64,000 nt of DNA from positions 62,001 through 126,000 of the forward strand of contig JAHJOO010000014.1 in NCBI GenBank assembly GCA_018820275.1, given 5' to 3'. Source of the stretch: Alphaproteobacteria bacterium (GTDB lineage: Bacteria; Pseudomonadota; Alphaproteobacteria; Caulobacterales; Caulobacteraceae). Below, one piece after another: positions 1-64,000 of the stretch (positions are counted from its first letter, which is position 1; every line of letters begins with the position of its first letter). A program made the translations under genes and the position numbers. Below the pieces are notes generated by a model that saw only the letters and a list, made by a program, of their open reading frames with translations, was not told the origin of the DNA and did no database searches.

Positions 1-1
1 C

Positions 2-61
2 GACAAGGAGGCGGCCTTCGCGGACGCCGAGTCGCTGGTGTCGCTGAACGTCGGGGATTGA
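2..61 (+). CDS. 3' end of a truncated CDS, product unknown
   Basis: Open frame from window edge, ...DKEAAFADAESLVSLNVGD*; too short to identify. Confidence 0.4.
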   Translation, partial: DKEAAFADAESLVSLNVGD

Positions 62-74
62 TCCCGGGGCCTCA

Positions 75-782
75 TTGCGTCACCTGACCCGCCGACGTCA
101 GGATGCCGCCTTGCCCTCTCGCCCGCCCGCCAAACCCGGTTCCGCCCCAAGGGTCTCGCGCAAGCCCCCGCCGCGCGCCTGGCAGCGCATGCTGTCGGGA
201 CGACGCCTCGACCTGCTGGACCCCTCGCCGTTCGACATCGAGATCGAAGACATCGCCCACGGTCTGGCGCGGGTGGCGCGCTGGAACGGCCAGACGGTCG
301 GCGAGCACGCCTTCTCCGTGGCCCAGCACAGCGTGGTGGTCGAGGAGATCGTGGCCCATATCCGCCCCGGCATCGAACCGAAATGGCGGCTGGCGGCCCT
401 GCTGCACGACGCCTCGGAGTACGTCATCGGCGACATGATCTCGCCGTTCAAGGCGGCGCTGGGCGTCAGCTACAAGGATTTCGAGGCGCGGCTGGAGCAT
501 GCGATCCACATCCGCTTCGGCCTGCCGGCGAAGACCCCGCTGGAGATCCGGAAGCTGATCAAGGAGGCCGACAAGGCCTGCGCCTGGTTCGAGGCGACGC
601 AGCTGGCCGGTTTTTCGTGCGAGGAGGCGCTGGGCTTCTTCGGCGCGCCGCCGGAGGGATACGACCTGCGCATCACGCCGCTGAGCGCGCCCGAGGCCCA
701 GTGCCGGTATGTCGACCGCTACCGGACGCTGGCGGCGGCCATGGGCGCGGTGGCGGGCGCCGACGCCTGGCATACGGAGTGA
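75..782 (+). CDS. HD-domain hydrolase (YfbR-like phosphohydrolase)
   Basis: HAFSVAQHSVVV...LLHDASEYVIGDM HD-type motifs; the TTG start at 75 is uncertain and the true start may be further in. Confidence 0.75.
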   Translation: MRHLTRRRQDAALPSRPPAKPGSAPRVSRKPPPRAWQRMLSGRRLDLLDPSPFDIEIEDIAHGLARVARWNGQTVGEHAFSVAQHSVVVEEIVAHIRPGIEPKWRLAALLHDASEYVIGDMISPFKAALGVSYKDFEARLEHAIHIRFGLPAKTPLEIRKLIKEADKACAWFEATQLAGFSCEEALGFFGAPPEGYDLRITPLSAPEAQCRYVDRYRTLAAAMGAVAGADAWHTE

Positions 783-784
783 CC

Positions 785-1741
785 ATGGCGGGTCAGGTCA
801 CGGGATTGGGCGTCCGCATCGGTCTGTCCGCCGTGGTCATGGCGATCCGCGACGGCCGCGCCTGTGTCCTGACCACCGCGGGCGACGACGGGGGCGGCGG
901 GCCGGGACCGGCCGCCCTGCCCTTCGGTCCCTTCGATCCGGTCAGGGACCGGACCTTCGAGCGGGCCCTGCGCGATTTCGTGACGGCCCAGACGGGATTC
1001 CGGCTGGGCTTCGTGGAGCAGCTGTACACCTTCGGCGACGCCGGACGGGCCAGCCCGCGGGCGACCCCCGGGCCCACGGGCGACCGCGAGGTCTCGGTGG
1101 GCTATCTGGCGCTGACGTCCGAGGCGGCGGACCCGCCGGGGGCCGAGGCGCGGTGGACGCCCGTGCTCGACTTCTTCCCCTGGGAGGACCGGCGCGGCGG
1201 ACCCGCCGCCGTCCAGCCGGCGATCGACGCCGCCCTCGGTGCCTGGGCCGGCGGGGATGCGAAGCGCCGCGCCCGCGTCGAGTCGCTGTTCGCCGCCGGC
1301 GAGACGCGCTGGTCCGAATCCCGCGTGCTGGAACGTTATGAGCTGCTGTACGAGGCCGGTGTGGTCGCCGAGGCCGCCCGCGACGCGAAGCGGGCCGTCG
1401 CGCCGGCGGCGCCCGGCCGGGCGATGGCCTCGGATCACCGGCGGATCCTGGCGACCGGCCTCGGGCGGCTGAGGTCCAAGCTGCGCTATCGCCCCGTGCT
1501 GTTCGACCTGACGCCGCCGACCTTCACCCTGTCGCAGCTGCAGGCGACGGCGGAGGCGGTGACCGGCGTCGCCCTGCACAAGCAGAATTTCCGCCGGGGG
1601 GTGGAGCGCACTGGCCTGGTCGCGCCCACAGGCGCGGCCTCCACCGGCACGGGCGGCCGGCCCGCCGCCCTGTTCCGCGCCACGGGTCTGGACCCCGCCG
1701 ACGGCCAGGCGCCCGGCATTCCCCTGCCCGCCCTGCGGTGA
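785..1741 (+). CDS. NUDIX-like NAD regulator (NrtR/COG4111-like)
   Basis: Degenerate NUDIX-like N-terminus plus winged-helix-like C-terminus (PPTFTLSQLQATAEAVTGVALHKQNFRRGVERTGLV). Confidence 0.65.
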   Translation: MAGQVTGLGVRIGLSAVVMAIRDGRACVLTTAGDDGGGGPGPAALPFGPFDPVRDRTFERALRDFVTAQTGFRLGFVEQLYTFGDAGRASPRATPGPTGDREVSVGYLALTSEAADPPGAEARWTPVLDFFPWEDRRGGPAAVQPAIDAALGAWAGGDAKRRARVESLFAAGETRWSESRVLERYELLYEAGVVAEAARDAKRAVAPAAPGRAMASDHRRILATGLGRLRSKLRYRPVLFDLTPPTFTLSQLQATAEAVTGVALHKQNFRRGVERTGLVAPTGAASTGTGGRPAALFRATGLDPADGQAPGIPLPALR

Positions 1742-1820
1742 GCCGCGATCCGCGCTTGCGCGCGGCGATGCGGATGATTAGAGAAGCCGCTCGCTTTCGA
1801 CCGAAGCGTTTCGGCCCCGC

Positions 1821-1910
<90 letters not shown>

Positions 1911-2185
1911 CTCACTCATTCGATCTACGGCGATCAGGCTGACACCGGGAAGTGCTCCCGACACTTCCGGACCTTGTCCGGCGTCGGAGACGGTCGTTCC
2001 GTCTGGGCCCGCCTGACCCTCATCCGAAATCCATGGCTTCAGCGAAAGCCGACCGCCGGTACGAGGCCGGACGTGGTCGGGCCGGTGGACTTCCGGCTCC
2101 GGACAAGGTTGAGTTCCGGCAAAGGGGTGCGGCCTTCAGGGACGGCGAAGGCCGCCCGGCGATGCCTCGGGGGATTACAGACACC

Positions 2186-5485
<3,300 letters not shown>

Positions 5486-5816
5486 CCTGACAGATGGGCG
5501 GGGCGGCCGGGCATGTCAGGTTCACCCTACGGCGACGAAAGTCCCCTGACCCGGCTCATGTCAGCACCCGGCCATGCTGGCGCTGCCGGGGTCGATCCGG
5601 CCGGCCGGGGTGCTGCTGACGCCGCCGAACTCGGACCATCCGCTGGTCCTCGACATTCTCGGTGCCGCTGACCGCCCGTGGGGTTCCACCCGGGATCTCC
5701 GCGTGCGCCGGTTCGCGCCCGGACCCTGCGCGCCGGTCAAATCCCGGCGCGGGGGCCGGAGCCCGCGCTGTCGGCTGATATTGCTTGCAGGCCCCGCAGC
5801 CGGGGGTGCGTCGGGA

Positions 5817-6563
5817 TCAGGCCCGGGTGGTGGCGAGAAAGCGCTCCCGCACGCGCTCGGTGCGCTGCCGGACCTCGGCCAGGGCGTCGGTCTCCGCCGC
5901 CACCAGCATCTCCTCGAAGAGGCGGTGGAAATGCTCCCGCATGGCCGTGCGGGCCGCGCCCGGATCGCGCCGGCGCAGCGCCTCGAGGATCAGGGCGTGC
6001 TCGTCGGCGCGCGCGTCGCCGTCCTGGTGGCAGACCTTGGAATAGACCTGGGTCACACGCGGAAGTTCGCGCCGCATGCGCCAGATCAGCTGCACGCAGT
6101 GCTCGATGACCGGATTTCCCGCGATCCGCGCGATGGTCAGGTGAAACTTGCGATCCGCCTCCAGCGCCTGCTCGTCGTTCACGCCCGGCGCGGACATCGC
6201 CACCAGCAGGGCCTCCAGTTCGACGAGATCGGCGTCGGTGACGTGCGCGGCCGCCATGGCCGCGGCCTCCGCCTCGATGACCGCCCGGGCGGTGGTCAGG
6301 TCGAAGGCGCTCACGTCCGGCAGGGCACCCGCGGCCGACGGAACCTGGCGCGGCAGGACATAGACTCCGGAGCCGGTCTTGATGGCGATGCGGCCGCGCG
6401 CCTCGAGGGCGATCTCGGCCTCGCGGATCGTGACGCGGCTGACGCCGAACCGCTCGGCCAGATCCCGCTCGCCGGGCAGGCGGGAGCCGGCCGGAAACTC
6501 GCCGGAGTGAATCAGACCTTCGATCCGGGCCGCGATCGCTTGATAGAGGCGCTGTTCAGACAT
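5817..6563 (-). CDS. FadR/GntR family transcriptional regulator
   Basis: N-terminal wHTH (GSRLPGERDLAERFGVSRVTIREAEIALEARGRI) and FadR-C (FCD)-like helical domain. Confidence 0.85.
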   Translation of the reverse strand: MSEQRLYQAIAARIEGLIHSGEFPAGSRLPGERDLAERFGVSRVTIREAEIALEARGRIAIKTGSGVYVLPRQVPSAAGALPDVSAFDLTTARAVIEAEAAAMAAAHVTDADLVELEALLVAMSAPGVNDEQALEADRKFHLTIARIAGNPVIEHCVQLIWRMRRELPRVTQVYSKVCHQDGDARADEHALILEALRRRDPGAARTAMREHFHRLFEEMLVAAETDALAEVRQRTERVRERFLATTRA

Positions 6564-6646
6564 TCTCGACTCGGTCGCTTTCGCGAGGCGGCAGTAGACC
6601 CCGACCGGCCGGATCGTGGCAAGCGCCCGATCCGGCCGGCCCCGGG

Positions 6647-9529
6647 TCAGAAGCGGAAGCGCGCGCCCAGATAGTAGCGGGGCCCGTAGGTGTTGTACTC
6701 GCGGAAGGACCCCGGAACCGGCATGTCGTGGAAGCGCGGCTCGTCGTTCAGGTTCGAGCCTTCGAAGCTGAACGACAGGTTGCTGTTGACCCGCCAGGAG
6801 GCGCGGAAGTCGAACACCGCGGTGTCGCGGATGTACCGGTTCTGGGAGGGAGCGCCGACGAATTTCTGATAGTATTCCGTGCGGTACTTGTAGATTCCCT
6901 GAAACTCGAACGGGCCGATCTCGTAGTACATCGAGCCGGAGAAGACGTGCTGCGACAGGCCGAAGATGCCGGCCGGCTCGACGATGCCGGGCGTGACGAC
7001 GCCGGTGGTGGGGTTGAACTGATCCCCCAGCCGCAGGTCCTGGGTCTCGAAATCGGAGTCCGCGTAGTTGTAGCTGGCCTTGAAGCCCAGACCGTCGAAC
7101 GGCGCCGGCAGATAGGAGAAGCGGTGCGCGGCGGTCAGCTCGAAGCCGAACAGCTCGCTCTGGTCCTTGATCACCGTGTCCTGGATCACCGGAACCGTGA
7201 CGTTGGCACCGTCGATGACGTAGCTTTCATTCAGCACCGTGGGCACGAAGCCGCCGTTGAAGACCTTGTAGTAGATCGCGGCGCTGAACAGGGAGTCCTC
7301 GTTCGGATACCACTCGAACGACAGGTCGCCGTTCCATGACAGCAGCGGCGGGGTGCGCGGATTGCCGTTGGCGGTGATGCTGTCGATCGCCGCCTGCACG
7401 GTCGGGAACGAGACGCCGCTTTCCAGCACGAAGGTGCGGCCCGCGCCGAGAGAGGACGGGTCCGGCCGCGACATGGCCCGGAACAGGCCGAAGCGGACCA
7501 GCTTGTCCTCGGCGACCTCGAACGCGATGTTGAGGCTGGGCAGCAGGACCTCGGACTGGGACTCGATGGTGACCGTCTCGAATTCGCCCGTCGGCACCAG
7601 GCGGATGGTCGAATCAGGATTGGTCACCACGTCGAAGCCGCCGCGCAGGCCCACCGAGGTCACGTCGGTGAGCACGTAGCGCAGACCGACGTTGCCGGTG
7701 ACCGGCAGGCCGAACAGGTCGGCGTCGAACTCGCCCAGGACGTAGGCCGCGGCCGTGTTCTCGGTGACGTCGCGGTTGGCGATGTTGCGGGTGTCGGCGT
7801 TCGGCCCCGTGTCGTCCACGCCGGTGAAGGCGGTGAACAGGCAGCGCGCGTCGAAGGTCGCCCAGCTGGTGATCGTGTTGCCGCGGGCGTTGCTGAGGAA
7901 GTCCTCCTGCGGGAAGTCACGGCGGCACGCGAGGTTGGCGTCCCGGATCGTGGCCGTGGTCGAGACGTTGATCTCCACGCGGTCGTCGACGTCGACGTAG
8001 GTGAGTTCCGAGAAGCGCGCGCCGGCCTTCACCGCGGTCCAGGCGCCGTCCAGCTGGTAGGTCCCGTCGAAGCGGATGGCCTTGATTTCGTTCTCGCGCA
8101 CCAGTTCGTCGCGGCGGACCCGGGCCGCCGCCGAGAAGTTCTCATGCCGGTCCAGATCGAACAGGGGATCGACGACGATGGCCGGGACGTCGTTGCCGCG
8201 CAGGTCGAAGCTGTAGTTGACGCGCTGGCCGCTGGTCATGCCCGCATTGGCCGAGATCACGCCCGGGACGACGACGCCGTCGATGTCCCGGATGTTGGAG
8301 CGCATGCGGACCTGACGATCCATCTCACTGCGATAGGTCGAGGAGTAGGAGATGTCGGTCGACACCTCGAGCCGGTCGGTCGGGCGCCACTCCAGGGTGA
8401 TGCCGCCGCCCTCGTACTGCTCGTCGCGGATGCGGTAGGTCGGGGTCGACTCGATGGTGGAGTTGCCGGTGTAGGCCAGCAGGATGCCGTTCTCGCCATA
8501 GACGCGGTTGTTGGCGCCGCGGGTGGTTTCGGAGAAGTTCAGGTCGTTGCGCTCTTCGGTGTAGGTGCGCTGCGAGCTCTGGTAGTCCAGCGTGACCTCG
8601 AAGGTGTCGTTGGGTCGCCACTGCACCGAGCCGAAGATGGCGTCCCGCTGGTCGTTCTCGATGAACTGCCGGTAGGTGCGGCTGCCCGCCGTCAGATAGT
8701 AGGGCGTGCCCGAATTGACCTGCGCCGCGGTGACCTGCGAGCAGTTCGAGCCGGTGGCGACCACCTGGGCCGCGTTGCAGGCGATCCAGGTGGAGCTGGA
8801 CGTCATCAGCTCTTCGGGATTGGTCCCCTCGAGGCTTTGCACGCCCAGGGAAATGCCCAGTTCGCCGCCGCCGGGCAGGTCGAACTGATCCACGTAGCTG
8901 GCCGTGCCGCGCCAGCCCACGCCCGCCGGATCCCGCAGGCGGTCGTCATAGCCGGCGTAGATGCCGCGGGCCTCGAACTGGATCCGGCGCCGTCCGAAAT
9001 CGAGCGGGCGCAGCGTCTCCATGTTGATGATGCCGGCCACGCCGCCTTCGACGAAGTCGGCGCGCTGCGTCTTGTAGATGGCGACGGTGTTGATCAGTTC
9101 CGACGGGAACTGGTTGAAGTTGACCGAACGGTCTCCGGAGCCGTTGGACGCCTCGCGCCCGTTGAAGGTGGCGGCGCCCAGGAACGGTCCGAGGCCGCGG
9201 ATCGAGATTTCGGAGGCGGCGCCCTTCTCGCGGTGGGTCGACGCGCCCGTGATGGTCTCGATCGCCTCGCCGATCGAGAGCGCGGGCAGGTCGCCGATGT
9301 CCTCGGCCGACAGCACGTCGGCGACGACGGTCGCTTCCCGCTTGCGCTCGATCGAGGACTGGAGCGAGGCGCGGAACCCGGTGACGACGACCTCGTCGAC
9401 CTCCGTCGGGTCCTGCGCTGCCTCCTGCGCCAGGGCCTGGCCGGCGAGCGCCGACAGGGCGATGCCGCCCATAAGGGCGCTGCGCAAGGCGAAGACCCGC
9501 GCACGCGGGGCGTGGTGATGATGCCGCAT
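6647..9529 (-). CDS. TonB-dependent receptor
   Basis: Signal peptide, TonB-box-like EVDEVVVTGFRASLQSS, plug domain, terminal YYLGARFRF. Confidence 0.92.
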   Translation of the reverse strand: MRHHHHAPRARVFALRSALMGGIALSALAGQALAQEAAQDPTEVDEVVVTGFRASLQSSIERKREATVVADVLSAEDIGDLPALSIGEAIETITGASTHREKGAASEISIRGLGPFLGAATFNGREASNGSGDRSVNFNQFPSELINTVAIYKTQRADFVEGGVAGIINMETLRPLDFGRRRIQFEARGIYAGYDDRLRDPAGVGWRGTASYVDQFDLPGGGELGISLGVQSLEGTNPEELMTSSSTWIACNAAQVVATGSNCSQVTAAQVNSGTPYYLTAGSRTYRQFIENDQRDAIFGSVQWRPNDTFEVTLDYQSSQRTYTEERNDLNFSETTRGANNRVYGENGILLAYTGNSTIESTPTYRIRDEQYEGGGITLEWRPTDRLEVSTDISYSSTYRSEMDRQVRMRSNIRDIDGVVVPGVISANAGMTSGQRVNYSFDLRGNDVPAIVVDPLFDLDRHENFSAAARVRRDELVRENEIKAIRFDGTYQLDGAWTAVKAGARFSELTYVDVDDRVEINVSTTATIRDANLACRRDFPQEDFLSNARGNTITSWATFDARCLFTAFTGVDDTGPNADTRNIANRDVTENTAAAYVLGEFDADLFGLPVTGNVGLRYVLTDVTSVGLRGGFDVVTNPDSTIRLVPTGEFETVTIESQSEVLLPSLNIAFEVAEDKLVRFGLFRAMSRPDPSSLGAGRTFVLESGVSFPTVQAAIDSITANGNPRTPPLLSWNGDLSFEWYPNEDSLFSAAIYYKVFNGGFVPTVLNESYVIDGANVTVPVIQDTVIKDQSELFGFELTAAHRFSYLPAPFDGLGFKASYNYADSDFETQDLRLGDQFNPTTGVVTPGIVEPAGIFGLSQHVFSGSMYYEIGPFEFQGIYKYRTEYYQKFVGAPSQNRYIRDTAVFDFRASWRVNSNLSFSFEGSNLNDEPRFHDMPVPGSFREYNTYGPRYYLGARFRF

Positions 9530-9733
9530 GATGTTCCTCCCACCCCGATTTCCTCGGGTTTGCAGGGACGGTCCACCGATCAGGCCATCTTGTCAACCAA
9601 TTGGTCTGAAGGCGCGGACCGTCTGGTAGGAACATGTGGCCAAATATCCCGACCTGCGGGGCCAAACATGGCTCTTTCGGCAATGAGGCCTGCTTTGTCA
9701 TGCCAATATGCGCCTTTTGGCCTGACCACCCGG

Positions 9734-9761
9734 TTGACGCGTCGTCATCGGTCGGCATAGC
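9734..9761 (+). promoter_or_regulatory. Possible housekeeping-type promoter of the alginate lyase operon
   Basis: TTGACG-N16-CATAGC upstream of the lyase ATG; by eye only. Confidence 0.35.
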
Positions 9762-9803
9762 GTCGTGTCCAATCGGGGCGCCAGACCCCCAGGGAGGAAG
9801 TCC

Positions 9804-12023
9804 ATGCCGTCGCGCGTTCTCCGGGTCGCGCCGACCCTGCTGTCGGCGTTGCTGAGCCTGCTGCTTCTCACGCCCTTCCCCGCGGAGGCGCAGTCGCGTC
9901 GAACGGTACGCACCCAGGCCGAATACGGCCAGGCCGTGCGGGCCGCGCGCCCCGGCGACACGATCGTTCTGGCCGACGGGGTCTGGACCGACTTCCAGAT
10001 CCTGTTCACGGGCCGGGGTCGCCCGGACGCGCCGATCACCCTCACGGCCGAAACGCCGGGCCGGGTCGTCCTCAGCGGACAGTCGAACCTGCGGATGGCG
10101 GGGGCCCACCTGGTGGTGTCGAACCTGGTCTTCCGCGACGGCTGGTCCCCCACGGGCGAGGTCGTGTCGTTTCGGCGCACCCGGACGGATCGGGCGACGG
10201 ACAGCCGGGTGACGGGCGTGGTGATCGACGGCTTCTCGAAGCCCCGGCGGGACGAGAGCGACAATTGGGTCGCCATGTACGGCCAGCGCAACCGCTTCGA
10301 TCACGGGCATCTGGTCGGCAAGACCAACGCCGGCACGACGCTGGTTGTCGTCCGGGACGCGGAGCAGGGCCTGGAAAACCGGCACCTGATCGACCACAAC
10401 TGGTTCGGGCCGCGACCGATCCTGGGGTCGAACGGCGGCGAGACGATCCGCGTCGGAACCAGCCATGATTCCGAGTCCGACTCCTTCACGACGGTCACGG
10501 GCAACTGGTTCGAACGCACGGACGGCGAGGTCGAGATCATCTCGAACAAGTCGGGCGGCAACGTCTATCGGGGCAACGTCTTCTTCGAGGCGCAGGGTGC
10601 CCTGGTGCTGCGTCACGGCGACGGCAACCTGATCGAAGACAACGTCTTCATCGGCAACGGGGTGGCCAACACCGGGGGCATCCGTGTCATCAACCGGCGC
10701 AACGTGGTGCGCAACAACTACATGGAAGGCCTGTCCGGCACGGGCTTCGCCAGCGCGCTGACCATCATGTACGGCGTGCCGAACTCGCCGCTGAACCGCT
10801 ACGTCCAGGTGACGGACACGACGATCGAGAACAACACCATCGTCGACGCGGCCCAGGTGTTCTTCGGCGCGGGCATGGATGACGAGCGGTCCGCCGCGCC
10901 GGTTTCGAGCCGGTTCGCGCGCAATCTGATCGTCAACCGCGACGGCGACGATCCGCTCCGGGTGCTCGGCGACATGTCGGGGATCGCCTTCGACGGCAAC
11001 GTCCAGGCCCCGGCCGTCGGCCATCCCCTGCCCGGCTTCGAGGCGCGCGAGGTGGCGGTGGCGCGCGGTCGCGGCCGTCTGTTCGTCCCCGAGGGCGCCG
11101 AAGGCGTCGGGGCCCGGCGCGATCTGGCCTTCGTCTCGCGCGACGCCGTGGGCGTCGACTGGTATCCCAAGACGTCGGCCCGCGCCGAGCTGGACTCCGG
11201 CCGCGCCGTGGCCGTGCCGCCCGGAGAGGACACCCTGACCGCGGCGGTCGCACGAGCCGCTCCCGGGGATCGGCTGACGCTGTCGGCCGGCGACTATGTG
11301 GTGAACCAGGTGCTGGGCGTGGGCGCGCCGATCACCGTGCAGGGGCCCGCGGGCGGCGGTGCCCGCATCCTGTTCTCGCGCCCTACCCTGTTCGAGATCG
11401 GCCGCGGCGGATCGCTGAGGCTGGCGGACCTGTCCATCTCGGGCGCCTCGGCCCCCGACGAGGCGGGCAACGCCGTGATCCGCGCGCGCGAAGGCGCCGC
11501 CGGTCATCGCCTGCTGGTCGAGCGCGTGACCTTCTCGGACATGACGGTGAACCGGGCCTTCGACGTGTTCGCCGCCGGGCCGCGCACCCTGGCCGACCTG
11601 ATCCGGCTGGACGGGGTGACCGTGCAGGGCCTGAGCGGGTCGGTGCTGGACCTGCATGCGGACATCCAGGATCTGGGCACCTACAACGCCGAGCGGGTCG
11701 AGGTCGTCGGCAGCACCTTCCGCGACGTGGCCGGGCCCGCCTTCGATCTGCATCGCGGCGGGACCGACGAGAGCACGTTCGGCCCGCGGCTGATCCTGAC
11801 GAACACGACGTTCGAGCGCGTCGGCGGCGCGGGAGAGGAGCCCGCGTCGATCCGGCTGTACGGCGTCCAGCGCGCGGAGCTGCTCGACAACCGTTTCGTC
11901 GACGCGGCCCCGGTCCGCTTTTTCCGACGCGTCGGCGAGCCCGTCCTGGTGTGGCGCGGCAATCAGCTGACCCGCACCCCCGAACTCGTCACCAATGTCG
12001 TCGCCGTGGAGACCGTGAAATGA
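9804..12023 (+). CDS. Polysaccharide lyase family 6 (alginate lyase/chondroitinase B-like)
   Basis: Signal peptide; parallel beta-helix repeats; PL6-like EIISNKSGGNVYRGNVF...LVLRHGDGNLIEDN segment. Confidence 0.85.
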   Translation: MPSRVLRVAPTLLSALLSLLLLTPFPAEAQSRRTVRTQAEYGQAVRAARPGDTIVLADGVWTDFQILFTGRGRPDAPITLTAETPGRVVLSGQSNLRMAGAHLVVSNLVFRDGWSPTGEVVSFRRTRTDRATDSRVTGVVIDGFSKPRRDESDNWVAMYGQRNRFDHGHLVGKTNAGTTLVVVRDAEQGLENRHLIDHNWFGPRPILGSNGGETIRVGTSHDSESDSFTTVTGNWFERTDGEVEIISNKSGGNVYRGNVFFEAQGALVLRHGDGNLIEDNVFIGNGVANTGGIRVINRRNVVRNNYMEGLSGTGFASALTIMYGVPNSPLNRYVQVTDTTIENNTIVDAAQVFFGAGMDDERSAAPVSSRFARNLIVNRDGDDPLRVLGDMSGIAFDGNVQAPAVGHPLPGFEAREVAVARGRGRLFVPEGAEGVGARRDLAFVSRDAVGVDWYPKTSARAELDSGRAVAVPPGEDTLTAAVARAAPGDRLTLSAGDYVVNQVLGVGAPITVQGPAGGGARILFSRPTLFEIGRGGSLRLADLSISGASAPDEAGNAVIRAREGAAGHRLLVERVTFSDMTVNRAFDVFAAGPRTLADLIRLDGVTVQGLSGSVLDLHADIQDLGTYNAERVEVVGSTFRDVAGPAFDLHRGGTDESTFGPRLILTNTTFERVGGAGEEPASIRLYGVQRAELLDNRFVDAAPVRFFRRVGEPVLVWRGNQLTRTPELVTNVVAVETVK

Positions 12024-14245
12024 GCCGCGCCCTGTTGTTGACCGTTCTGGCCTGCGGCGTGGCGACGGCGCTGCCGACGGCCGCCGCCGAACGGCCACGT
12101 CCGGCCGCCGTGCGCCCCGTCGCGGACGACGCCGCCCCGGTTCTCGTCTCGCCCGCAGCCTGGGCCGAGATGGCCGCGTCGCGCGGCCGGTATCCCATGT
12201 TCGACGCGGAGGTCGCGCGGGTGGAGGCCGAGGTGCGGGCCGGCATGGCCGCGGGCGTGGACGTGCCGCAGCCGCGCGACCTGGGCGGCGGCGCGACGCA
12301 TGAGCGCCACAAGGCCAACTACAAGCTGATCGCGGGGGCCGGCGCCCTCTACCGGATCACCGGCGACCGCGCCTACGCCGACTTCGCGCGCGACCTGCTG
12401 CTGGCGTACGCCGATCTGTATCCGACCCTCGGTCTGCATCCCGCCGGCCGGTCGCCGGTCAAGGGGCGGCTGTTCTGGCAGGCGCTGAACGATTCCGTGT
12501 GGCTGGTCTATTCGGCCCAGGGCTACGACGCCATTCGCGACACCCTGTCGCCCGAGCATCGCCGACGCATCGACGACGACGTCTTCCGCCGCATGGCGCG
12601 CTTCCTGTCCGAGGACAACGCCGACTATTTCGACCGCATCCACAACCACGCCACCTGGGCCACGGCGGGCGTCGGCATGACGGGCTACGTCCTGCGCGAC
12701 TCCGCCCTGGTCGAGCGCGCGCTGAAGGGCACGGACCGGTCCGGAACGGGCGGCTTCCTGCGGCAGATCGATCTGCTGTTCTCGCCGGACGGCTATTACG
12801 CCGAGGGCCCCTATTACCAACGCTACGCCCTGGCCCCCTTCGTCATCTTCGCCCGCGCCATCCAGCAGAACGAACCGGAGCGCGGGATCTTCCGGTACCG
12901 CGACGGTGTGCTGCTCAAGGCCGTCGACGGCCTGCTGCAGGCGACCTATGGCGGGCTGATCGTCCCGGTCAACGACGCCCTGCTGGAAAAGGGGATCCGC
13001 AGCGAGGAGATCGTCACCGGCGTCGCCGTCGCCTACGCGCAGACCGAGGATCCGCGGCTGCTGTCGATCGCCGCGGCCCAGGGCCGGACCCTGCTGTCGC
13101 CCGACGGACTGGCGATTGCCCGGGGCGTGAGCGAGGGGGCCGGGCGTGACTTCGAGTTCCGCTCGCTGCGGCTGCGCGACGGCCCGGACGGCGACATGGG
13201 CGCGCTCGTCTTCCTGCGGCGCGGCGGGGCGAACGGACAGATGCTGGTCATGAAGAACACCCAGCAGGGACAGGGCCACGGCCACTTCGATCGCCTGAAC
13301 TGGCTGTTCTACGACGGCGGCCATCCGGTGATCCGCGACTACGGCGCCGCGAGGTTCATCAACGTCGAGGCCAAGGACGGCGGCGGCTATCTGGACGAGA
13401 ACGAGACCTGGGCCAAGCAGACCGTCGCCCACAACACCCTCGTGGTGAACGGCGCCAGCCATTTCGCGGGCGACTGGCGCGTCGGCGAAGAACACGGCAC
13501 CACGCCGCTGCTGTTCGAAACCGAAGGCGCGACCCAGATCGCTTCGGGGCGCACGTCCGACGCCTATCCCGGCGTGACCCTGACCCGGACCCTCGTCCTC
13601 CTGGAGCACCCCGACCTGGGCTTCCCCATCGTCGTGGACCTGCTGCGCGCGGACGCGACGCGCCCCGGACTCTATGACCTGCCGCTGTATTTCAACGGTC
13701 AGATCGTCACCCAGGGGTTCGAGGCCCGGCACGCCCCGGAGGCGCGGCCGGTGCTGGGGGACCGCGCGGGCTACCAGCACCTGTGGGTCGACGCCCAGTC
13801 CGAAGCGGGAGCGGAGCCGCGCAGCCTGACCTGGCTGCTGGACGGCCGCTTCTACACCTACCGCTTCGTCGCCTCGGCCCCGACCCGCGCCCTGCTGGTC
13901 GAAAGCGGCGCCAATGATCCGAACTTCAACCTGCGGCGCGAGCAGGCCCTGATCCGCCGCATGGAGGGCCAGGCCGAGGCGGCCTTTGTCGGCGTGCTGG
14001 AGCCGCACGGCGCCTATGATCCGACCGCCGAGACCGTGAGCGGCTCCACCAGCCGCATCCGCGCCGTGGAGCTGATCGAAGGCGACGGGGCGGACGTGAT
14101 CGTGATCACGCTGGCGTCCGGACGGATCGTGGCGCTGGGCATCGCACGGGAGATCACGGCGGAGGCCCGCCACCGGGTGGTCCGCGGCGGCCAGGCCTTC
14201 GAATGGACCGGCGCCTGGGCGCGCCTCGATCGGGAGACGCGCTGA
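12020..14245 (+). CDS. Alginate lyase family, heparinase II/III-like (PL17-type)
   Basis: YFDRIHNHATWATAGVGMTGY and GYYAEGPYYQRYA motifs; HFDRLNWLFYDGG heparinase II/III-like C-domain; ATGA overlap with the upstream gene. Confidence 0.85.
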   Translation: MSRALLLTVLACGVATALPTAAAERPRPAAVRPVADDAAPVLVSPAAWAEMAASRGRYPMFDAEVARVEAEVRAGMAAGVDVPQPRDLGGGATHERHKANYKLIAGAGALYRITGDRAYADFARDLLLAYADLYPTLGLHPAGRSPVKGRLFWQALNDSVWLVYSAQGYDAIRDTLSPEHRRRIDDDVFRRMARFLSEDNADYFDRIHNHATWATAGVGMTGYVLRDSALVERALKGTDRSGTGGFLRQIDLLFSPDGYYAEGPYYQRYALAPFVIFARAIQQNEPERGIFRYRDGVLLKAVDGLLQATYGGLIVPVNDALLEKGIRSEEIVTGVAVAYAQTEDPRLLSIAAAQGRTLLSPDGLAIARGVSEGAGRDFEFRSLRLRDGPDGDMGALVFLRRGGANGQMLVMKNTQQGQGHGHFDRLNWLFYDGGHPVIRDYGAARFINVEAKDGGGYLDENETWAKQTVAHNTLVVNGASHFAGDWRVGEEHGTTPLLFETEGATQIASGRTSDAYPGVTLTRTLVLLEHPDLGFPIVVDLLRADATRPGLYDLPLYFNGQIVTQGFEARHAPEARPVLGDRAGYQHLWVDAQSEAGAEPRSLTWLLDGRFYTYRFVASAPTRALLVESGANDPNFNLRREQALIRRMEGQAEAAFVGVLEPHGAYDPTAETVSGSTSRIRAVELIEGDGADVIVITLASGRIVALGIAREITAEARHRVVRGGQAFEWTGAWARLDRETR

Positions 14246-15543
14246 TGAAGTCCAGGCTCCGCTGGGCCGTGATCGGCCTGATCGCCGTCGCTACGGTGAT
14301 CAACTACATCGACCGCAATGCTCTGGCGGTGATGTGGCCCGAGATCGCGCCGGAGATCGGCGCCACCAAGGAGGACTACGCCGCCCTGGTGACCGTCTTC
14401 ATGGTCTTCTATGCCATCGGACAGTTCGCCTTCGGCAAGCTGTTCGACGCCATCGGCGTGCGTCTGGGGTTCGCCCTGTCGATCGGGGCCTGGTCCGTTT
14501 CGATCGCGCTGCACGCGGTGGCCAATTCGATCCTGTCGTTCAGCATCTTCCGCGCCCTGCTGGGCCTCAGCGAGGCCGGCGCCTGGCCCGGGGCCGTCAA
14601 GGCCAATGCCGAGTGGTTTCCGCCGACGGAGCGGGCCTTCGCCCAGGGCATCTTCAACGCCGGCGCCTCGGTCGGAGCCATTGTGTCGGCCCCGCTGATC
14701 GCCGTGCTGTTCCTGACGCTGGGCTGGAAGGGGACCTTCCTGCTGATCGGGGCGCTGGGCTTCGTCTGGCTGCTGCCGTGGCTGATCGTCTACAAGGCCG
14801 GGCCCCATTCCCACGCCTGGTCGGATGCGGCGCAGGCGGCGCTTGAGAACTCGAAGGTCCAGCCGGTCGAGGCGCCCGTGGGGATCACACCCACGGACGG
14901 GGCCTATGTGCCCACCGTGCGCCAGCTGCTGACCCACCGCCAAAGCTGGGGCGTGATCCTGTCGCGCTTCTTCCTCGATCCGATCTGGTGGCTGTTCGTC
15001 AGCTGGCTGCCGCTCTACCTGGCCGAGACCTTCGGGTTCGACATCAAGCAGATCGGCATCTTCGCCTGGGTGCCGTTCGTGGGGGCGGCGATCGGCAGCC
15101 TGTTCGGCGGCTGGCTGTCCGGCGTGCTGATCAAGTCCGGCCGGTCGATCGACCTGGCGCGCAAGCTGTCGATCACCCTGGGCGGCCTGGTCATGACCCC
15201 GTGCCTGATCGCCGCGCCGCAGATCACCGATCCGACGGTCGCCGTGCTCGTCATCGCCGGGGTGTTGTTCGGCTTCCAGGTCGCGATCGGCAACATCCAG
15301 ACGATTCCGGGCGATCTGTTCGACGGCCGGTCGGTCGGCTCGCTGGCCGGGGTCGGGGGCATGGCGGCGGTCGCCGGAACCCTGATCACCACCTGGCTGG
15401 TGCCGGCCATGACGACGGTATCCTACGGCCCGATCTTCATCCTCGTGGCGGCCCTGGTGCCGCTGTCGCTGCTCTCCATCTGGCTGGTCCTCGGGCGCAT
15501 CGCGCCGGTCCAGCCCCGCTCTCCAATCCAGAAGGAAGTCTGA
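14245..15543 (+). CDS. MFS transporter (hexuronate transporter-like)
   Basis: 12-TM hydrophobicity pattern; NYIDRNALAVMWPEIAPEIG N-terminus; operon context. Confidence 0.85.
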   Translation: MKSRLRWAVIGLIAVATVINYIDRNALAVMWPEIAPEIGATKEDYAALVTVFMVFYAIGQFAFGKLFDAIGVRLGFALSIGAWSVSIALHAVANSILSFSIFRALLGLSEAGAWPGAVKANAEWFPPTERAFAQGIFNAGASVGAIVSAPLIAVLFLTLGWKGTFLLIGALGFVWLLPWLIVYKAGPHSHAWSDAAQAALENSKVQPVEAPVGITPTDGAYVPTVRQLLTHRQSWGVILSRFFLDPIWWLFVSWLPLYLAETFGFDIKQIGIFAWVPFVGAAIGSLFGGWLSGVLIKSGRSIDLARKLSITLGGLVMTPCLIAAPQITDPTVAVLVIAGVLFGFQVAIGNIQTIPGDLFDGRSVGSLAGVGGMAAVAGTLITTWLVPAMTTVSYGPIFILVAALVPLSLLSIWLVLGRIAPVQPRSPIQKEV

Positions 15544-16296
15544 ATGCGGTTCCAGGACAAGCTCGCCATCGTGACCGGCGGCGGGCGAGACATCGGCCGT
15601 GAGGTGTCGATCCGGCTGGCCGCCGAAGGCGCCCGCGTGGTCATCGCCTACGCCAACGACGGCAACTCGGCCGAGGCGACGCTCGCGACCATCCGGGAGG
15701 CCGGCGGACAGGCCGTCGTGCACCGCGCCGATCTGACGAAGGCGGCCGAGGCGACCGGTCTGATCGACGCGGCGCTGACCGCGTTCGGTCCCTGCATCGA
15801 CGTCGTCGTGAACCTGACCGGCGGGATGGTGGAACGCCGCCCCCTCGCCGAGATCGACGAGGTCTTCTTCGACACGGTCATGAACCTGAACCTGAAGTCG
15901 ACCTACCTCGTCACCCGGGCGGCCGTGCCGCACATGGGTCGGGGCGGGGCGATCGTGAACTTCTCGTCCCAGGCCGCGCGCGACGGCGGCGGGCCCGGCG
16001 CGTCGATCTACGCCACGGCCAAGGGCGCGGTCACGACCTTCACCCGCGCCATGGCCAGGGAGCTGGGGCCGCAGGGCATCCGCGTGAACGCCCTGACGTG
16101 CGGGATGATCGCCACGCGCTTCCACGACGACTTCACCCGGGACGAGGTCCGCGCCTCCGTGGCCGCGGCCACGCCCCTGCGCCGCCAGGGCGACGCCGCC
16201 GAGGTGGCCCGGACGGTGGCCTATCTGGCGTCCGACGACGCGGCGTTCGTCACCGGCGTGAACCTGGACGTCAACGGGGGCCTGTACTTCTCGTGA
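15544..16296 (+). CDS. SDR oxidoreductase; probable DEH (unsaturated uronate) reductase by context
   Basis: TGGGRDIGRE cofactor motif, YATAKGAV catalytic motif; between MFS and hydrolase in the alginate locus. Confidence 0.8.
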   Translation: MRFQDKLAIVTGGGRDIGREVSIRLAAEGARVVIAYANDGNSAEATLATIREAGGQAVVHRADLTKAAEATGLIDAALTAFGPCIDVVVNLTGGMVERRPLAEIDEVFFDTVMNLNLKSTYLVTRAAVPHMGRGGAIVNFSSQAARDGGGPGASIYATAKGAVTTFTRAMARELGPQGIRVNALTCGMIATRFHDDFTRDEVRASVAAATPLRRQGDAAEVARTVAYLASDDAAFVTGVNLDVNGGLYFS

Positions 16297-17510
16297 CCCC
16301 GATCCGGCGAGCGGCGGCGGCCGGGGCCCTTGCGGCCCTGATGTGTGTGTCGGCCGCGCCGCTCGCCGTGGCCCAGGTCGCCGGCGGCGACTCTCCCGCG
16401 CCGACGACCTGGGCCCCCTTGTGGGTCGCCTCCCCCGCGCCACCCCGCTTCGACGGCACGCCCGAGGCGCCCCTCAGCTTCGACGACCAGACCGTGCGCC
16501 AGGACATCCGCGTCGGGGCCGCCGCGTCGGGCCTGCGCCTGCGGGTCAGCAACGAGGTCGGCGAGGACGTGCTGTCGATCGGCGCGATGACCCTGGCCGG
16601 TCCCGACGGCGTCGCCCGGCCCGTCACCTTCGGCGGCCTGACCGCCGTGGACTTGCCGGCAGGGCAGGTGCTGCTCAGCGACCCGCTGGGCGTCCGGGTC
16701 GCGGCCTTCGAGGTGGTGACCGTCCAGACCTGGCTGCCGGGACCGACGCGCGGGGCCGTGCGGCGCACGCCGGTGCGGCTGGGCGACGGCAGGACGGACG
16801 TGCCCGCCGACGCGCCCCTGACCCGCCGGCAGTCGGTGATCTCCGCGATCTACGGCGTGAGCGATCGCGCGCCCGTGGTGGTCGTGGCCCTCGGCGACTC
16901 CATCACCGAGGGGGCCACCTCGACCCTGGGCGCCGACGCCGACTGGCCGTCGGTGCTGGCGCGTCGTCTGCATGCGGTCTGTCCGGGCGGCTACGTGGTG
17001 CTGAACGCGGGCATCAGCGGCAACCAGATCATTCGCCACGGCCGCAGCCCGAGCGCGCTGATGCGGCTGGACCGCGACGTCCTGTCCCTGCCCGGCGTGG
17101 ACTTCGTCATCCTGATCGAGGGCATCAACGACATCCGGCATGCCGGCGACCCGTCGCGGCCGGGCCTCGACGCCGGGCTGGTGATCCTCGGCTATCGCCA
17201 GATCGTCGACCGGCTGGACCCGCACGGCATCCGCGTGCTCGGCGGCACCGTCACCGCCTTTCAGGACTCGGAACGCTACGATGTCCGGTCGGCCGACGCC
17301 CGGCGGGCCCTGAACGCCTTCATCCGCGAGGAGGGCGTCTTCGCGGGAGTCGTCGACTTCGACGCGGCCACGCGCGATCCCGAGCGGCCCGAGGCCATGC
17401 GCGCCGATTTCAGCCGCGACGACCGCCTCCATCCGAACGACGCCGGATACCGGGCCATGGCCGACGCCGTGGACCTGGACCTGCTGGCCCACCCGGACTC
17501 GGGGTGCTGA
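16293..17510 (+). CDS. SGNH/GDSL hydrolase
   Basis: VVALGDSITEG block I, GISGNQI, INDI block III, DRLHPNDAGY block V; GTG start overlapping upstream TGA. Confidence 0.88.
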   Translation: MTPIRRAAAAGALAALMCVSAAPLAVAQVAGGDSPAPTTWAPLWVASPAPPRFDGTPEAPLSFDDQTVRQDIRVGAAASGLRLRVSNEVGEDVLSIGAMTLAGPDGVARPVTFGGLTAVDLPAGQVLLSDPLGVRVAAFEVVTVQTWLPGPTRGAVRRTPVRLGDGRTDVPADAPLTRRQSVISAIYGVSDRAPVVVVALGDSITEGATSTLGADADWPSVLARRLHAVCPGGYVVLNAGISGNQIIRHGRSPSALMRLDRDVLSLPGVDFVILIEGINDIRHAGDPSRPGLDAGLVILGYRQIVDRLDPHGIRVLGGTVTAFQDSERYDVRSADARRALNAFIREEGVFAGVVDFDAATRDPERPEAMRADFSRDDRLHPNDAGYRAMADAVDLDLLAHPDSGC

Positions 17511-17915
17511 TCAGCCGCGTCGGATGACCGGGGTCAGGGTGGCGTCGGCGTTCAGGCGCTGGCCCCGGCGGCCCGCGAAGATCAGCACCTCCTGGCCCTC
17601 GGCGGCCCAGCGCTCCAGCGCGGCGCGGTGCGGCGGGGCTCGCCACGCCTGGGGTCTGGCGGGGTCGCACTCCACGATCAGGCGTCCGCCGTCGACGTGC
17701 ATCAGGAAGCCGCACACCGCGGGCTTCCAGCCATCGTCGAGCGCCTCGGTCAGCAGCCAGGTGCAGTTGAAGACCCGGCACGACCCGGGGCGCGCGTCGT
17801 AGGCGTCGCAGCCGCGCCCGCGCCGGAAGTGGGCGCACCATTTGCCGGCCGGCTTCTCCAGCTCGGTCACGCCCATCAGCTTGCAGCACAGGCCGCAGTC
17901 GCCGCAGGACTTCAC
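17511..17915 (-). CDS. YkgJ-type cysteine cluster protein (Zn/Fe-chelating)
   Basis: CGDCGLCCKLMG...CDAYDARPGSCRVFNC cysteine pattern. Confidence 0.8.
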   Translation of the reverse strand: MKSCGDCGLCCKLMGVTELEKPAGKWCAHFRRGRGCDAYDARPGSCRVFNCTWLLTEALDDGWKPAVCGFLMHVDGGRLIVECDPARPQAWRAPPHRAALERWAAEGQEVLIFAGRRGQRLNADATLTPVIRRG

Positions 17916-17932
17916 GGCCGCGCTTGCGTCAT

Positions 17933-17966
17933 TTGCGACTCGCTCGCAATATGAGAGTCGTTCGCA
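17933..17966. promoter_or_regulatory. Tandem overlapping Fur-like boxes
   Basis: TTGCGACTCGCTCGCAA (perfect 6-bp arms) adjoining TGAGAGTCGTTCGCA, a Fur 7-1-7-like motif, directly upstream of the 17915 start. Confidence 0.5.
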
Positions 17967-18081
17967 AGTGGAGGCGCGTCATGATGCTGCTGATCCCGGC
18001 CGCGGAGCTGATCGCCCGGATGCGGGCCGACCGAGAGGCGGACGGTCCGGCCGAAGCCGGTCCCGCCCGCCCGTCCCCAGG

Positions 18082-20400
18082 TCACTCAGACGCGGCGGCC
18101 GCGGCGGCGCGGGGCCAGCCGTTGTTGGCCAGGTCGGCGTCGGCAGTCTGCTGCATCGGATCGACCATGACCGAGGTCACCGTCTTGTCCGTCACGTGCT
18201 GCCAGGTGACCGTGCGGTTGTTCTGACGCCAGATCTCGGCCGGGATCTTCACCGTCTCGGTCGTGCCGTCGTCGTAGGTGAACTGCACGATGATCGGCAT
18301 AACCACGCCGCCGACGTTGGAGAAGGTCAGCCGGTACAGCTTGCCGCCATAGGTCTGGGCCCGGCGGATCAGGTCGTCGTACTGGCCGTTCTTGGAGGCG
18401 GCCCAGACGCGGCGCTGTTCATCGGTGATCGGAAACTCGGCCGATCCGTCGTCCGACGGATTGTCCAGCGCCGGCATGCGGTCGACGAGGGGAACCCGGC
18501 CCTCGGCGCGATCCGCCAGCACGGTGACCGACGGCGGCTCGGGCGCGGGCGGCGTCGCGGGGCCTTCGGCCTGCGGCTGGCCACCTTGGGTGGGCCTCTC
18601 CATGGTGGCGACGACCACGCTGTCCAGCGAGATGTCGACGTGGTCGGTCGAGTAAAACCACCCACGCCAGAACCAGTCGAGGTCCATGCCCGAGACCTCT
18701 TCCATGGTGCGGAAGAAGTCGTACGGCGTGGCGCGCTTGAACTTCCAGCGGCGGCCGTACTCGGCGATGGCGCGATCGAACAGCTCGCGGCCCATCACGG
18801 TCTCGCGCAGCACCGTCAGGGCCACGCCCGGCTTCACATAGCCCTCGAAGCCGTAGTTGGTCAGGTTCTGGGCACCCGTCATCAGCGGCTGCTGGTTCTC
18901 GCTGAGCATGTGCCGGATGATGGCGCCGCGCGGCTCGCCCGAGGCGTCGAAGTCGGCGTCCCACAGCTTCTCGGCCTGGAACTCGACGAAGGTGTTGATG
19001 CCCTCGTCCATCCAGACCCACTGGCGCTCGTCGGAGTTGACGATCATCGGGAACCAGATGTGGCCGATCTCGTGGATGATCACGCCGGCCAGGGCGTATT
19101 TCACGTCCTCGACGCGCTGCGGCGTGCCGTCCGGCGCGCGGACAGGCCGGGCCCCGTTGAAGGTGATCATCGGATATTCCATCCCGCCGACCGGACCGTT
19201 CACCGACTGGGCCGTGGGATAGGGATAGGGGAAGGTCGCCTCGCCGTAGACCTCGAGCGCGTGCGCCACGGCGCGGGTCGAGACCTGGTCCCACAGCGGG
19301 CGCGCCTCGCCCGGATAGAAGGACATGGCCATGACCACCGGCATCTCGGGGTCGCCGTTCGGCACGCCCATGGCGTCCCAGACGAATTTGCGCGAGCTGG
19401 CCCAGGCGAAGTCGCGGACGTTCTCGGCGCGGAAGGTCCAGGTGCGGGCACCGTCGACCGCGCCCAGTTCGGCTGCGGCGGCCTCGGCCGGATTGACGAT
19501 ATAGACCGGGTCGGTGGCGGTCCGGGCCGCGGTGTAGCGGCGGCGCTGTTCGGCCGTCAGGACGTCGCGGTCGTTGACCAGGACGCCCGAGGCCGCGACC
19601 ACGTGGTCGGCCGGAACGGTGATCGAGACCTGATAGTCGCCGAACTCGAGCGGGAACTCGGATCCCAGATAGGGCAGCTGATGCCAGCCCTCGTAGTCCG
19701 AGAAGGCGGCCAGGCGCGGGAACCACTGGGCCAGCTGGAAAATGCAGTCCGACTGGCCGTCAGAGGCGCGGAAGCACTCATAGCCCGAGCGGCCGCCGGT
19801 CAGGTCGCCGTCGCCGATGGCCAGGGTGTAGCCCATGTCGAAGGTGACGCGCTCGCCCGGCTTCAGCGGGGTCGGCAGGTCGATGCGCATCAGGGCGTCG
19901 TTGACCAGGAAGGTCATCGGCCGGCCCCGCGTGTCGGCGACCGTCAGATTGCTGAAGCCGCCTTCCCAGTCCTCGTAGATCAGCACCTGGGCCATGTCGA
20001 AGAGGCCGTAGGTGCCCTCGTCTCCGGTCGTCGAGGTGACGCGGTCCATGGAGTCCCGCTTGAACCCGTTCTGGTCCAGCAGCACCCACAGGAAGTCGAT
20101 CTCGTGCGGCGAGTTGTTGTGATAGGTGACGCGCTGGCTGCCGGTCAGGCTGCGGCCGGCCTCGTCCAGGCGCACGTCGACGACGTAATCGACCTTCTGC
20201 TGCCAGTAGGCCGGTCCCGGCTCGCCGGTGGCGGCGCGATAGACGTTGGGGCTGGGCCAGTCCTCGCCCTCGAACTGGCGGAAGGCGTCCTCGTACTCGC
20301 CCTTGGACTGGTCGGCGGCACCGACGCTGACCTGGGCCTGGGCGGCGGAGGCCAGAAGCGCGAGGCCGGACGCGGCCACCATCAGAAGTTTCAGCCGCAT
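18082..20400 (-). CDS. M1 family metallopeptidase
   Basis: HEIGHIWFPMIVNSDERQWVWMDEGINTFVE = HEXXH-X18-E zinc motif; signal peptide. Confidence 0.92.
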   Translation of the reverse strand: MRLKLLMVAASGLALLASAAQAQVSVGAADQSKGEYEDAFRQFEGEDWPSPNVYRAATGEPGPAYWQQKVDYVVDVRLDEAGRSLTGSQRVTYHNNSPHEIDFLWVLLDQNGFKRDSMDRVTSTTGDEGTYGLFDMAQVLIYEDWEGGFSNLTVADTRGRPMTFLVNDALMRIDLPTPLKPGERVTFDMGYTLAIGDGDLTGGRSGYECFRASDGQSDCIFQLAQWFPRLAAFSDYEGWHQLPYLGSEFPLEFGDYQVSITVPADHVVAASGVLVNDRDVLTAEQRRRYTAARTATDPVYIVNPAEAAAAELGAVDGARTWTFRAENVRDFAWASSRKFVWDAMGVPNGDPEMPVVMAMSFYPGEARPLWDQVSTRAVAHALEVYGEATFPYPYPTAQSVNGPVGGMEYPMITFNGARPVRAPDGTPQRVEDVKYALAGVIIHEIGHIWFPMIVNSDERQWVWMDEGINTFVEFQAEKLWDADFDASGEPRGAIIRHMLSENQQPLMTGAQNLTNYGFEGYVKPGVALTVLRETVMGRELFDRAIAEYGRRWKFKRATPYDFFRTMEEVSGMDLDWFWRGWFYSTDHVDISLDSVVVATMERPTQGGQPQAEGPATPPAPEPPSVTVLADRAEGRVPLVDRMPALDNPSDDGSAEFPITDEQRRVWAASKNGQYDDLIRRAQTYGGKLYRLTFSNVGGVVMPIIVQFTYDDGTTETVKIPAEIWRQNNRTVTWQHVTDKTVTSVMVDPMQQTADADLANNGWPRAAAAAASE

Positions 20401-20519
20401 CGTCGTGCTCCCGTCAAAAAGTCGAAATCGCGGCGGACCTTAAGCCCCGGACGACGTGGCGCAAGGCGCGGAAGGTTACGAAACGGACAGAATGTCGCGG
20501 ACCGGGGCGACCGCTTGAC

Positions 20520-20547
20520 CGTTCCAGTGTTACAGCATAGTGGAACG
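20520..20547. promoter_or_regulatory. Palindromic operator candidate upstream of yerC-his operon
   Basis: CGTTCCA-N14-TGGAACG directly after TTGACC (-35-like, 20515-20520) and overlapping CATAGT (-10-like). Confidence 0.55.
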
Positions 20548-20551
20548 CACC

Positions 20552-20869
20552 ATGACCGCCGCCCTCCCCCGCAACGCCGCCGCGACGGCCCGCAGTCGCG
20601 TCGACCTGTACGACGCCTTGCTGGCGCTGACGACGCGCGAGGAGGTCGACGCCTTCCTGTCGGACCTGTGCACGCCGGCCGAGATCCGCGCCTTCGCCGA
20701 GCGCTGGCAGGTGGCCCGCCTGCTGGACGCGGGCGGCAAGTCATATCGTGAGATCGCGGCCGAGGCCCAGGCCAGCCCGACCACCGTCGTGCGGGTCGCC
20801 CGCTTCCTCAAGGAGATGCCGCATCAGGGATACCGCCTGGTGCTGGATCGTCTCGCCGCCAACAGCTGA
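20552..20869 (+). CDS. YerC/YecD family TrpR-related regulator
   Basis: ALLALTTREEVDAFLSDLCTPAEIRAFAERWQVARLLDAGGKSYREIAAEAQASPTTVVRVARFL; an upstream GTG at 20540 would lie inside the palindrome. Confidence 0.88.
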   Translation: MTAALPRNAAATARSRVDLYDALLALTTREEVDAFLSDLCTPAEIRAFAERWQVARLLDAGGKSYREIAAEAQASPTTVVRVARFLKEMPHQGYRLVLDRLAANS

Positions 20870-20878
20870 GTTGAAATC

Positions 20879-21760
20879 ATGAGTACCGTGAAGGGGCGGC
20901 TGCGCATCGCCGTCCAGAAGTCCGGCCGTCTGTCGGACCGCAGCCTCGACCTCGTCCGCGACGCGGGTCTGAGGGTGGTCAAGGGCACCAACGACCTGCT
21001 GTACCGCATCGAGAACGCGCCCATCGACCTGCTGCGCGTGCGCGACGACGACATTCCGACCTTCGTCGCGGACGGCGTCTGCGATCTCGGGATCGTCGGA
21101 GAGAACGTGCTCGAAGAAGGCCGCAATGGGGGGCCCGTCGCCGAGGTCGTGATGCCGCTGGGCTTCGGCCGCTGCACCCTGAAGATCGCCGTCCCGCCTA
21201 CGCTGGACTATGCCGGCCCCGCGTCGCTGGACGGCCGGCGCGTGGCGACCAGCTATCCGCGGGTGCTGAAGCGGTGGCTGGCGGAACAGGGCGTGACGGC
21301 CGACGTGGTGACCATGCGCGGCGCGGTCGAGGTCGCCCCGCGGCTGAAGCTGGCGCACGCCATCTGCGACCTGGTCTCGACCGGGGCGACGCTGGAGGCC
21401 AACGGGCTGGAGGCGCGCGAGACGGTGCTGGACAGCCAGGCCGTGCTGATCCGCTCGCCCGTGGCGCCGGAACCCGAGCTGGCCGACCTGCTGGAAAGCA
21501 TCGTCGAGCGGATGGCCGGCGTCGTCGCCAGCCAGGGCGCGAAATACGTGATGCTGAACGCGCCGCGCGCCAACCTCGACCGCATCACCGCCCTGCTGCC
21601 GGGCGCGGGCGCGCCGACGGTGATGCCGCTGTCCGGCCGCGAGGACGCGGTGGCCGTCCACGCCGTCTGCCAGGAGGCGGTGTTCTGGGAGACGCTGGAG
21701 AAGCTGAAGGCCGAGGGGGCGTCCGCCATCCTCGTCCTGCCGATCGAGAAGATGATGTGA
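20879..21760 (+). CDS. hisG: ATP phosphoribosyltransferase, long form
   Basis: RLRIAVQKSGRLSDRS; C-terminal regulatory domain ending FWETLEKLKAEGASAILVLPIEKMM as in enterobacterial HisG. Confidence 0.96.
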   Translation: MSTVKGRLRIAVQKSGRLSDRSLDLVRDAGLRVVKGTNDLLYRIENAPIDLLRVRDDDIPTFVADGVCDLGIVGENVLEEGRNGGPVAEVVMPLGFGRCTLKIAVPPTLDYAGPASLDGRRVATSYPRVLKRWLAEQGVTADVVTMRGAVEVAPRLKLAHAICDLVSTGATLEANGLEARETVLDSQAVLIRSPVAPEPELADLLESIVERMAGVVASQGAKYVMLNAPRANLDRITALLPGAGAPTVMPLSGREDAVAVHAVCQEAVFWETLEKLKAEGASAILVLPIEKMM

Positions 21761-23067
21761 TGAAGCGGTTCGACTGGGCGTCTCTGGACGAAACCGGGCG
21801 GCGCGAGGCGCTGGCCCGTCCCGCGCGCCGGGCCGAGGCCCGCGTGACCGACGGCGTGCGCGCCATTCTGGACGACGTGCGCGCGCGCGGCGGCGCGGCG
21901 GTGACCGAATGGGCGCTGAAGCTGGACGGCCACGCCCCGCGCCGGATCGTGCTGGACGCGGCGACCGTGGCCGACGCCCGCACGGCCTTGCCGCCGGCGG
22001 ATGTGCGGGCGCTGAGGGTCGCGGCCGACAATGTGCGCGTCTTCCACCAGGCCACGCGGCCGGAGGACGGAGACTGGGTCGAGACGACGCCGGGCGTGCG
22101 CTCGCGGATCGCGTGGCGGCCGATCCGGTCCGCGGGGATCTATGTGCCGGGCGGCACCGCGCCGTTGTTCTCCTCGCTGCTGATGCAGGCGATCCCGGCG
22201 CAGGTGGCCGGCGTGCCCGTGCGGGTGGCGGTGACGCCGCCGGCGAAGGACGGGGGAATCCACCCGGCCATGATCCTGGCCGGCGCCGAGGCGGGGCTGG
22301 AGGAGATCTGGCTGATCGGCGGGGCCCAGGCGATCGCGGCGCTGACGTTTGGGGCGGCGTTCGACGGGGACGTCATCCCGGCGTGCGACAAGCTGTTCGG
22401 CCCCGGCAACGCCTGGGTGGCCGAGGCCAAGAAGCAGGCGGCGGCACTGCCAGGCGGGCCGGCGGTGGACATGCCGGCCGGACCGTCGGAGCTGATGGTC
22501 GTCGTCGACCGCGACGCCGCGCCGGAGATCGCGGCGGCCGACCTGCTGAGCCAGGCCGAGCACGACGTCGACGCCCAGGTGCTGCTGGTGTCCACCAGCC
22601 GGGCGACGATCGACTACGTCCTGGCCGAGGTCGAGGCACAGCTCGAGGACCTGCCGCGCGCCGAGGTGGCGCGGGCGTCGCTGGCCGAGGCCCGCGCCAT
22701 TCTGGTGCGCGACCTCGACGCGGCGCTGGAGGTGATCAACGCCTACGGGCCGGAGCACCTGGCCCTGCAGGTCGAATATGCCGACGACCTGGTCGACGGC
22801 ATCACCGCGGCCGGTGCCATCTTCGTGGGACGCCACGCGGCGGAGACCCTGGGCGACTATGCCGCCGGACCCAGCCACGTCCTGCCGACCGACGGCGGGG
22901 CGCGGACGCTGGGCGGCCTCACCACCGCCAGCTTCATGACCTCGATGTCGGTGCAGACCGTCGCCGCGCGCGGCGCGGCACAACTGGCCCCCGTGGCGGC
23001 GCGGCTGGCGCGGCTGGAGGGGCTGGAGGCTCACGCCCGGGCCGCGGATCTGAGGAGCGCCGGATGA
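21760..23067 (+). CDS. hisD: Histidinol dehydrogenase
   Basis: YVPGGTAPLFSSLLM, GPGNAWVAEAKK, DMPAGPSELMV, QAEHDVDAQ, GPSHVLPTDGGAR motifs. Confidence 0.96.
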   Translation: MKRFDWASLDETGRREALARPARRAEARVTDGVRAILDDVRARGGAAVTEWALKLDGHAPRRIVLDAATVADARTALPPADVRALRVAADNVRVFHQATRPEDGDWVETTPGVRSRIAWRPIRSAGIYVPGGTAPLFSSLLMQAIPAQVAGVPVRVAVTPPAKDGGIHPAMILAGAEAGLEEIWLIGGAQAIAALTFGAAFDGDVIPACDKLFGPGNAWVAEAKKQAAALPGGPAVDMPAGPSELMVVVDRDAAPEIAAADLLSQAEHDVDAQVLLVSTSRATIDYVLAEVEAQLEDLPRAEVARASLAEARAILVRDLDAALEVINAYGPEHLALQVEYADDLVDGITAAGAIFVGRHAAETLGDYAAGPSHVLPTDGGARTLGGLTTASFMTSMSVQTVAARGAAQLAPVAARLARLEGLEAHARAADLRSAG

Positions 23068-24494
23068 CCCTGCCCGCCCCCTTCCCGCCCCTCGTGTCCG
23101 GCGCCGAGGGCCTCGACCGCGCGCCGACCTCCGCCCCTGCGGTCGCCGCGCGCATGGTCGAAGTCTATGGCGTGCCCGCCGACCACGTCCTGCCGGTGCG
23201 CGGCGCGTCGCACGGGCTGGAGCTGATCTTCCGGTTGGCGGCGCGCGAAGGTCTGCGCGTGGACGCGCCGGACGCCCCGCCCTTCGACGCCCTGGCGAAA
23301 CTGTACCGTCCCGCCCCGCAGGACGCCGCGCTCCTCGCAATGATCGTGCGCGGCCTCGGCTCGCCCGAGGCGGTCACGGAGATGGCCGATCGGATCGCGC
23401 CCGCGCTTTTGGTCGTCGACGAGGCGCGCGTGGAGTTCTCGGACCAGACCTCCGCCGCCCCTCTGACGCAGCGCCACGAGGGCCTGGTCGTGGTGCGCAG
23501 CCTGTCGCTGTCGCACGGACTGACCGGCGCGCGGGTCGGGGCCCTGATCGCCCGCCCGGCCACGCTGGCCCGGATCGTGGGGGTGATGGAGCCGCACGCG
23601 GTTCCGGAGCCGAGCCTGAGGCTGGCGCTGCAGGCGCTGGATCCCTCGCGCCTCGTCGAGACCGGGGCCCGGATCGCCCGCGTCCGCGACGAGCGGGCGC
23701 GCATGACCAAAGCCCTGTCGCGCGAAATGTCGGTCGAGCCCGGCGTCGGGCCGGTCATCGCGGCGCGGCCGGCCGACCTCGCCGGGGCCCGGGCGGCGCT
23801 GGCGCGACTGGGCGTGGCGGCGGAGGTGGAAGGCGACCGCCTGCGCCTGCCCGTCTTCGCCCGGGCGGAGCTGAACGACCGCACGCTGGCCGCCTTCGGC
23901 CTCGCGCCGGTCGGGCGGCCGCACCGGACCGGCCAGTCGGTGCGGGACACAAAAGAGACGCGCATCGTCTGCGCCGTCGACCTGGACGCGGCGGCGCCCG
24001 TCGCCATCCGCACCGGCGTCGGCTTCTTCGACCACATGCTGGAGCAGGTGGCGGCGCACGGCGGCTTCTCGCTGAGCTTGTCGTGCGAGGGCGACCTGCA
24101 CACCGATCCGCACCACACGATCGAGGACAGCGCCATCGCCCTTGGGCAGGCGCTGAAGCAGGCGCTGGGCGAGCGGCGCGGCATCGCCCGCTACGGCTTC
24201 GTCCTGCCGATGGACGAGGCCGAGGCGAAGGTGTCGATCGACCTGTCGGGACGGCCCTATCCGGTGTTCGAGGGCGCGTTTTCGACCGCCTTCCTCGGCG
24301 ACTATCGCACCGACATGACCGCCCACGTGATCCGCAGCCTGGCCGAGCACCTCGGCGCGGCGATCCACGTCTCGGTCACCGGACAGGATGACCACCACAA
24401 GACCGAGGCCGTCTACAAGGCGCTGGGTCGGGCCCTGCGTCAGGCGATCCGGGTCGAGGGCGAGGCCGTGCCTTCGACGAAGGGGGTGCTGTGA
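23064..24494 (+). CDS. hisB: Fusion: degenerate HisC-like aminotransferase domain + imidazoleglycerol-phosphate dehydratase (HisB)
   Basis: N-terminal ~290 aa aligns by eye to HisC (VLPVRGASHGLELIFRLA, LLVVDEARVEF, SLSLSHGLTGARVG); C-terminal IGPD motifs GVGFFDHMLEQ, DPHHTIED, DDHHKTE, PSTKGVL. Confidence 0.92.
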   Translation: MTLPAPFPPLVSGAEGLDRAPTSAPAVAARMVEVYGVPADHVLPVRGASHGLELIFRLAAREGLRVDAPDAPPFDALAKLYRPAPQDAALLAMIVRGLGSPEAVTEMADRIAPALLVVDEARVEFSDQTSAAPLTQRHEGLVVVRSLSLSHGLTGARVGALIARPATLARIVGVMEPHAVPEPSLRLALQALDPSRLVETGARIARVRDERARMTKALSREMSVEPGVGPVIAARPADLAGARAALARLGVAAEVEGDRLRLPVFARAELNDRTLAAFGLAPVGRPHRTGQSVRDTKETRIVCAVDLDAAAPVAIRTGVGFFDHMLEQVAAHGGFSLSLSCEGDLHTDPHHTIEDSAIALGQALKQALGERRGIARYGFVLPMDEAEAKVSIDLSGRPYPVFEGAFSTAFLGDYRTDMTAHVIRSLAEHLGAAIHVSVTGQDDHHKTEAVYKALGRALRQAIRVEGEAVPSTKGVL

Positions 24495-25090
24495 GCACCG
24501 TCGCGGTCGTCGCCTACGGCGCCGGTAACGTTGCCTCGGTCCGCTTCGCGCTGGAGCGGCTGGGCGCCGAGGTGCGGCTGGTGTCGACGGCGGCGGAGAT
24601 CGATGCGGCCGGGCGCCTGATTCTGCCCGGGGTCGGCGCGGCCGCCTATGCCATGGAACGTCTGGGGGAGCTGGGGCTGATCGAGGCGATCCGGGCCTTC
24701 CCCCGTCCTCTGCTCGGCGTGTGTCTGGGCCAGCAGCTGCTGTTCGAGGGCAGCGACGAGGGCGAGGCGGAGCTGCTGGGCCTGATCCCCGGCCGGGTCC
24801 GCCGCATGGAGCCGGGTCCGTCGCGGCCGGTGCCGCACATGGGCTGGTCGCGGCTGGAGGTCGTGCGCGACGACCCGTTGCTGGAGGGCGTGGGCGACGA
24901 CGCCTGGGCCTATTTCGTGCACGGCTACGTCTGTCCCGACGGTCCGGCGACCCTGGCGCGGGCGGAGTACGGCGGGCCGGTCCCCGCGGTGGTGCGCGCC
25001 GGGACCCGCTGGGGCTGCCAGTTCCACCCGGAACGGTCCAGCGCGGCCGGGGCCCGCATTCTGAAGAACTTTCTGGAGCTGCCCGCGTGA
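24491..25090 (+). CDS. hisH: Imidazole glycerol phosphate synthase glutaminase subunit
   Basis: YGAGNVASV, GVCLGQQLLFEGS nucleophile, CQFHPERSS; GTG start. Confidence 0.95.
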   Translation: MSTVAVVAYGAGNVASVRFALERLGAEVRLVSTAAEIDAAGRLILPGVGAAAYAMERLGELGLIEAIRAFPRPLLGVCLGQQLLFEGSDEGEAELLGLIPGRVRRMEPGPSRPVPHMGWSRLEVVRDDPLLEGVGDDAWAYFVHGYVCPDGPATLARAEYGGPVPAVVRAGTRWGCQFHPERSSAAGARILKNFLELPA

Positions 25091-25818
25091 TCGTCTACCC
25101 CGCCATCGACCTGAGGGACGGCGCCTGCGTGCGGCTGATGCACGGGCGGTTCGACCAGGTGACGCGCTACGACGACGATCCGGCCGCCCGGCTGGCGAGC
25201 TTCGTCGCGGCGGGCACCGAGTGGGTGCACGTCGTGGATCTGGACGGAGCGCAGGCGGGGCGCGCCGTTCAGCACGAACTGATCGGCCGGTTGGCGCGCT
25301 CGGGCGAGGTCAACATCCAGTCCGGCGGCGGCGTGCGATCCCGTGAAGACGTGGCGGCCCTGCTGGACGCCGGTGTGGCGCGCGTCGTGGTCGGCTCGCA
25401 GGCCGTGACGGCGCCTGGGGCGGTCGCGGACTGGCTGTCCGAGTTCGGGGCGGAGCGGATCGCCCTGGCTCTGGACGTGAACGTGCGCGACGGCGTGCCG
25501 GTGCCGGCGCTGAAGGGCTGGACCGAGGCCGCCTCCGTCGATCTTTGGGCGGCGCTGGACCGCTTTCCGCCCGGAACGGCGTCTCATGTGCTGGTCACCG
25601 ACGTCGGCCGCGACGGCGCGCTGACCGGGCCCAATCTCGAGCTGCTGGCCGAGATCGTGCGGCGGCGGCCGGACCTGCGGGTGCAGGCCTCCGGCGGCGT
25701 GGCGAAGACGGCGGACCTGACCGCCGCGCGCGACGCGGGCTGCGCCGGGGCCATCGTTGGCCGGGCGATCTACGAGGGCCGCTTCACCGTCGAACAGGCG
25801 CTGGAGGCCGTGCGATGA
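25087..25818 (+). CDS. hisA: Phosphoribosylformimino-5-aminoimidazole carboxamide ribotide isomerase
   Basis: [36 protein letters not shown]. Confidence 0.95.
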
Positions 25819-26582
25819 CGGCGCGGCGGATCATCCCCTGCCTTGACGTCAAGGACGGCCGCGTCGTGAAGGGCGTCCGCTTCGAAGGGCACCGCGACAT
25901 GGGCGACGCCGCCGAACTGGCCGCGCGCTATCGGGACGAGGGCGCCGACGAGCTGGTCTTTTACGACATCACCGCCAGCCCGCAGGGGCGGACGCTGGAC
26001 TATGGCTGGGTCGAGAGCGTGGCCCGCCTCCTGGACATCCCCTTCTGCGTCGCGGGCGGCATCCGCTCCGTCGAGCAGGCCGCGCGTTGCCTCGATCACG
26101 GCGCGGACAAGGTGTCGATCAACTCGCCCGCGCTGGAGCGGCCCGAGCTGATCTCCGAGATGGCCGAGCGGCTGGGCGGCCAGTGCGTGGTCGTCGGCGT
26201 GGACAGCCGCAAGGTCGCGGACGACTGGATGGTGCATCAGTACACCGGCGATCCCACCGCCAGCCGCGGCGCGGGCCGCCGGACGCTGGACTGGATCGTC
26301 GAGGCGCAGCGGCTGGGTGCCGGCGAGATCGTGCTGAATTGCATGGACGAGGACGGCGTGCGGCGCGGCTATGATCTGGAGCAGCTGGCGGCGGCGCAGT
26401 CGCGCCTGACCATCCCGCTGGTCGCCTCGGGCGGCGCGGGCGCAGCGGCGCACTTCGTCGATGTCTTTGAACAGGCGGACGTGTCGGGTGCCCTGGCGGC
26501 CAGCGTCTTCCACACCGGGGCGGTGCGCATCCCGGACCTGAAGGCGGAGCTGGCCGCGGCCGGCGTGGAGGTGCGGCCGTGA
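25815..26582 (+). CDS. hisF: Imidazole glycerol phosphate synthase cyclase subunit
   Basis: [38 protein letters not shown]. Confidence 0.96.
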
Positions 26583-27199
26583 TCGATCCGGATACCGTGG
26601 ACTTCGACAAGGGCGGCGGCCTGATCCCCGCGATCGTGCAGGATGCGGACACCCTGCAGGTGCTGACGCTGGCCTATATGGACCGCGCCGCGCTCGCCGA
26701 GACGATCCAGAGCGGCGAGGCGACCTTCATCTCGCGCTCGCGCGGCGGGCGCTGGCGCAAGGGCGAGACGTCGGGTGACCGGCTGTTCGTGCGCCAGATC
26801 ATCGCCGACTGCGACGGCGACGCCGTGGTGGTGAAGGTGCGGCCCGTGGGCAATGCCTGCCACCTGAACCGCGTCAGCTGCTTCGGCGATGAGGACGCGC
26901 CGGGACTGGGTCGTCTGGCGCGGCTTGAGCGGACGATCGCCGAGCGGGCCGAAGCGGATCCGGCCGAGAGCTGGACCGCGCGGCTGCTCGCCGAGGGCCC
27001 CAAACGGGCGGCGCAGAAGGTGGGTGAGGAAGGCGTGGAGACGGCCCTGGCCGGCGCGGCCGGAGACGACGCCGAACTGGCCTCCGAGGCGGCGGACCTG
27101 ATCTATCACCTGCTGGTGCTGCTGAAGGCGCGCGGCCTGTCGTCGCAGGACGTGCTGGACGTGCTTGCCGCGCGCGCCGCGCCGAAGGGCGACCGCTGA
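26579..27199 (+). CDS. hisIE: Bifunctional phosphoribosyl-AMP cyclohydrolase/phosphoribosyl-ATP pyrophosphatase
   Basis: [32 protein letters not shown] (HisI) then [17 protein letters not shown] (HisE). Confidence 0.93.
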
Positions 27200-27441
27200 C
27201 CCCCGCGGGCGATTTCAGCGAGGCCTCACGCGGCGCTCATGCCCTGTGGGGCGCGGGAGTTCAGGGATCATCGTGTCCCGACCAAGGAGTTCCTCTCTTG
27301 ATGTGCACGGCTCCCGCTGCCCCCTCCCCCCGCCTGAAGCCCGGATTTCATTGCCGAAATTTAAGAAGTGCGACGGGGCGAGGGGGGCTACAGCGTTCGA
27401 TGACGTCCTCCCGACTTGTCCCTCTCTCCCAGGCTTGCCCC

Positions 27442-29640
27442 ATGATCCTCCGTACGCTGATGGCGACGACGGCCTTCTCCGTGTTCGCCGTGACGGCCGC
27501 CGCCGCCCAGGACCGGCCGCAGACTCCGCCCCCGGCCCAGCAGCCGGCTGAGGAAGCCGAGGACGAGACCCAGGTCGAGGAGGTGGTGGTCCAGGGCGTG
27601 AGGCCGGACATCCTGAGCCAGGCCGACCGCATGAGCTACAACGTCGCCAACGACCTGCAGGCCCAGACGGGCTCGGTCGCCGACGTGCTGCGCAACGTCC
27701 CCGGGGTGGAAGTGGACCTGCAGGGCAACGTCGCCCTGCGCGGCGACGGCAACGTCACCATCCTGATCGACGGCCGTCCCTCGGCCATGTTCAGCGGCGG
27801 CAGCCGCGCGGACGCGCTGCAGGCCATGTCCGGCGGCACCATCGAACGCGTCGAGGTGATCACCAATCCGTCGGCCGCCTTCAGCCCGGAGGGATCGGGC
27901 GGCATCATCAACCTGGTGACGAAGAAGACTACCCAGTCGATCAGCTCCGGCACCGTACGCCTGGGCTACGGCGGCGAGGGCCGCGGCAATGCCTCGATCA
28001 GCGGCAGCCGCCGGGACGGCCCCCTGACCGTGGCCGGCGACGTCGGCTATCGCCGGCAGAACGGCGAGAACGTCAGCAGCCGCGAGCGTCTGCGGCCGGG
28101 TGCCACGCCGGCCGACGAGCGCCGCGAGACCAACGAGGCCGTCAACGACGGCCGCTTCGAATCGAAGAACGCGCGCATCAGCGCCGACTACGACCTGAAC
28201 GCCCGCGACCGCATCAGCGGCGAGCTGGGCTGGCGCGAATTCGCCGTCGGCGGCGAGGGGATCGAGACCTTCGTCCGCGCCGACGGCACGGGCGCGGTTC
28301 TGGACGCCTATGCGCGCGACGGCGAGACCGAGTTCAGCAACAGCGGAACCAACGCCCGCACCTCGTGGCGGCGCAAGTTCGCCGACCAGCACGAGCTCGT
28401 CGTCGACCTCGAGTACGGCGAGAACGAGAACGAACGGATCACCACCGCCTTCACCGACGTCACGGCCGGCGGCGGGTCGGATTCGGCCGAGCGGATCGGC
28501 GGCTCCACCACGTCGGACGAGTGGGGCGTCAAGGTCGACTACACCCGCCCGATGGGCGAGCGCCGCACGCTCAAGGTCGGCTATGAGCTGGACGTCGAGA
28601 ACAATGAGTTCGACAACTTCGGCTTCCGCGGTCCCTCGTTCACCAGCCTCGTCGCCATCCCGGCGCTGAACAGCCTGTTCCGCTATGACGAGACCATCCA
28701 CGCCGCCTACGGGACCTACGACCGGCCGTTCGGCGATCTGGACGTCCAGTTCGGACTTCGCCTCGAGCAGGTCGAATTCCAGCTCGACCAGGTGACCCAG
28801 AACGTCACCGTCGACCGTGACTATTTCCGCGTCTATCCGACCCTGAATTTCGGCTACCAGCTGACCGAGAGCCAGCGTCTGCGGGGCGGGTACAGCCGTC
28901 GGATCGCGCGGCCGTCGCCGCAGGATCTCAATCCGTTCACCGTCTACATCGACCCGCAGAACCTGCGGCGCGGCAACCCCGACCTCGAACCGGAGATCAC
29001 CGACAGCTACGAGTTCGGCTGGCAGATGCGGTCCGGCCGCACCTTCTACTCGGCGACGGCCTTCTACCGCGACAGCTCGGGCGGCGTGACGGACGTGGTC
29101 GAGGATCTGGGCAACGGCGTCGTGCTGACCACCCGGGAGAACCTGGGCGAATCCCAGCGCATGGGCCTCGAGTTCATCGCCAACGGCCAGCTGCCGCTGG
29201 GCATCAGCTACAACGTCTCCGGGACGGTGTTCAAAAACGACATCTTCGTGCCGGGCGTGGCCGGCGCCGATCGCAGCGGGACCAGCGCCAGCGTGCGGAC
29301 GTCGCTCAACTGGCAGCCGACCGAGGTCGACTTCTTCCAGGTGAACGGCTTCTACAACGGCGAGCAACTGCAGGCCCAGGGGTATCGCGAGCCGTTCGGC
29401 ATCCTGAACCTCGGCTATCGCCGCAAACTGACGGACGACCTCAGCCTGACCCTGACGGGCGTGAACGTGCTGGACACCGCCGAGCAGGTCATCGTCGTGG
29501 ACACGCCGGACTTCAGCGACCGGGTGCGCGTGCGCTTCCAGGAGCCCGCCTTCTTCGTCGGCCTGACGTGGAACTTCGGCGGCGGCCCGCGGCGGCCCGA
29601 GCCCGCGTTCGACTTCAACACCGGCGCCGGCCCGGGCTGA
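27442..29640 (+). CDS. TonB-dependent receptor / outer membrane beta-barrel protein
   Basis: Signal peptide; VEEVVVQGVRPD TonB-box-like; plug (NVPGVEVDLQGNVALRGDGNVTILIDGRP); barrel repeats. Confidence 0.85.
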   Translation: MILRTLMATTAFSVFAVTAAAAQDRPQTPPPAQQPAEEAEDETQVEEVVVQGVRPDILSQADRMSYNVANDLQAQTGSVADVLRNVPGVEVDLQGNVALRGDGNVTILIDGRPSAMFSGGSRADALQAMSGGTIERVEVITNPSAAFSPEGSGGIINLVTKKTTQSISSGTVRLGYGGEGRGNASISGSRRDGPLTVAGDVGYRRQNGENVSSRERLRPGATPADERRETNEAVNDGRFESKNARISADYDLNARDRISGELGWREFAVGGEGIETFVRADGTGAVLDAYARDGETEFSNSGTNARTSWRRKFADQHELVVDLEYGENENERITTAFTDVTAGGGSDSAERIGGSTTSDEWGVKVDYTRPMGERRTLKVGYELDVENNEFDNFGFRGPSFTSLVAIPALNSLFRYDETIHAAYGTYDRPFGDLDVQFGLRLEQVEFQLDQVTQNVTVDRDYFRVYPTLNFGYQLTESQRLRGGYSRRIARPSPQDLNPFTVYIDPQNLRRGNPDLEPEITDSYEFGWQMRSGRTFYSATAFYRDSSGGVTDVVEDLGNGVVLTTRENLGESQRMGLEFIANGQLPLGISYNVSGTVFKNDIFVPGVAGADRSGTSASVRTSLNWQPTEVDFFQVNGFYNGEQLQAQGYREPFGILNLGYRRKLTDDLSLTLTGVNVLDTAEQVIVVDTPDFSDRVRVRFQEPAFFVGLTWNFGGGPRRPEPAFDFNTGAGPG

Positions 29641-29736
29641 TCCGGCAGACCCGTCCGCCGATCCGCGACCGCAAGCCTTGACCCGGCGGACGGAATGACT
29701 CAGAAACGCGCCTCGCGGCGAAGCCGCGGGTGATGT

Positions 29737-29813
29737 GCGTCCTTAGCTCAGTTGGTTAGAGCATCTGACTTTTAATCAGAGGGTCCTCGGTTCGAGCCCG
29801 AGAGGACGTACCA
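29737..29813 (+). tRNA. tRNA-Lys (anticodon TTT)
   Basis: 77 nt cloverleaf gcgtcct...aggacgt, D-arm AGCTCAGTTGGTTAGAGC, loop ctTTTaa, encoded CCA. Confidence 0.95.
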
Positions 29814-29840
29814 TTCCCTTTTTGCCCTGAGGTCGGTCGC

Positions 29841-30986
29841 ATGGGACCTCTTTCCGATCTTCGAGTCGTGGAGTTCGACGGCCTGGGTCCGGTGACCTTC
29901 GCCGGCATGCTGCTGGCCGACATGGGCGCGCAGGTGCTGCGCCTGACGCGTGCGGCCTCCGCAGGCGCCGCCGTCTTCGAGGAGGTCGGCGGGGCCGTCC
30001 TCCATCGCGGTCGAACTGCGGTCGCCGTCGACCTGAAATCCCCGGACGACCTTGAGCGGGTGCTCGCTCTCGTCGCCGGTTCCGACGCCCTGATCGAGGG
30101 TTTCCGTCCCGGCGTCATGGAACGGCTGAGTCTGGGGCCCGACGTCGTTGCGGCCCGCGCGCCGGCTCTGGTCTACGGGCGGGTCACGGGCTGGGGGCAG
30201 ACCGGCCCGATGGCGGACCAGGTGGGGCACGACCTCAACTATCTCGCCCTGTCCGGCGTCCTTCACGCCATGGGCGAACCGGGTCGCCCCCCCACCCCGC
30301 CCCTCAACCTGATCGGCGACTACGCCGCCGGGGCCCAGGGACTGGTCATCGGCCTGCTCGCCGCGGTTCTTGAGGCTAGGAGGACGGGACGCGGACGGGT
30401 GATCGACGCGGCGATGACGGACGGCGCGGCGCAGCTGACGGGACTCTTCGCCGGCCTGTCGGCGCGCGGCCTCTGGACCGAGGCGCGGGGAGCCAACCTT
30501 CTGGACGGCGGGGCGCCCTTCTATCGGTGCTATGCCTGCCGCGATGGTGGCTTCGTGGCGGTCGGCGCGCTGGAGCCGCGCTTCTATGCCGCCCTGCTGG
30601 CGGGGCTGGGAGTCGATCCCGGTGAGGCCCCGCAGCACGATCTTTCCCTCTGGCCGGCGCTGCATGCCCGTTTCGCCGGCCTCTTCGCCGCGGCCGACCG
30701 CGACGACTGGGCCGCGCGCTTCGCCGGGACGGAAGCCTGCGTGACGCCCGTGCTGACCGCCTCGGAGGCGCGGGCGCATCCTCACAACCTCGCGCGGGGC
30801 GTCTTCGACCGGCGGGGATTCCCGACCCCCGCCCCGGTCTTCGACGGCGTCCGTGCCGAGCCGCGCCCCGCGGGGACGATGACTCTCGAGGACGCCGTGG
30901 CCGACCTGCGGTCCCGCCGTAGCGAGACGGCCGAAGCCGCCGACCAGGGGATCGGTCGACGCATCCGGCCGGGGTCGGGCCCGTGA
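29841..30986 (+). CDS. CaiB/BaiF family CoA transferase (alpha-methylacyl-CoA racemase-like)
   Basis: GPLSDLRVVEFDGLGPVTFAGMLLADMGA; GRVTGWGQTGPMADQVGHDLNYLALSG. Confidence 0.9.
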   Translation: MGPLSDLRVVEFDGLGPVTFAGMLLADMGAQVLRLTRAASAGAAVFEEVGGAVLHRGRTAVAVDLKSPDDLERVLALVAGSDALIEGFRPGVMERLSLGPDVVAARAPALVYGRVTGWGQTGPMADQVGHDLNYLALSGVLHAMGEPGRPPTPPLNLIGDYAAGAQGLVIGLLAAVLEARRTGRGRVIDAAMTDGAAQLTGLFAGLSARGLWTEARGANLLDGGAPFYRCYACRDGGFVAVGALEPRFYAALLAGLGVDPGEAPQHDLSLWPALHARFAGLFAAADRDDWAARFAGTEACVTPVLTASEARAHPHNLARGVFDRRGFPTPAPVFDGVRAEPRPAGTMTLEDAVADLRSRRSETAEAADQGIGRRIRPGSGP

Positions 30987-31066
30987 CCTGTCGGCGGAAC
31001 CTCGCTATGGAACGGCGAAGCCGGTCGGGCGTTCGGCCGGATGGAACCAGACGGGGGAAGCGGACC

Positions 31067-31315
31067 ATGAAGCGATTTCTGACTCTTGCGGCCATGGGAG
31101 CGGCCCTGACCCTCGCCGCTTGCGATCAGCCCGAGCCCAGCGATGAGGGCCTGGAGCCCTCGCCGCCGGTTGAGGTCGCGCCGGTGCCGGTCGAGACGCC
31201 GCCGGTCGAGACCGCCCCCGCGCCGACGACGCCGACCGACTCCACCGCCCTGCCGACCGACGAGCGCACCTCCGAAGAGACCGTGCGTCCGGACAGCGAG
31301 ACCCTCTTCTACTGA
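31067..31315 (+). CDS. Small Pro/Thr-rich predicted lipoprotein
   Basis: MKRFLTLAAMGAALTLAAC lipobox; low-complexity P/T/E tail. Confidence 0.6.
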   Translation: MKRFLTLAAMGAALTLAACDQPEPSDEGLEPSPPVEVAPVPVETPPVETAPAPTTPTDSTALPTDERTSEETVRPDSETLFY

Positions 31316-31356
31316 CGACCCCGCGGCACCCGCCGCCCCGCTGAACAGGCGACCGT

Positions 31357-33147
31357 TTGAATCACATCTTGCAGAGGCTCGGCTTGGGTCTGGCGGCCTG
31401 GGCCGCCGGCACCGCCGTGGCCTGGGCGGACCCGACCGCCGAGGTCCGCGGCGAGATGCCGGACGAGCTGCGCGCCCAGCTGGTGCAGGCGGTGGGCGAG
31501 AGCGACGGTCCTCCCTCCAATCGCTTCGAGGCCCGTCGGCGGGCGCGCGCCGCGGCCGAGGACGCCACAGCCCTGCTTCGTTCAGAGGGCTACTACCAGG
31601 CCACGGTCCAGGACGACGTGGAGGGCGAGGAGACCCCGGTCGCCGTGGTCGTGGTCGTGCCCGGCCAACGCTTCGTGCTGGCCACGCCGACGGTGACATG
31701 GACCGACGAGGTGCCCTCGCCCGAAATCGACCAGGCGGCCCGCGGCGAGCTCGACCTCGCCACCGGGAATCCCGGACGCGCCATCGACGTCATCGCCGCG
31801 GAAGGTCGGCTGGTCGCCGCCCTGAGCCGCAGGGGGCATGCCGACGCCCGGGCCACGCCCCGCCGGGTCGTCGTGGACCACGCCAGCCTGACGGTGGAGC
31901 CCGAGTACCGGATCGACGCCGGGCCGCTGGTCACCCTGAACGGCGTGCGGCTGGAGACGCGGGGACGCACCAATCCCGGCTGGGTGGACTATCTGCGCCC
32001 CTGGGACGAAGGCGACGTCTACGATCCCGAACAGGTGGCGGAGCTGGAACGGCGCCTGCTCGAAACCGGTGTCTACGACGGCGTGGGGGTGGCGCTCGCG
32101 CCCGCGGAGCAGGCGACCCGGACCGGCGACCGGCCGGTCATCGTCACGCTCGCCGACAGGCCGCGGCGCATTCTGGAAGTGGGCGCGACGGTCTCGACCG
32201 GCGAGGGCGCGGGCGTCGACGCGATCTGGACCCACCACAACCGTTTCGGCCGCGCCGACACGCTGCGCTTCCAGGCCCGGATCGCGAACATCGACAGCCG
32301 CATCGGCACCGACCTGAGCCTGCCCCACTGGCGGCGTCCCGGCCGGACCCTGACGCTTTCGGGGGCCGTGGTGAACGAGGACACCGACGCCTACGTCCGC
32401 ACCGCGCTGACGGCCTCGGCCGACCTGCGGCAGCGGATCGGGCGCACGTCCTATTTCACCTACGGAGTCGGCCTCGACGCCGGTCAGTACAAGGAGAACC
32501 GGTTCGATCGACTCACCAACCTGCCGATCGGGTTCGACCGCGATCTGGTGATCGTGACCGGCCGCGGGAGCGCCTACACCGACGCGTCCAATGATCCGCT
32601 GGATCCCACGCGCGGCTGGCGCCTGTTTGTCTCCGCCCAGCCCACGGCGGTGGCCGGCGAGGACACCGTGCTGTTCGTCCGCGCCGAGGCGCAGGTCAGC
32701 GCCTACCTGCCGCTTCAGGACGACGCCCGGACCGTGCTCGCGGGCCGGGTGCGCATCGGGTCCATCCTCGGCGGCGACGAGCTGACCGTCCCTTCGGACC
32801 GCCTGTTCTATTCCGGAGGCGGGGGGTCGGTGCGCGGCTACAGCTACCAGGGGGTCGGACCGCGCCTGCCGGACAACACGCCGCGCGGCGGCCTTTCGCT
32901 GTTCGAGACCTCGATCGAGGCGCGGCACCGGCTGCGCGGGGCCCTGGGTCTGGCGGCCTTCGTCGACGCCGGGGCGATCGGCTTCGAGGAGTACCCCGAC
33001 TTCGGCGACGTGCGGTTCGGGGCCGGGATTGGTGTCCGGTACGACCTGCCCTTCGGCCCGATCCGGGCCGACATCGCCTTTCCGCTGAACAAGCGGGACG
33101 GCGACGCCGACTTCCAGATCTACGTCAGCATCGGCCAGGCCTTCTGA
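31357..33147 (+). CDS. tamA: TamA (BamA/Omp85-family) outer membrane assembly factor
   Basis: POTRA region plus Omp85-type barrel (GGGGSVRGYSYQGVGPRLP); directly coupled to TamB; TTG start. Confidence 0.85.
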   Translation: MNHILQRLGLGLAAWAAGTAVAWADPTAEVRGEMPDELRAQLVQAVGESDGPPSNRFEARRRARAAAEDATALLRSEGYYQATVQDDVEGEETPVAVVVVVPGQRFVLATPTVTWTDEVPSPEIDQAARGELDLATGNPGRAIDVIAAEGRLVAALSRRGHADARATPRRVVVDHASLTVEPEYRIDAGPLVTLNGVRLETRGRTNPGWVDYLRPWDEGDVYDPEQVAELERRLLETGVYDGVGVALAPAEQATRTGDRPVIVTLADRPRRILEVGATVSTGEGAGVDAIWTHHNRFGRADTLRFQARIANIDSRIGTDLSLPHWRRPGRTLTLSGAVVNEDTDAYVRTALTASADLRQRIGRTSYFTYGVGLDAGQYKENRFDRLTNLPIGFDRDLVIVTGRGSAYTDASNDPLDPTRGWRLFVSAQPTAVAGEDTVLFVRAEAQVSAYLPLQDDARTVLAGRVRIGSILGGDELTVPSDRLFYSGGGGSVRGYSYQGVGPRLPDNTPRGGLSLFETSIEARHRLRGALGLAAFVDAGAIGFEEYPDFGDVRFGAGIGVRYDLPFGPIRADIAFPLNKRDGDADFQIYVSIGQAF

Positions 33148-36100
33148 TGGTCGACGCGCCCGGGACGCCAGAGGTCGAGGACCCGCCCGCCGCCGCGGAG
33201 GCGAAGAAGAAGCGCACGCGGCTGCAGGCCATCGCCTTCTTCGGCGGTCTGGGTGTGGCCGCCCTCGTCGCCCTTCTGATCGTGGCGCTGGTGGGCGGGC
33301 GGCTGTACCTGCTGTCCGGCCCCGGGCGCGAGCTGGTGACGAGTTTCGTCGCCGGCCAGAAGATCGGCCGCTACGGCCGCATCAACGTCGAGAACGTGCG
33401 CGGCGACCTGTTCGACGACTTCACCATCGGACGGGTGACCGTGACCGACGCCAAGGGCGTTTGGCTGGAGGCGACCGAGGTTCGCGTCGACTGGAGCTAT
33501 CTGCCGCTCATCACGCGCCGCTTCCATGCCGACGAGATCAGCGCCGGCCGCGTGCGCGTGCTGCGCCGCCCGGAGGTCGAACCGTCGACCGATCCTCCCC
33601 GGCCGATGCCGCTCGACATCGACATCGACTCCTTCCGCGCCGAGGTCGAACTGCTGGAGGGGTTCAGCAAGGAGTACGGCCGCTGGCGGCTGTCCGGGAA
33701 CGCGGCCGTGCCGCGCACGGGGGCCAAGGAGGGCACGTTCGCGGCGGTCAGCCTGTCCCGCCCGGGGGATTTCCTGAACGGCCGCTTCACCGTGGGCGAC
33801 AAACTGTCGGATCTGCGGCTGAACCTGCGGGCCGAGGAAGCGAGCGGCGGTCCGCTGGCGGGGGCCATGGGCTATTCGCCCGACGCGCCGTTCAGCGCCG
33901 TGGCCGTGGTCACCGGGGCCGTGGTCGACGCGCGCGTCCGATCGGGCGCCTTCGTCCCCCTCCGGATCGTCGGCCGGTTCGGCGAGGACGGGTCCAAACT
34001 GTCCGGCTACGTCGACTTCAGCCGCTCCGACCTGCTGGCGCCCTTCGCGCAACGTCTCGGGCGCACCGCGCGGTTCGGCGTCGCGAGCGTGCCGGACCGG
34101 GACCGGGAGGGAGTCCACGGCGTAGCCTGGGACTTCCGCGCCGACAACATCTCCACCCAGGCCCGCGGCTATCTGAGACTCAGCGACCAGGCCGTGCCGG
34201 ACGGACTGGACCTGCGCCTGACGACGCCCAACCTCGCGCGGCTGACCGGCACCTCGCTGGGCGGCGGCGCGGCCTTGCTGGGGCGGTACGCGGGCACGCC
34301 CGACGACTGGACGTTCGACGGGCAGATGAGCGTGCTGGACGCCGAAGTCGCCAGCTGGCGCGCGGCGCGCCTGGCCGGCCCCGTCGAGGTGAAGGTGGCC
34401 GGGGGGCGGATCGATCTCGACGGCCGGCTGAGCGCGACCGGCGGCTCCAGTGCGGGCCTCGTCGGCGGCCTTCTGGGTCGCTCGGCCTACGTCGAACTGG
34501 CCGCGACGCGCGACGCCGATGGCGCGGTCCTGCTGCGGCGTCTGGATCTGACGGGCGAAGGATTGAAGGTCGAGGGACAGGGATCGCGCACGATCGGCGG
34601 CGCGCTGGCCTTCCGCGGACGGGCCGAGGTCACCGACGTGAGCCGCATCCGGCCCGGCGGCGGCGGCGCGTTCGGCGGACCGGTGACGGCCACGGCGCCG
34701 GACGTAGGCGGCCAATGGCGCATTGGGTTCGACGGCCGGGGCCGGGGACTTGAGACCGGCGTGATCGAGATCGACCGCCTGCTGGGCCCGCAGCCGCGCC
34801 TGCAGGCGTCGGGCCTGCTGGACGGCGACCGGGTGCTGATCGACGCCGCCACCCTGACCGGCGCGGAGGGGTCGGCCACCACCAAGGGGATCGTCGGCTT
34901 CGACGGGACCATGCGTCTGGCCCTGGCCTGGCAGGCGGAGGGCCCCTTCGGGGTCGGACCGGTGGAGATCGCCGGCGCGATGCGCGGCGACGGCGGCCTG
35001 ACCGGCACCTTTGCCCAGCCGCGGGCCGATCTGCGCGCCGCTTTCGACCGGGTCGAGATCGGCGCCCTCGAACTCAGCGAGGCCCGCATGACGCTGACGT
35101 TCGCACGGGGGCCGGGCGAGACCGACGGCCGGATCGCGGTGACGGCGGGCTCCCCGTACGGCCCCGCCCGTGCGGTCGCCGCCTTCGCCCTGTCCGACAA
35201 CCGGACGCGCCTGACGGGGCTGGACCTGAACGCGGGCGGCGTGGTCGCCCAGGGGGACGTGACCCTGTCGCGCGGCTTCCCCTCCAGCGCCGACCTGACC
35301 TTCACCGCCCGACCGGGCGCCTTCCTGCGCAGCGGCACGCTGGACGGGCGCGTGCGCCTGACCGACGGCGCCGCTTCGGAAAGCGCCGTCCTGAACGTCA
35401 GTGGCCGGAACGTGACCTTTGCCGGCTCGGCCCTCACGATCCGGACGCTGGAGGTGCGGGGTGCCGGTTCGCTGTCGAACCTGCCGTTCACGGCCGCGGT
35501 CGACGTCGGCGGCGGCACCCCGGTCCAGTTCCAGGGCGACGGCGTCTACGCCCGCGCCGACGGCGCGCAGACGGTGACGCTGAACGGCGACGGCCGGGTG
35601 CGCGAGATCGCCTTCTCGACCCGCAAGCCGCTGGTGTTCGCCATGGCCGAGGACGGGCGCGTGGTCCGCGCCGACCTGGCCGTGGGCGGGGGCGTGTTGA
35701 TCGGCGAGTACCGTTCGGACGCCCGGGCCACCTTCATCCAGGCCGATCTGACCAGCGTCGAACTGGGGTCGCTCATGGCCGACCTGCGCGGACGCGCGAC
35801 CGGCACCGTATCGCTGCGGGGCACGGGCGCGGACCTGTCCGGATCGGCCCAGTTGAACCTGCAGGGCGTGCGCAGCGTCGACGCCCCGCGCGACGTGTCG
35901 GTCGATGGCGTCGTGAACGCCACCCTGATCGACGACCGCCTGCGGCTCGTTGCCCGCGCGCGCGACGAAGGCGCCGTGGAGGCGACCGCCGACGTCACCT
36001 TCCCCGTTGTGGCCTCGGCCTCTCCCCTCCGCCTGGCGATCGACCGGACGCGGCCGCTGTCGGGAGACGTCTTCGCCGAGGGCGAGATCCGCCCCATCTG

Positions 36101-37394
36101 GGACCTGTTCATGGGTGGAGAGCGGACGCTGTCGGGTCGGGTCGAGGCCCGCGCCCGTCTGGGCGGCAGTCTGAACGAGCTGCGCCTGACCGGCCGGATG
36201 GATCTGTCCGACGGCACCTTCCGCGACAGCTCGTCGGGCCTGCGGCTGGAGGATCTGGGCCTGGCCGTTCGCTTCGACGACGAGACGGCGCTGATCGAGA
36301 CCTTCGCGGCGTCGGACGGGGACGGCGGCGCCGTCGCGGGCGAAGGCCGCCTCGGGCTGCGCCAGGGCAGCGCCTCCAGCTTCCGGCTTCAGCTGTCCCG
36401 GTTCCGCGTGATCGACAATGAGCTGGCCAGCGCGCGGGCGTCGGGACCGCTTACGGTCGAACGGCGCACGGACGGCAACATCACCCTCGCGGGACGGCTG
36501 GACGTCGACGAAGCCCGGATCGAGCCGAACCTGCCGGGATCCAACGGCATCGTGCAGATGGACGTGGTCGAGGTGAACCGTCCCGGCGGGGCCCCGGACG
36601 ACGACGAGGAGACGGCGGCGCCGCAGGGCCCGCAGATCGGGCTCGCCCTGCAGATCCGCTCGCCGGGCGGCGACGTGCGCGTGGTCGGACGCGGACTGAA
36701 CGTGGAGCTGAACGTCGACGCGGAGGTGCGCGGCACGCTGACCCGGCCGATACTCAGCGGCACGGCGCGCGTGGTGCGGGGCGACTACGAGTTCGCCGGA
36801 AAGCGGTTCGTCTTCGACGAGGACGGGCGGGTCATCCTGTCGACCGATCCGGAGCAGATCCGGCTGAACCTCGCGGCGACCCGCGACGACCCCGCCCTGA
36901 CGGCGACCATCCGCGTGACGGGAACGGCCGCCCGGCCGGACATCACCCTGACGTCGACGCCCGCCCTTCCGCAGGACGAGATCCTGTCGCAGGTGCTGTT
37001 CGGAAGGTCGGCCTCGCAGCTTTCGCCCGTCGAGGCGGCGCAGCTGGCGTCGGGCGTCGCCTCACTGGCCGGGGGCGGCGGCTTCGACGTCTTCGGCAGC
37101 CTGCGCGAACTGGCCGGCCTCGACCGGCTGTCCTTCGGGGCGGAGGCGTCGGGCCTGACGGTGGCCGGGGGGCGCTACATCTCGGACGACGTCTATCTCG
37201 AGATCATCGGCGGCGGCGAGGGCGGAGCGGCCGTCAGCGTGGAGTGGCAGCCGCGCCGCAACCTCGCGGTCCAGTCGAAGTTCGGCGGCCAGGGCGAGGC
37301 CAGCCTGTCGATCCGGTGGCGACGCGAGAGCGGCCGCACGGACGGCCGCCGCGATCGGCGACCGAACCGCGGACAGGATCGCGACGGCGACTGA
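33147..37394 (+). CDS. tamB: Translocation and assembly module protein TamB
   Basis: N-terminal TM anchor, long beta-repeat protein, C-terminal DUF490-like region with LPQDEILSQVLFGRSASQLSPVEAAQLA. Confidence 0.9.
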   Translation: MVDAPGTPEVEDPPAAAEAKKKRTRLQAIAFFGGLGVAALVALLIVALVGGRLYLLSGPGRELVTSFVAGQKIGRYGRINVENVRGDLFDDFTIGRVTVTDAKGVWLEATEVRVDWSYLPLITRRFHADEISAGRVRVLRRPEVEPSTDPPRPMPLDIDIDSFRAEVELLEGFSKEYGRWRLSGNAAVPRTGAKEGTFAAVSLSRPGDFLNGRFTVGDKLSDLRLNLRAEEASGGPLAGAMGYSPDAPFSAVAVVTGAVVDARVRSGAFVPLRIVGRFGEDGSKLSGYVDFSRSDLLAPFAQRLGRTARFGVASVPDRDREGVHGVAWDFRADNISTQARGYLRLSDQAVPDGLDLRLTTPNLARLTGTSLGGGAALLGRYAGTPDDWTFDGQMSVLDAEVASWRAARLAGPVEVKVAGGRIDLDGRLSATGGSSAGLVGGLLGRSAYVELAATRDADGAVLLRRLDLTGEGLKVEGQGSRTIGGALAFRGRAEVTDVSRIRPGGGGAFGGPVTATAPDVGGQWRIGFDGRGRGLETGVIEIDRLLGPQPRLQASGLLDGDRVLIDAATLTGAEGSATTKGIVGFDGTMRLALAWQAEGPFGVGPVEIAGAMRGDGGLTGTFAQPRADLRAAFDRVEIGALELSEARMTLTFARGPGETDGRIAVTAGSPYGPARAVAAFALSDNRTRLTGLDLNAGGVVAQGDVTLSRGFPSSADLTFTARPGAFLRSGTLDGRVRLTDGAASESAVLNVSGRNVTFAGSALTIRTLEVRGAGSLSNLPFTAAVDVGGGTPVQFQGDGVYARADGAQTVTLNGDGRVREIAFSTRKPLVFAMAEDGRVVRADLAVGGGVLIGEYRSDARATFIQADLTSVELGSLMADLRGRATGTVSLRGTGADLSGSAQLNLQGVRSVDAPRDVSVDGVVNATLIDDRLRLVARARDEGAVEATADVTFPVVASASPLRLAIDRTRPLSGDVFAEGEIRPIWDLFMGGERTLSGRVEARARLGGSLNELRLTGRMDLSDGTFRDSSSGLRLEDLGLAVRFDDETALIETFAASDGDGGAVAGEGRLGLRQGSASSFRLQLSRFRVIDNELASARASGPLTVERRTDGNITLAGRLDVDEARIEPNLPGSNGIVQMDVVEVNRPGGAPDDDEETAAPQGPQIGLALQIRSPGGDVRVVGRGLNVELNVDAEVRGTLTRPILSGTARVVRGDYEFAGKRFVFDEDGRVILSTDPEQIRLNLAATRDDPALTATIRVTGTAARPDITLTSTPALPQDEILSQVLFGRSASQLSPVEAAQLASGVASLAGGGGFDVFGSLRELAGLDRLSFGAEASGLTVAGGRYISDDVYLEIIGGGEGGAAVSVEWQPRRNLAVQSKFGGQGEASLSIRWRRESGRTDGRRDRRPNRGQDRDGD

Positions 37395-37395
37395 G

Positions 37396-37917
37396 TCAGG
37401 CGGCGCGTCTGAGCTCGGCCATCCGCGACGCGCCTCTCAGGGCGACGACGTGGAGCACCACGCACAGCGCCAGCAGGGGCACGCCGACCAGCGTCCAGGT
37501 CGTGGCCTCTCCCGGCCTCAGGGCCAGCTCCAGCAGGCGGTCGCCGAGGCGGTAGACCAGCAGCACGAGAAAGACGATCGGAATGAAGCTGCCCAGCCGG
37601 CGCCAGTGCCAGGCGGCCAGCAGCACCTGAATGACCGCCCACGCGGCGACGATCGTCACCCCCATCTCGACCATGCCATTCTCGACCATGCCCTGCAGAA
37701 TGGCCGAGGTCTGGGGCGACTGTTCAGCGAACCGCCGGGCCTCTTCCGAAGCCGCCGTGCGCATGGCCTCGACGTTCTGGCTCATCAGCGCGGCGCCGAT
37801 CGCCGACATGGCGCCGGAGATGACGAGCGCCACCGTCGACGCCCCCGCCGCCGCCCGGGCTTCGCCCTCGCCCCGCAAGGGGGCCGCAGGATTGATCAAA
37901 TAGGTCCATCGGGCCAC
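37396..37917 (-). CDS. Hypothetical membrane protein
   Basis: Hydrophobic segments; GTG start giving VARWTYLINPAAPL. Confidence 0.55.
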   Translation of the reverse strand: MARWTYLINPAAPLRGEGEARAAAGASTVALVISGAMSAIGAALMSQNVEAMRTAASEEARRFAEQSPQTSAILQGMVENGMVEMGVTIVAAWAVIQVLLAAWHWRRLGSFIPIVFLVLLVYRLGDRLLELALRPGEATTWTLVGVPLLALCVVLHVVALRGASRMAELRRAA

Positions 37918-38022
37918 CGCCGTCGTCTCCCCCTGCGATTCTCGGATGATGCTACGCGCAGTCGGGCCGCGCGCGAAGCGGCTTCCCTTCACCTTTGCGG
38001 CCGGGGCGGCTAAGCCACGCCC

Positions 38023-39273
38023 ATGCCCGTATCGCCCCCCGACCAGGCCGTGCTCGATCGCGTCGCGGCCGACGCCGACGGCCTGGTGTCGCGCGCCGTC
38101 GCCTGGGCGGAGGTCAACTCCGGCAGCGGCAACGGCGCCGGTCTGGCGCGGATGCTGGACCTGCTGGAGGCCGAGGCGGGGCGGCTCCCCTGCTCGGTCG
38201 AACGGGTCGCCACCGCCGACTCGCTCACCGTCGGCGAACAGGGCGAGGTGGTGGCGCGTCCCCATGCGCCGGCGCTGCGGCTGACCTGTCGGCCCGAGGC
38301 GGCGGTCCAGGTCGTGCTGACCGGTCACTACGACACGGTCTTCCCCGCGGAGTCGCCCTTCCAGTCGGTGGTTCGACGCGCGGACGGGGCCCTGAACGGG
38401 CCGGGGATCGCCGACATGAAGGGCGGCATTTCCGTGATGCTGGGCGCGCTGAAGGCGTTCGAGACCCATCCGGCGCGGGCCGGGGTGGGCTGGACCGTGC
38501 TGCTGTCGCCGGACGAGGAGATCGGCTCGCCGGGCTCGGCCCCGCTGCTGGCCGAACTGGGCGCGCGCGGGCATCTGGGGCTGACCTATGAGCCGTCCCT
38601 GCCCGACGGGACGCTGGCCGGGGCGAGGAAGGGCAGCGGCAACTTCCATCTGGTGGTGCACGGAAAAGCGGCGCATGCGGGCCGGGCCTTCCACGAGGGC
38701 GCAAACGCCGTGGCCGGGGCCGCCATCGTCGCGGCGCGGCTGCACGAACTGAACGGCCGGCGCGAGGGCGTGACCGTCAACGTCGCCAAGATCTCGGGCG
38801 GCGGGGCGCTCAACGTCGTCGCCGACCGGGCGGTGGTGCGCTTCAACGTGCGGGTCCCGGACGCCCAGTCCGCGGCGTGGGTCACCGATGCCGTAGGCGA
38901 GATCGCAGCCGACGCCCCCCTGCCCGGCCTGGGCCTGCACCTGCACGGCGGCATGACGCGTTCGCCCAAGCCGATGGACGCGGCCCAGACCGAACTGTTC
39001 GAAGCCGTCCGTGCCACCGGGGCCCTGCTGGGACAGTCCATCGCGTGGAAGCCGTCGGGTGGCGTATGCGAGGGCAACAACCTGCACGCCGCCGGCCTGC
39101 CCAACGTCGACACCCTGGGCGTGGTCGGCGGCGACATCCATTCGGATCAGGAGTTCGCCTGGCCCGACAGCTTTGCCGAGCGCGCGCGGCTCAGCGCCCT
39201 GATCCTGTGCCGCGTCGCCTCCGGAGAGATCGACGCCGCCCGCCTGAAACGCCTTCGCCTGGAGACCGCGTAA
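38023..39273 (+). CDS. M20 family hydrolase/peptidase
   Basis: LTGHYDTVFP, GPGIADMKGGI, LLSPDEEIGSPGS, GKAAHAGRAFHEGANA. Confidence 0.88.
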   Translation: MPVSPPDQAVLDRVAADADGLVSRAVAWAEVNSGSGNGAGLARMLDLLEAEAGRLPCSVERVATADSLTVGEQGEVVARPHAPALRLTCRPEAAVQVVLTGHYDTVFPAESPFQSVVRRADGALNGPGIADMKGGISVMLGALKAFETHPARAGVGWTVLLSPDEEIGSPGSAPLLAELGARGHLGLTYEPSLPDGTLAGARKGSGNFHLVVHGKAAHAGRAFHEGANAVAGAAIVAARLHELNGRREGVTVNVAKISGGGALNVVADRAVVRFNVRVPDAQSAAWVTDAVGEIAADAPLPGLGLHLHGGMTRSPKPMDAAQTELFEAVRATGALLGQSIAWKPSGGVCEGNNLHAAGLPNVDTLGVVGGDIHSDQEFAWPDSFAERARLSALILCRVASGEIDAARLKRLRLETA

Positions 39274-39278
39274 CCCGC

Positions 39279-40286
39279 ATGCTCGTCGTTCGACCCGCCG
39301 GCCCCGCCGACCTCGACTTCCTGCTGGAGCTGGCCATCCTGTCCGGGCCCGGCTTCACCAGCCTGCCCGAGGATCCGGACCAGCTGTCCGAGCGGCTGGA
39401 CCTGTGCCGCGACAGCTTCACCGGCGCGGTGCCGAAGGAGCAGGCCTGGTACACGGTGATGCTGGAGGAGACCGACACCGGCGACGTCGACGGCGTGGGC
39501 TCGGTCAAGGCGACGGTGGGGCTGAAGCGTCCGTTCTTCAGCTTCCGTGTGCAGAACACGACCCAGTCGTCGCCCAGCCTAAACGTGCGGCTGGAACACC
39601 AGACGCTGAAGCTGGTCAACGAATGCACGGGCTGGACCGAGGTCGGGTCGCTGTTCCTGAAGGCGGACCGGCGCAAGGGCGGCGCGGGGCGGCTGCTGAG
39701 CCAGTCGCGCTACATGCTGATCGGGGCCCAGCCGGATCTGTTCGCCGAGACGGTGCTGGCCGAGCTGCGCGGCGTGTTCACGCCCGACGGGGCCTGTCCC
39801 TTCTGGGATCATGTGGCGCACAAATTCTTCCCCATGGAGTTCGACGAGGCCGACCGGATGACCGGCTCGACCGACAAGCAATTCATCCTGGACCTGGCCC
39901 CGCGCGAACCGATCTACGTCGAGCTGCTGCCCGAGCCGGCGCGGGCGGTGATCGGCAAGGTCCATCCGCAGGGCGTGCCGGCCATGGCGCTGCTGGAATC
40001 CGAGGGATTCCGGCCCAACGGTCTCGTCGACATCTTCGACGCCGGGCCGACCGTCACCTGCCGCCGCGACGACATCCGCACGGTGCGCGACGCCCGCGCC
40101 CTGACGGCGCGGGTCGTGGATCAGGTCGACGCCGAACTGCCGGCCCTGATCTCTACCGCCAGCGTCGCCGCCTTCCGCGCCGTGCGGCAGAAGGCGGCGA
40201 TCGAGGGCGACCATGCCCATATCGACCGCGAAACCGCCGCTGCGCTGAAGGTGCGCGAGGGCGACATCCTCCGCGTGAAGAGCTGA
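39279..40286 (+). CDS. astA: Arginine N-succinyltransferase
   Basis: GFTSLPEDPDQLSERL, EVGSLFLKADRRKGGAGRLLSQSRYMLI, GACPFWDHVAHKFFPMEF. Confidence 0.93.
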   Translation: MLVVRPAGPADLDFLLELAILSGPGFTSLPEDPDQLSERLDLCRDSFTGAVPKEQAWYTVMLEETDTGDVDGVGSVKATVGLKRPFFSFRVQNTTQSSPSLNVRLEHQTLKLVNECTGWTEVGSLFLKADRRKGGAGRLLSQSRYMLIGAQPDLFAETVLAELRGVFTPDGACPFWDHVAHKFFPMEFDEADRMTGSTDKQFILDLAPREPIYVELLPEPARAVIGKVHPQGVPAMALLESEGFRPNGLVDIFDAGPTVTCRRDDIRTVRDARALTARVVDQVDAELPALISTASVAAFRAVRQKAAIEGDHAHIDRETAAALKVREGDILRVKS

Positions 40287-40290
40287 ACCT

Positions 40291-41709
40291 ATGACCCGAC
40301 TGATCTCCACCGACCCCGCGACCGGCGACACCGTCTGGGAAGGCGACGCCGCCTCCGTGGGCGAGGTCGAGCGCGCGGCGGTCATGGCGCGACGCGCCTT
40401 TCCCGACTGGGCCGACCGGCCGCGGCAGGTCCGGATCGACGCTCTGAAGCGCTATCAGGCGGCGCTGAAGGCGCGCGCGCCGGAGATCGCCGAGGCCATC
40501 AGCCGCGAAACCGGCAAGGCTCTGTGGGAGACCACCGCCGAGCTGGGGGCCATGCAGGGCAAGGTCGATATCTCCATCCGCGCCTATGACGAGCGGACGG
40601 GCGAGCGGGAGACCACGACCGGCTTCGGCCGCGCCGTGCTGCGCCACCGGCCGCATGGAGTGGCGGCGGTACTGGGGCCGTTCAACTTCCCGGGCCACCT
40701 GCCCAACGGCCACATCGTGCCGGCCCTGCTGGCGGGCGACACGGTCGTGTTCAAGCCGTCCGAGGAAACGCCCCTGACCGGCCAGCTGATGCTGGAGTGC
40801 CTGCGCGAGGCGGACCTGCCCGAGGGCGTGGTCAACGTGGTGCAGGGCGGGCGCGAGGTGGGGCAGGCCCTGCTGAGCCAGGACATCGACGCCCTGATGT
40901 TCACCGGCTCGGGCGCAGCGGGCGCGCACTTCAAGCGCCAGTTCGCCGAGAACCCGCACGTCATCCTGGCGCTGGAGCTGGGCGGCAACAATCCGCTGGT
41001 GGTCTGGGACGCCGGGGACGCCGAGGCCGTGGCCGGCATCGTGGCCATGAGCGCCTTCGTCACCACCGGCCAGCGCTGCTCCTGCGCGCGCCGGCTGATC
41101 GTCGAGGCGGGACCGAAGGGCGACGCTGTGATCGACGCGGTGGCGGCCATCATGGACCGCCTGACCTATGCGCCCTGGAACAGTTCGCCCGAGCCGTTCG
41201 GCGGGCCGCTGATCTCCGCCCGGGCGGCTTCGCAGGCGCGCGAGGCCTTGCAGGCGCGGATCGACATGGGCGCGCGGGTGATCCGGGACACCGGACCGGT
41301 CGAGGGCCTGTCGGACGCCTTCGTGAAACCGGCGCTGATCGACGTGACCGACGTGGCCGTGCCGGACGAGGAGATTTTCGCCCCCTTCCTGTCGGTCCAG
41401 CGCGTGCCGACCTTCGACGAGGCGATCGCGGCGGCGAACCGGACCAAATACGGCCTGTCCGCCGGTCTGGTCAGCGACGATCCGGGCAAGTGGGACCGGT
41501 TCGTCAACCGCATCCGCGCCGGCGTGGTCAACTTCAACCGCCCGACCACGGGCGCGGCGGGCGACATGCCCTTCGGCGGCTTGGGCTCGAGCGGCAACCA
41601 CCGGCCCAGCGCGTACTACGCCGCCGACTACTGCGCCTATCCGGTCGCCAGCTTCGAGGCGGGCGAAGTGCGGAACATCGAGGGCGAGATGAAGGGGCTG
41701 CGGGCGTGA
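40291..41709 (+). CDS. astD: Succinylglutamate-semialdehyde dehydrogenase
   Basis: ALDH family; GPFNFPGHLPNGHIVPALLAGDTVVFKPSE, ELGGNNPLVVWD, TTGQRCSCARRL. Confidence 0.93.
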   Translation: MTRLISTDPATGDTVWEGDAASVGEVERAAVMARRAFPDWADRPRQVRIDALKRYQAALKARAPEIAEAISRETGKALWETTAELGAMQGKVDISIRAYDERTGERETTTGFGRAVLRHRPHGVAAVLGPFNFPGHLPNGHIVPALLAGDTVVFKPSEETPLTGQLMLECLREADLPEGVVNVVQGGREVGQALLSQDIDALMFTGSGAAGAHFKRQFAENPHVILALELGGNNPLVVWDAGDAEAVAGIVAMSAFVTTGQRCSCARRLIVEAGPKGDAVIDAVAAIMDRLTYAPWNSSPEPFGGPLISARAASQAREALQARIDMGARVIRDTGPVEGLSDAFVKPALIDVTDVAVPDEEIFAPFLSVQRVPTFDEAIAAANRTKYGLSAGLVSDDPGKWDRFVNRIRAGVVNFNRPTTGAAGDMPFGGLGSSGNHRPSAYYAADYCAYPVASFEAGEVRNIEGEMKGLRA

Positions 41710-43046
41710 TCACCCCCGCCGTCGAAGCCAATGCCGACGGGCTGATCGGGCCGACGCACTCCTATGCGGGGCTGTCGCCGGGCAATCTGGCGTCGGACAA
41801 GAACCGGGGCCTGGCGTCCAATCCCAAGGCGGCCGTGCTGCAGGGGCTGGAGAAGATGCGGCTGCTGGCCGATCTGGGCCTGCCGCAGTTCGTGCTGCCG
41901 CCGCAGGAACGGCCGGACATCCCGTTCCTCAGGTCGCTCGGTTTCGTCGGATCGGACGCGCGCGTGTTGGAGGACGCGTGGCGCGACGCGCCGGCCTTCG
42001 CCGCCGCCGCCTGCTCGGCTTCGGCCATGTGGGCCGCCAACGCCGCGACGGTGACGCCCAGCGCCGACAGCGCCGACGGCCGGGTGCATTTCACGCCGGC
42101 CAATCTGGTGACCAACCTGCACCGGTCGCTGGAGCATCGGCAGACGACCCGGGCGCTGGACGCCCTGTTTCCCGATCCGGACCGGTTCGCCGTCCACGAC
42201 GCCCTGCCCCCCGTCGCCCATCTGGCCGACGAGGGCGCCGCCAACCACGTGCGCCTGTGCGCCGGGCACGGGGCGCGGGGCGTCAACCTGATGGTCTGGG
42301 GCCGGGAGGCGTGGGAGGGCTGGCAGGGCCGGTTCCCGGCCCGCCAGACGCGCGAGGCGTCGGACGCCATCGTGAGGCGGCATGGAGCCACCGGCGCGGT
42401 GCTGGCGCGCCAGTCGCGCACGGCCATCGAAGGCGGGACCTTCCACAACGACGTGGTCTGCGTCGGCGCGCTGAACGTGCTGTTCCACCACGAGCTGGCG
42501 TTCGAGGACACGGCGGCGACGCACGAGGCGATCCGCCGCGCCGCCGACGGCCGGTTCGAGCCGGTGTTCGTCGAGGTCTCCAACGCCGACCTGCCGCTGG
42601 GCGACGCCATCGCCAGCTATCTGTTCAACTCCATGCTGATCCAGGTTCCGGGGCAGGACCGGCTGACCCTGATCTGCCCGACGGAGACGCAGGAGAACCC
42701 GGCCAGCCGGGCGGTTACCGAGCGGCTGGTCGCCTCGAACGGGCCGATCGGCGAGGTGCGCTTCGTCGACGTGCGCCAGTCCATGCGCAATGGCGGCGGC
42801 CCCGCCTGCCTGCGCCTTCGCGTGGTGCTGACGGACGCGGAGCTGGCGGCGACCAACCCGGCGATGCGGCTGACGCCTGAGCTGCACGCGCGGCTGAACG
42901 CCTGGGCCGAGCGCCACTATCCCGACGACCTGATCGCCCGCGATCTGGCCGATCCCGCCCTGCTGACCGAGAGCCGTGCGGCGCTGGATGAGCTGACGGG
43001 GATTCTGCGGCTGGGGTCGGGCTTCTATCCGTTCCAGCGCGGCTGA
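41706..43046 (+). CDS. astB: N-succinylarginine dihydrolase
   Basis: NADGLIGPTHSYAGLSPGNLAS, FTPANLVTNLHRSLE, GTFHNDVVCVGA, MRNGGGPACLRLRV. Confidence 0.94.
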   Translation: MITPAVEANADGLIGPTHSYAGLSPGNLASDKNRGLASNPKAAVLQGLEKMRLLADLGLPQFVLPPQERPDIPFLRSLGFVGSDARVLEDAWRDAPAFAAAACSASAMWAANAATVTPSADSADGRVHFTPANLVTNLHRSLEHRQTTRALDALFPDPDRFAVHDALPPVAHLADEGAANHVRLCAGHGARGVNLMVWGREAWEGWQGRFPARQTREASDAIVRRHGATGAVLARQSRTAIEGGTFHNDVVCVGALNVLFHHELAFEDTAATHEAIRRAADGRFEPVFVEVSNADLPLGDAIASYLFNSMLIQVPGQDRLTLICPTETQENPASRAVTERLVASNGPIGEVRFVDVRQSMRNGGGPACLRLRVVLTDAELAATNPAMRLTPELHARLNAWAERHYPDDLIARDLADPALLTESRAALDELTGILRLGSGFYPFQRG

Positions 43047-43108
43047 CCCTCTGGACATCCGAGGAGGTCCGGCGTCATCCTTGTCCGTGGAGATCGGGGG
43101 ATCACGAC

Positions 43109-43843
43109 ATGACGTTTCACCGGAGGCTGGCGACGGCCGTTCTGCTGGCGACCGCGCTGCTGGGCATGGGCGCCTGCGCCACCGGGCCGTCGCTGACGCC
43201 GGCCCAGATGCAGGCCGTGCGCGACGGCGAGCAGTCGGCCATCATCATGTCCTATCGCGAGTATGCGGGCATGTACGGGGCCTACGTCCGCTTCGTGAAC
43301 CTGGGCACCGGGGCCGTTCATCAGGTCGAGATGCACGGCGGCGCCAACATCGTGAATGCCGGCCCCGACATGGTGGCGGTGCCGCCAGGCAGATACCGCA
43401 TCCAGAGCGGCACGCTGTACACCGTGGACGCCACCGGGACGATGCCGCTCTTGGGCCAGTGGTTCGAGCCCTTCGACGTGGCCGCAGGAGAGGTCGTCGA
43501 CGTCGGCACGCTGCACATCGACGACGTGAACGTGAAGGCCTTGCCCGGCATGGGCGAGCAGGTGATTAACGCCCTGATCACCTTCAACCCGAACCGCACC
43601 GACCGCTATCTGATCTACAGCGTGGACTATGCCGACGCCCCCCGTGTGGAGCAGATGCTGGCCAGCAAGTACCCCGATCTGGGCGTCGTGCCGGTGCGAC
43701 GGCCGCTGGTGGGCCGGATCGACCGGGCGGCTTTCGAGCGGGTGATCGTCGAGGCCTATGCGCTGAACCCGGACGGGAGTCCGCCGACGGTCGAGGAGGC
43801 GCAGCGCCGGGTCGGCGTCGCGCTGGAACGTCTGGTTCGCTGA
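43109..43843 (+). CDS. Hypothetical predicted lipoprotein
   Basis: LLGMGACATG lipobox; no recognised family. Confidence 0.6.
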   Translation: MTFHRRLATAVLLATALLGMGACATGPSLTPAQMQAVRDGEQSAIIMSYREYAGMYGAYVRFVNLGTGAVHQVEMHGGANIVNAGPDMVAVPPGRYRIQSGTLYTVDATGTMPLLGQWFEPFDVAAGEVVDVGTLHIDDVNVKALPGMGEQVINALITFNPNRTDRYLIYSVDYADAPRVEQMLASKYPDLGVVPVRRPLVGRIDRAAFERVIVEAYALNPDGSPPTVEEAQRRVGVALERLVR

Positions 43844-44719
43844 TCAGGCCGCGAAGCGTCCGCCCTTGGCGGCGTAGGCCTGGGTGCCGTGGGTGAAGAC
43901 CTCGTCGGTGGGCAGGACGGCGTCGATCGGGATGGTCTCGGCGTCCTTCAGCCGGGCGTACACCGGTCCGAAGTCCTGCAGCGTCTCGCGCTTCAGCCGC
44001 TCGATGGAATCGATCACGAAGTAGACCTGCTGGAAGTCGTCGATGCGGTACAGCGTGCGCATCACCCGCTCCAGATCGAAGCCGATCCGGTTCGGCGACG
44101 GGTCCTCGACGGCGAAGACGCTCTCGGTCGCCGATGAGACGATGCCGGCGCCATAGATGCGCAGCCCGCCCGCGTCCTCCATCAGGCCGAACTCGACGGT
44201 GTACCAGTAGAGCCGTGCCAGGTTGGGCAGCAGGCCCAGCGAGGCCGCGCGCTGACCGCCCTTGCCGTAGGCCTCCATGTAGGCGGCGAAGTCAGGGTCC
44301 GTCAGCATCGGCACGTGGCCGAACACGTCGTGGAAGATGTCCGGCTCCTGCAGATAGTCCAGCTGATCGGGCTTGCGGATGAACTGGCCCGAGGGGAAGC
44401 GGCGGTTGGCCAGATGGTCGAAAAAGACCTCGTCCGGCACCAGGCCGGGGACGCACACGACGGTCCACCCGGTGAGGGCCTGCAGCTTGGGATTCATCAC
44501 CTCGAAATCGGGGATGCCGCCGGTGTTCAGGTCCAGCGCGTCCAGCCCCTTCAGGAAGACGTCCGCGGCGCGTCCGGGCAGAATCTTCATCTGCCGGGCG
44601 TAGAGGGTGTTCCACGTCTCGTGCTCGACCAGGGTGTAGGCGCCCCAGTTCTGCGGGATGGTCCAGTCCTCGGCGGCCCCTTCCGGGGGCCTGTCGAAGA
44701 CGTGTTCGAAGTCGGACAT
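43844..44719 (-). CDS. phhA: Phenylalanine 4-monooxygenase
   Basis: PDIFHDVFGHVPMLTDPDFAAYMEAYG iron-binding motif, LARLYWYTVEFGLM. Confidence 0.95.
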   Translation of the reverse strand: MSDFEHVFDRPPEGAAEDWTIPQNWGAYTLVEHETWNTLYARQMKILPGRAADVFLKGLDALDLNTGGIPDFEVMNPKLQALTGWTVVCVPGLVPDEVFFDHLANRRFPSGQFIRKPDQLDYLQEPDIFHDVFGHVPMLTDPDFAAYMEAYGKGGQRAASLGLLPNLARLYWYTVEFGLMEDAGGLRIYGAGIVSSATESVFAVEDPSPNRIGFDLERVMRTLYRIDDFQQVYFVIDSIERLKRETLQDFGPVYARLKDAETIPIDAVLPTDEVFTHGTQAYAAKGGRFAA

Positions 44720-44796
44720 GGGACGCTCTCCTGCCGGTCCGCGCTCTGCGGCGCGCTCGCGGCGAACCTAGGCGCAGGCGCGCGCGGACGCCAGCG

Positions 44797-45102
44797 TCAC
44801 TGGAGCCGATGGGCGGCCGGGGTCATGCGGCCGGAGGCGTCCTTGCGCAGCCAGCCGGCCGGAAGGTCGAGGGCATCGACGCCGGCCGGAGCCAGCACGT
44901 CTTCCGCCGCATAGGCGACGAATCCCCCCTCCTCGCCCGTGGCGAGGACGCGGTAGAAGGGCTGGGCCGCCTCGACGTCGCCGACGTCGGCGGGCACGCC
45001 GGCGTAGGCCGCGTCGACGTCGACGACGACGCCGGCGAAGGCGTGATCGCGGTGACGGACGGCCTGGCCGAGGCGAAAGCGGGCTGTGGGAACCTGGGTC
45101 AT
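44797..45102 (-). CDS. hspQ: Heat shock protein HspQ / YccV-like
   Basis: RFRLGQAVRHRDHAFAGVVVDVDA...QPFYRVLATGEEGGFVAYAAEDVL. Confidence 0.8.
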   Translation of the reverse strand: MTQVPTARFRLGQAVRHRDHAFAGVVVDVDAAYAGVPADVGDVEAAQPFYRVLATGEEGGFVAYAAEDVLAPAGVDALDLPAGWLRKDASGRMTPAAHRLQ

Positions 45103-45246
45103 GCGCGGAAGATACGGCCGCGCGTCTGAGCCGGACCCGTGCGCGTCGTTCATCTTCCCGACAGGCTTGGCATTGCACGGGCGGCGCGCCGCGCTATCGT
45201 CGGGGAGACGGGGGTCGCTTTCGGACCGCCCAAAGAAAGTTCGGCC

Positions 45247-46359
45247 ATGCCGGAGATCGACGGCGCGCCCGTGCGGCGCGACGCCCGGTCCCCCCGCCGT
45301 GACGGCGACGGTCGCGAAGCGCCCCTGTACGGCGCGCTCGACCTGGGGACCAACAACTGCCGTCTGCTGATCGCGCGCCCGGCGCGCGACGGCTTCCGCG
45401 TGGTTGACAGCTTCAGCCGGATCGTCCGTCTGGGCGAAGGCGTGTCACGCAGCGGGCGGCTGGACGACGCCGCCATGGACCGGGCCTACGACGCGCTGGA
45501 CCAGTGCGCAGAGCGGCTGGCCCGCCGGGGCATCGACAGCGCGCGGATCAGCGCGGTGGCGACCCAGGCCTGCCGGCAGGCGGAGAACGGCGCCGCCTTC
45601 GTCGACCGGGTCCGCAGCGGCACAGGGCTGAAACTGAGGGTCATTGGTCCCGAGGAAGAGGCGGCGCTGTCGGTCGAGGGCTGCCGCAACCTGCTGGATC
45701 CGAGGCACGAGGCGGCGCTGGTCATCGACGTGGGCGGGGGCTCGACCGAACTGTCGTGGATGCGGGGCGACGGGCGCGGCTTCCAGACCGTGGCCTGGAT
45801 GAGCGCGCCGGTCGGCGTCGTGACCCTGGCGGAAGCGCACCCGGAACCGGAAGCCGGCCTGCCGGACTGGTTCGAAGCCATGGTGGCGACCATGACCGAG
45901 GCGCTGCGCCAGGCGGCCTGTCCCGACGACCTGACGGCCCTGTTCCTCGGCGGGAAGGGGCATCTGGTCGGCACCTCGGGTGCGATCACCAGCCTGGCGG
46001 GCGTCCATCTGGGGCTGAAGCGGTACCGCCGGGATCAGGTGGACGGCCTGTGGATGACGCGCGGCGACTGCGAGGCCGCGGCGAACAAGCTGCTGCATCT
46101 GGGACCGAGGGGCCGGGCCGCGGACAGCTGCATCGGACAGGAACGGGCCGACCTTGTCATGGCCGGGGCGGCGATCCTGGAAGCGGTCCAGCGCGGTTGG
46201 CCCAGCGACCGCGTCCGGGTGGCGGATCGCGGCCTGCGCGAGGGCCTTCTGCTGCAGCGGATTCGCGAGGATCGGCAGGCCGGCCGCCCGCGTCGCAGAC
46301 GCCGGCGGCGCGGCGGTCAGCCGGCCGGCGGCGGCGGAGGTGGCGGCGGCGAGACCTGA
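45247..46359 (+). CDS. Ppx/GppA family exopolyphosphatase
   Basis: YGALDLGTNNCRLLIA, VIDVGGGSTELSW; Arg- then Gly-rich C-terminal tail. Confidence 0.92.
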   Translation: MPEIDGAPVRRDARSPRRDGDGREAPLYGALDLGTNNCRLLIARPARDGFRVVDSFSRIVRLGEGVSRSGRLDDAAMDRAYDALDQCAERLARRGIDSARISAVATQACRQAENGAAFVDRVRSGTGLKLRVIGPEEEAALSVEGCRNLLDPRHEAALVIDVGGGSTELSWMRGDGRGFQTVAWMSAPVGVVTLAEAHPEPEAGLPDWFEAMVATMTEALRQAACPDDLTALFLGGKGHLVGTSGAITSLAGVHLGLKRYRRDQVDGLWMTRGDCEAAANKLLHLGPRGRAADSCIGQERADLVMAGAAILEAVQRGWPSDRVRVADRGLREGLLLQRIREDRQAGRPRRRRRRRGGQPAGGGGGGGGET

Positions 46360-47228
46360 ACCGGCAGGCTGAGGTCGCAGATGGAGAAATCCGCGCCACG
46401 CTCGGCCCGCATGCGGGCGACCAGGCCCCCGAAGGCCGGCCCGTCGGCCCGCATCACGTGCACGACGGGACGCTCCGCCTCCGGCAGGTCGGCGACGACG
46501 CGGGCGCGGATCATGCGGTCGGGCTCGACGACCTGTCCGGAGGGATCGGTCCCGGCCTTCAGGGCGCGGACCACGTCCAGTCCTTCCAGCGTCATGCCCC
46601 AGATGGTGTAGCGCTTGTCCAGCGAGGGATAGGCCTGACGCATGATGAAGAACTGGCTGTTGGCCGTATCGGGGTCCTCGCCCCGGGCCATGCCGGCGAC
46701 GCCCGGGCAGTAGAGGCCCCAGGCGTGGACCCGGCCGTCGGCCGTTCCGGCCATGAGGGCGTCGGGCTGGGTCTGGACCGGCAGGCTGTTCATAAAGCCG
46801 AGCACCGCGCCGGTCGGCGCGGCCACGGGGGCGAAGGGAAGGTCGGGCCCCCGCCGGAAGGTGAACTCGCCCGCCAGGTCGGGATAGGCGCTCTGGCCGT
46901 CGCCGGTGCCCAGCGGGTCGCCGGTCTGGGCCATGAACCAGTCGATCACGCGGTGCCAGACCATGCCGTCGTAGACCCCCAGCCGCGACAGCAGGCGGAT
47001 GCGCTCGACGTGCAGGGGCGCGGCCTCGGGCGTGAGCTCCACCAGGATGCGGCCCCGGGTCGTGTCGATCAGGAGCAGGTTTTCAGGCGCGACACGGCGC
47101 CAGCCCGTCTCGTCCATCGCCATGGCGGGCGCGCCGGGCGTCGCCCCCAGCCGGGGGTCCTGCGCCTTCGCCGGCAAGGCGAGGACGGCGAGAGCCGCCG
47201 AAGCGGCCAGCGCGATCAGCGTCTTCAC
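46317..47228 (-). CDS. Cyclophilin-type peptidylprolyl isomerase
   Basis: TTRGRILVELTPEAAPLHVERIRLL, WHRVIDWFMAQTGDP; poly-Pro tail. Confidence 0.88.
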   Translation of the reverse strand: MKTLIALAASAALAVLALPAKAQDPRLGATPGAPAMAMDETGWRRVAPENLLLIDTTRGRILVELTPEAAPLHVERIRLLSRLGVYDGMVWHRVIDWFMAQTGDPLGTGDGQSAYPDLAGEFTFRRGPDLPFAPVAAPTGAVLGFMNSLPVQTQPDALMAGTADGRVHAWGLYCPGVAGMARGEDPDTANSQFFIMRQAYPSLDKRYTIWGMTLEGLDVVRALKAGTDPSGQVVEPDRMIRARVVADLPEAERPVVHVMRADGPAFGGLVARMRAERGADFSICDLSLPVQVSPPPPPPPPAG

Positions 47229-48064
47229 GGCGTCACCTCCACGGCGGGCATCAGATCGCAGACGTTGAAGGACGTCCCGCGCGCGGCGCGGGTGGTCTCC
47301 ACCGAGGCGAGGAAGGTCGGGCTGGAGGGATCCATGACCCGAACCGTCGGACGTTCGCCGACGGGCAAGGCCGCGGCGGTGCGGACGCGGCTCATGCGGT
47401 CCGGCTCGCCCTGCACGGCCCCGTCGCGGGCGTCGTCGCCGGCCTTGATGGCCCGGACGGCCTCCATGCCCTGAACCACCCGGCCGAACGGGGTGTAGGC
47501 GCCGTTCAGAACGTCGTTGCGGCCGGTCATCAGGTAGAACTGGCTGTTGGCGCTGTCGGGCGGACCCGAGCGGGCCATGCCGACGGTGGCGGGACAGAAC
47601 AGGCCCTGGGCCGGCGTCTTCTTGTCCACCGTGAACATCATCTGGGCGTCGGGCTGGCTGCTCACCGCCATGGCCCCCAGCAGCCCGACCAGCCCCGGGC
47701 CGGCGTTGGCGACCGGGACGAAGCCGTCCTCCGCGCCGCGGCGGAAGCTGAACTCGCCCTTCACGTCGGGCAGATCGCTGCCGCCCGCGCCGGTCCCGGT
47801 GGGATCGCCGGTCTGGGCCATGAAGCCGGGGATCACCCGGTGAAAGGGCACGCCGTCGTAGAAGCCGCGATCTGCGAGGGTCCGGATGCGCGCCACGTGA
47901 TTGGGCGCCATGCGGGGCTCCAGCTCCACGAGGATGCGGCCGTGGACGGTGTCGATGACCAGCAGGTTGGCCGGATCGACGGTCCGCCAGACGTCCTGGG
48001 CGGCGGCGGGACCGGCGACGAGGGCGAGGGCGACGGCGAGGCAGGCGGCGAACTTCATTCTCAT
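47225..48064 (-). CDS. Cyclophilin-type peptidylprolyl isomerase (tandem paralogue)
   Basis: TVHGRILVELEPRMAPNHVARIRTLADRGFYDGVPFHRVIPGFMAQTGDP. Confidence 0.9.
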   Translation of the reverse strand: MRMKFAACLAVALALVAGPAAAQDVWRTVDPANLLVIDTVHGRILVELEPRMAPNHVARIRTLADRGFYDGVPFHRVIPGFMAQTGDPTGTGAGGSDLPDVKGEFSFRRGAEDGFVPVANAGPGLVGLLGAMAVSSQPDAQMMFTVDKKTPAQGLFCPATVGMARSGPPDSANSQFYLMTGRNDVLNGAYTPFGRVVQGMEAVRAIKAGDDARDGAVQGEPDRMSRVRTAAALPVGERPTVRVMDPSSPTFLASVETTRAARGTSFNVCDLMPAVEVTP

Positions 48065-48543
48065 CCCTTCACCCGGGCCCGGACCGCGGCGGCGACGGCC
48101 GGGCTGACGAAACTGTCGATCGCGCCGTCCAGCCGGGCGATCTCCTTGACCAGCCGGCTGGCGATGGCCTGGTGCCGCGGATCGGCCATCAGGAAGACGG
48201 TCTCGATGTCGGCATTGAGGCGCTGATTCATGGCCGTCATCTGGAACTCGTATTCGAAGTCCGCCACGGCGCGCAGGCCGCGCACGATGATGCTGGCCCT
48301 GACCTCCTCGGCGAAATGCATCAGCAGGGTGTCGAAGGCCCGGACCTCGACCTTTTCGCCGAGGGCGGCGACCTCGGCCCGGACCATCTCGACGCGGCGG
48401 TCGGTGCTGAACAGCGGCCCCTTGTCGTCGTTGCGGGCCACGCCAATGACGAGGCGATCCACCAGCTTCACCGCCCGGCCGATGATGTCCATGTGGCCGT
48501 TGGTGATCGGATCGAAGGTGCCCGGATAGAGCCCGATGCGCAT
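48061..48543 (-). CDS. coaD: Pantetheine-phosphate adenylyltransferase
   Basis: IGLYPGTFDPITNGHMDII, RGLRAVADFEYEFQMTAMN. Confidence 0.96.
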   Translation of the reverse strand: MRIGLYPGTFDPITNGHMDIIGRAVKLVDRLVIGVARNDDKGPLFSTDRRVEMVRAEVAALGEKVEVRAFDTLLMHFAEEVRASIIVRGLRAVADFEYEFQMTAMNQRLNADIETVFLMADPRHQAIASRLVKEIARLDGAIDSFVSPAVAAAVRARVKG

Positions 48544-48649
48544 GCGGTTCCCCCTTGCCGCGTCGCCCGGGTCTAGCAGGCGTCGCGGGTCCCGGTCACG
48601 CCGGGAAGCGATTCCGCATCATAACCGCGTTTGCGCGGCGATGATCGCG

Positions 48650-49447
48650 TCAGATTTTCTCCGGAGCCGACGCGCACAGGGCGGCGGTCAGGCGGGCGAC
48701 CAGCTCCGGGGCCGGCGCAAGGACATGGTCGCCGACGGCGGTGATCGCGGCGGCGGGCGTGGCGCTGTTGCACAGGAAGGCGTGGTCGAAGGCCCCGAGA
48801 TCTCCCAGGGCGACGACCGCCTGGCGTTGCCGCAGGCCCACGGCGGCGAGGCAGCGCGCGATCAGCGCCTGCGTCACGCCCTCCAGCTTCGGTCCCTCGG
48901 GCCAGACGACCTCATCGCCCGCGACGAAGCCGACGTTCCACAGCGTGCCCTCGAGGACGCGCCCATCCGGATCGACGAACAGGGCGTCGTCGAACCCGGC
49001 CCGGACGGCCGCGCGGCGGGCGCGGACCAGGCCGAAGGTGGCGACGTGCTTCAGATGGGGCTCTTCGCGAAGGTAGGTTATCGGCATGATCCGGAGATCG
49101 GTGCCGAGCGGATGCGGCGGATCGAACACGCCGACCATGACGCGCGGGCGACCGGTCCAGCTCACGGCGCGGTGCGTGATCTCGGGCGCGAACAGGCTGA
49201 CCCGCAGCCAGGCGTCGAGACGATCCCCCAAGGCATCCCGGATCAGCCGTCGCAGCCGGTCCTCGCCCACGGACTCGCCAAACAGCGCGATCGACGCGGC
49301 CTCGAGGCGCGCGAGGTGCAGATCCAGCCCCCGGACCCCGCCCGTCTCGACCCGGAACGAGGTGTAGGCCCCGTGGTTGACCAGGGCGGGACTGATCAGG
49401 TCCTCGGCCGTGGCGGGCCGTCCGTCGATCTGGATCCGCGGGGTCAG
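48650..49447 (-). CDS. Aminotransferase class IV family protein (proposed CTG start)
   Basis: Fold-IV motifs ([25 protein letters not shown]); conserved N-terminus [38 protein letters not shown] lies upstream of the first ATG/GTG/TTG (GTG, 49270). Confidence 0.7.
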
Positions 49448-52272
49448 CCTTCGCCCTCGCCCGGCTCGCCCGGCCCCACAGCCGCGTCATCCCCGCCGCT
49501 GTCCGGCAGGCGTTCGACGGAGACGACCTTCTCACCGTCCGCCGTGCGGAAGATGGTGACGCCCTGGCTGGCGCGGCCGACGATGCGGACCTGGTCCATG
49601 CGGGTGCGGATCATCTGGCCGCCGGAGGTGACCAGCAGCAGGTCGTCGGTGTCCTCCACCGGGAAGGCGGCGGCCAGACGCGTGCCGGCGCGGCCGCCCA
49701 GGCCGTGGGCGGTCAGCCCCTTCCCGCCGCGGCCGGTGCGGCGATATTCGTAGGCGGAAGACCGCTTGCCGAAGCCGGTTTCGGTGACGGTCAGGATGAA
49801 TTGCTCGGCCGCGCCCAGCTGGGCGATGCGCTCCAGCGACAGGACGGCGTCGGCGACGGCTTCCTCGTCGGCCTCGACGGCGATCGGCTCTTCGTCAGCC
49901 GCCTCGCCCTGCCCGAGCGCCGCGCGGCGCATGGCGTTGGCGTGGCGGACGTAGGCCGCGCGCTCTTCCGGCGTCGCATCGACGCGTCCGAGGATGGCCA
50001 TGGAGATCACCTGATCGCCCTCGGCCAGCCGCACGCCGCGCACGCCGGTCGAGTCGCGACCCTTGAACACGCGCACGTCGTCGGCCTTGAAGCGGATGGC
50101 CTGGCCCAGGGCGGTGGTCAGCAGCACGTCGTCGTCGGCGGTGCACAGGCCGACGCCGACCATGGTGTCGCCGTCCTCCAGCTTCATCGCGATCTTGCCG
50201 GCGCGGTTGACGGTGGCGAAGTCGGACAGCTTGTTGCGGCGCACGTCGCCCGAGCGCGTGGCGAACATGATGTCCAGATTGCCCCACTCGGCCTCGTCCT
50301 CCGGCAAGGGCAGGACGTTCATGATGCTGTCGCCCGGTTCGATCGGCAGCAGGTTGACGAAGGCCTTGCCGCGCGACTGAGGATTGCCCAGCGGCAGGCG
50401 CCAGGTCTTCAGCTTGTAGGCCTTGCCGTTGGTGGCGAAGAACAGGACCGGGGTGTGGGTCGAGGCGGAGAAGACGCCGACCACCGCGTCGTCGTCCTTC
50501 ATGGCCACGCCCGAGCGGCCCTTGCCGCCGCGATGCTGGGTCCGATAGGCGTTCAGCGCCACGCGCTTGACGTAGCCGCCGTGGGTGACGGTGACGACCA
50601 TGTCCTCGCGCGGGATCAGGTCCTCGTCCTCCATCTCGCCGTCGCCTTCCCCGATCAGGGTGCGGCGCGGGACGGCGAATTTGGCCTTCACCTCCTCCAG
50701 CTCCTCGCGGATGACGCCGAGGATGTTGGCGCGGTCGGACAGCAGGGTCAGGTGGCCCTGGATGGTGCCGGCCAGCTCGCGCGCCTCGCCGAAGATGTCG
50801 TCGCGGCCGAGGCCGGTGAGACGGCTCAGCGTCAGGGCCAGGATGGCGCGGGCCTGCTCGTCGGTCAGATTCAGCTTGTCGCCGTCGATCAGCATCGAGC
50901 GCGGGTCGGCGATCAGCTCGACCAGGGCGATCATGTCGCCCACCGGCCAGCTCTTGGCCTGCAGGCGCTCGCGCGCCTCGGACGGATCGGCCGAGGAGCG
51001 GATGATGTGGATGACCTCGTCGATGTTGGCCACGGCCACGGCCAGGCCGACCAGGACGTGGCCGCGGTCGCGGGCCTTGCCCAGTTCGAACTTGATGCGG
51101 CGGACGACCACTTCCTCGCGGAACTCGAGGAAGGCCTCCAGCAACTGGCGCAGGCCCATCTGCTCGGGCCGGCCGTGGTTCAGCGCCAGCATGTTGACGC
51201 CGAACGAGCTCTGCATGGCGGTGAAGCGCCACAGCTGGTTCAGGACCACGTCGCCCGACGCGTCGCGCTTCAGCTCGATCACCATGCGCATGCCGTGACG
51301 GTCAGACTCGTCGCGGACGTCGGAGATGCCCTCGATGCGCTTTTCGCGGACCATTTCGGCGATGCGCTCGATCAGGGTCTGCTTGTTGACCTGATAGGGC
51401 AGTTCGGTGACCACGATCGCTTCGCGGTCCTTGCGGATGGTCTCGATGGTCGCGCGGCCGCGCACCACGACCGAGCCGCGGCCGTCGCGCAGGGCGACGC
51501 GCGGCGCCGTGCGCCCCATGATCTCGCCGCCGGTCGGGAAGTCCGGTCCCGGCACGATGTCCAGCAGGTCGTCGTCGCTGATGCCCGGGTCGGCCAGCAG
51601 CGCCAGGGCCGCGTCCACGACCTCGCCCAGATTGTGCGGAGGAATGTTGGTGGCCATGCCGACGGCGATGCCGCCGGCCCCGTTGACCAGCAGGTTCGGG
51701 ATCCGCGTCGGCAGGACGACCGGCTCCAGCTCCTTCTCGTCGTAGTTCGGCTGGAAGTCGACCGTGTCCTTGTCGATGTCGGCCATCAGGGCCGTCGCCG
51801 CCGAGGCCATGCGCGCCTCGGTGTATCGCATGGAGGCGGGCATATCGCCGTCGACCGAGCCGAAATTGCCCTGGCCGTCGACCAGCATCAGCCCCATCGA
51901 GAAGGGCTGCGCCATGCGCACGAGCGCCATGTAGACGGAGGCGTCGCCGTGCGGGTGGAACCGGCCCAGCACGTCGCCGACCACGCGGGCGCATTTCGAA
52001 TAGGCGCGGTCCGGGGTCATGTTCAGGTCGTGCATCGAATACAGGATGCGACGATGCACCGGCTTGAGGCCGTCGCGCGCGTCCGGCAGGGCACGGCTGA
52101 CGATGACGCTCATCGCATAGTCGAGGTACGACTTGCGGAGCTCATCCTCGATGGTGATGGAGGCGACGTCGCCGCCCTTGGGGGCGCCGTTCTCGGGGAT
52201 CGTGTCGGTCAAGGAATTCGGGCTTTCGTCCGGCGGAATCGGAACGTGTTCCGCGCCCCCGGTTTCTAGCAT
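49444..52272 (-). CDS. gyrA: DNA gyrase subunit A
   Basis: [48 protein letters not shown] GyrA-box region (Q-R-G-G-K-G). Confidence 0.97.
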
Positions 52273-52334
52273 TCATAAGGCTTTCGGGCCAAGTCGCAGG
52301 GGTCGTCCGGATCCCGCCGTCCACGGAGAAGATC

Positions 52335-52889
52335 ATGCGCCGCCTCACCCTCGCCGCCCTCGCCGTTTCGATGACCGCGCCACTGGGCGCCTGCGCCTCC
52401 ATGGGCATGGCCGATCGCGCGCCGCTGGGCGATTTCGGCGAGGCGACCCTGGTCAACGCCGAGGGCGCCCGGGTCGGGCGGGCGGTGCTCACCCAAGGGC
52501 CCACGGGCCTGCTGATCCGGATCGAGGCCACCGGCATGACGCCCGGCTGGCACGGAATCCACCTGCACCAGACCGCGGAGTGCGAGGGTGCCTTCACCAG
52601 CGCCGGGGGCCACATTCACGGCGGCGAGGGCGGCAAGCCCCACGGCCTGCTGAACCCGGCCGGGCCCGACGACGGCGACCTGCCCAACGTCCATGCGGAC
52701 GCCACCGGCCGGGTCATGGCCGAGGTGTTCACGCCGCGTGCGCGAATCTCCGGGACCGGGCCGGGCGCGTGGCTGTGGGACGAGGACGGCTCGGCCATCG
52801 TCATCCACGCCGGCACCGACGACCACACGACCCAGCCGATCGGCGGAGCCGGCGCGCGGGTGGCCTGCGGGATCGTGGCCGCGGGCTGA
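52335..52889 (+). CDS. Cu/Zn superoxide dismutase family lipoprotein
   Basis: WHGIHLHQTAECEGAF, AGGHIHGG, VIHAGTDDH, GGAGARVACGIV; GAC lipobox. Confidence 0.88.
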   Translation: MRRLTLAALAVSMTAPLGACASMGMADRAPLGDFGEATLVNAEGARVGRAVLTQGPTGLLIRIEATGMTPGWHGIHLHQTAECEGAFTSAGGHIHGGEGGKPHGLLNPAGPDDGDLPNVHADATGRVMAEVFTPRARISGTGPGAWLWDEDGSAIVIHAGTDDHTTQPIGGAGARVACGIVAAG

Positions 52890-52943
52890 GGCTTTGTGCT
52901 TGGCCCGTCGCTCGCGACGCGGCCGCTCGCGGTCTGGGGCCGG

Positions 52944-53843
52944 TCAGGCCTTGGCCGCGCCGGCCCGGAGGCCGCGTTCCGCGAGGGCGACCACGCCGAC
53001 CCCGCTGATGGTCAGGGCCGCGCCGGTCAGGATCTGGACAGTCAGAACGTCGCCCAGCCACAGGGCACCGATGAGGATGGACACGACCGGCGTGGCCAGC
53101 AGATAGGGCGTGACGCGCCCCGCCTCCCGCCGCTGCACCAGCCAGAACATCAGGGTCGTGGCGACGATCGACGACGCGAGGCCGGACCACAGCACCGTGC
53201 CCCAGATCAGCGGCGTGGCCGCGGCGGCCGCCTCGAACTGGCCATGCTCCCACAGCGCCGAGCCCGCGGCGAGGGTGGGCAGGCAGGTCAGGGCCAGCAG
53301 GCCCTGCATCTTCAGCGGCGGAATGGACGTGGTGCGGCGGGCCACCACGGTGGTCAGTGCCCAGGCGGCGCTGGCTCCGATCACGACGACGATGGCCTTC
53401 CAGTCCTGAAGCGCGTGCGGGTCGGCGGCCATCCAGACGATGCCGAAAAAGGCCACGACCAGACCCGTGAGCGCCAGCCGGCTCAGCCGCTCGCCGAGGA
53501 TCAGGAAGGCGAACAGCGCTGTGAACGGAATCCACAGTTGCGTGGCGACCGAGGCCGGGCTGACGTCATTGGCGAGCGAGAAGCCGAGGTAGATCAGACC
53601 ATAGTGGATCGGGCCGCCCAGCAGCACGATCACCAGCAGGCTCTTCCAGTTCGGGAACGGCGGCCGGACGAAGGGCAGAAGGCAGAGGCTGGCCAGTCCG
53701 AAGCGGAGGGCGGCGGCGAAGAGCGGCGGCAACTGCTCGGTGGCGACCTTGGCGGCGGCGTTGTTGGCCCCCCAGATGACCACGATCAGCACAAGGGCGC
53801 CGATCTCGAGCGCGGTCAGGCGGTGGGGCGCGGGCGGGGTCAC
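52944..53843 (-). CDS. EamA/DMT family transporter
   Basis: 10-TM pattern, WGANNAAAKVATEQLPPLFAAALRF; two EamA repeats. Confidence 0.88.
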   Translation of the reverse strand: MTPPAPHRLTALEIGALVLIVVIWGANNAAAKVATEQLPPLFAAALRFGLASLCLLPFVRPPFPNWKSLLVIVLLGGPIHYGLIYLGFSLANDVSPASVATQLWIPFTALFAFLILGERLSRLALTGLVVAFFGIVWMAADPHALQDWKAIVVVIGASAAWALTTVVARRTTSIPPLKMQGLLALTCLPTLAAGSALWEHGQFEAAAAATPLIWGTVLWSGLASSIVATTLMFWLVQRREAGRVTPYLLATPVVSILIGALWLGDVLTVQILTGAALTISGVGVVALAERGLRAGAAKA

Positions 53844-53905
53844 CGTCCGGCTATGGCATGGGGCGTCGTGCCGCGCGCCTCAAACCGGGTGACGAACGGT
53901 TACGA

Positions 53906-54373
53906 TCAGGCCGGCCTGGCGATCATCAGCCAGTAGATGCCCAGGACGGCGGCGAAGGCCGGAATGCCCAGCGCGAACCAGAGGCGGTACAGGCGGCCGT
54001 AGGCGTCGGGCAGCGGGGCGGCGGCGGCGGCGGCGGCGCGGGCGAGGTCCCGCAGGCGGATCTGGATGACCACGACCGGCAACCAGCAGGCCCCGGTCAG
54101 GACATAGAGGCCGTAGGCCCACAGCAGCCAGGGCTCGGTCAGCGCATAGCCCTGGAGGTGGATCAGGCCGAGGCCGCTGAGCGGCTGGACGATGACGGCG
54201 ACGGCGGTGAACAGGGCGTCGGCGACGACCACCGTCCCGGCCACGTGGGCGACGGCGGCGGCGTCGCGCGACCGGTTCGCCCAGACCATGAAGAAGGCGA
54301 TTCCCATGCCCGTGCCGAACAGGACGGCACCGGACAGGATGTGGACCATCTTCACCGCGACATAGAGATCCAT
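53906..54373 (-). CDS. DUF2269-like membrane protein
   Basis: MDLYVAVKMVHILSGAVLFGTGMGIAFFM multi-TM; coupled to the upstream SDR gene. Confidence 0.7.
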   Translation of the reverse strand: MDLYVAVKMVHILSGAVLFGTGMGIAFFMVWANRSRDAAAVAHVAGTVVVADALFTAVAVIVQPLSGLGLIHLQGYALTEPWLLWAYGLYVLTGACWLPVVVIQIRLRDLARAAAAAAAPLPDAYGRLYRLWFALGIPAFAAVLGIYWLMIARPA

Positions 54374-55662
54374 CAGCGGCGGGCCTCCGTGGCGGCGACG
54401 TAGAGGGCGAGGACGATGCCGGGAAGCACCTTGAGCCACGGCCCGAGCGGATCCAGCCAGAGGTGCGGCAGGCTGAGGCTGCCGGCGATCAAATAGCCGA
54501 CCGAGACCAGCGCCATGCCGACGGCGGCGCGGGCGGACCACGAGCGCTTCAGGATCGCCATGCCGAGCAGAAGGTCGACGACGGCCCCTCCCCCGGCGAT
54601 CCAGGGCGACAGCGCGCCGAACCCTCCGGCGTCCAGGGTGGCGACGGCCCCGTCCCAGCCCCAGCGCAGGGTGACCACGCCGGTGACGATCCAGAACAGG
54701 CTGAGCGCCACGATCGCCAGCGGCCGCAGAAACCAGAGCCGCGCGTGATGCACGTCCTGGACCGAGGCCGGGACCTGCGTCAGGACCGCGTCGAGGCCGC
54801 GCGGCGGGGCACCGAGAACGGCCGGCCACGGGGCGTCGCGGCCGGCGACGTCGTGGTTCATCTGCCGCAGCGACGTGCTGCGAAGAGGCGAGGCCCAGCC
54901 GACGTGACCCAGAAGGTCGCCGACGGCCAGCGCGGGCCGGGCCAGGGCGAGGGGCAGGCGCAGCACGGGCGCCGGCGACAGGCCCAGCCAGGCGCGGTAC
55001 CGGCGCAGCAGGTCGGCCTGGCTCACGGCCTGCGGTCCGCCGAGGTCGGCGGTGAGACCCGGCGGTGCGTCGACCGCCGCGACGATGGCGGTCGCCAGAT
55101 CTCCGGCGAAGATCGGGCGGAACACCTGATCCCCGCCGACCACCGGGATCACGCCCGGGAAGGCCGCCAGCGCCCGGATCAGCCCCGTGCCGCCGAAGGC
55201 GCCGCGGCCGATCACCAGCGACGGACGCAGGATGACCCAGTCCAGCCCGGAGGCGCCGACCAACCGCTCGGTCTCGGCCTTGGTGCGCGCATAGTCTGTG
55301 CCGGCCACGGCGTCGGCGCCGACGGCCGAGAGGTGGACCAGACGATGCACGCCCGCGGCCTGCATGGCGGCGATCAGGCGGCGCGGTCCGTCGACGTGGG
55401 CCGCGGACAGACTGTCCTCCGCCCCGTCCTGAAGCGCGCCGACGCAGTTGATCACGGCGTCCAAGCCGGCGAGGGCTGCTGCCCAGTCGGCCGCCGGATC
55501 GGCGAAGTCGATTGCGACCCACTCGAACCCCGGGGCCCGCCTCGCCGAAGCGGTGGGACGACGGGCGGCGGCGCGGACGGCCCAGCCGGCCCGGTCGAAG
55601 GCGGCGGCCACCTCGGCGCCGATGAAGCCGCCCGCGCCGAGGATCAGGACGCGGCGGGTCAG
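54373..55662 (-). CDS. NAD(P)-binding SDR with C-terminal DoxX-like membrane domain (proposed CTG start)
   Basis: Rossmann glycine motif (L)TRRVLILGAGGFIGAE lies upstream of the first ATG/GTG/TTG (GTG, 55611); C-terminal TM helices. Confidence 0.75.
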   Translation of the reverse strand: MTRRVLILGAGGFIGAEVAAAFDRAGWAVRAAARRPTASARRAPGFEWVAIDFADPAADWAAALAGLDAVINCVGALQDGAEDSLSAAHVDGPRRLIAAMQAAGVHRLVHLSAVGADAVAGTDYARTKAETERLVGASGLDWVILRPSLVIGRGAFGGTGLIRALAAFPGVIPVVGGDQVFRPIFAGDLATAIVAAVDAPPGLTADLGGPQAVSQADLLRRYRAWLGLSPAPVLRLPLALARPALAVGDLLGHVGWASPLRSTSLRQMNHDVAGRDAPWPAVLGAPPRGLDAVLTQVPASVQDVHHARLWFLRPLAIVALSLFWIVTGVVTLRWGWDGAVATLDAGGFGALSPWIAGGGAVVDLLLGMAILKRSWSARAAVGMALVSVGYLIAGSLSLPHLWLDPLGPWLKVLPGIVLALYVAATEARR

Positions 55663-56111
55663 CGGACGACGCGGCGCTGGACGCGCCGGGTCTGCGTGCG
55701 CCCCGGCGCGCTGGTCAGGATCAGGTCCCCGGCCCGGGCCTGAGGCTCATCTCCGCGGGCGATCACGCAGTCGAAGATCTCCATCACCTGGCCGTCGCGG
55801 GTCAGGAGGAGACGGCCCGGGGCGCTGAAGCGCGTTCGCCAGTCGCCGCCGTCCATCCGGTCGGCGGCGTCCAGATCCGCCTCGATGACGTCCAGACTCG
55901 TCCGGGGCTGACTGGAGGCGAGCCAGACCGTCGCCCCGTCGGCTCCGAAGCGGATCCATTCGTGAGGAGCCTGGTCGTAAACCGCGCGGGTCGAGGCGTT
56001 GTCCGTCTCCACCGCGGCCAGCTCCCACACGCCGACGACGTCGGCCATGGAGCAGGGCGCGGCGTCCTGAATCGCCGCAGACGTCAGCAGCACGACGAGC
56101 AGAGGCCCCAT
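55659..56111 (-). CDS. Hypothetical secreted protein
   Basis: MGPLLVVLLTSAAIQDAAPC signal-like start; upstream alternative start 56207 would overlap ssb. Confidence 0.55.
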   Translation of the reverse strand: MGPLLVVLLTSAAIQDAAPCSMADVVGVWELAAVETDNASTRAVYDQAPHEWIRFGADGATVWLASSQPRTSLDVIEADLDAADRMDGGDWRTRFSAPGRLLLTRDGQVMEIFDCVIARGDEPQARAGDLILTSAPGRTQTRRVQRRVVR

Positions 56112-56118
56112 CCCGTCC

Positions 56119-56589
56119 TCAGAACGGGATGTCGTCGTTGAGGTCGTAGCTTTCCTTGGGGCCCGAGGACTTCGGCGCCGGACCGCCGGAGAAGCCGTAG
56201 TCGTCATCCGAACGCCCGCCGCCGGACGCGGCCCCGTCGCCGCGGCCGCCGAGCATGGTCAGATTGCCGTTGAAGCGCTGGATCACGACCTCGGTCGTGT
56301 ATTTCTCGACGCCGTTCTGCTCGTACTTGCGCGTCTGCAGAGAGCCTTCGATATATACCGTGGAGCCCTTTTTCAGATAATTTTCAACGACCTTGACGAT
56401 GTTGTCGTTGAAGATGACGACGCGGTGCCACTCGGTCTTCTCCTTGCGCTCGCCGCTAGACTTGTCGCGCCAGGTCTCGGACGTGGCCAGCGACAGGTTG
56501 GCGACGCGGTCGCCGTTGTTGAGCGAGCGGATTTCCGGGTCCTTCCCGAGGTTTCCGACCAGAATGACCTTGTTGACGCTGCCCGCCAT
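56119..56589 (-). CDS. ssb: Single-stranded DNA-binding protein
   Basis: [23 protein letters not shown]-fold; acidic tail NDDIPF. Confidence 0.97.
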
Positions 56590-56659
56590 GGGACGCTCCT
56601 CGTTCTGAATTATCCGGAACCCATAGCGCAGAGCGCCGGATGTTCCAACTTTGTTCCGA

Positions 56660-57106
56660 TCAGTTGGCCGACGGCGGCGGTGCCTCGGGCGGCGCGATGA
56701 CGCCGATCGGACGCCCGTCGATCTGGCGCTGGATCGCCCCGGGGATGGCCAGGCGACCGTCCCCCGTGCGCGCGAGGGCGAAGAAGCGACTGCCCGTCAG
56801 CGTCTTTCCGAAAGACACGCCGGTCGCGTCGATAAAGATGAACTGCCCCTGGTAGGCGCCCAGAATTTCGCGGTTCGAGCCTCCCATGCCGAGGAAGCGC
56901 AGGCGCATTTCCTCCAGCCGCGCGGCGCAGAACTCGATCTGGGGCTGGTCGCGGGCCACGACGTTGAGCTTCAGCCCGTTTTCGGCCGCCTCGTCCGGGA
57001 CGACGAAATAGCACACCCCGGGGTCGTAGGGGGCCTCGGGCGAGCTGGAGCAGGCGGCGGCCGCGACGGCCAGCGCGGCGGCGCCGGCGATGAGGAAGAA
57101 GCGCAT
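56660..57106 (-). CDS. Hypothetical lipoprotein
   Basis: [14 protein letters not shown] lipobox; no recognised family. Confidence 0.6.
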
Positions 57107-57771
57107 CAGTTGATGGGGCCCAGGTTGCAGCGACGGTCCTGCTCCACCAACGTGCGGAAGTCGGCGTTGTTCTCCGACCGCTCGACGCGGCCCGGCACGA
57201 GGCGCAGCGTGGTGTTGCCCCAGCGGCCATACAGGGCGTCGCCCGGGCGCACGCAGGTGCCGGAATAGAGCGCCTGGACGCACGCCGAGAGGCTCATGCT
57301 GGAGGAGACGGCGCGCCAGTCCCCGCCGACGTGGCGCAGGCAACTTTCGCCCGGGTCGGCGACCGGCTGGCCCGCGTCGACGACGGGCGGGAGGTCGGGC
57401 AGCGGTTCCGGCTCGAGCAGCTCGACGGGTTCCACCGGGGGCGGGGCCAGCGAGGCGGTCGGCGCCGCAGCGAGGGCCCCCGTCTCGTCGATGCCGACGT
57501 CGAGGGCGTCGGTGGCCAGGCCATTCCGTTCGGCGCACTGGGCCAGGGTGGCCATGCCGACGAAACGGCCCGCCACGAAGCAGCGCAGTTCGCGGGTGCT
57601 TTCCAGAGAGGGGGCGTCGGCGACGTCCACGGTCAACCCGCCTTGCGACGCCGGCGGTGGCGCGGTCGGGGCGGGTCCGCGACCGAACCAGAGGGCGAGC
57701 GACACGGCCACGATCACCACGGCGGCACCGCCGGCGATCAGGAAGACGCGATTGTCTGAGGGGCTGGCCAT
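57106..57771 (-). CDS. Hypothetical single-TM protein with Pro-rich linker
   Basis: N-terminal TM helix, Pro/Glu linker, Cys-containing C-domain; TGATG coupling with the next gene. Confidence 0.6.
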   Translation of the reverse strand: MASPSDNRVFLIAGGAAVVIVAVSLALWFGRGPAPTAPPPASQGGLTVDVADAPSLESTRELRCFVAGRFVGMATLAQCAERNGLATDALDVGIDETGALAAAPTASLAPPPVEPVELLEPEPLPDLPPVVDAGQPVADPGESCLRHVGGDWRAVSSSMSLSACVQALYSGTCVRPGDALYGRWGNTTLRLVPGRVERSENNADFRTLVEQDRRCNLGPIN

Positions 57772-57850
57772 TTGGGGTCGCTCGCGGAAGCTCCACCCTC
57801 AATGACCCGCCGACGCGGGGGGCGTCAACCGTGAAGCCGACGACCGGCGG

Positions 57851-60577
57851 TCAGCCGCCGAGGCGGGCCAGGGCGGCCTGATAGTTGGCCAGCTGGGCGG
57901 TCAGATAGGCCGGCACGGGGCCGGAGGCCGACGGCGTCGCCGTCGCCGGGTTCAGGGCCCTGTAGGCGTTGCGGACCGACGTCATGGCCGCCTGGAGGCG
58001 TTCGCCCGCGGCCTTGACGGAGTCGGCCGAGGTCAGCGTCAGGGTTCCGGGCAGATCGAGGCCGAAGGTGCGGGCCTCGCCCTGCTGGGCCGTCGGGCCG
58101 ACGAAGCCCGCGGACAGGCCGAGCCCGGCCAGGGCGTCGCGTCCCGGCTCTCCGGGGATCAGGACGGCCCCTTCGCGTCCGTCGCGGGCCGAGATCGACA
58201 GGCGCTGCAAGCCGGCGAAGGCGGCTTCCAGACCGGGTTTCGTGTCCGCGGCCGCGGATTCCGAGGCGACGGTGACCTTGAGCCGGCCCAGAGATGCGCC
58301 CTCGATCTTGCGGGCGAGCGACTGCAGCGTGTCGCGCGCGTCGATGGTGACGGCCACGGACCGTCCGCCGCCGGCCGGGGAGACGTAGAACCGGTCGCCG
58401 GCCCGCAAGGAGGTGGCATCCAGCAGGCGTTTGGACTCGGCCTGAACGATCTCGCCTTGAGGCAACCCCAGCCTGTCCAGGATCCCGCCGGCGTCGGCGG
58501 CGACGACCAGCGTCGCGGGGCGCGCCTGATCGCCGTCGCCGGCCCAGTCGCGGGTCCACTCCACGGCCCCGGTCAAGGGATCAAGACGGGCCAGATAGCC
58601 ACGCGTGGCGGCGTCCTCGGCGGCGTCCGCGGGCCGGTTCGAGACGCCGGTGATCCAGATCTTGCCGTCGTGCGCCTTCACGTCCGCCACGGTGTCGTTC
58701 CCGGCGCCGCCGAAATAGGTGAGGCGGTCGTCGGCCGAGACCGCGAGGCCGGTGTTCAGGGCAAGCACGAAGGCATCGGTGCCGCCGGCGTGAGCCCGGG
58801 TGACCGTGCCGACGTCGAGCGCGGCGTTGTGCGTCGTGCCGGAGACCACCACGCGGCCATCCTGCACGGAAATCCCGGTGGGGGTGCCGCCGGCGGTTCC
58901 GAGATCCCGCCGCGCGGCCAACGCCGGCTTGCCCTGGGCGTCCAGCGTCCAGTGCCGGACGATGAGCCGGCCATCCTCGACGCCCGTGGTGTAGACATCC
59001 TGCCCCACGGCGACCGAGGCGGCGACGGAGTCCTCGCCGGAGGTGCCGAACTGGGCGACGCCGACCGGGGCCGCGGTGAAGGCCGCGCCAGGATAGGGCT
59101 GGGTGGCGCGGAAGCTCTGGACGTAGCCGTCCCACCCGCCGACGGTCGCCGCGCCGGTCATGGCCGATTTCGCGCGCCCCGCGACTACGACCGTGCCGTC
59201 GGCGGCGAAGGCGACCGACGTCGCCTCGTCCGCCGCGCGGGCGCCGCGACGCTGGATCCATTGTTCGGCGCCGGCCGCGTCAAAGACGGCGACGAAGGAA
59301 TCGACCTCCGTCGCCACGTCGCCGGACTTGCCGGGCTCCAGGGCCCCGACGACCGACCCCGCCACGGCCACGCGGCCATCGGTCCCGACGGACAGCGCAT
59401 AGCCCGAGGCCTGACCGGCGGCGCCGAGCGTGCGGGTCGAGACGACCCTGCCCGCCGAGTCGAGCCGGACGAGCGCCACGTCGGACGTGCCCTTGACCGC
59501 CTGACCGGCGACGGGACCGTCGACGTCGGCGAGGAGCCACAGGCCGCCGTCGGCGGCCGCAGCCGAGGCCCGGACGGCCGCGTAGCCCTCCGGCAGGGCG
59601 GTCTGGGACAGGCGACCGTCGACCCACTGGGTCTCGCCGATGCGGGGGCCGGTGGCCGGGCCGGCACCGTCCTGATCCGACTGGAATTTCAGGACCTCGT
59701 GTCCGCCGGCCTTGCCGGAGGTCTGAACCACGTAGACCGCATCGCGCGGCGTGGGCTCCGAGAAGGCGACCGTCTCGCCCGTCGCGCCCCGGATCGCCAG
59801 CGCCCAGCGGTCAGGACCCGCGGGCAGCGTCACGGTCTTTCCGGCGACGGTGATCGTCTTGGGTTCGGACTTGACCTGCTCCCGGCCCACCCGGGTCTGG
59901 ACGCCCGCCGCCTGCAGCTGGTCATTGATGTGCTTGACCACGGCGTCGAGGGTGCGCGGCGTGGAGCCCATGTCGGCGAGGTCGATGTCGACGGCGGTGG
60001 TCGTGACCGTCGCCGTGAGGGTCTGCTTCACCGTGAGGGTGAAGGCGACATCGCCCTGGAAGGCGGCGACCGCCTGATCCGGGGCACCTTCGTGGATCGG
60101 GGCCGTGACCGACACAGCGGAGTCGCGGCGCACGGCGGCGGTGGTCTTGGAAAGGGCGCTGGTGGTGCCCTGCACCATGCGGACGTCCTGAAACTCCGCC
60201 GAGCCGACGTAACCGCCGATCTCTGCCAGCCCCGAGGCGAACCTCTTCTGGAGCAGGCTGAGCTCGGAGCTGGAAACGCCCTTGGTCGCCGCACGATTGG
60301 TCAGGGCGGTCAGGGTCTCGAGCCCTTGGTAGAGGGCGAACAGTCTTTTGTAGTCGCCCGAGGCGTCGGCGGCGTCGGGCGAGTAGGCGTCCTCGTCGAC
60401 GATCCGGCGCCCGCCGAGGGCCGCGCGCACGCGCTCGTCCGGGGCCGGAACCTCCGCCTGGGCGGACCAGGGCGGCGTCGGCTGCCGCCGTGAGGCCGCC
60501 AGCGCGGCGGGCGCGCTGAAGCCGGAGGACAGGGGCGTCCCTCCGAACAGGCCAAGAAGATAACTGTTGTCGATCAT
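57851..60577 (-). CDS. FlaEY-like flagellar regulatory/structural protein with beta-propeller repeats
   Basis: Flagellin-locus context; propeller-like repeats (SVAFAADGTVVVAGRAKSA, ADVKAHDGKIWITGVS); C-terminal MTSVRNAYRALNP helical region. Confidence 0.6.
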   Translation of the reverse strand: MIDNSYLLGLFGGTPLSSGFSAPAALAASRRQPTPPWSAQAEVPAPDERVRAALGGRRIVDEDAYSPDAADASGDYKRLFALYQGLETLTALTNRAATKGVSSSELSLLQKRFASGLAEIGGYVGSAEFQDVRMVQGTTSALSKTTAAVRRDSAVSVTAPIHEGAPDQAVAAFQGDVAFTLTVKQTLTATVTTTAVDIDLADMGSTPRTLDAVVKHINDQLQAAGVQTRVGREQVKSEPKTITVAGKTVTLPAGPDRWALAIRGATGETVAFSEPTPRDAVYVVQTSGKAGGHEVLKFQSDQDGAGPATGPRIGETQWVDGRLSQTALPEGYAAVRASAAAADGGLWLLADVDGPVAGQAVKGTSDVALVRLDSAGRVVSTRTLGAAGQASGYALSVGTDGRVAVAGSVVGALEPGKSGDVATEVDSFVAVFDAAGAEQWIQRRGARAADEATSVAFAADGTVVVAGRAKSAMTGAATVGGWDGYVQSFRATQPYPGAAFTAAPVGVAQFGTSGEDSVAASVAVGQDVYTTGVEDGRLIVRHWTLDAQGKPALAARRDLGTAGGTPTGISVQDGRVVVSGTTHNAALDVGTVTRAHAGGTDAFVLALNTGLAVSADDRLTYFGGAGNDTVADVKAHDGKIWITGVSNRPADAAEDAATRGYLARLDPLTGAVEWTRDWAGDGDQARPATLVVAADAGGILDRLGLPQGEIVQAESKRLLDATSLRAGDRFYVSPAGGGRSVAVTIDARDTLQSLARKIEGASLGRLKVTVASESAAADTKPGLEAAFAGLQRLSISARDGREGAVLIPGEPGRDALAGLGLSAGFVGPTAQQGEARTFGLDLPGTLTLTSADSVKAAGERLQAAMTSVRNAYRALNPATATPSASGPVPAYLTAQLANYQAALARLGG

Positions 60578-60855
60578 GTGGACGCCTGAACGCAGGGTCT
60601 TCGATCGGTGCTGACGCCGGGTTAACGTCCGTCAACGGAACGGCGTTCTCGCCGATTCGTTAAGACGCCGCCGATCCGTCACCACCGCCGAGAGGTATGA
60701 TGCGATGATCCGTCCGCGTTCCCTGTTCGCCGCGTTTCTGGCGCTGTACGGCCTGGCCGCCGCGCCGGGCCCCCGCGTCCGCCGCAGCCCCGTTCAGATC
60801 GGCGCGCGCGCGGGCGGCCTGAAGCCCGTCTCAAGGGCCTGAAGCCCCGGCGGCG

Positions 60856-61692
60856 TCAGCCGCCGCGGAACAGCGACAGGATGATCTGCGGCGCCTGGTT
60901 GGCGATCGACAGCGCCTGCGCGCCCAGCTGCTGCTGGACCTGGAGGGCCTGAAGCCGCGCGCTTTCCTTGGCCAGATCGGCGTCCACGAGGTTTCCGACA
61001 CCGGACTCGAGCGTATCGGCGAGCGTGCTGACGAACCTGGAGTGCGCCCCGATCTGCTTGGCCTGGGCACCGACGTCGCCCAAGGCCGAGTTCAGCTGGG
61101 TGATGGAGTCGTCCAGCGCCGTCAGCGCCGAGGTGGCCCCCGTCACGGTCAGGAGCGAGTTCGACAGCGACACCTCGATGATGGAGCCGCCGAGGGTCAG
61201 GTTCTTGGCCGACAGGGTGATGGTCTGGGTCGCGTCGGAGTTGGCGAGGAACCGAATCCCGGGGGTCACCGTCCCGTTGAAGATGTTCGATCCGTCGAAG
61301 GTGGCGTTCTGGATGGCGGAGTTGATGGCCCGCAGCAGCGCCTGGAAGTCGTTGTTCAGGAGCTGGCGCGACTGGGTCCCCAGAGACTCGTCCTTGGACG
61401 CGACGACCTTTTCCCGAAGCTGGTTCAGGAGATCGGAGATCGACTCGCCCGCGGCCAGCGCTACGTCGGCGATGGCGGTGGCGCGGTCGAGGCTCTGCTT
61501 CACCGCCCCCAAAGACGAGATGTCGGCCCGCTGTCCTTGGGCGATGGCCCAGATGGCCGCGTTGTCCTTGGCTCCCTGGACCTTCAGGCCGGTGCTGATC
61601 CGGCTCTGAACGTCGCCGAGACGATCGTTCGTCCGCGACAGATTCTGGAGCGCGATCTGCGCTGCGGTGTTGGTATGGACGCTGTTCGTCAT
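60856..61692 (-). CDS. Flagellin
   Basis: SVHTNTAAQIALQNLSRTNDRLGDVQSRISTGLKV N-domain and ESGVGNLVDADLAKESARLQALQVQQQLGAQALSIANQ C-domain. Confidence 0.95.
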   Translation of the reverse strand: MTNSVHTNTAAQIALQNLSRTNDRLGDVQSRISTGLKVQGAKDNAAIWAIAQGQRADISSLGAVKQSLDRATAIADVALAAGESISDLLNQLREKVVASKDESLGTQSRQLLNNDFQALLRAINSAIQNATFDGSNIFNGTVTPGIRFLANSDATQTITLSAKNLTLGGSIIEVSLSNSLLTVTGATSALTALDDSITQLNSALGDVGAQAKQIGAHSRFVSTLADTLESGVGNLVDADLAKESARLQALQVQQQLGAQALSIANQAPQIILSLFRGG

Positions 61693-61824
61693 CCGGCCCG
61701 TGCCTCTTTGAAGTCGAGGTGAAGCTAGAGACCGAGTCGTGTGCGTATGGTTAACGCCAATTCACCACGACGAAACCCGCGCGGCCCTGGGGCGGCGCGG
61801 CGGAGGCCCGGAAATCCGGACGGT

Positions 61825-62106
61825 TCAGGCGCGGGTGTCGATCACCGAGCCCGAGGCGTAGTCGGCACCCTTCATCAGATCGACGACCTGTTCGCGCGGC
61901 ACCTGCCGCACGACCTCGCCGGTCAGCCGATCCAGGGTCTTGTAGATGTAGGAGCCGGCGCTCGGCCCCTCCTCGATCACAAGCCTGTACCGCGCCGCCT
62001 GTTCGGCCTCCTTGAAGGCCGGCGAACGGTCGAAGGTCCCCGTGGTCGCGGCACCCGAGGGCGCGGCGATGGGGCCGATGCGGGCTATTTTGGCATTGGG
62101 TTCCAT
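61825..62106 (-). CDS. FlaG-like flagellar protein
   Basis: YKTLDRLTGEVVRQVPREQVVDLM; between two flagellin genes. Confidence 0.65.
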   Translation of the reverse strand: MEPNAKIARIGPIAAPSGAATTGTFDRSPAFKEAEQAARYRLVIEEGPSAGSYIYKTLDRLTGEVVRQVPREQVVDLMKGADYASGSVIDTRA

Positions 62107-62161
62107 GTCTCCTTACCGGCCTTTGGGCCGGCGCCTTCTGAAGAGGGCTCGCCGGACGAGC

Positions 62162-62192
62162 CGGCGGGCGCTCCCGGAGGAAACGCCCGCCG
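62162..62192 (-). terminator. Hairpin downstream of the upstream flagellin, weak terminator candidate
   Basis: CGGCGGGCG...CGCCCGCCG 9-bp arms; no clear T-tract. Confidence 0.25.
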
Positions 62193-62210
62193 TCCGTCTG
62201 GGGTCTGCCC

Positions 62211-63041
62211 TTAGCGGAAGAGTCCGAGCAGGATCGACGTCGACGAGTTGGCGATCGAGAGCGCCTGGACGCCCAGCTGCTGCTTCGTCTGCAGCGCCTG
62301 GAGGCGAGCGCTTTCCTTGGCCAGGTCGGCATCGACGAGGTTGCCCACGCCGGTTTCGATCGTGTCCTGCAGCTTGCTCACGAACTTCAGGTGAGTGCCG
62401 AGGGAGTTCGAGCCGGTGCCCAGGCGAGCCAGGGAAGCCGACACGTTGTTGATCGAGGTGTTGATCGTGGTCAGCGCCGTGCTGGCCAGCGTCGCGGTGC
62501 CGATGGTCGCCGTGGCGGCCAGGGTCACGTTGGCGCCGCCCAGCGACAGGTTCTCGTCCTGAACGGTGATGGTCGAGCCCGTGGCATTGGACAGGGCCTT
62601 GAAGCCCGCGGTGGCCGAGTTGTTCAGCAGGTTCACGCCGTTGAACGACGCGTTGCTGACGACGGTGGCGATCTGGTCACGGATGGACTTGAAGTCCTCG
62701 TTCAGCGCCGTGCGGGCCGAGCTGGTCAGCGACGTGTCGCTGGCCGCCAGGGCCTTTTCCTTCAGCTGGATCAGCAGGTCCGAGACCGATTCGCCGGCGG
62801 CGATGGCCACGTCCGTGGCCGACTGGCCGCGCTGAAGGCTGTCCTTGACGGCGTTCAGAGCCCCGATTTCCGAACGCTGGCCCTGGGCGATGGCCCAGAT
62901 GGCGCCATTGTCCTTGGCGTTCGAGATCTTCTTGCCGGTGTTGATGCGACCCTGAACCACGCCCAGTTCGGCGTTCGTGGTTTGCAGGTTCTGGAGGGCG
63001 ATCAGCGCGCCCGCATTCGTGTTAACGCTGTTCAGCGCCAT
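62211..63041 (-). CDS. Flagellin
   Basis: ALNSVNTNAGALIALQNLQTTNAELGVVQGRINTGKKI and ETGVGNLVDADLAKESARLQALQTKQQLGVQALSIANSS. Confidence 0.96.
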   Translation of the reverse strand: MALNSVNTNAGALIALQNLQTTNAELGVVQGRINTGKKISNAKDNGAIWAIAQGQRSEIGALNAVKDSLQRGQSATDVAIAAGESVSDLLIQLKEKALAASDTSLTSSARTALNEDFKSIRDQIATVVSNASFNGVNLLNNSATAGFKALSNATGSTITVQDENLSLGGANVTLAATATIGTATLASTALTTINTSINNVSASLARLGTGSNSLGTHLKFVSKLQDTIETGVGNLVDADLAKESARLQALQTKQQLGVQALSIANSSTSILLGLFR

Positions 63042-63114
63042 GGCACGTAGTCCTTCTTTCAAGGTGTCCGACGCCATTTTGGCTGCCGGGAGCGTTTTGC
63101 TCGGCAGATGTGGC

Positions 63115-63130
63115 AGCAAGGACGGGGCCA
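63115..63130 (-). promoter_or_regulatory. Sigma-54-type promoter for the flagellin gene
   Basis: Minus strand TGGCCCCGTCCTTGCT; GG/GC spacing matches -24/-12 consensus TGGCACGN4TTGCW. Confidence 0.55.
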
Positions 63131-63193
63131 GGAGGCCAGGTTCGCGATCTCCGCCTCTTCCTTGATTTCATTGCGGTACTTCTGATTCACCAC

Positions 63194-63228
63194 GCTCACT
63201 GCCCGGCAAGTTCTGCCGGGCAGTGAGC
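63194..63228. repeat. 15-bp perfect inverted repeat, FlbD/ftr-like enhancer candidate
   Basis: GCTCACTGCCCGGCA-AGTTC-TGCCGGGCAGTGAGC; further CTGCCGGG copies at 63244 and 63266. Confidence 0.6.
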
Positions 63229-63273
63229 CGTCTGCGGCAAAACCTGCCGGGCCTCCGGGCACAATCTGCCGGG

Positions 63274-63552
63274 TCAGGGGTCGGCGAGCGCCCGTTCGGC
63301 GGCGAGACCCTCCAGCGCCAGACGGCGCGCGCCGTCGCAGGCGATCAGGGCGGCGCCCCGCTCCGCGTAGACCCGCTCAAGGTCCGCGAGAGTCGCCGGA
63401 TCCGGCAGCACGGGCAGTCGGCACGGCGTCGTCGCGGCCGCCGGCAGACTGATCCTCGGGGGCGTCGCAGAGGTCGGGGGCGAGCCCGCACAGGCGGCGG
63501 TCAGCGTCACGCAGACGAGCGGCGCGGTCCGGCGGAAGAGGCAGGTGGGCAT
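63274..63552 (-). CDS. Rz1-like o-spanin lipoprotein candidate
   Basis: Short Cys-lipobox protein (VCVTLTAACAGS), Pro-rich; starts inside the Rz-like ORF in another frame. Confidence 0.5.
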   Translation of the reverse strand: MPTCLFRRTAPLVCVTLTAACAGSPPTSATPPRISLPAAATTPCRLPVLPDPATLADLERVYAERGAALIACDGARRLALEGLAAERALADP

Positions 63553-63850
63553 CGGGGGACTCCCTGACGGCCGCGGTCAGGTCGGCCACGATGGTCGTGG
63601 CCGCCGCGGTCCGGCGATGGTGGTGTTCGAGACGAACGGATTGCTCGGCCTCGGCCCGGGCCAGTCGGGACGAGGCAGCGGCGGCGGCCTCGGCCTGCGC
63701 CAGCCGGACCTCGAGCGCCGCGATGCGGCGCGAGGCCCGGTCGAAGGGGTCCCAGCGAAAGCCCAACGCCGGGGCGAGCCCCAACACGACCAGCAGGGCG
63801 GCCGCGGCGACAGCGACCCCCACCCCGAGCCTGCGGAGCGCGGGGCTCAT
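63377..63850 (-). CDS. Rz-like i-spanin candidate
   Basis: N-terminal TM (LGVGVAVAAAALLVVLGLAPAL), Ala/Glu-rich coiled-coil-like middle; ATGA overlap with the endolysin gene. Confidence 0.55.
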   Translation of the reverse strand: MSPALRRLGVGVAVAAAALLVVLGLAPALGFRWDPFDRASRRIAALEVRLAQAEAAAAASSRLARAEAEQSVRLEHHHRRTAAATTIVADLTAAVRESPDAHLPLPPDRAARLRDADRRLCGLAPDLCDAPEDQSAGGRDDAVPTARAAGSGDSRGP

Positions 63851-63999
63851 GGGTAGGCCCTTCGATCCAGCTCGAAATGCGGACCGTCCCGCAGGCGGGG
63901 CCAGTCGCCGCCCCAGACGAGGGCGACGGTCCGACGCCGGGCGGCGGCCTTCATCGCCGCCGCGATGCGGGGATACAGGGGCCAGTCCCAGCGGACCTG
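63847..63999 (-). CDS. M15-family peptidoglycan endolysin, C-terminal part (truncated by window end)
   Basis: Minus-strand translation VRWDWPLYPRIAAAMKAAARRRTVALVWGGDWPRLRDGPHFELDRRAYP*; WGGDW...DGPHFEL matches M15 L,D-endopeptidase lysins. Confidence 0.7.
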   Translation of the reverse strand, partial: QVRWDWPLYPRIAAAMKAAARRRTVALVWGGDWPRLRDGPHFELDRRAYP

Positions 64000-64000
64000 A

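Follow-up and report, generated by a model that had tools for sequence, protein, structure and literature searches.

A putative operon of five to six genes, encoding a DUF2793 protein, a small ORF, a holin-like protein, an endolysin and an Rz/Rz1 spanin pair, was identified; its distal end lies in the window, and it probably serves the RcGTA-type gene transfer agent (GTA) of Brevundimonas by lysing the producer cells. The lysis genes are best read as a domesticated holin-endolysin-spanin module, its function being predicted from sequence. For these genes, the initial annotation had proposed a prophage remnant, or a detached lysis module of a GTA or of a tailocin. The GTA lysis module is favoured because the DUF2793 gene lies in the same operon, the genes are conserved genus-wide and their promoter is like that of the GTA cluster; evidence for a tailocin was not seen.

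The lysis genes and their setting

The source genome measures 2.82 Mb, and the window, meaning the whole stretch of 64,000 nucleotides that was analysed (G000:C6:62001-126000), stops 751 bp short of the contig end. The minus-strand gene order at this end is the C-terminus of a Gly-rich protein, a 50-aa ORF, an 86-aa protein, a 127-aa endolysin, Rz, Rz1 and flagellin (Table 1). It had been suggested that a holin be sought past position 64,000, and the extension revealed, besides the complete endolysin, a two-TM holin-like gene, then the 50-aa ORF and finally the Gly-rich C-terminus of a DUF2793 protein.

Table 1. Features of the lysis locus in the window (window positions)
Feature	Position	Strand	Basis
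M15 L-Ala-D-Glu-type endolysin, C-terminal part in window	63847..64000	-	phrog_465, Peptidase_M15_4, ChiX 5opz
Rz-like inner-membrane spanin subunit, 157 aa (predicted)	63377..63850	-	phrog_214, TM helix at the N-terminus, ATGA shared with the endolysin gene
Rz1-like outer-membrane lipoprotein spanin subunit, 92 aa (predicted)	63274..63552	-	Nested +1 in Rz, LTAAC, Pro-rich
Intergenic repeats, cassette/flagellin boundary	about 63194..63274		Repeat inspection

The start side of the endolysin gene reaches C6:126230, 230 bp beyond the window. Profile searches with the complete protein matched phrog_465 (E 3e-58) and Pfam Peptidase_M15_4 (E 4e-11), the M15 metal-site motifs are conserved (SRHLTGHAVDV and DGPHFEL), and the nearest solved structure is ChiX (5opz, E 5e-40). 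An M15 endolysin C-terminus overlapping Rz through ATGA had been described from the window, and the positions agree with this (endolysin stop 63847-63849 on the minus strand, Rz start 63850). Directly before the endolysin, the 86-aa holin-like protein possesses two hydrophobic peaks (2.09 and 1.42) and had no family match in profile searches; this two-TM protein is a candidate holin.

The identity of Rz/Rz1 as a predicted two-component spanin holds. The TM-bearing Rz-like gene of the initial annotation indeed encodes one hydrophobic helix at its N-terminus (Kyte-Doolittle 2.6 at residue 8) and an Ala-rich, heptad-like stretch, with a match to phrog_214 ("Rz-like spanin", E 1.8e-5). The Cys-lipobox, Pro-rich ORF said to begin out of frame within Rz and to run past its end was likewise recovered: it starts 298 nt into Rz in the +1 frame, ends 103 nt beyond it, carries the lipobox LTAAC and matches phrog_456 ("Rz-like spanin", 2.5e-6) as well as PF23793 LysC "Rz1-like" (6e-5, under the Pfam gathering score). 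Conservation of these ORFs in relatives was also found. The 4-nt endolysin/Rz overlap (ATGA) is present in 22 of the 24 genomes with a script-found Rz ORF, the remaining two (G033 and G050) being cases where the wrong reading frame was picked, whose rows are unused as evidence. All script-found Rz1 ORFs but one show the +1 frame and a lipobox of the T-[AST]-[ASNG]-C type; the exception (G222) is a mis-picked ORF and its row is similarly unused, and the lipobox Cys is invariant across the aligned set. Because the endolysin/Rz overlap, the +1 frame and the lipobox recur across genomes, the nested layout is more than chance. Estimates of dN/dS (0.05-0.24 for the endolysin, 0.19-0.82 and 0.20-0.71 for the overlapping Rz and Rz1, respectively) indicate that the cassette proteins are under purifying selection.

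Related Rz/Rz1 pairs were also seen at loci L237-L239, L244-L246, L250, L252, L254, L255 and L260, several of them named Phenylobacterium. These were put aside, as their endolysin is of the Peptidase_M15_3 type and the loci that were read closely are phage-like or murA-adjacent; prophages or another domesticated lysis locus are suggested as alternatives for them.

Between Rz1 and the flagellin gene there are three 18-nt repeats of the CGGCAAN4TGCCGGGC type (CGGCAA..TGCCGGGC; 63204-63274), as well as a 15-bp inverted repeat without mismatches at 63194-63228; the coding strand of this interval showed no T-run terminator. The repeats are probably flagellin regulatory DNA, possibly sites for an FlbD/ftr-like flagellar regulator. 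Further into the window (61825-62106, minus strand), a conserved 93-aa protein that appears to resemble FlaG-type proteins is encoded between two flagellin genes.

Operon organisation and distribution in Brevundimonas

The N-terminal part of the Gly-rich protein forms the start of another contig (G000:C34) and identifies it as a DUF2793 protein; the Gly-rich end on C6 and the DUF2793 piece on C34 appear to be one gene broken within the Gly-rich repeat, an assembly break seen again in several relatives. In a complete relative (G013), the order is ECF sigma factor, anti-sigma factor, DUF2793 protein (492 aa), 55-aa ORF, 91-aa TM ORF, endolysin, Rz/Rz1 and flagellins, and the genes from DUF2793 through Rz overlap by 4 nt each. 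The overlapping DUF2793-to-Rz genes are taken as one operon. The gene order, overlaps included, is the same in nearly all of the 27 relative loci examined; among these, Rz was not found in G211 and G151, the spanins are retained but holin and endolysin lost in G269, and the endolysin is lost in G259. Relatives bearing the cassette include B. diminuta ATCC 11568, B. aurantiaca, B. viscosa, B. halotolerans and B. bacteroides.

A hairpin (ATCTCCG...CGGAGAT-ATG) lies just before the DUF2793 start (about 16050-16091 of locus L037, and equivalents in relatives) and is conserved. Its arms seemingly change together between genomes and the Shine-Dalgarno sequence lies within it, making it a possible translational control element; Caulobacter homologues seemingly also have an inverted repeat at this place.

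An Rz-like protein, usually in single copy, was identified in 54 of 61 genomes of the same genus and in none of 40 genomes from other genera of the order. In a 200-genome sample of Caulobacteraceae, for which the counts were made by hand from listed rows, an endolysin of at least 65% identity occurs in 39/45 Brevundimonas versus 0/155 other members of the family; one genome of another genus encodes an endolysin at 63%, without DUF2793 or GTA. DUF2793 was detected in all 45 Brevundimonas and in 64 other Caulobacteraceae of the sample, and GTA_TIM (PF13547) in 39 of the 45 (one being a weak partial match) and in 58 others. In 33 of these 39 genomes the endolysin and DUF2793 share a strand and are no more than about 2 kb apart; in the other six the assembly breaks at this place. 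A few Brevundimonas genomes (G176 and G269) have the GTA cluster and lack the endolysin.

The position of the cassette between the ECF sigma/anti-sigma pair and the flagellin genes is conserved in relatives. The initial annotation had called the placement beside flagellin genes unexpected and pointed to synteny in relatives as a check; the adjacency itself was confirmed in this way and looks to be one of position rather than of function. A fortuitous neighbour, with the lysis genes being part of the flagellar locus or going with the upstream ECF sigma/anti-sigma pair (for example, to remodel peptidoglycan locally as the flagellum is assembled), would explain this conserved position; it is nevertheless highly improbable. 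Spanins and holins are not known to take part in flagellar assembly, and the GTA-like promoter described below also speaks against it. In B. bacteroides (L229), about 3 kb separate the cassette from the nearest flagellin genes, which are on the opposite strand. Furthermore, one lineage (G058, G048 and G247; loci L150, L151 and L152) carries a stand-alone holin-endolysin-Rz/Rz1 set in a chromosomal setting near the same ECF/anti-sigma pair, without DUF2793 or flagellin, and these cassettes therefore argue against a flagellar role. In the regions fetched for these three genomes, no GTA-type promoter was recognised and the terminase was not found.

GTA genes, regulators and the operon promoter

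The RcGTA tail fibre rcc00171 belongs to the DUF2793 family (PMC10883770; PMC8265664). It has been described that the tail-fibre homologue of C. crescentus, CCNA_02456, is strongly induced by GafYZ, and that nine of the ten loci with the highest induction in this species have GafY bound upstream (PMC9632790). The source genome encodes a GTA head-tail cluster on contig G000:C7. Of the 27 Brevundimonas genomes checked, 25 have a gene of GafY size with a DnaA-C domain, and at about half of the loci read the next gene overlaps it and encodes 229-248 aa, in the place of GafZ; the GafYZ-like naming is based on this domain and the order of the genes rather than on a comparison with CCNA_01111/01112.

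For the promoter comparison, an alignment of the GTA head-tail promoters from 12 genomes was anchored on the start region of the cluster's first gene, and a 55-column matrix built from these alone was run over the cassette loci in a leave-one-genome-out manner. This anchored matrix replaced a de novo motif search on the operon promoters, which was dropped as it picked the coding end of the upstream gene. The 12 GTA promoters have in common an IHF-like AATCAA..TTG and a GCCTGAGGA element. Among the 16,000-40,000 positions scored per locus, the operon promoter takes first place in 16 of the 26 genomes and falls in the top 0.05% in 20 of them, counts that are not fully independent, the genomes being related. 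The best-scoring stretch lies upstream of DUF2793, with its end in most cases 41-45 nt from the ATG. With eight column-permuted matrices, 0-2 first places were obtained, and stretches upstream of other genes at the same loci reached the top 0.05% in 4 of 270 cases.

The operon promoter was also more similar to the GTA promoter of its own genome (0.446) than to those of others (0.396). As high a match to the own genome was obtained in 0 of 5000 permutations (P 0.002-0.003 after thinning of close pairs); for random windows from the cassette loci, the own-versus-other difference was 0.0005 +/- 0.0085. In one genome (G040), TCTTCCGGCCTGAGGA is common to both promoters, with the IHF-like element 37 nt upstream. 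The operon promoter of the source genome ranks only 68 on the general matrix, yet its own GTA promoter is its best match of 13, and in a near relative (G018) the two promoters depart together from GCCTGAGGA in the same way. By these comparisons, the lysis operon promoter resembles the GTA head-tail promoter type, and the two, although unlinked, co-vary between genomes. At two GTA promoters (G013 and G015; L135 and L147), CCATAGT was observed, about as far from the start as expected; within it lies ACTATG, the GafY box of C. crescentus, in reverse complement.

Both the cassette and the GTA head-tail cluster are near-universal in Brevundimonas, and genomes with a broken GTA retain the cassette. 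Decaying GTA clusters, with GTA_TIM lost, truncated or split, were found in G254, G231, G272, G222, G259, G189, G275, G040 and G045. DUF2793 and mostly the lysis genes remain in these genomes, in some of which the capsid genes are partial or absent; capsid genes are degraded in G254 and G231 and missing from G222 and G272, and the cassette is retained in all four. Such persistence could reflect recent GTA losses, and it also fits a GTA-independent role. One such role is that of a Type 10 secretion system, a dedicated lysis cassette releasing folded proteins as do ChiWXYZ of Serratia or YenLC of Yersinia entomophaga. As the solved structure nearest to the endolysin is ChiX, which belongs to a Serratia lysis cassette, secretion is a live rival, and the Serratia cassette, which releases protein by lysis, has the same order of holin, endolysin, i-spanin and o-spanin (PMC10847048). 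It is an unlikely explanation all the same: the Brevundimonas operon is shared with a GTA tail-fibre family, lacks a secreted enzyme gene and has a GTA-type promoter that matches within its own genome.

Origin of the cassette and comparison with known lysis systems

A P2-like prophage in one relative (L154, G275:C2:727000-746999; GPO scaffold, gpP-type terminase) carries a corresponding holin-endolysin-Rz-Rz1 set, with identities of 67% for the endolysin (against the G013 protein), 35% for Rz and 44% for Rz1. Phage records, including E. coli phages that carry P88 in their names, have an endolysin of 56% identity. Capture of the lysis cassette from a P2-like prophage is plausible on these similarities. 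This prophage and the phage-type families throughout the operon also fit a reading in which the tail-fibre and lysis genes are left over from a decayed siphophage or P2-like prophage and have no present role. A remnant of this kind is quite unlikely, and as a present state the prophage remnant of the initial annotation is largely refuted: the same minimal gene set occupies the same place across nearly the whole genus, its endolysin is under purifying selection, the nested Rz1 frame is preserved and the promoter is common to the GTA cluster. No integrase, head, capsid or packaging genes, nor other phage genes in the flanks, were recognised around the G013 locus (a simple ORF list covering ~16 kb upstream and 20 kb downstream).

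The cassette of P2-like phages, with its lambda Rz/Rz1-type spanin, is alike in gene order, nested out-of-frame Rz1 and protein families, whereas the Brevundimonas set stands apart from phage head, tail and replication genes and is inherited vertically within the genus. The Type 10 secretion clusters ChiWXYZ/YenLC are also domesticated holin-endolysin-spanin clusters outside phage, with an endolysin homologous to that of Brevundimonas in ChiX; the Brevundimonas cassette is tied to a GTA tail fibre and a GTA-like promoter rather than to a chitinase/toxin regulon. For GTA release, Rhodobacter capsulatus likewise employs phage-type holin and endolysin genes outside the head-tail cluster (rcc00555/rcc00556, endolysin/holin), and its DUF2793 tail fibre (rcc00171) is also located outside that cluster. 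Compared with this system, Brevundimonas adds a spanin pair and places the lysis genes and DUF2793 in one operon.

In the favoured reading, as a GTA lysis module, activation of the GTA programme, presumably by GafY/IHF as in Caulobacter, would switch on both the head-tail cluster and the lysis operon, so that tail fibre and lysis proteins would be made together. The holin would give the endolysin access to peptidoglycan, and the Rz/Rz1 spanin would disrupt the outer membrane, upon which the cell would burst and GTA particles be released. Induction of the operon along with the GTA, and actual lysis activity, are predicted from the genes and promoter.

The question addressed is how GTA producers among the Caulobacteraceae burst. 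In C. crescentus, GTA lysis proceeds via the CARD-NLR-like LypABC, holin-endolysin genes being reported absent; of 11 GTA-encoding Caulobacter species, just 4 have a complete LypABC, and most of those surveyed lack it (PMC13236601). LypABC acts in the same bacterial family, with a related GTA and for the same task; it is a repurposed immune system without holin or endolysin, in contrast to the classical phage cassette of Brevundimonas. In a text search judged by titles, abstracts and term counts, no report of a Brevundimonas GTA lysis operon, or of a GTA with a spanin, was found. On balance, we favour the view that the Brevundimonas GTA is released by an overlapping-gene tail-fibre/holin/endolysin/spanin operon that was derived from a P2-like prophage and brought under GTA control, and that sister lineages of the family recruited entirely different killing machines for the same GTA, a phage cassette in one and the immune-derived LypABC in the other. 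GTA lysis modules as such are already known; if true, this would be one with a full spanin pair, operon-linked to the tail fibre. Should Brevundimonas use the operon, release systems would be freely swapped onto one conserved GTA, and the whole genus would offer a testable comparison.
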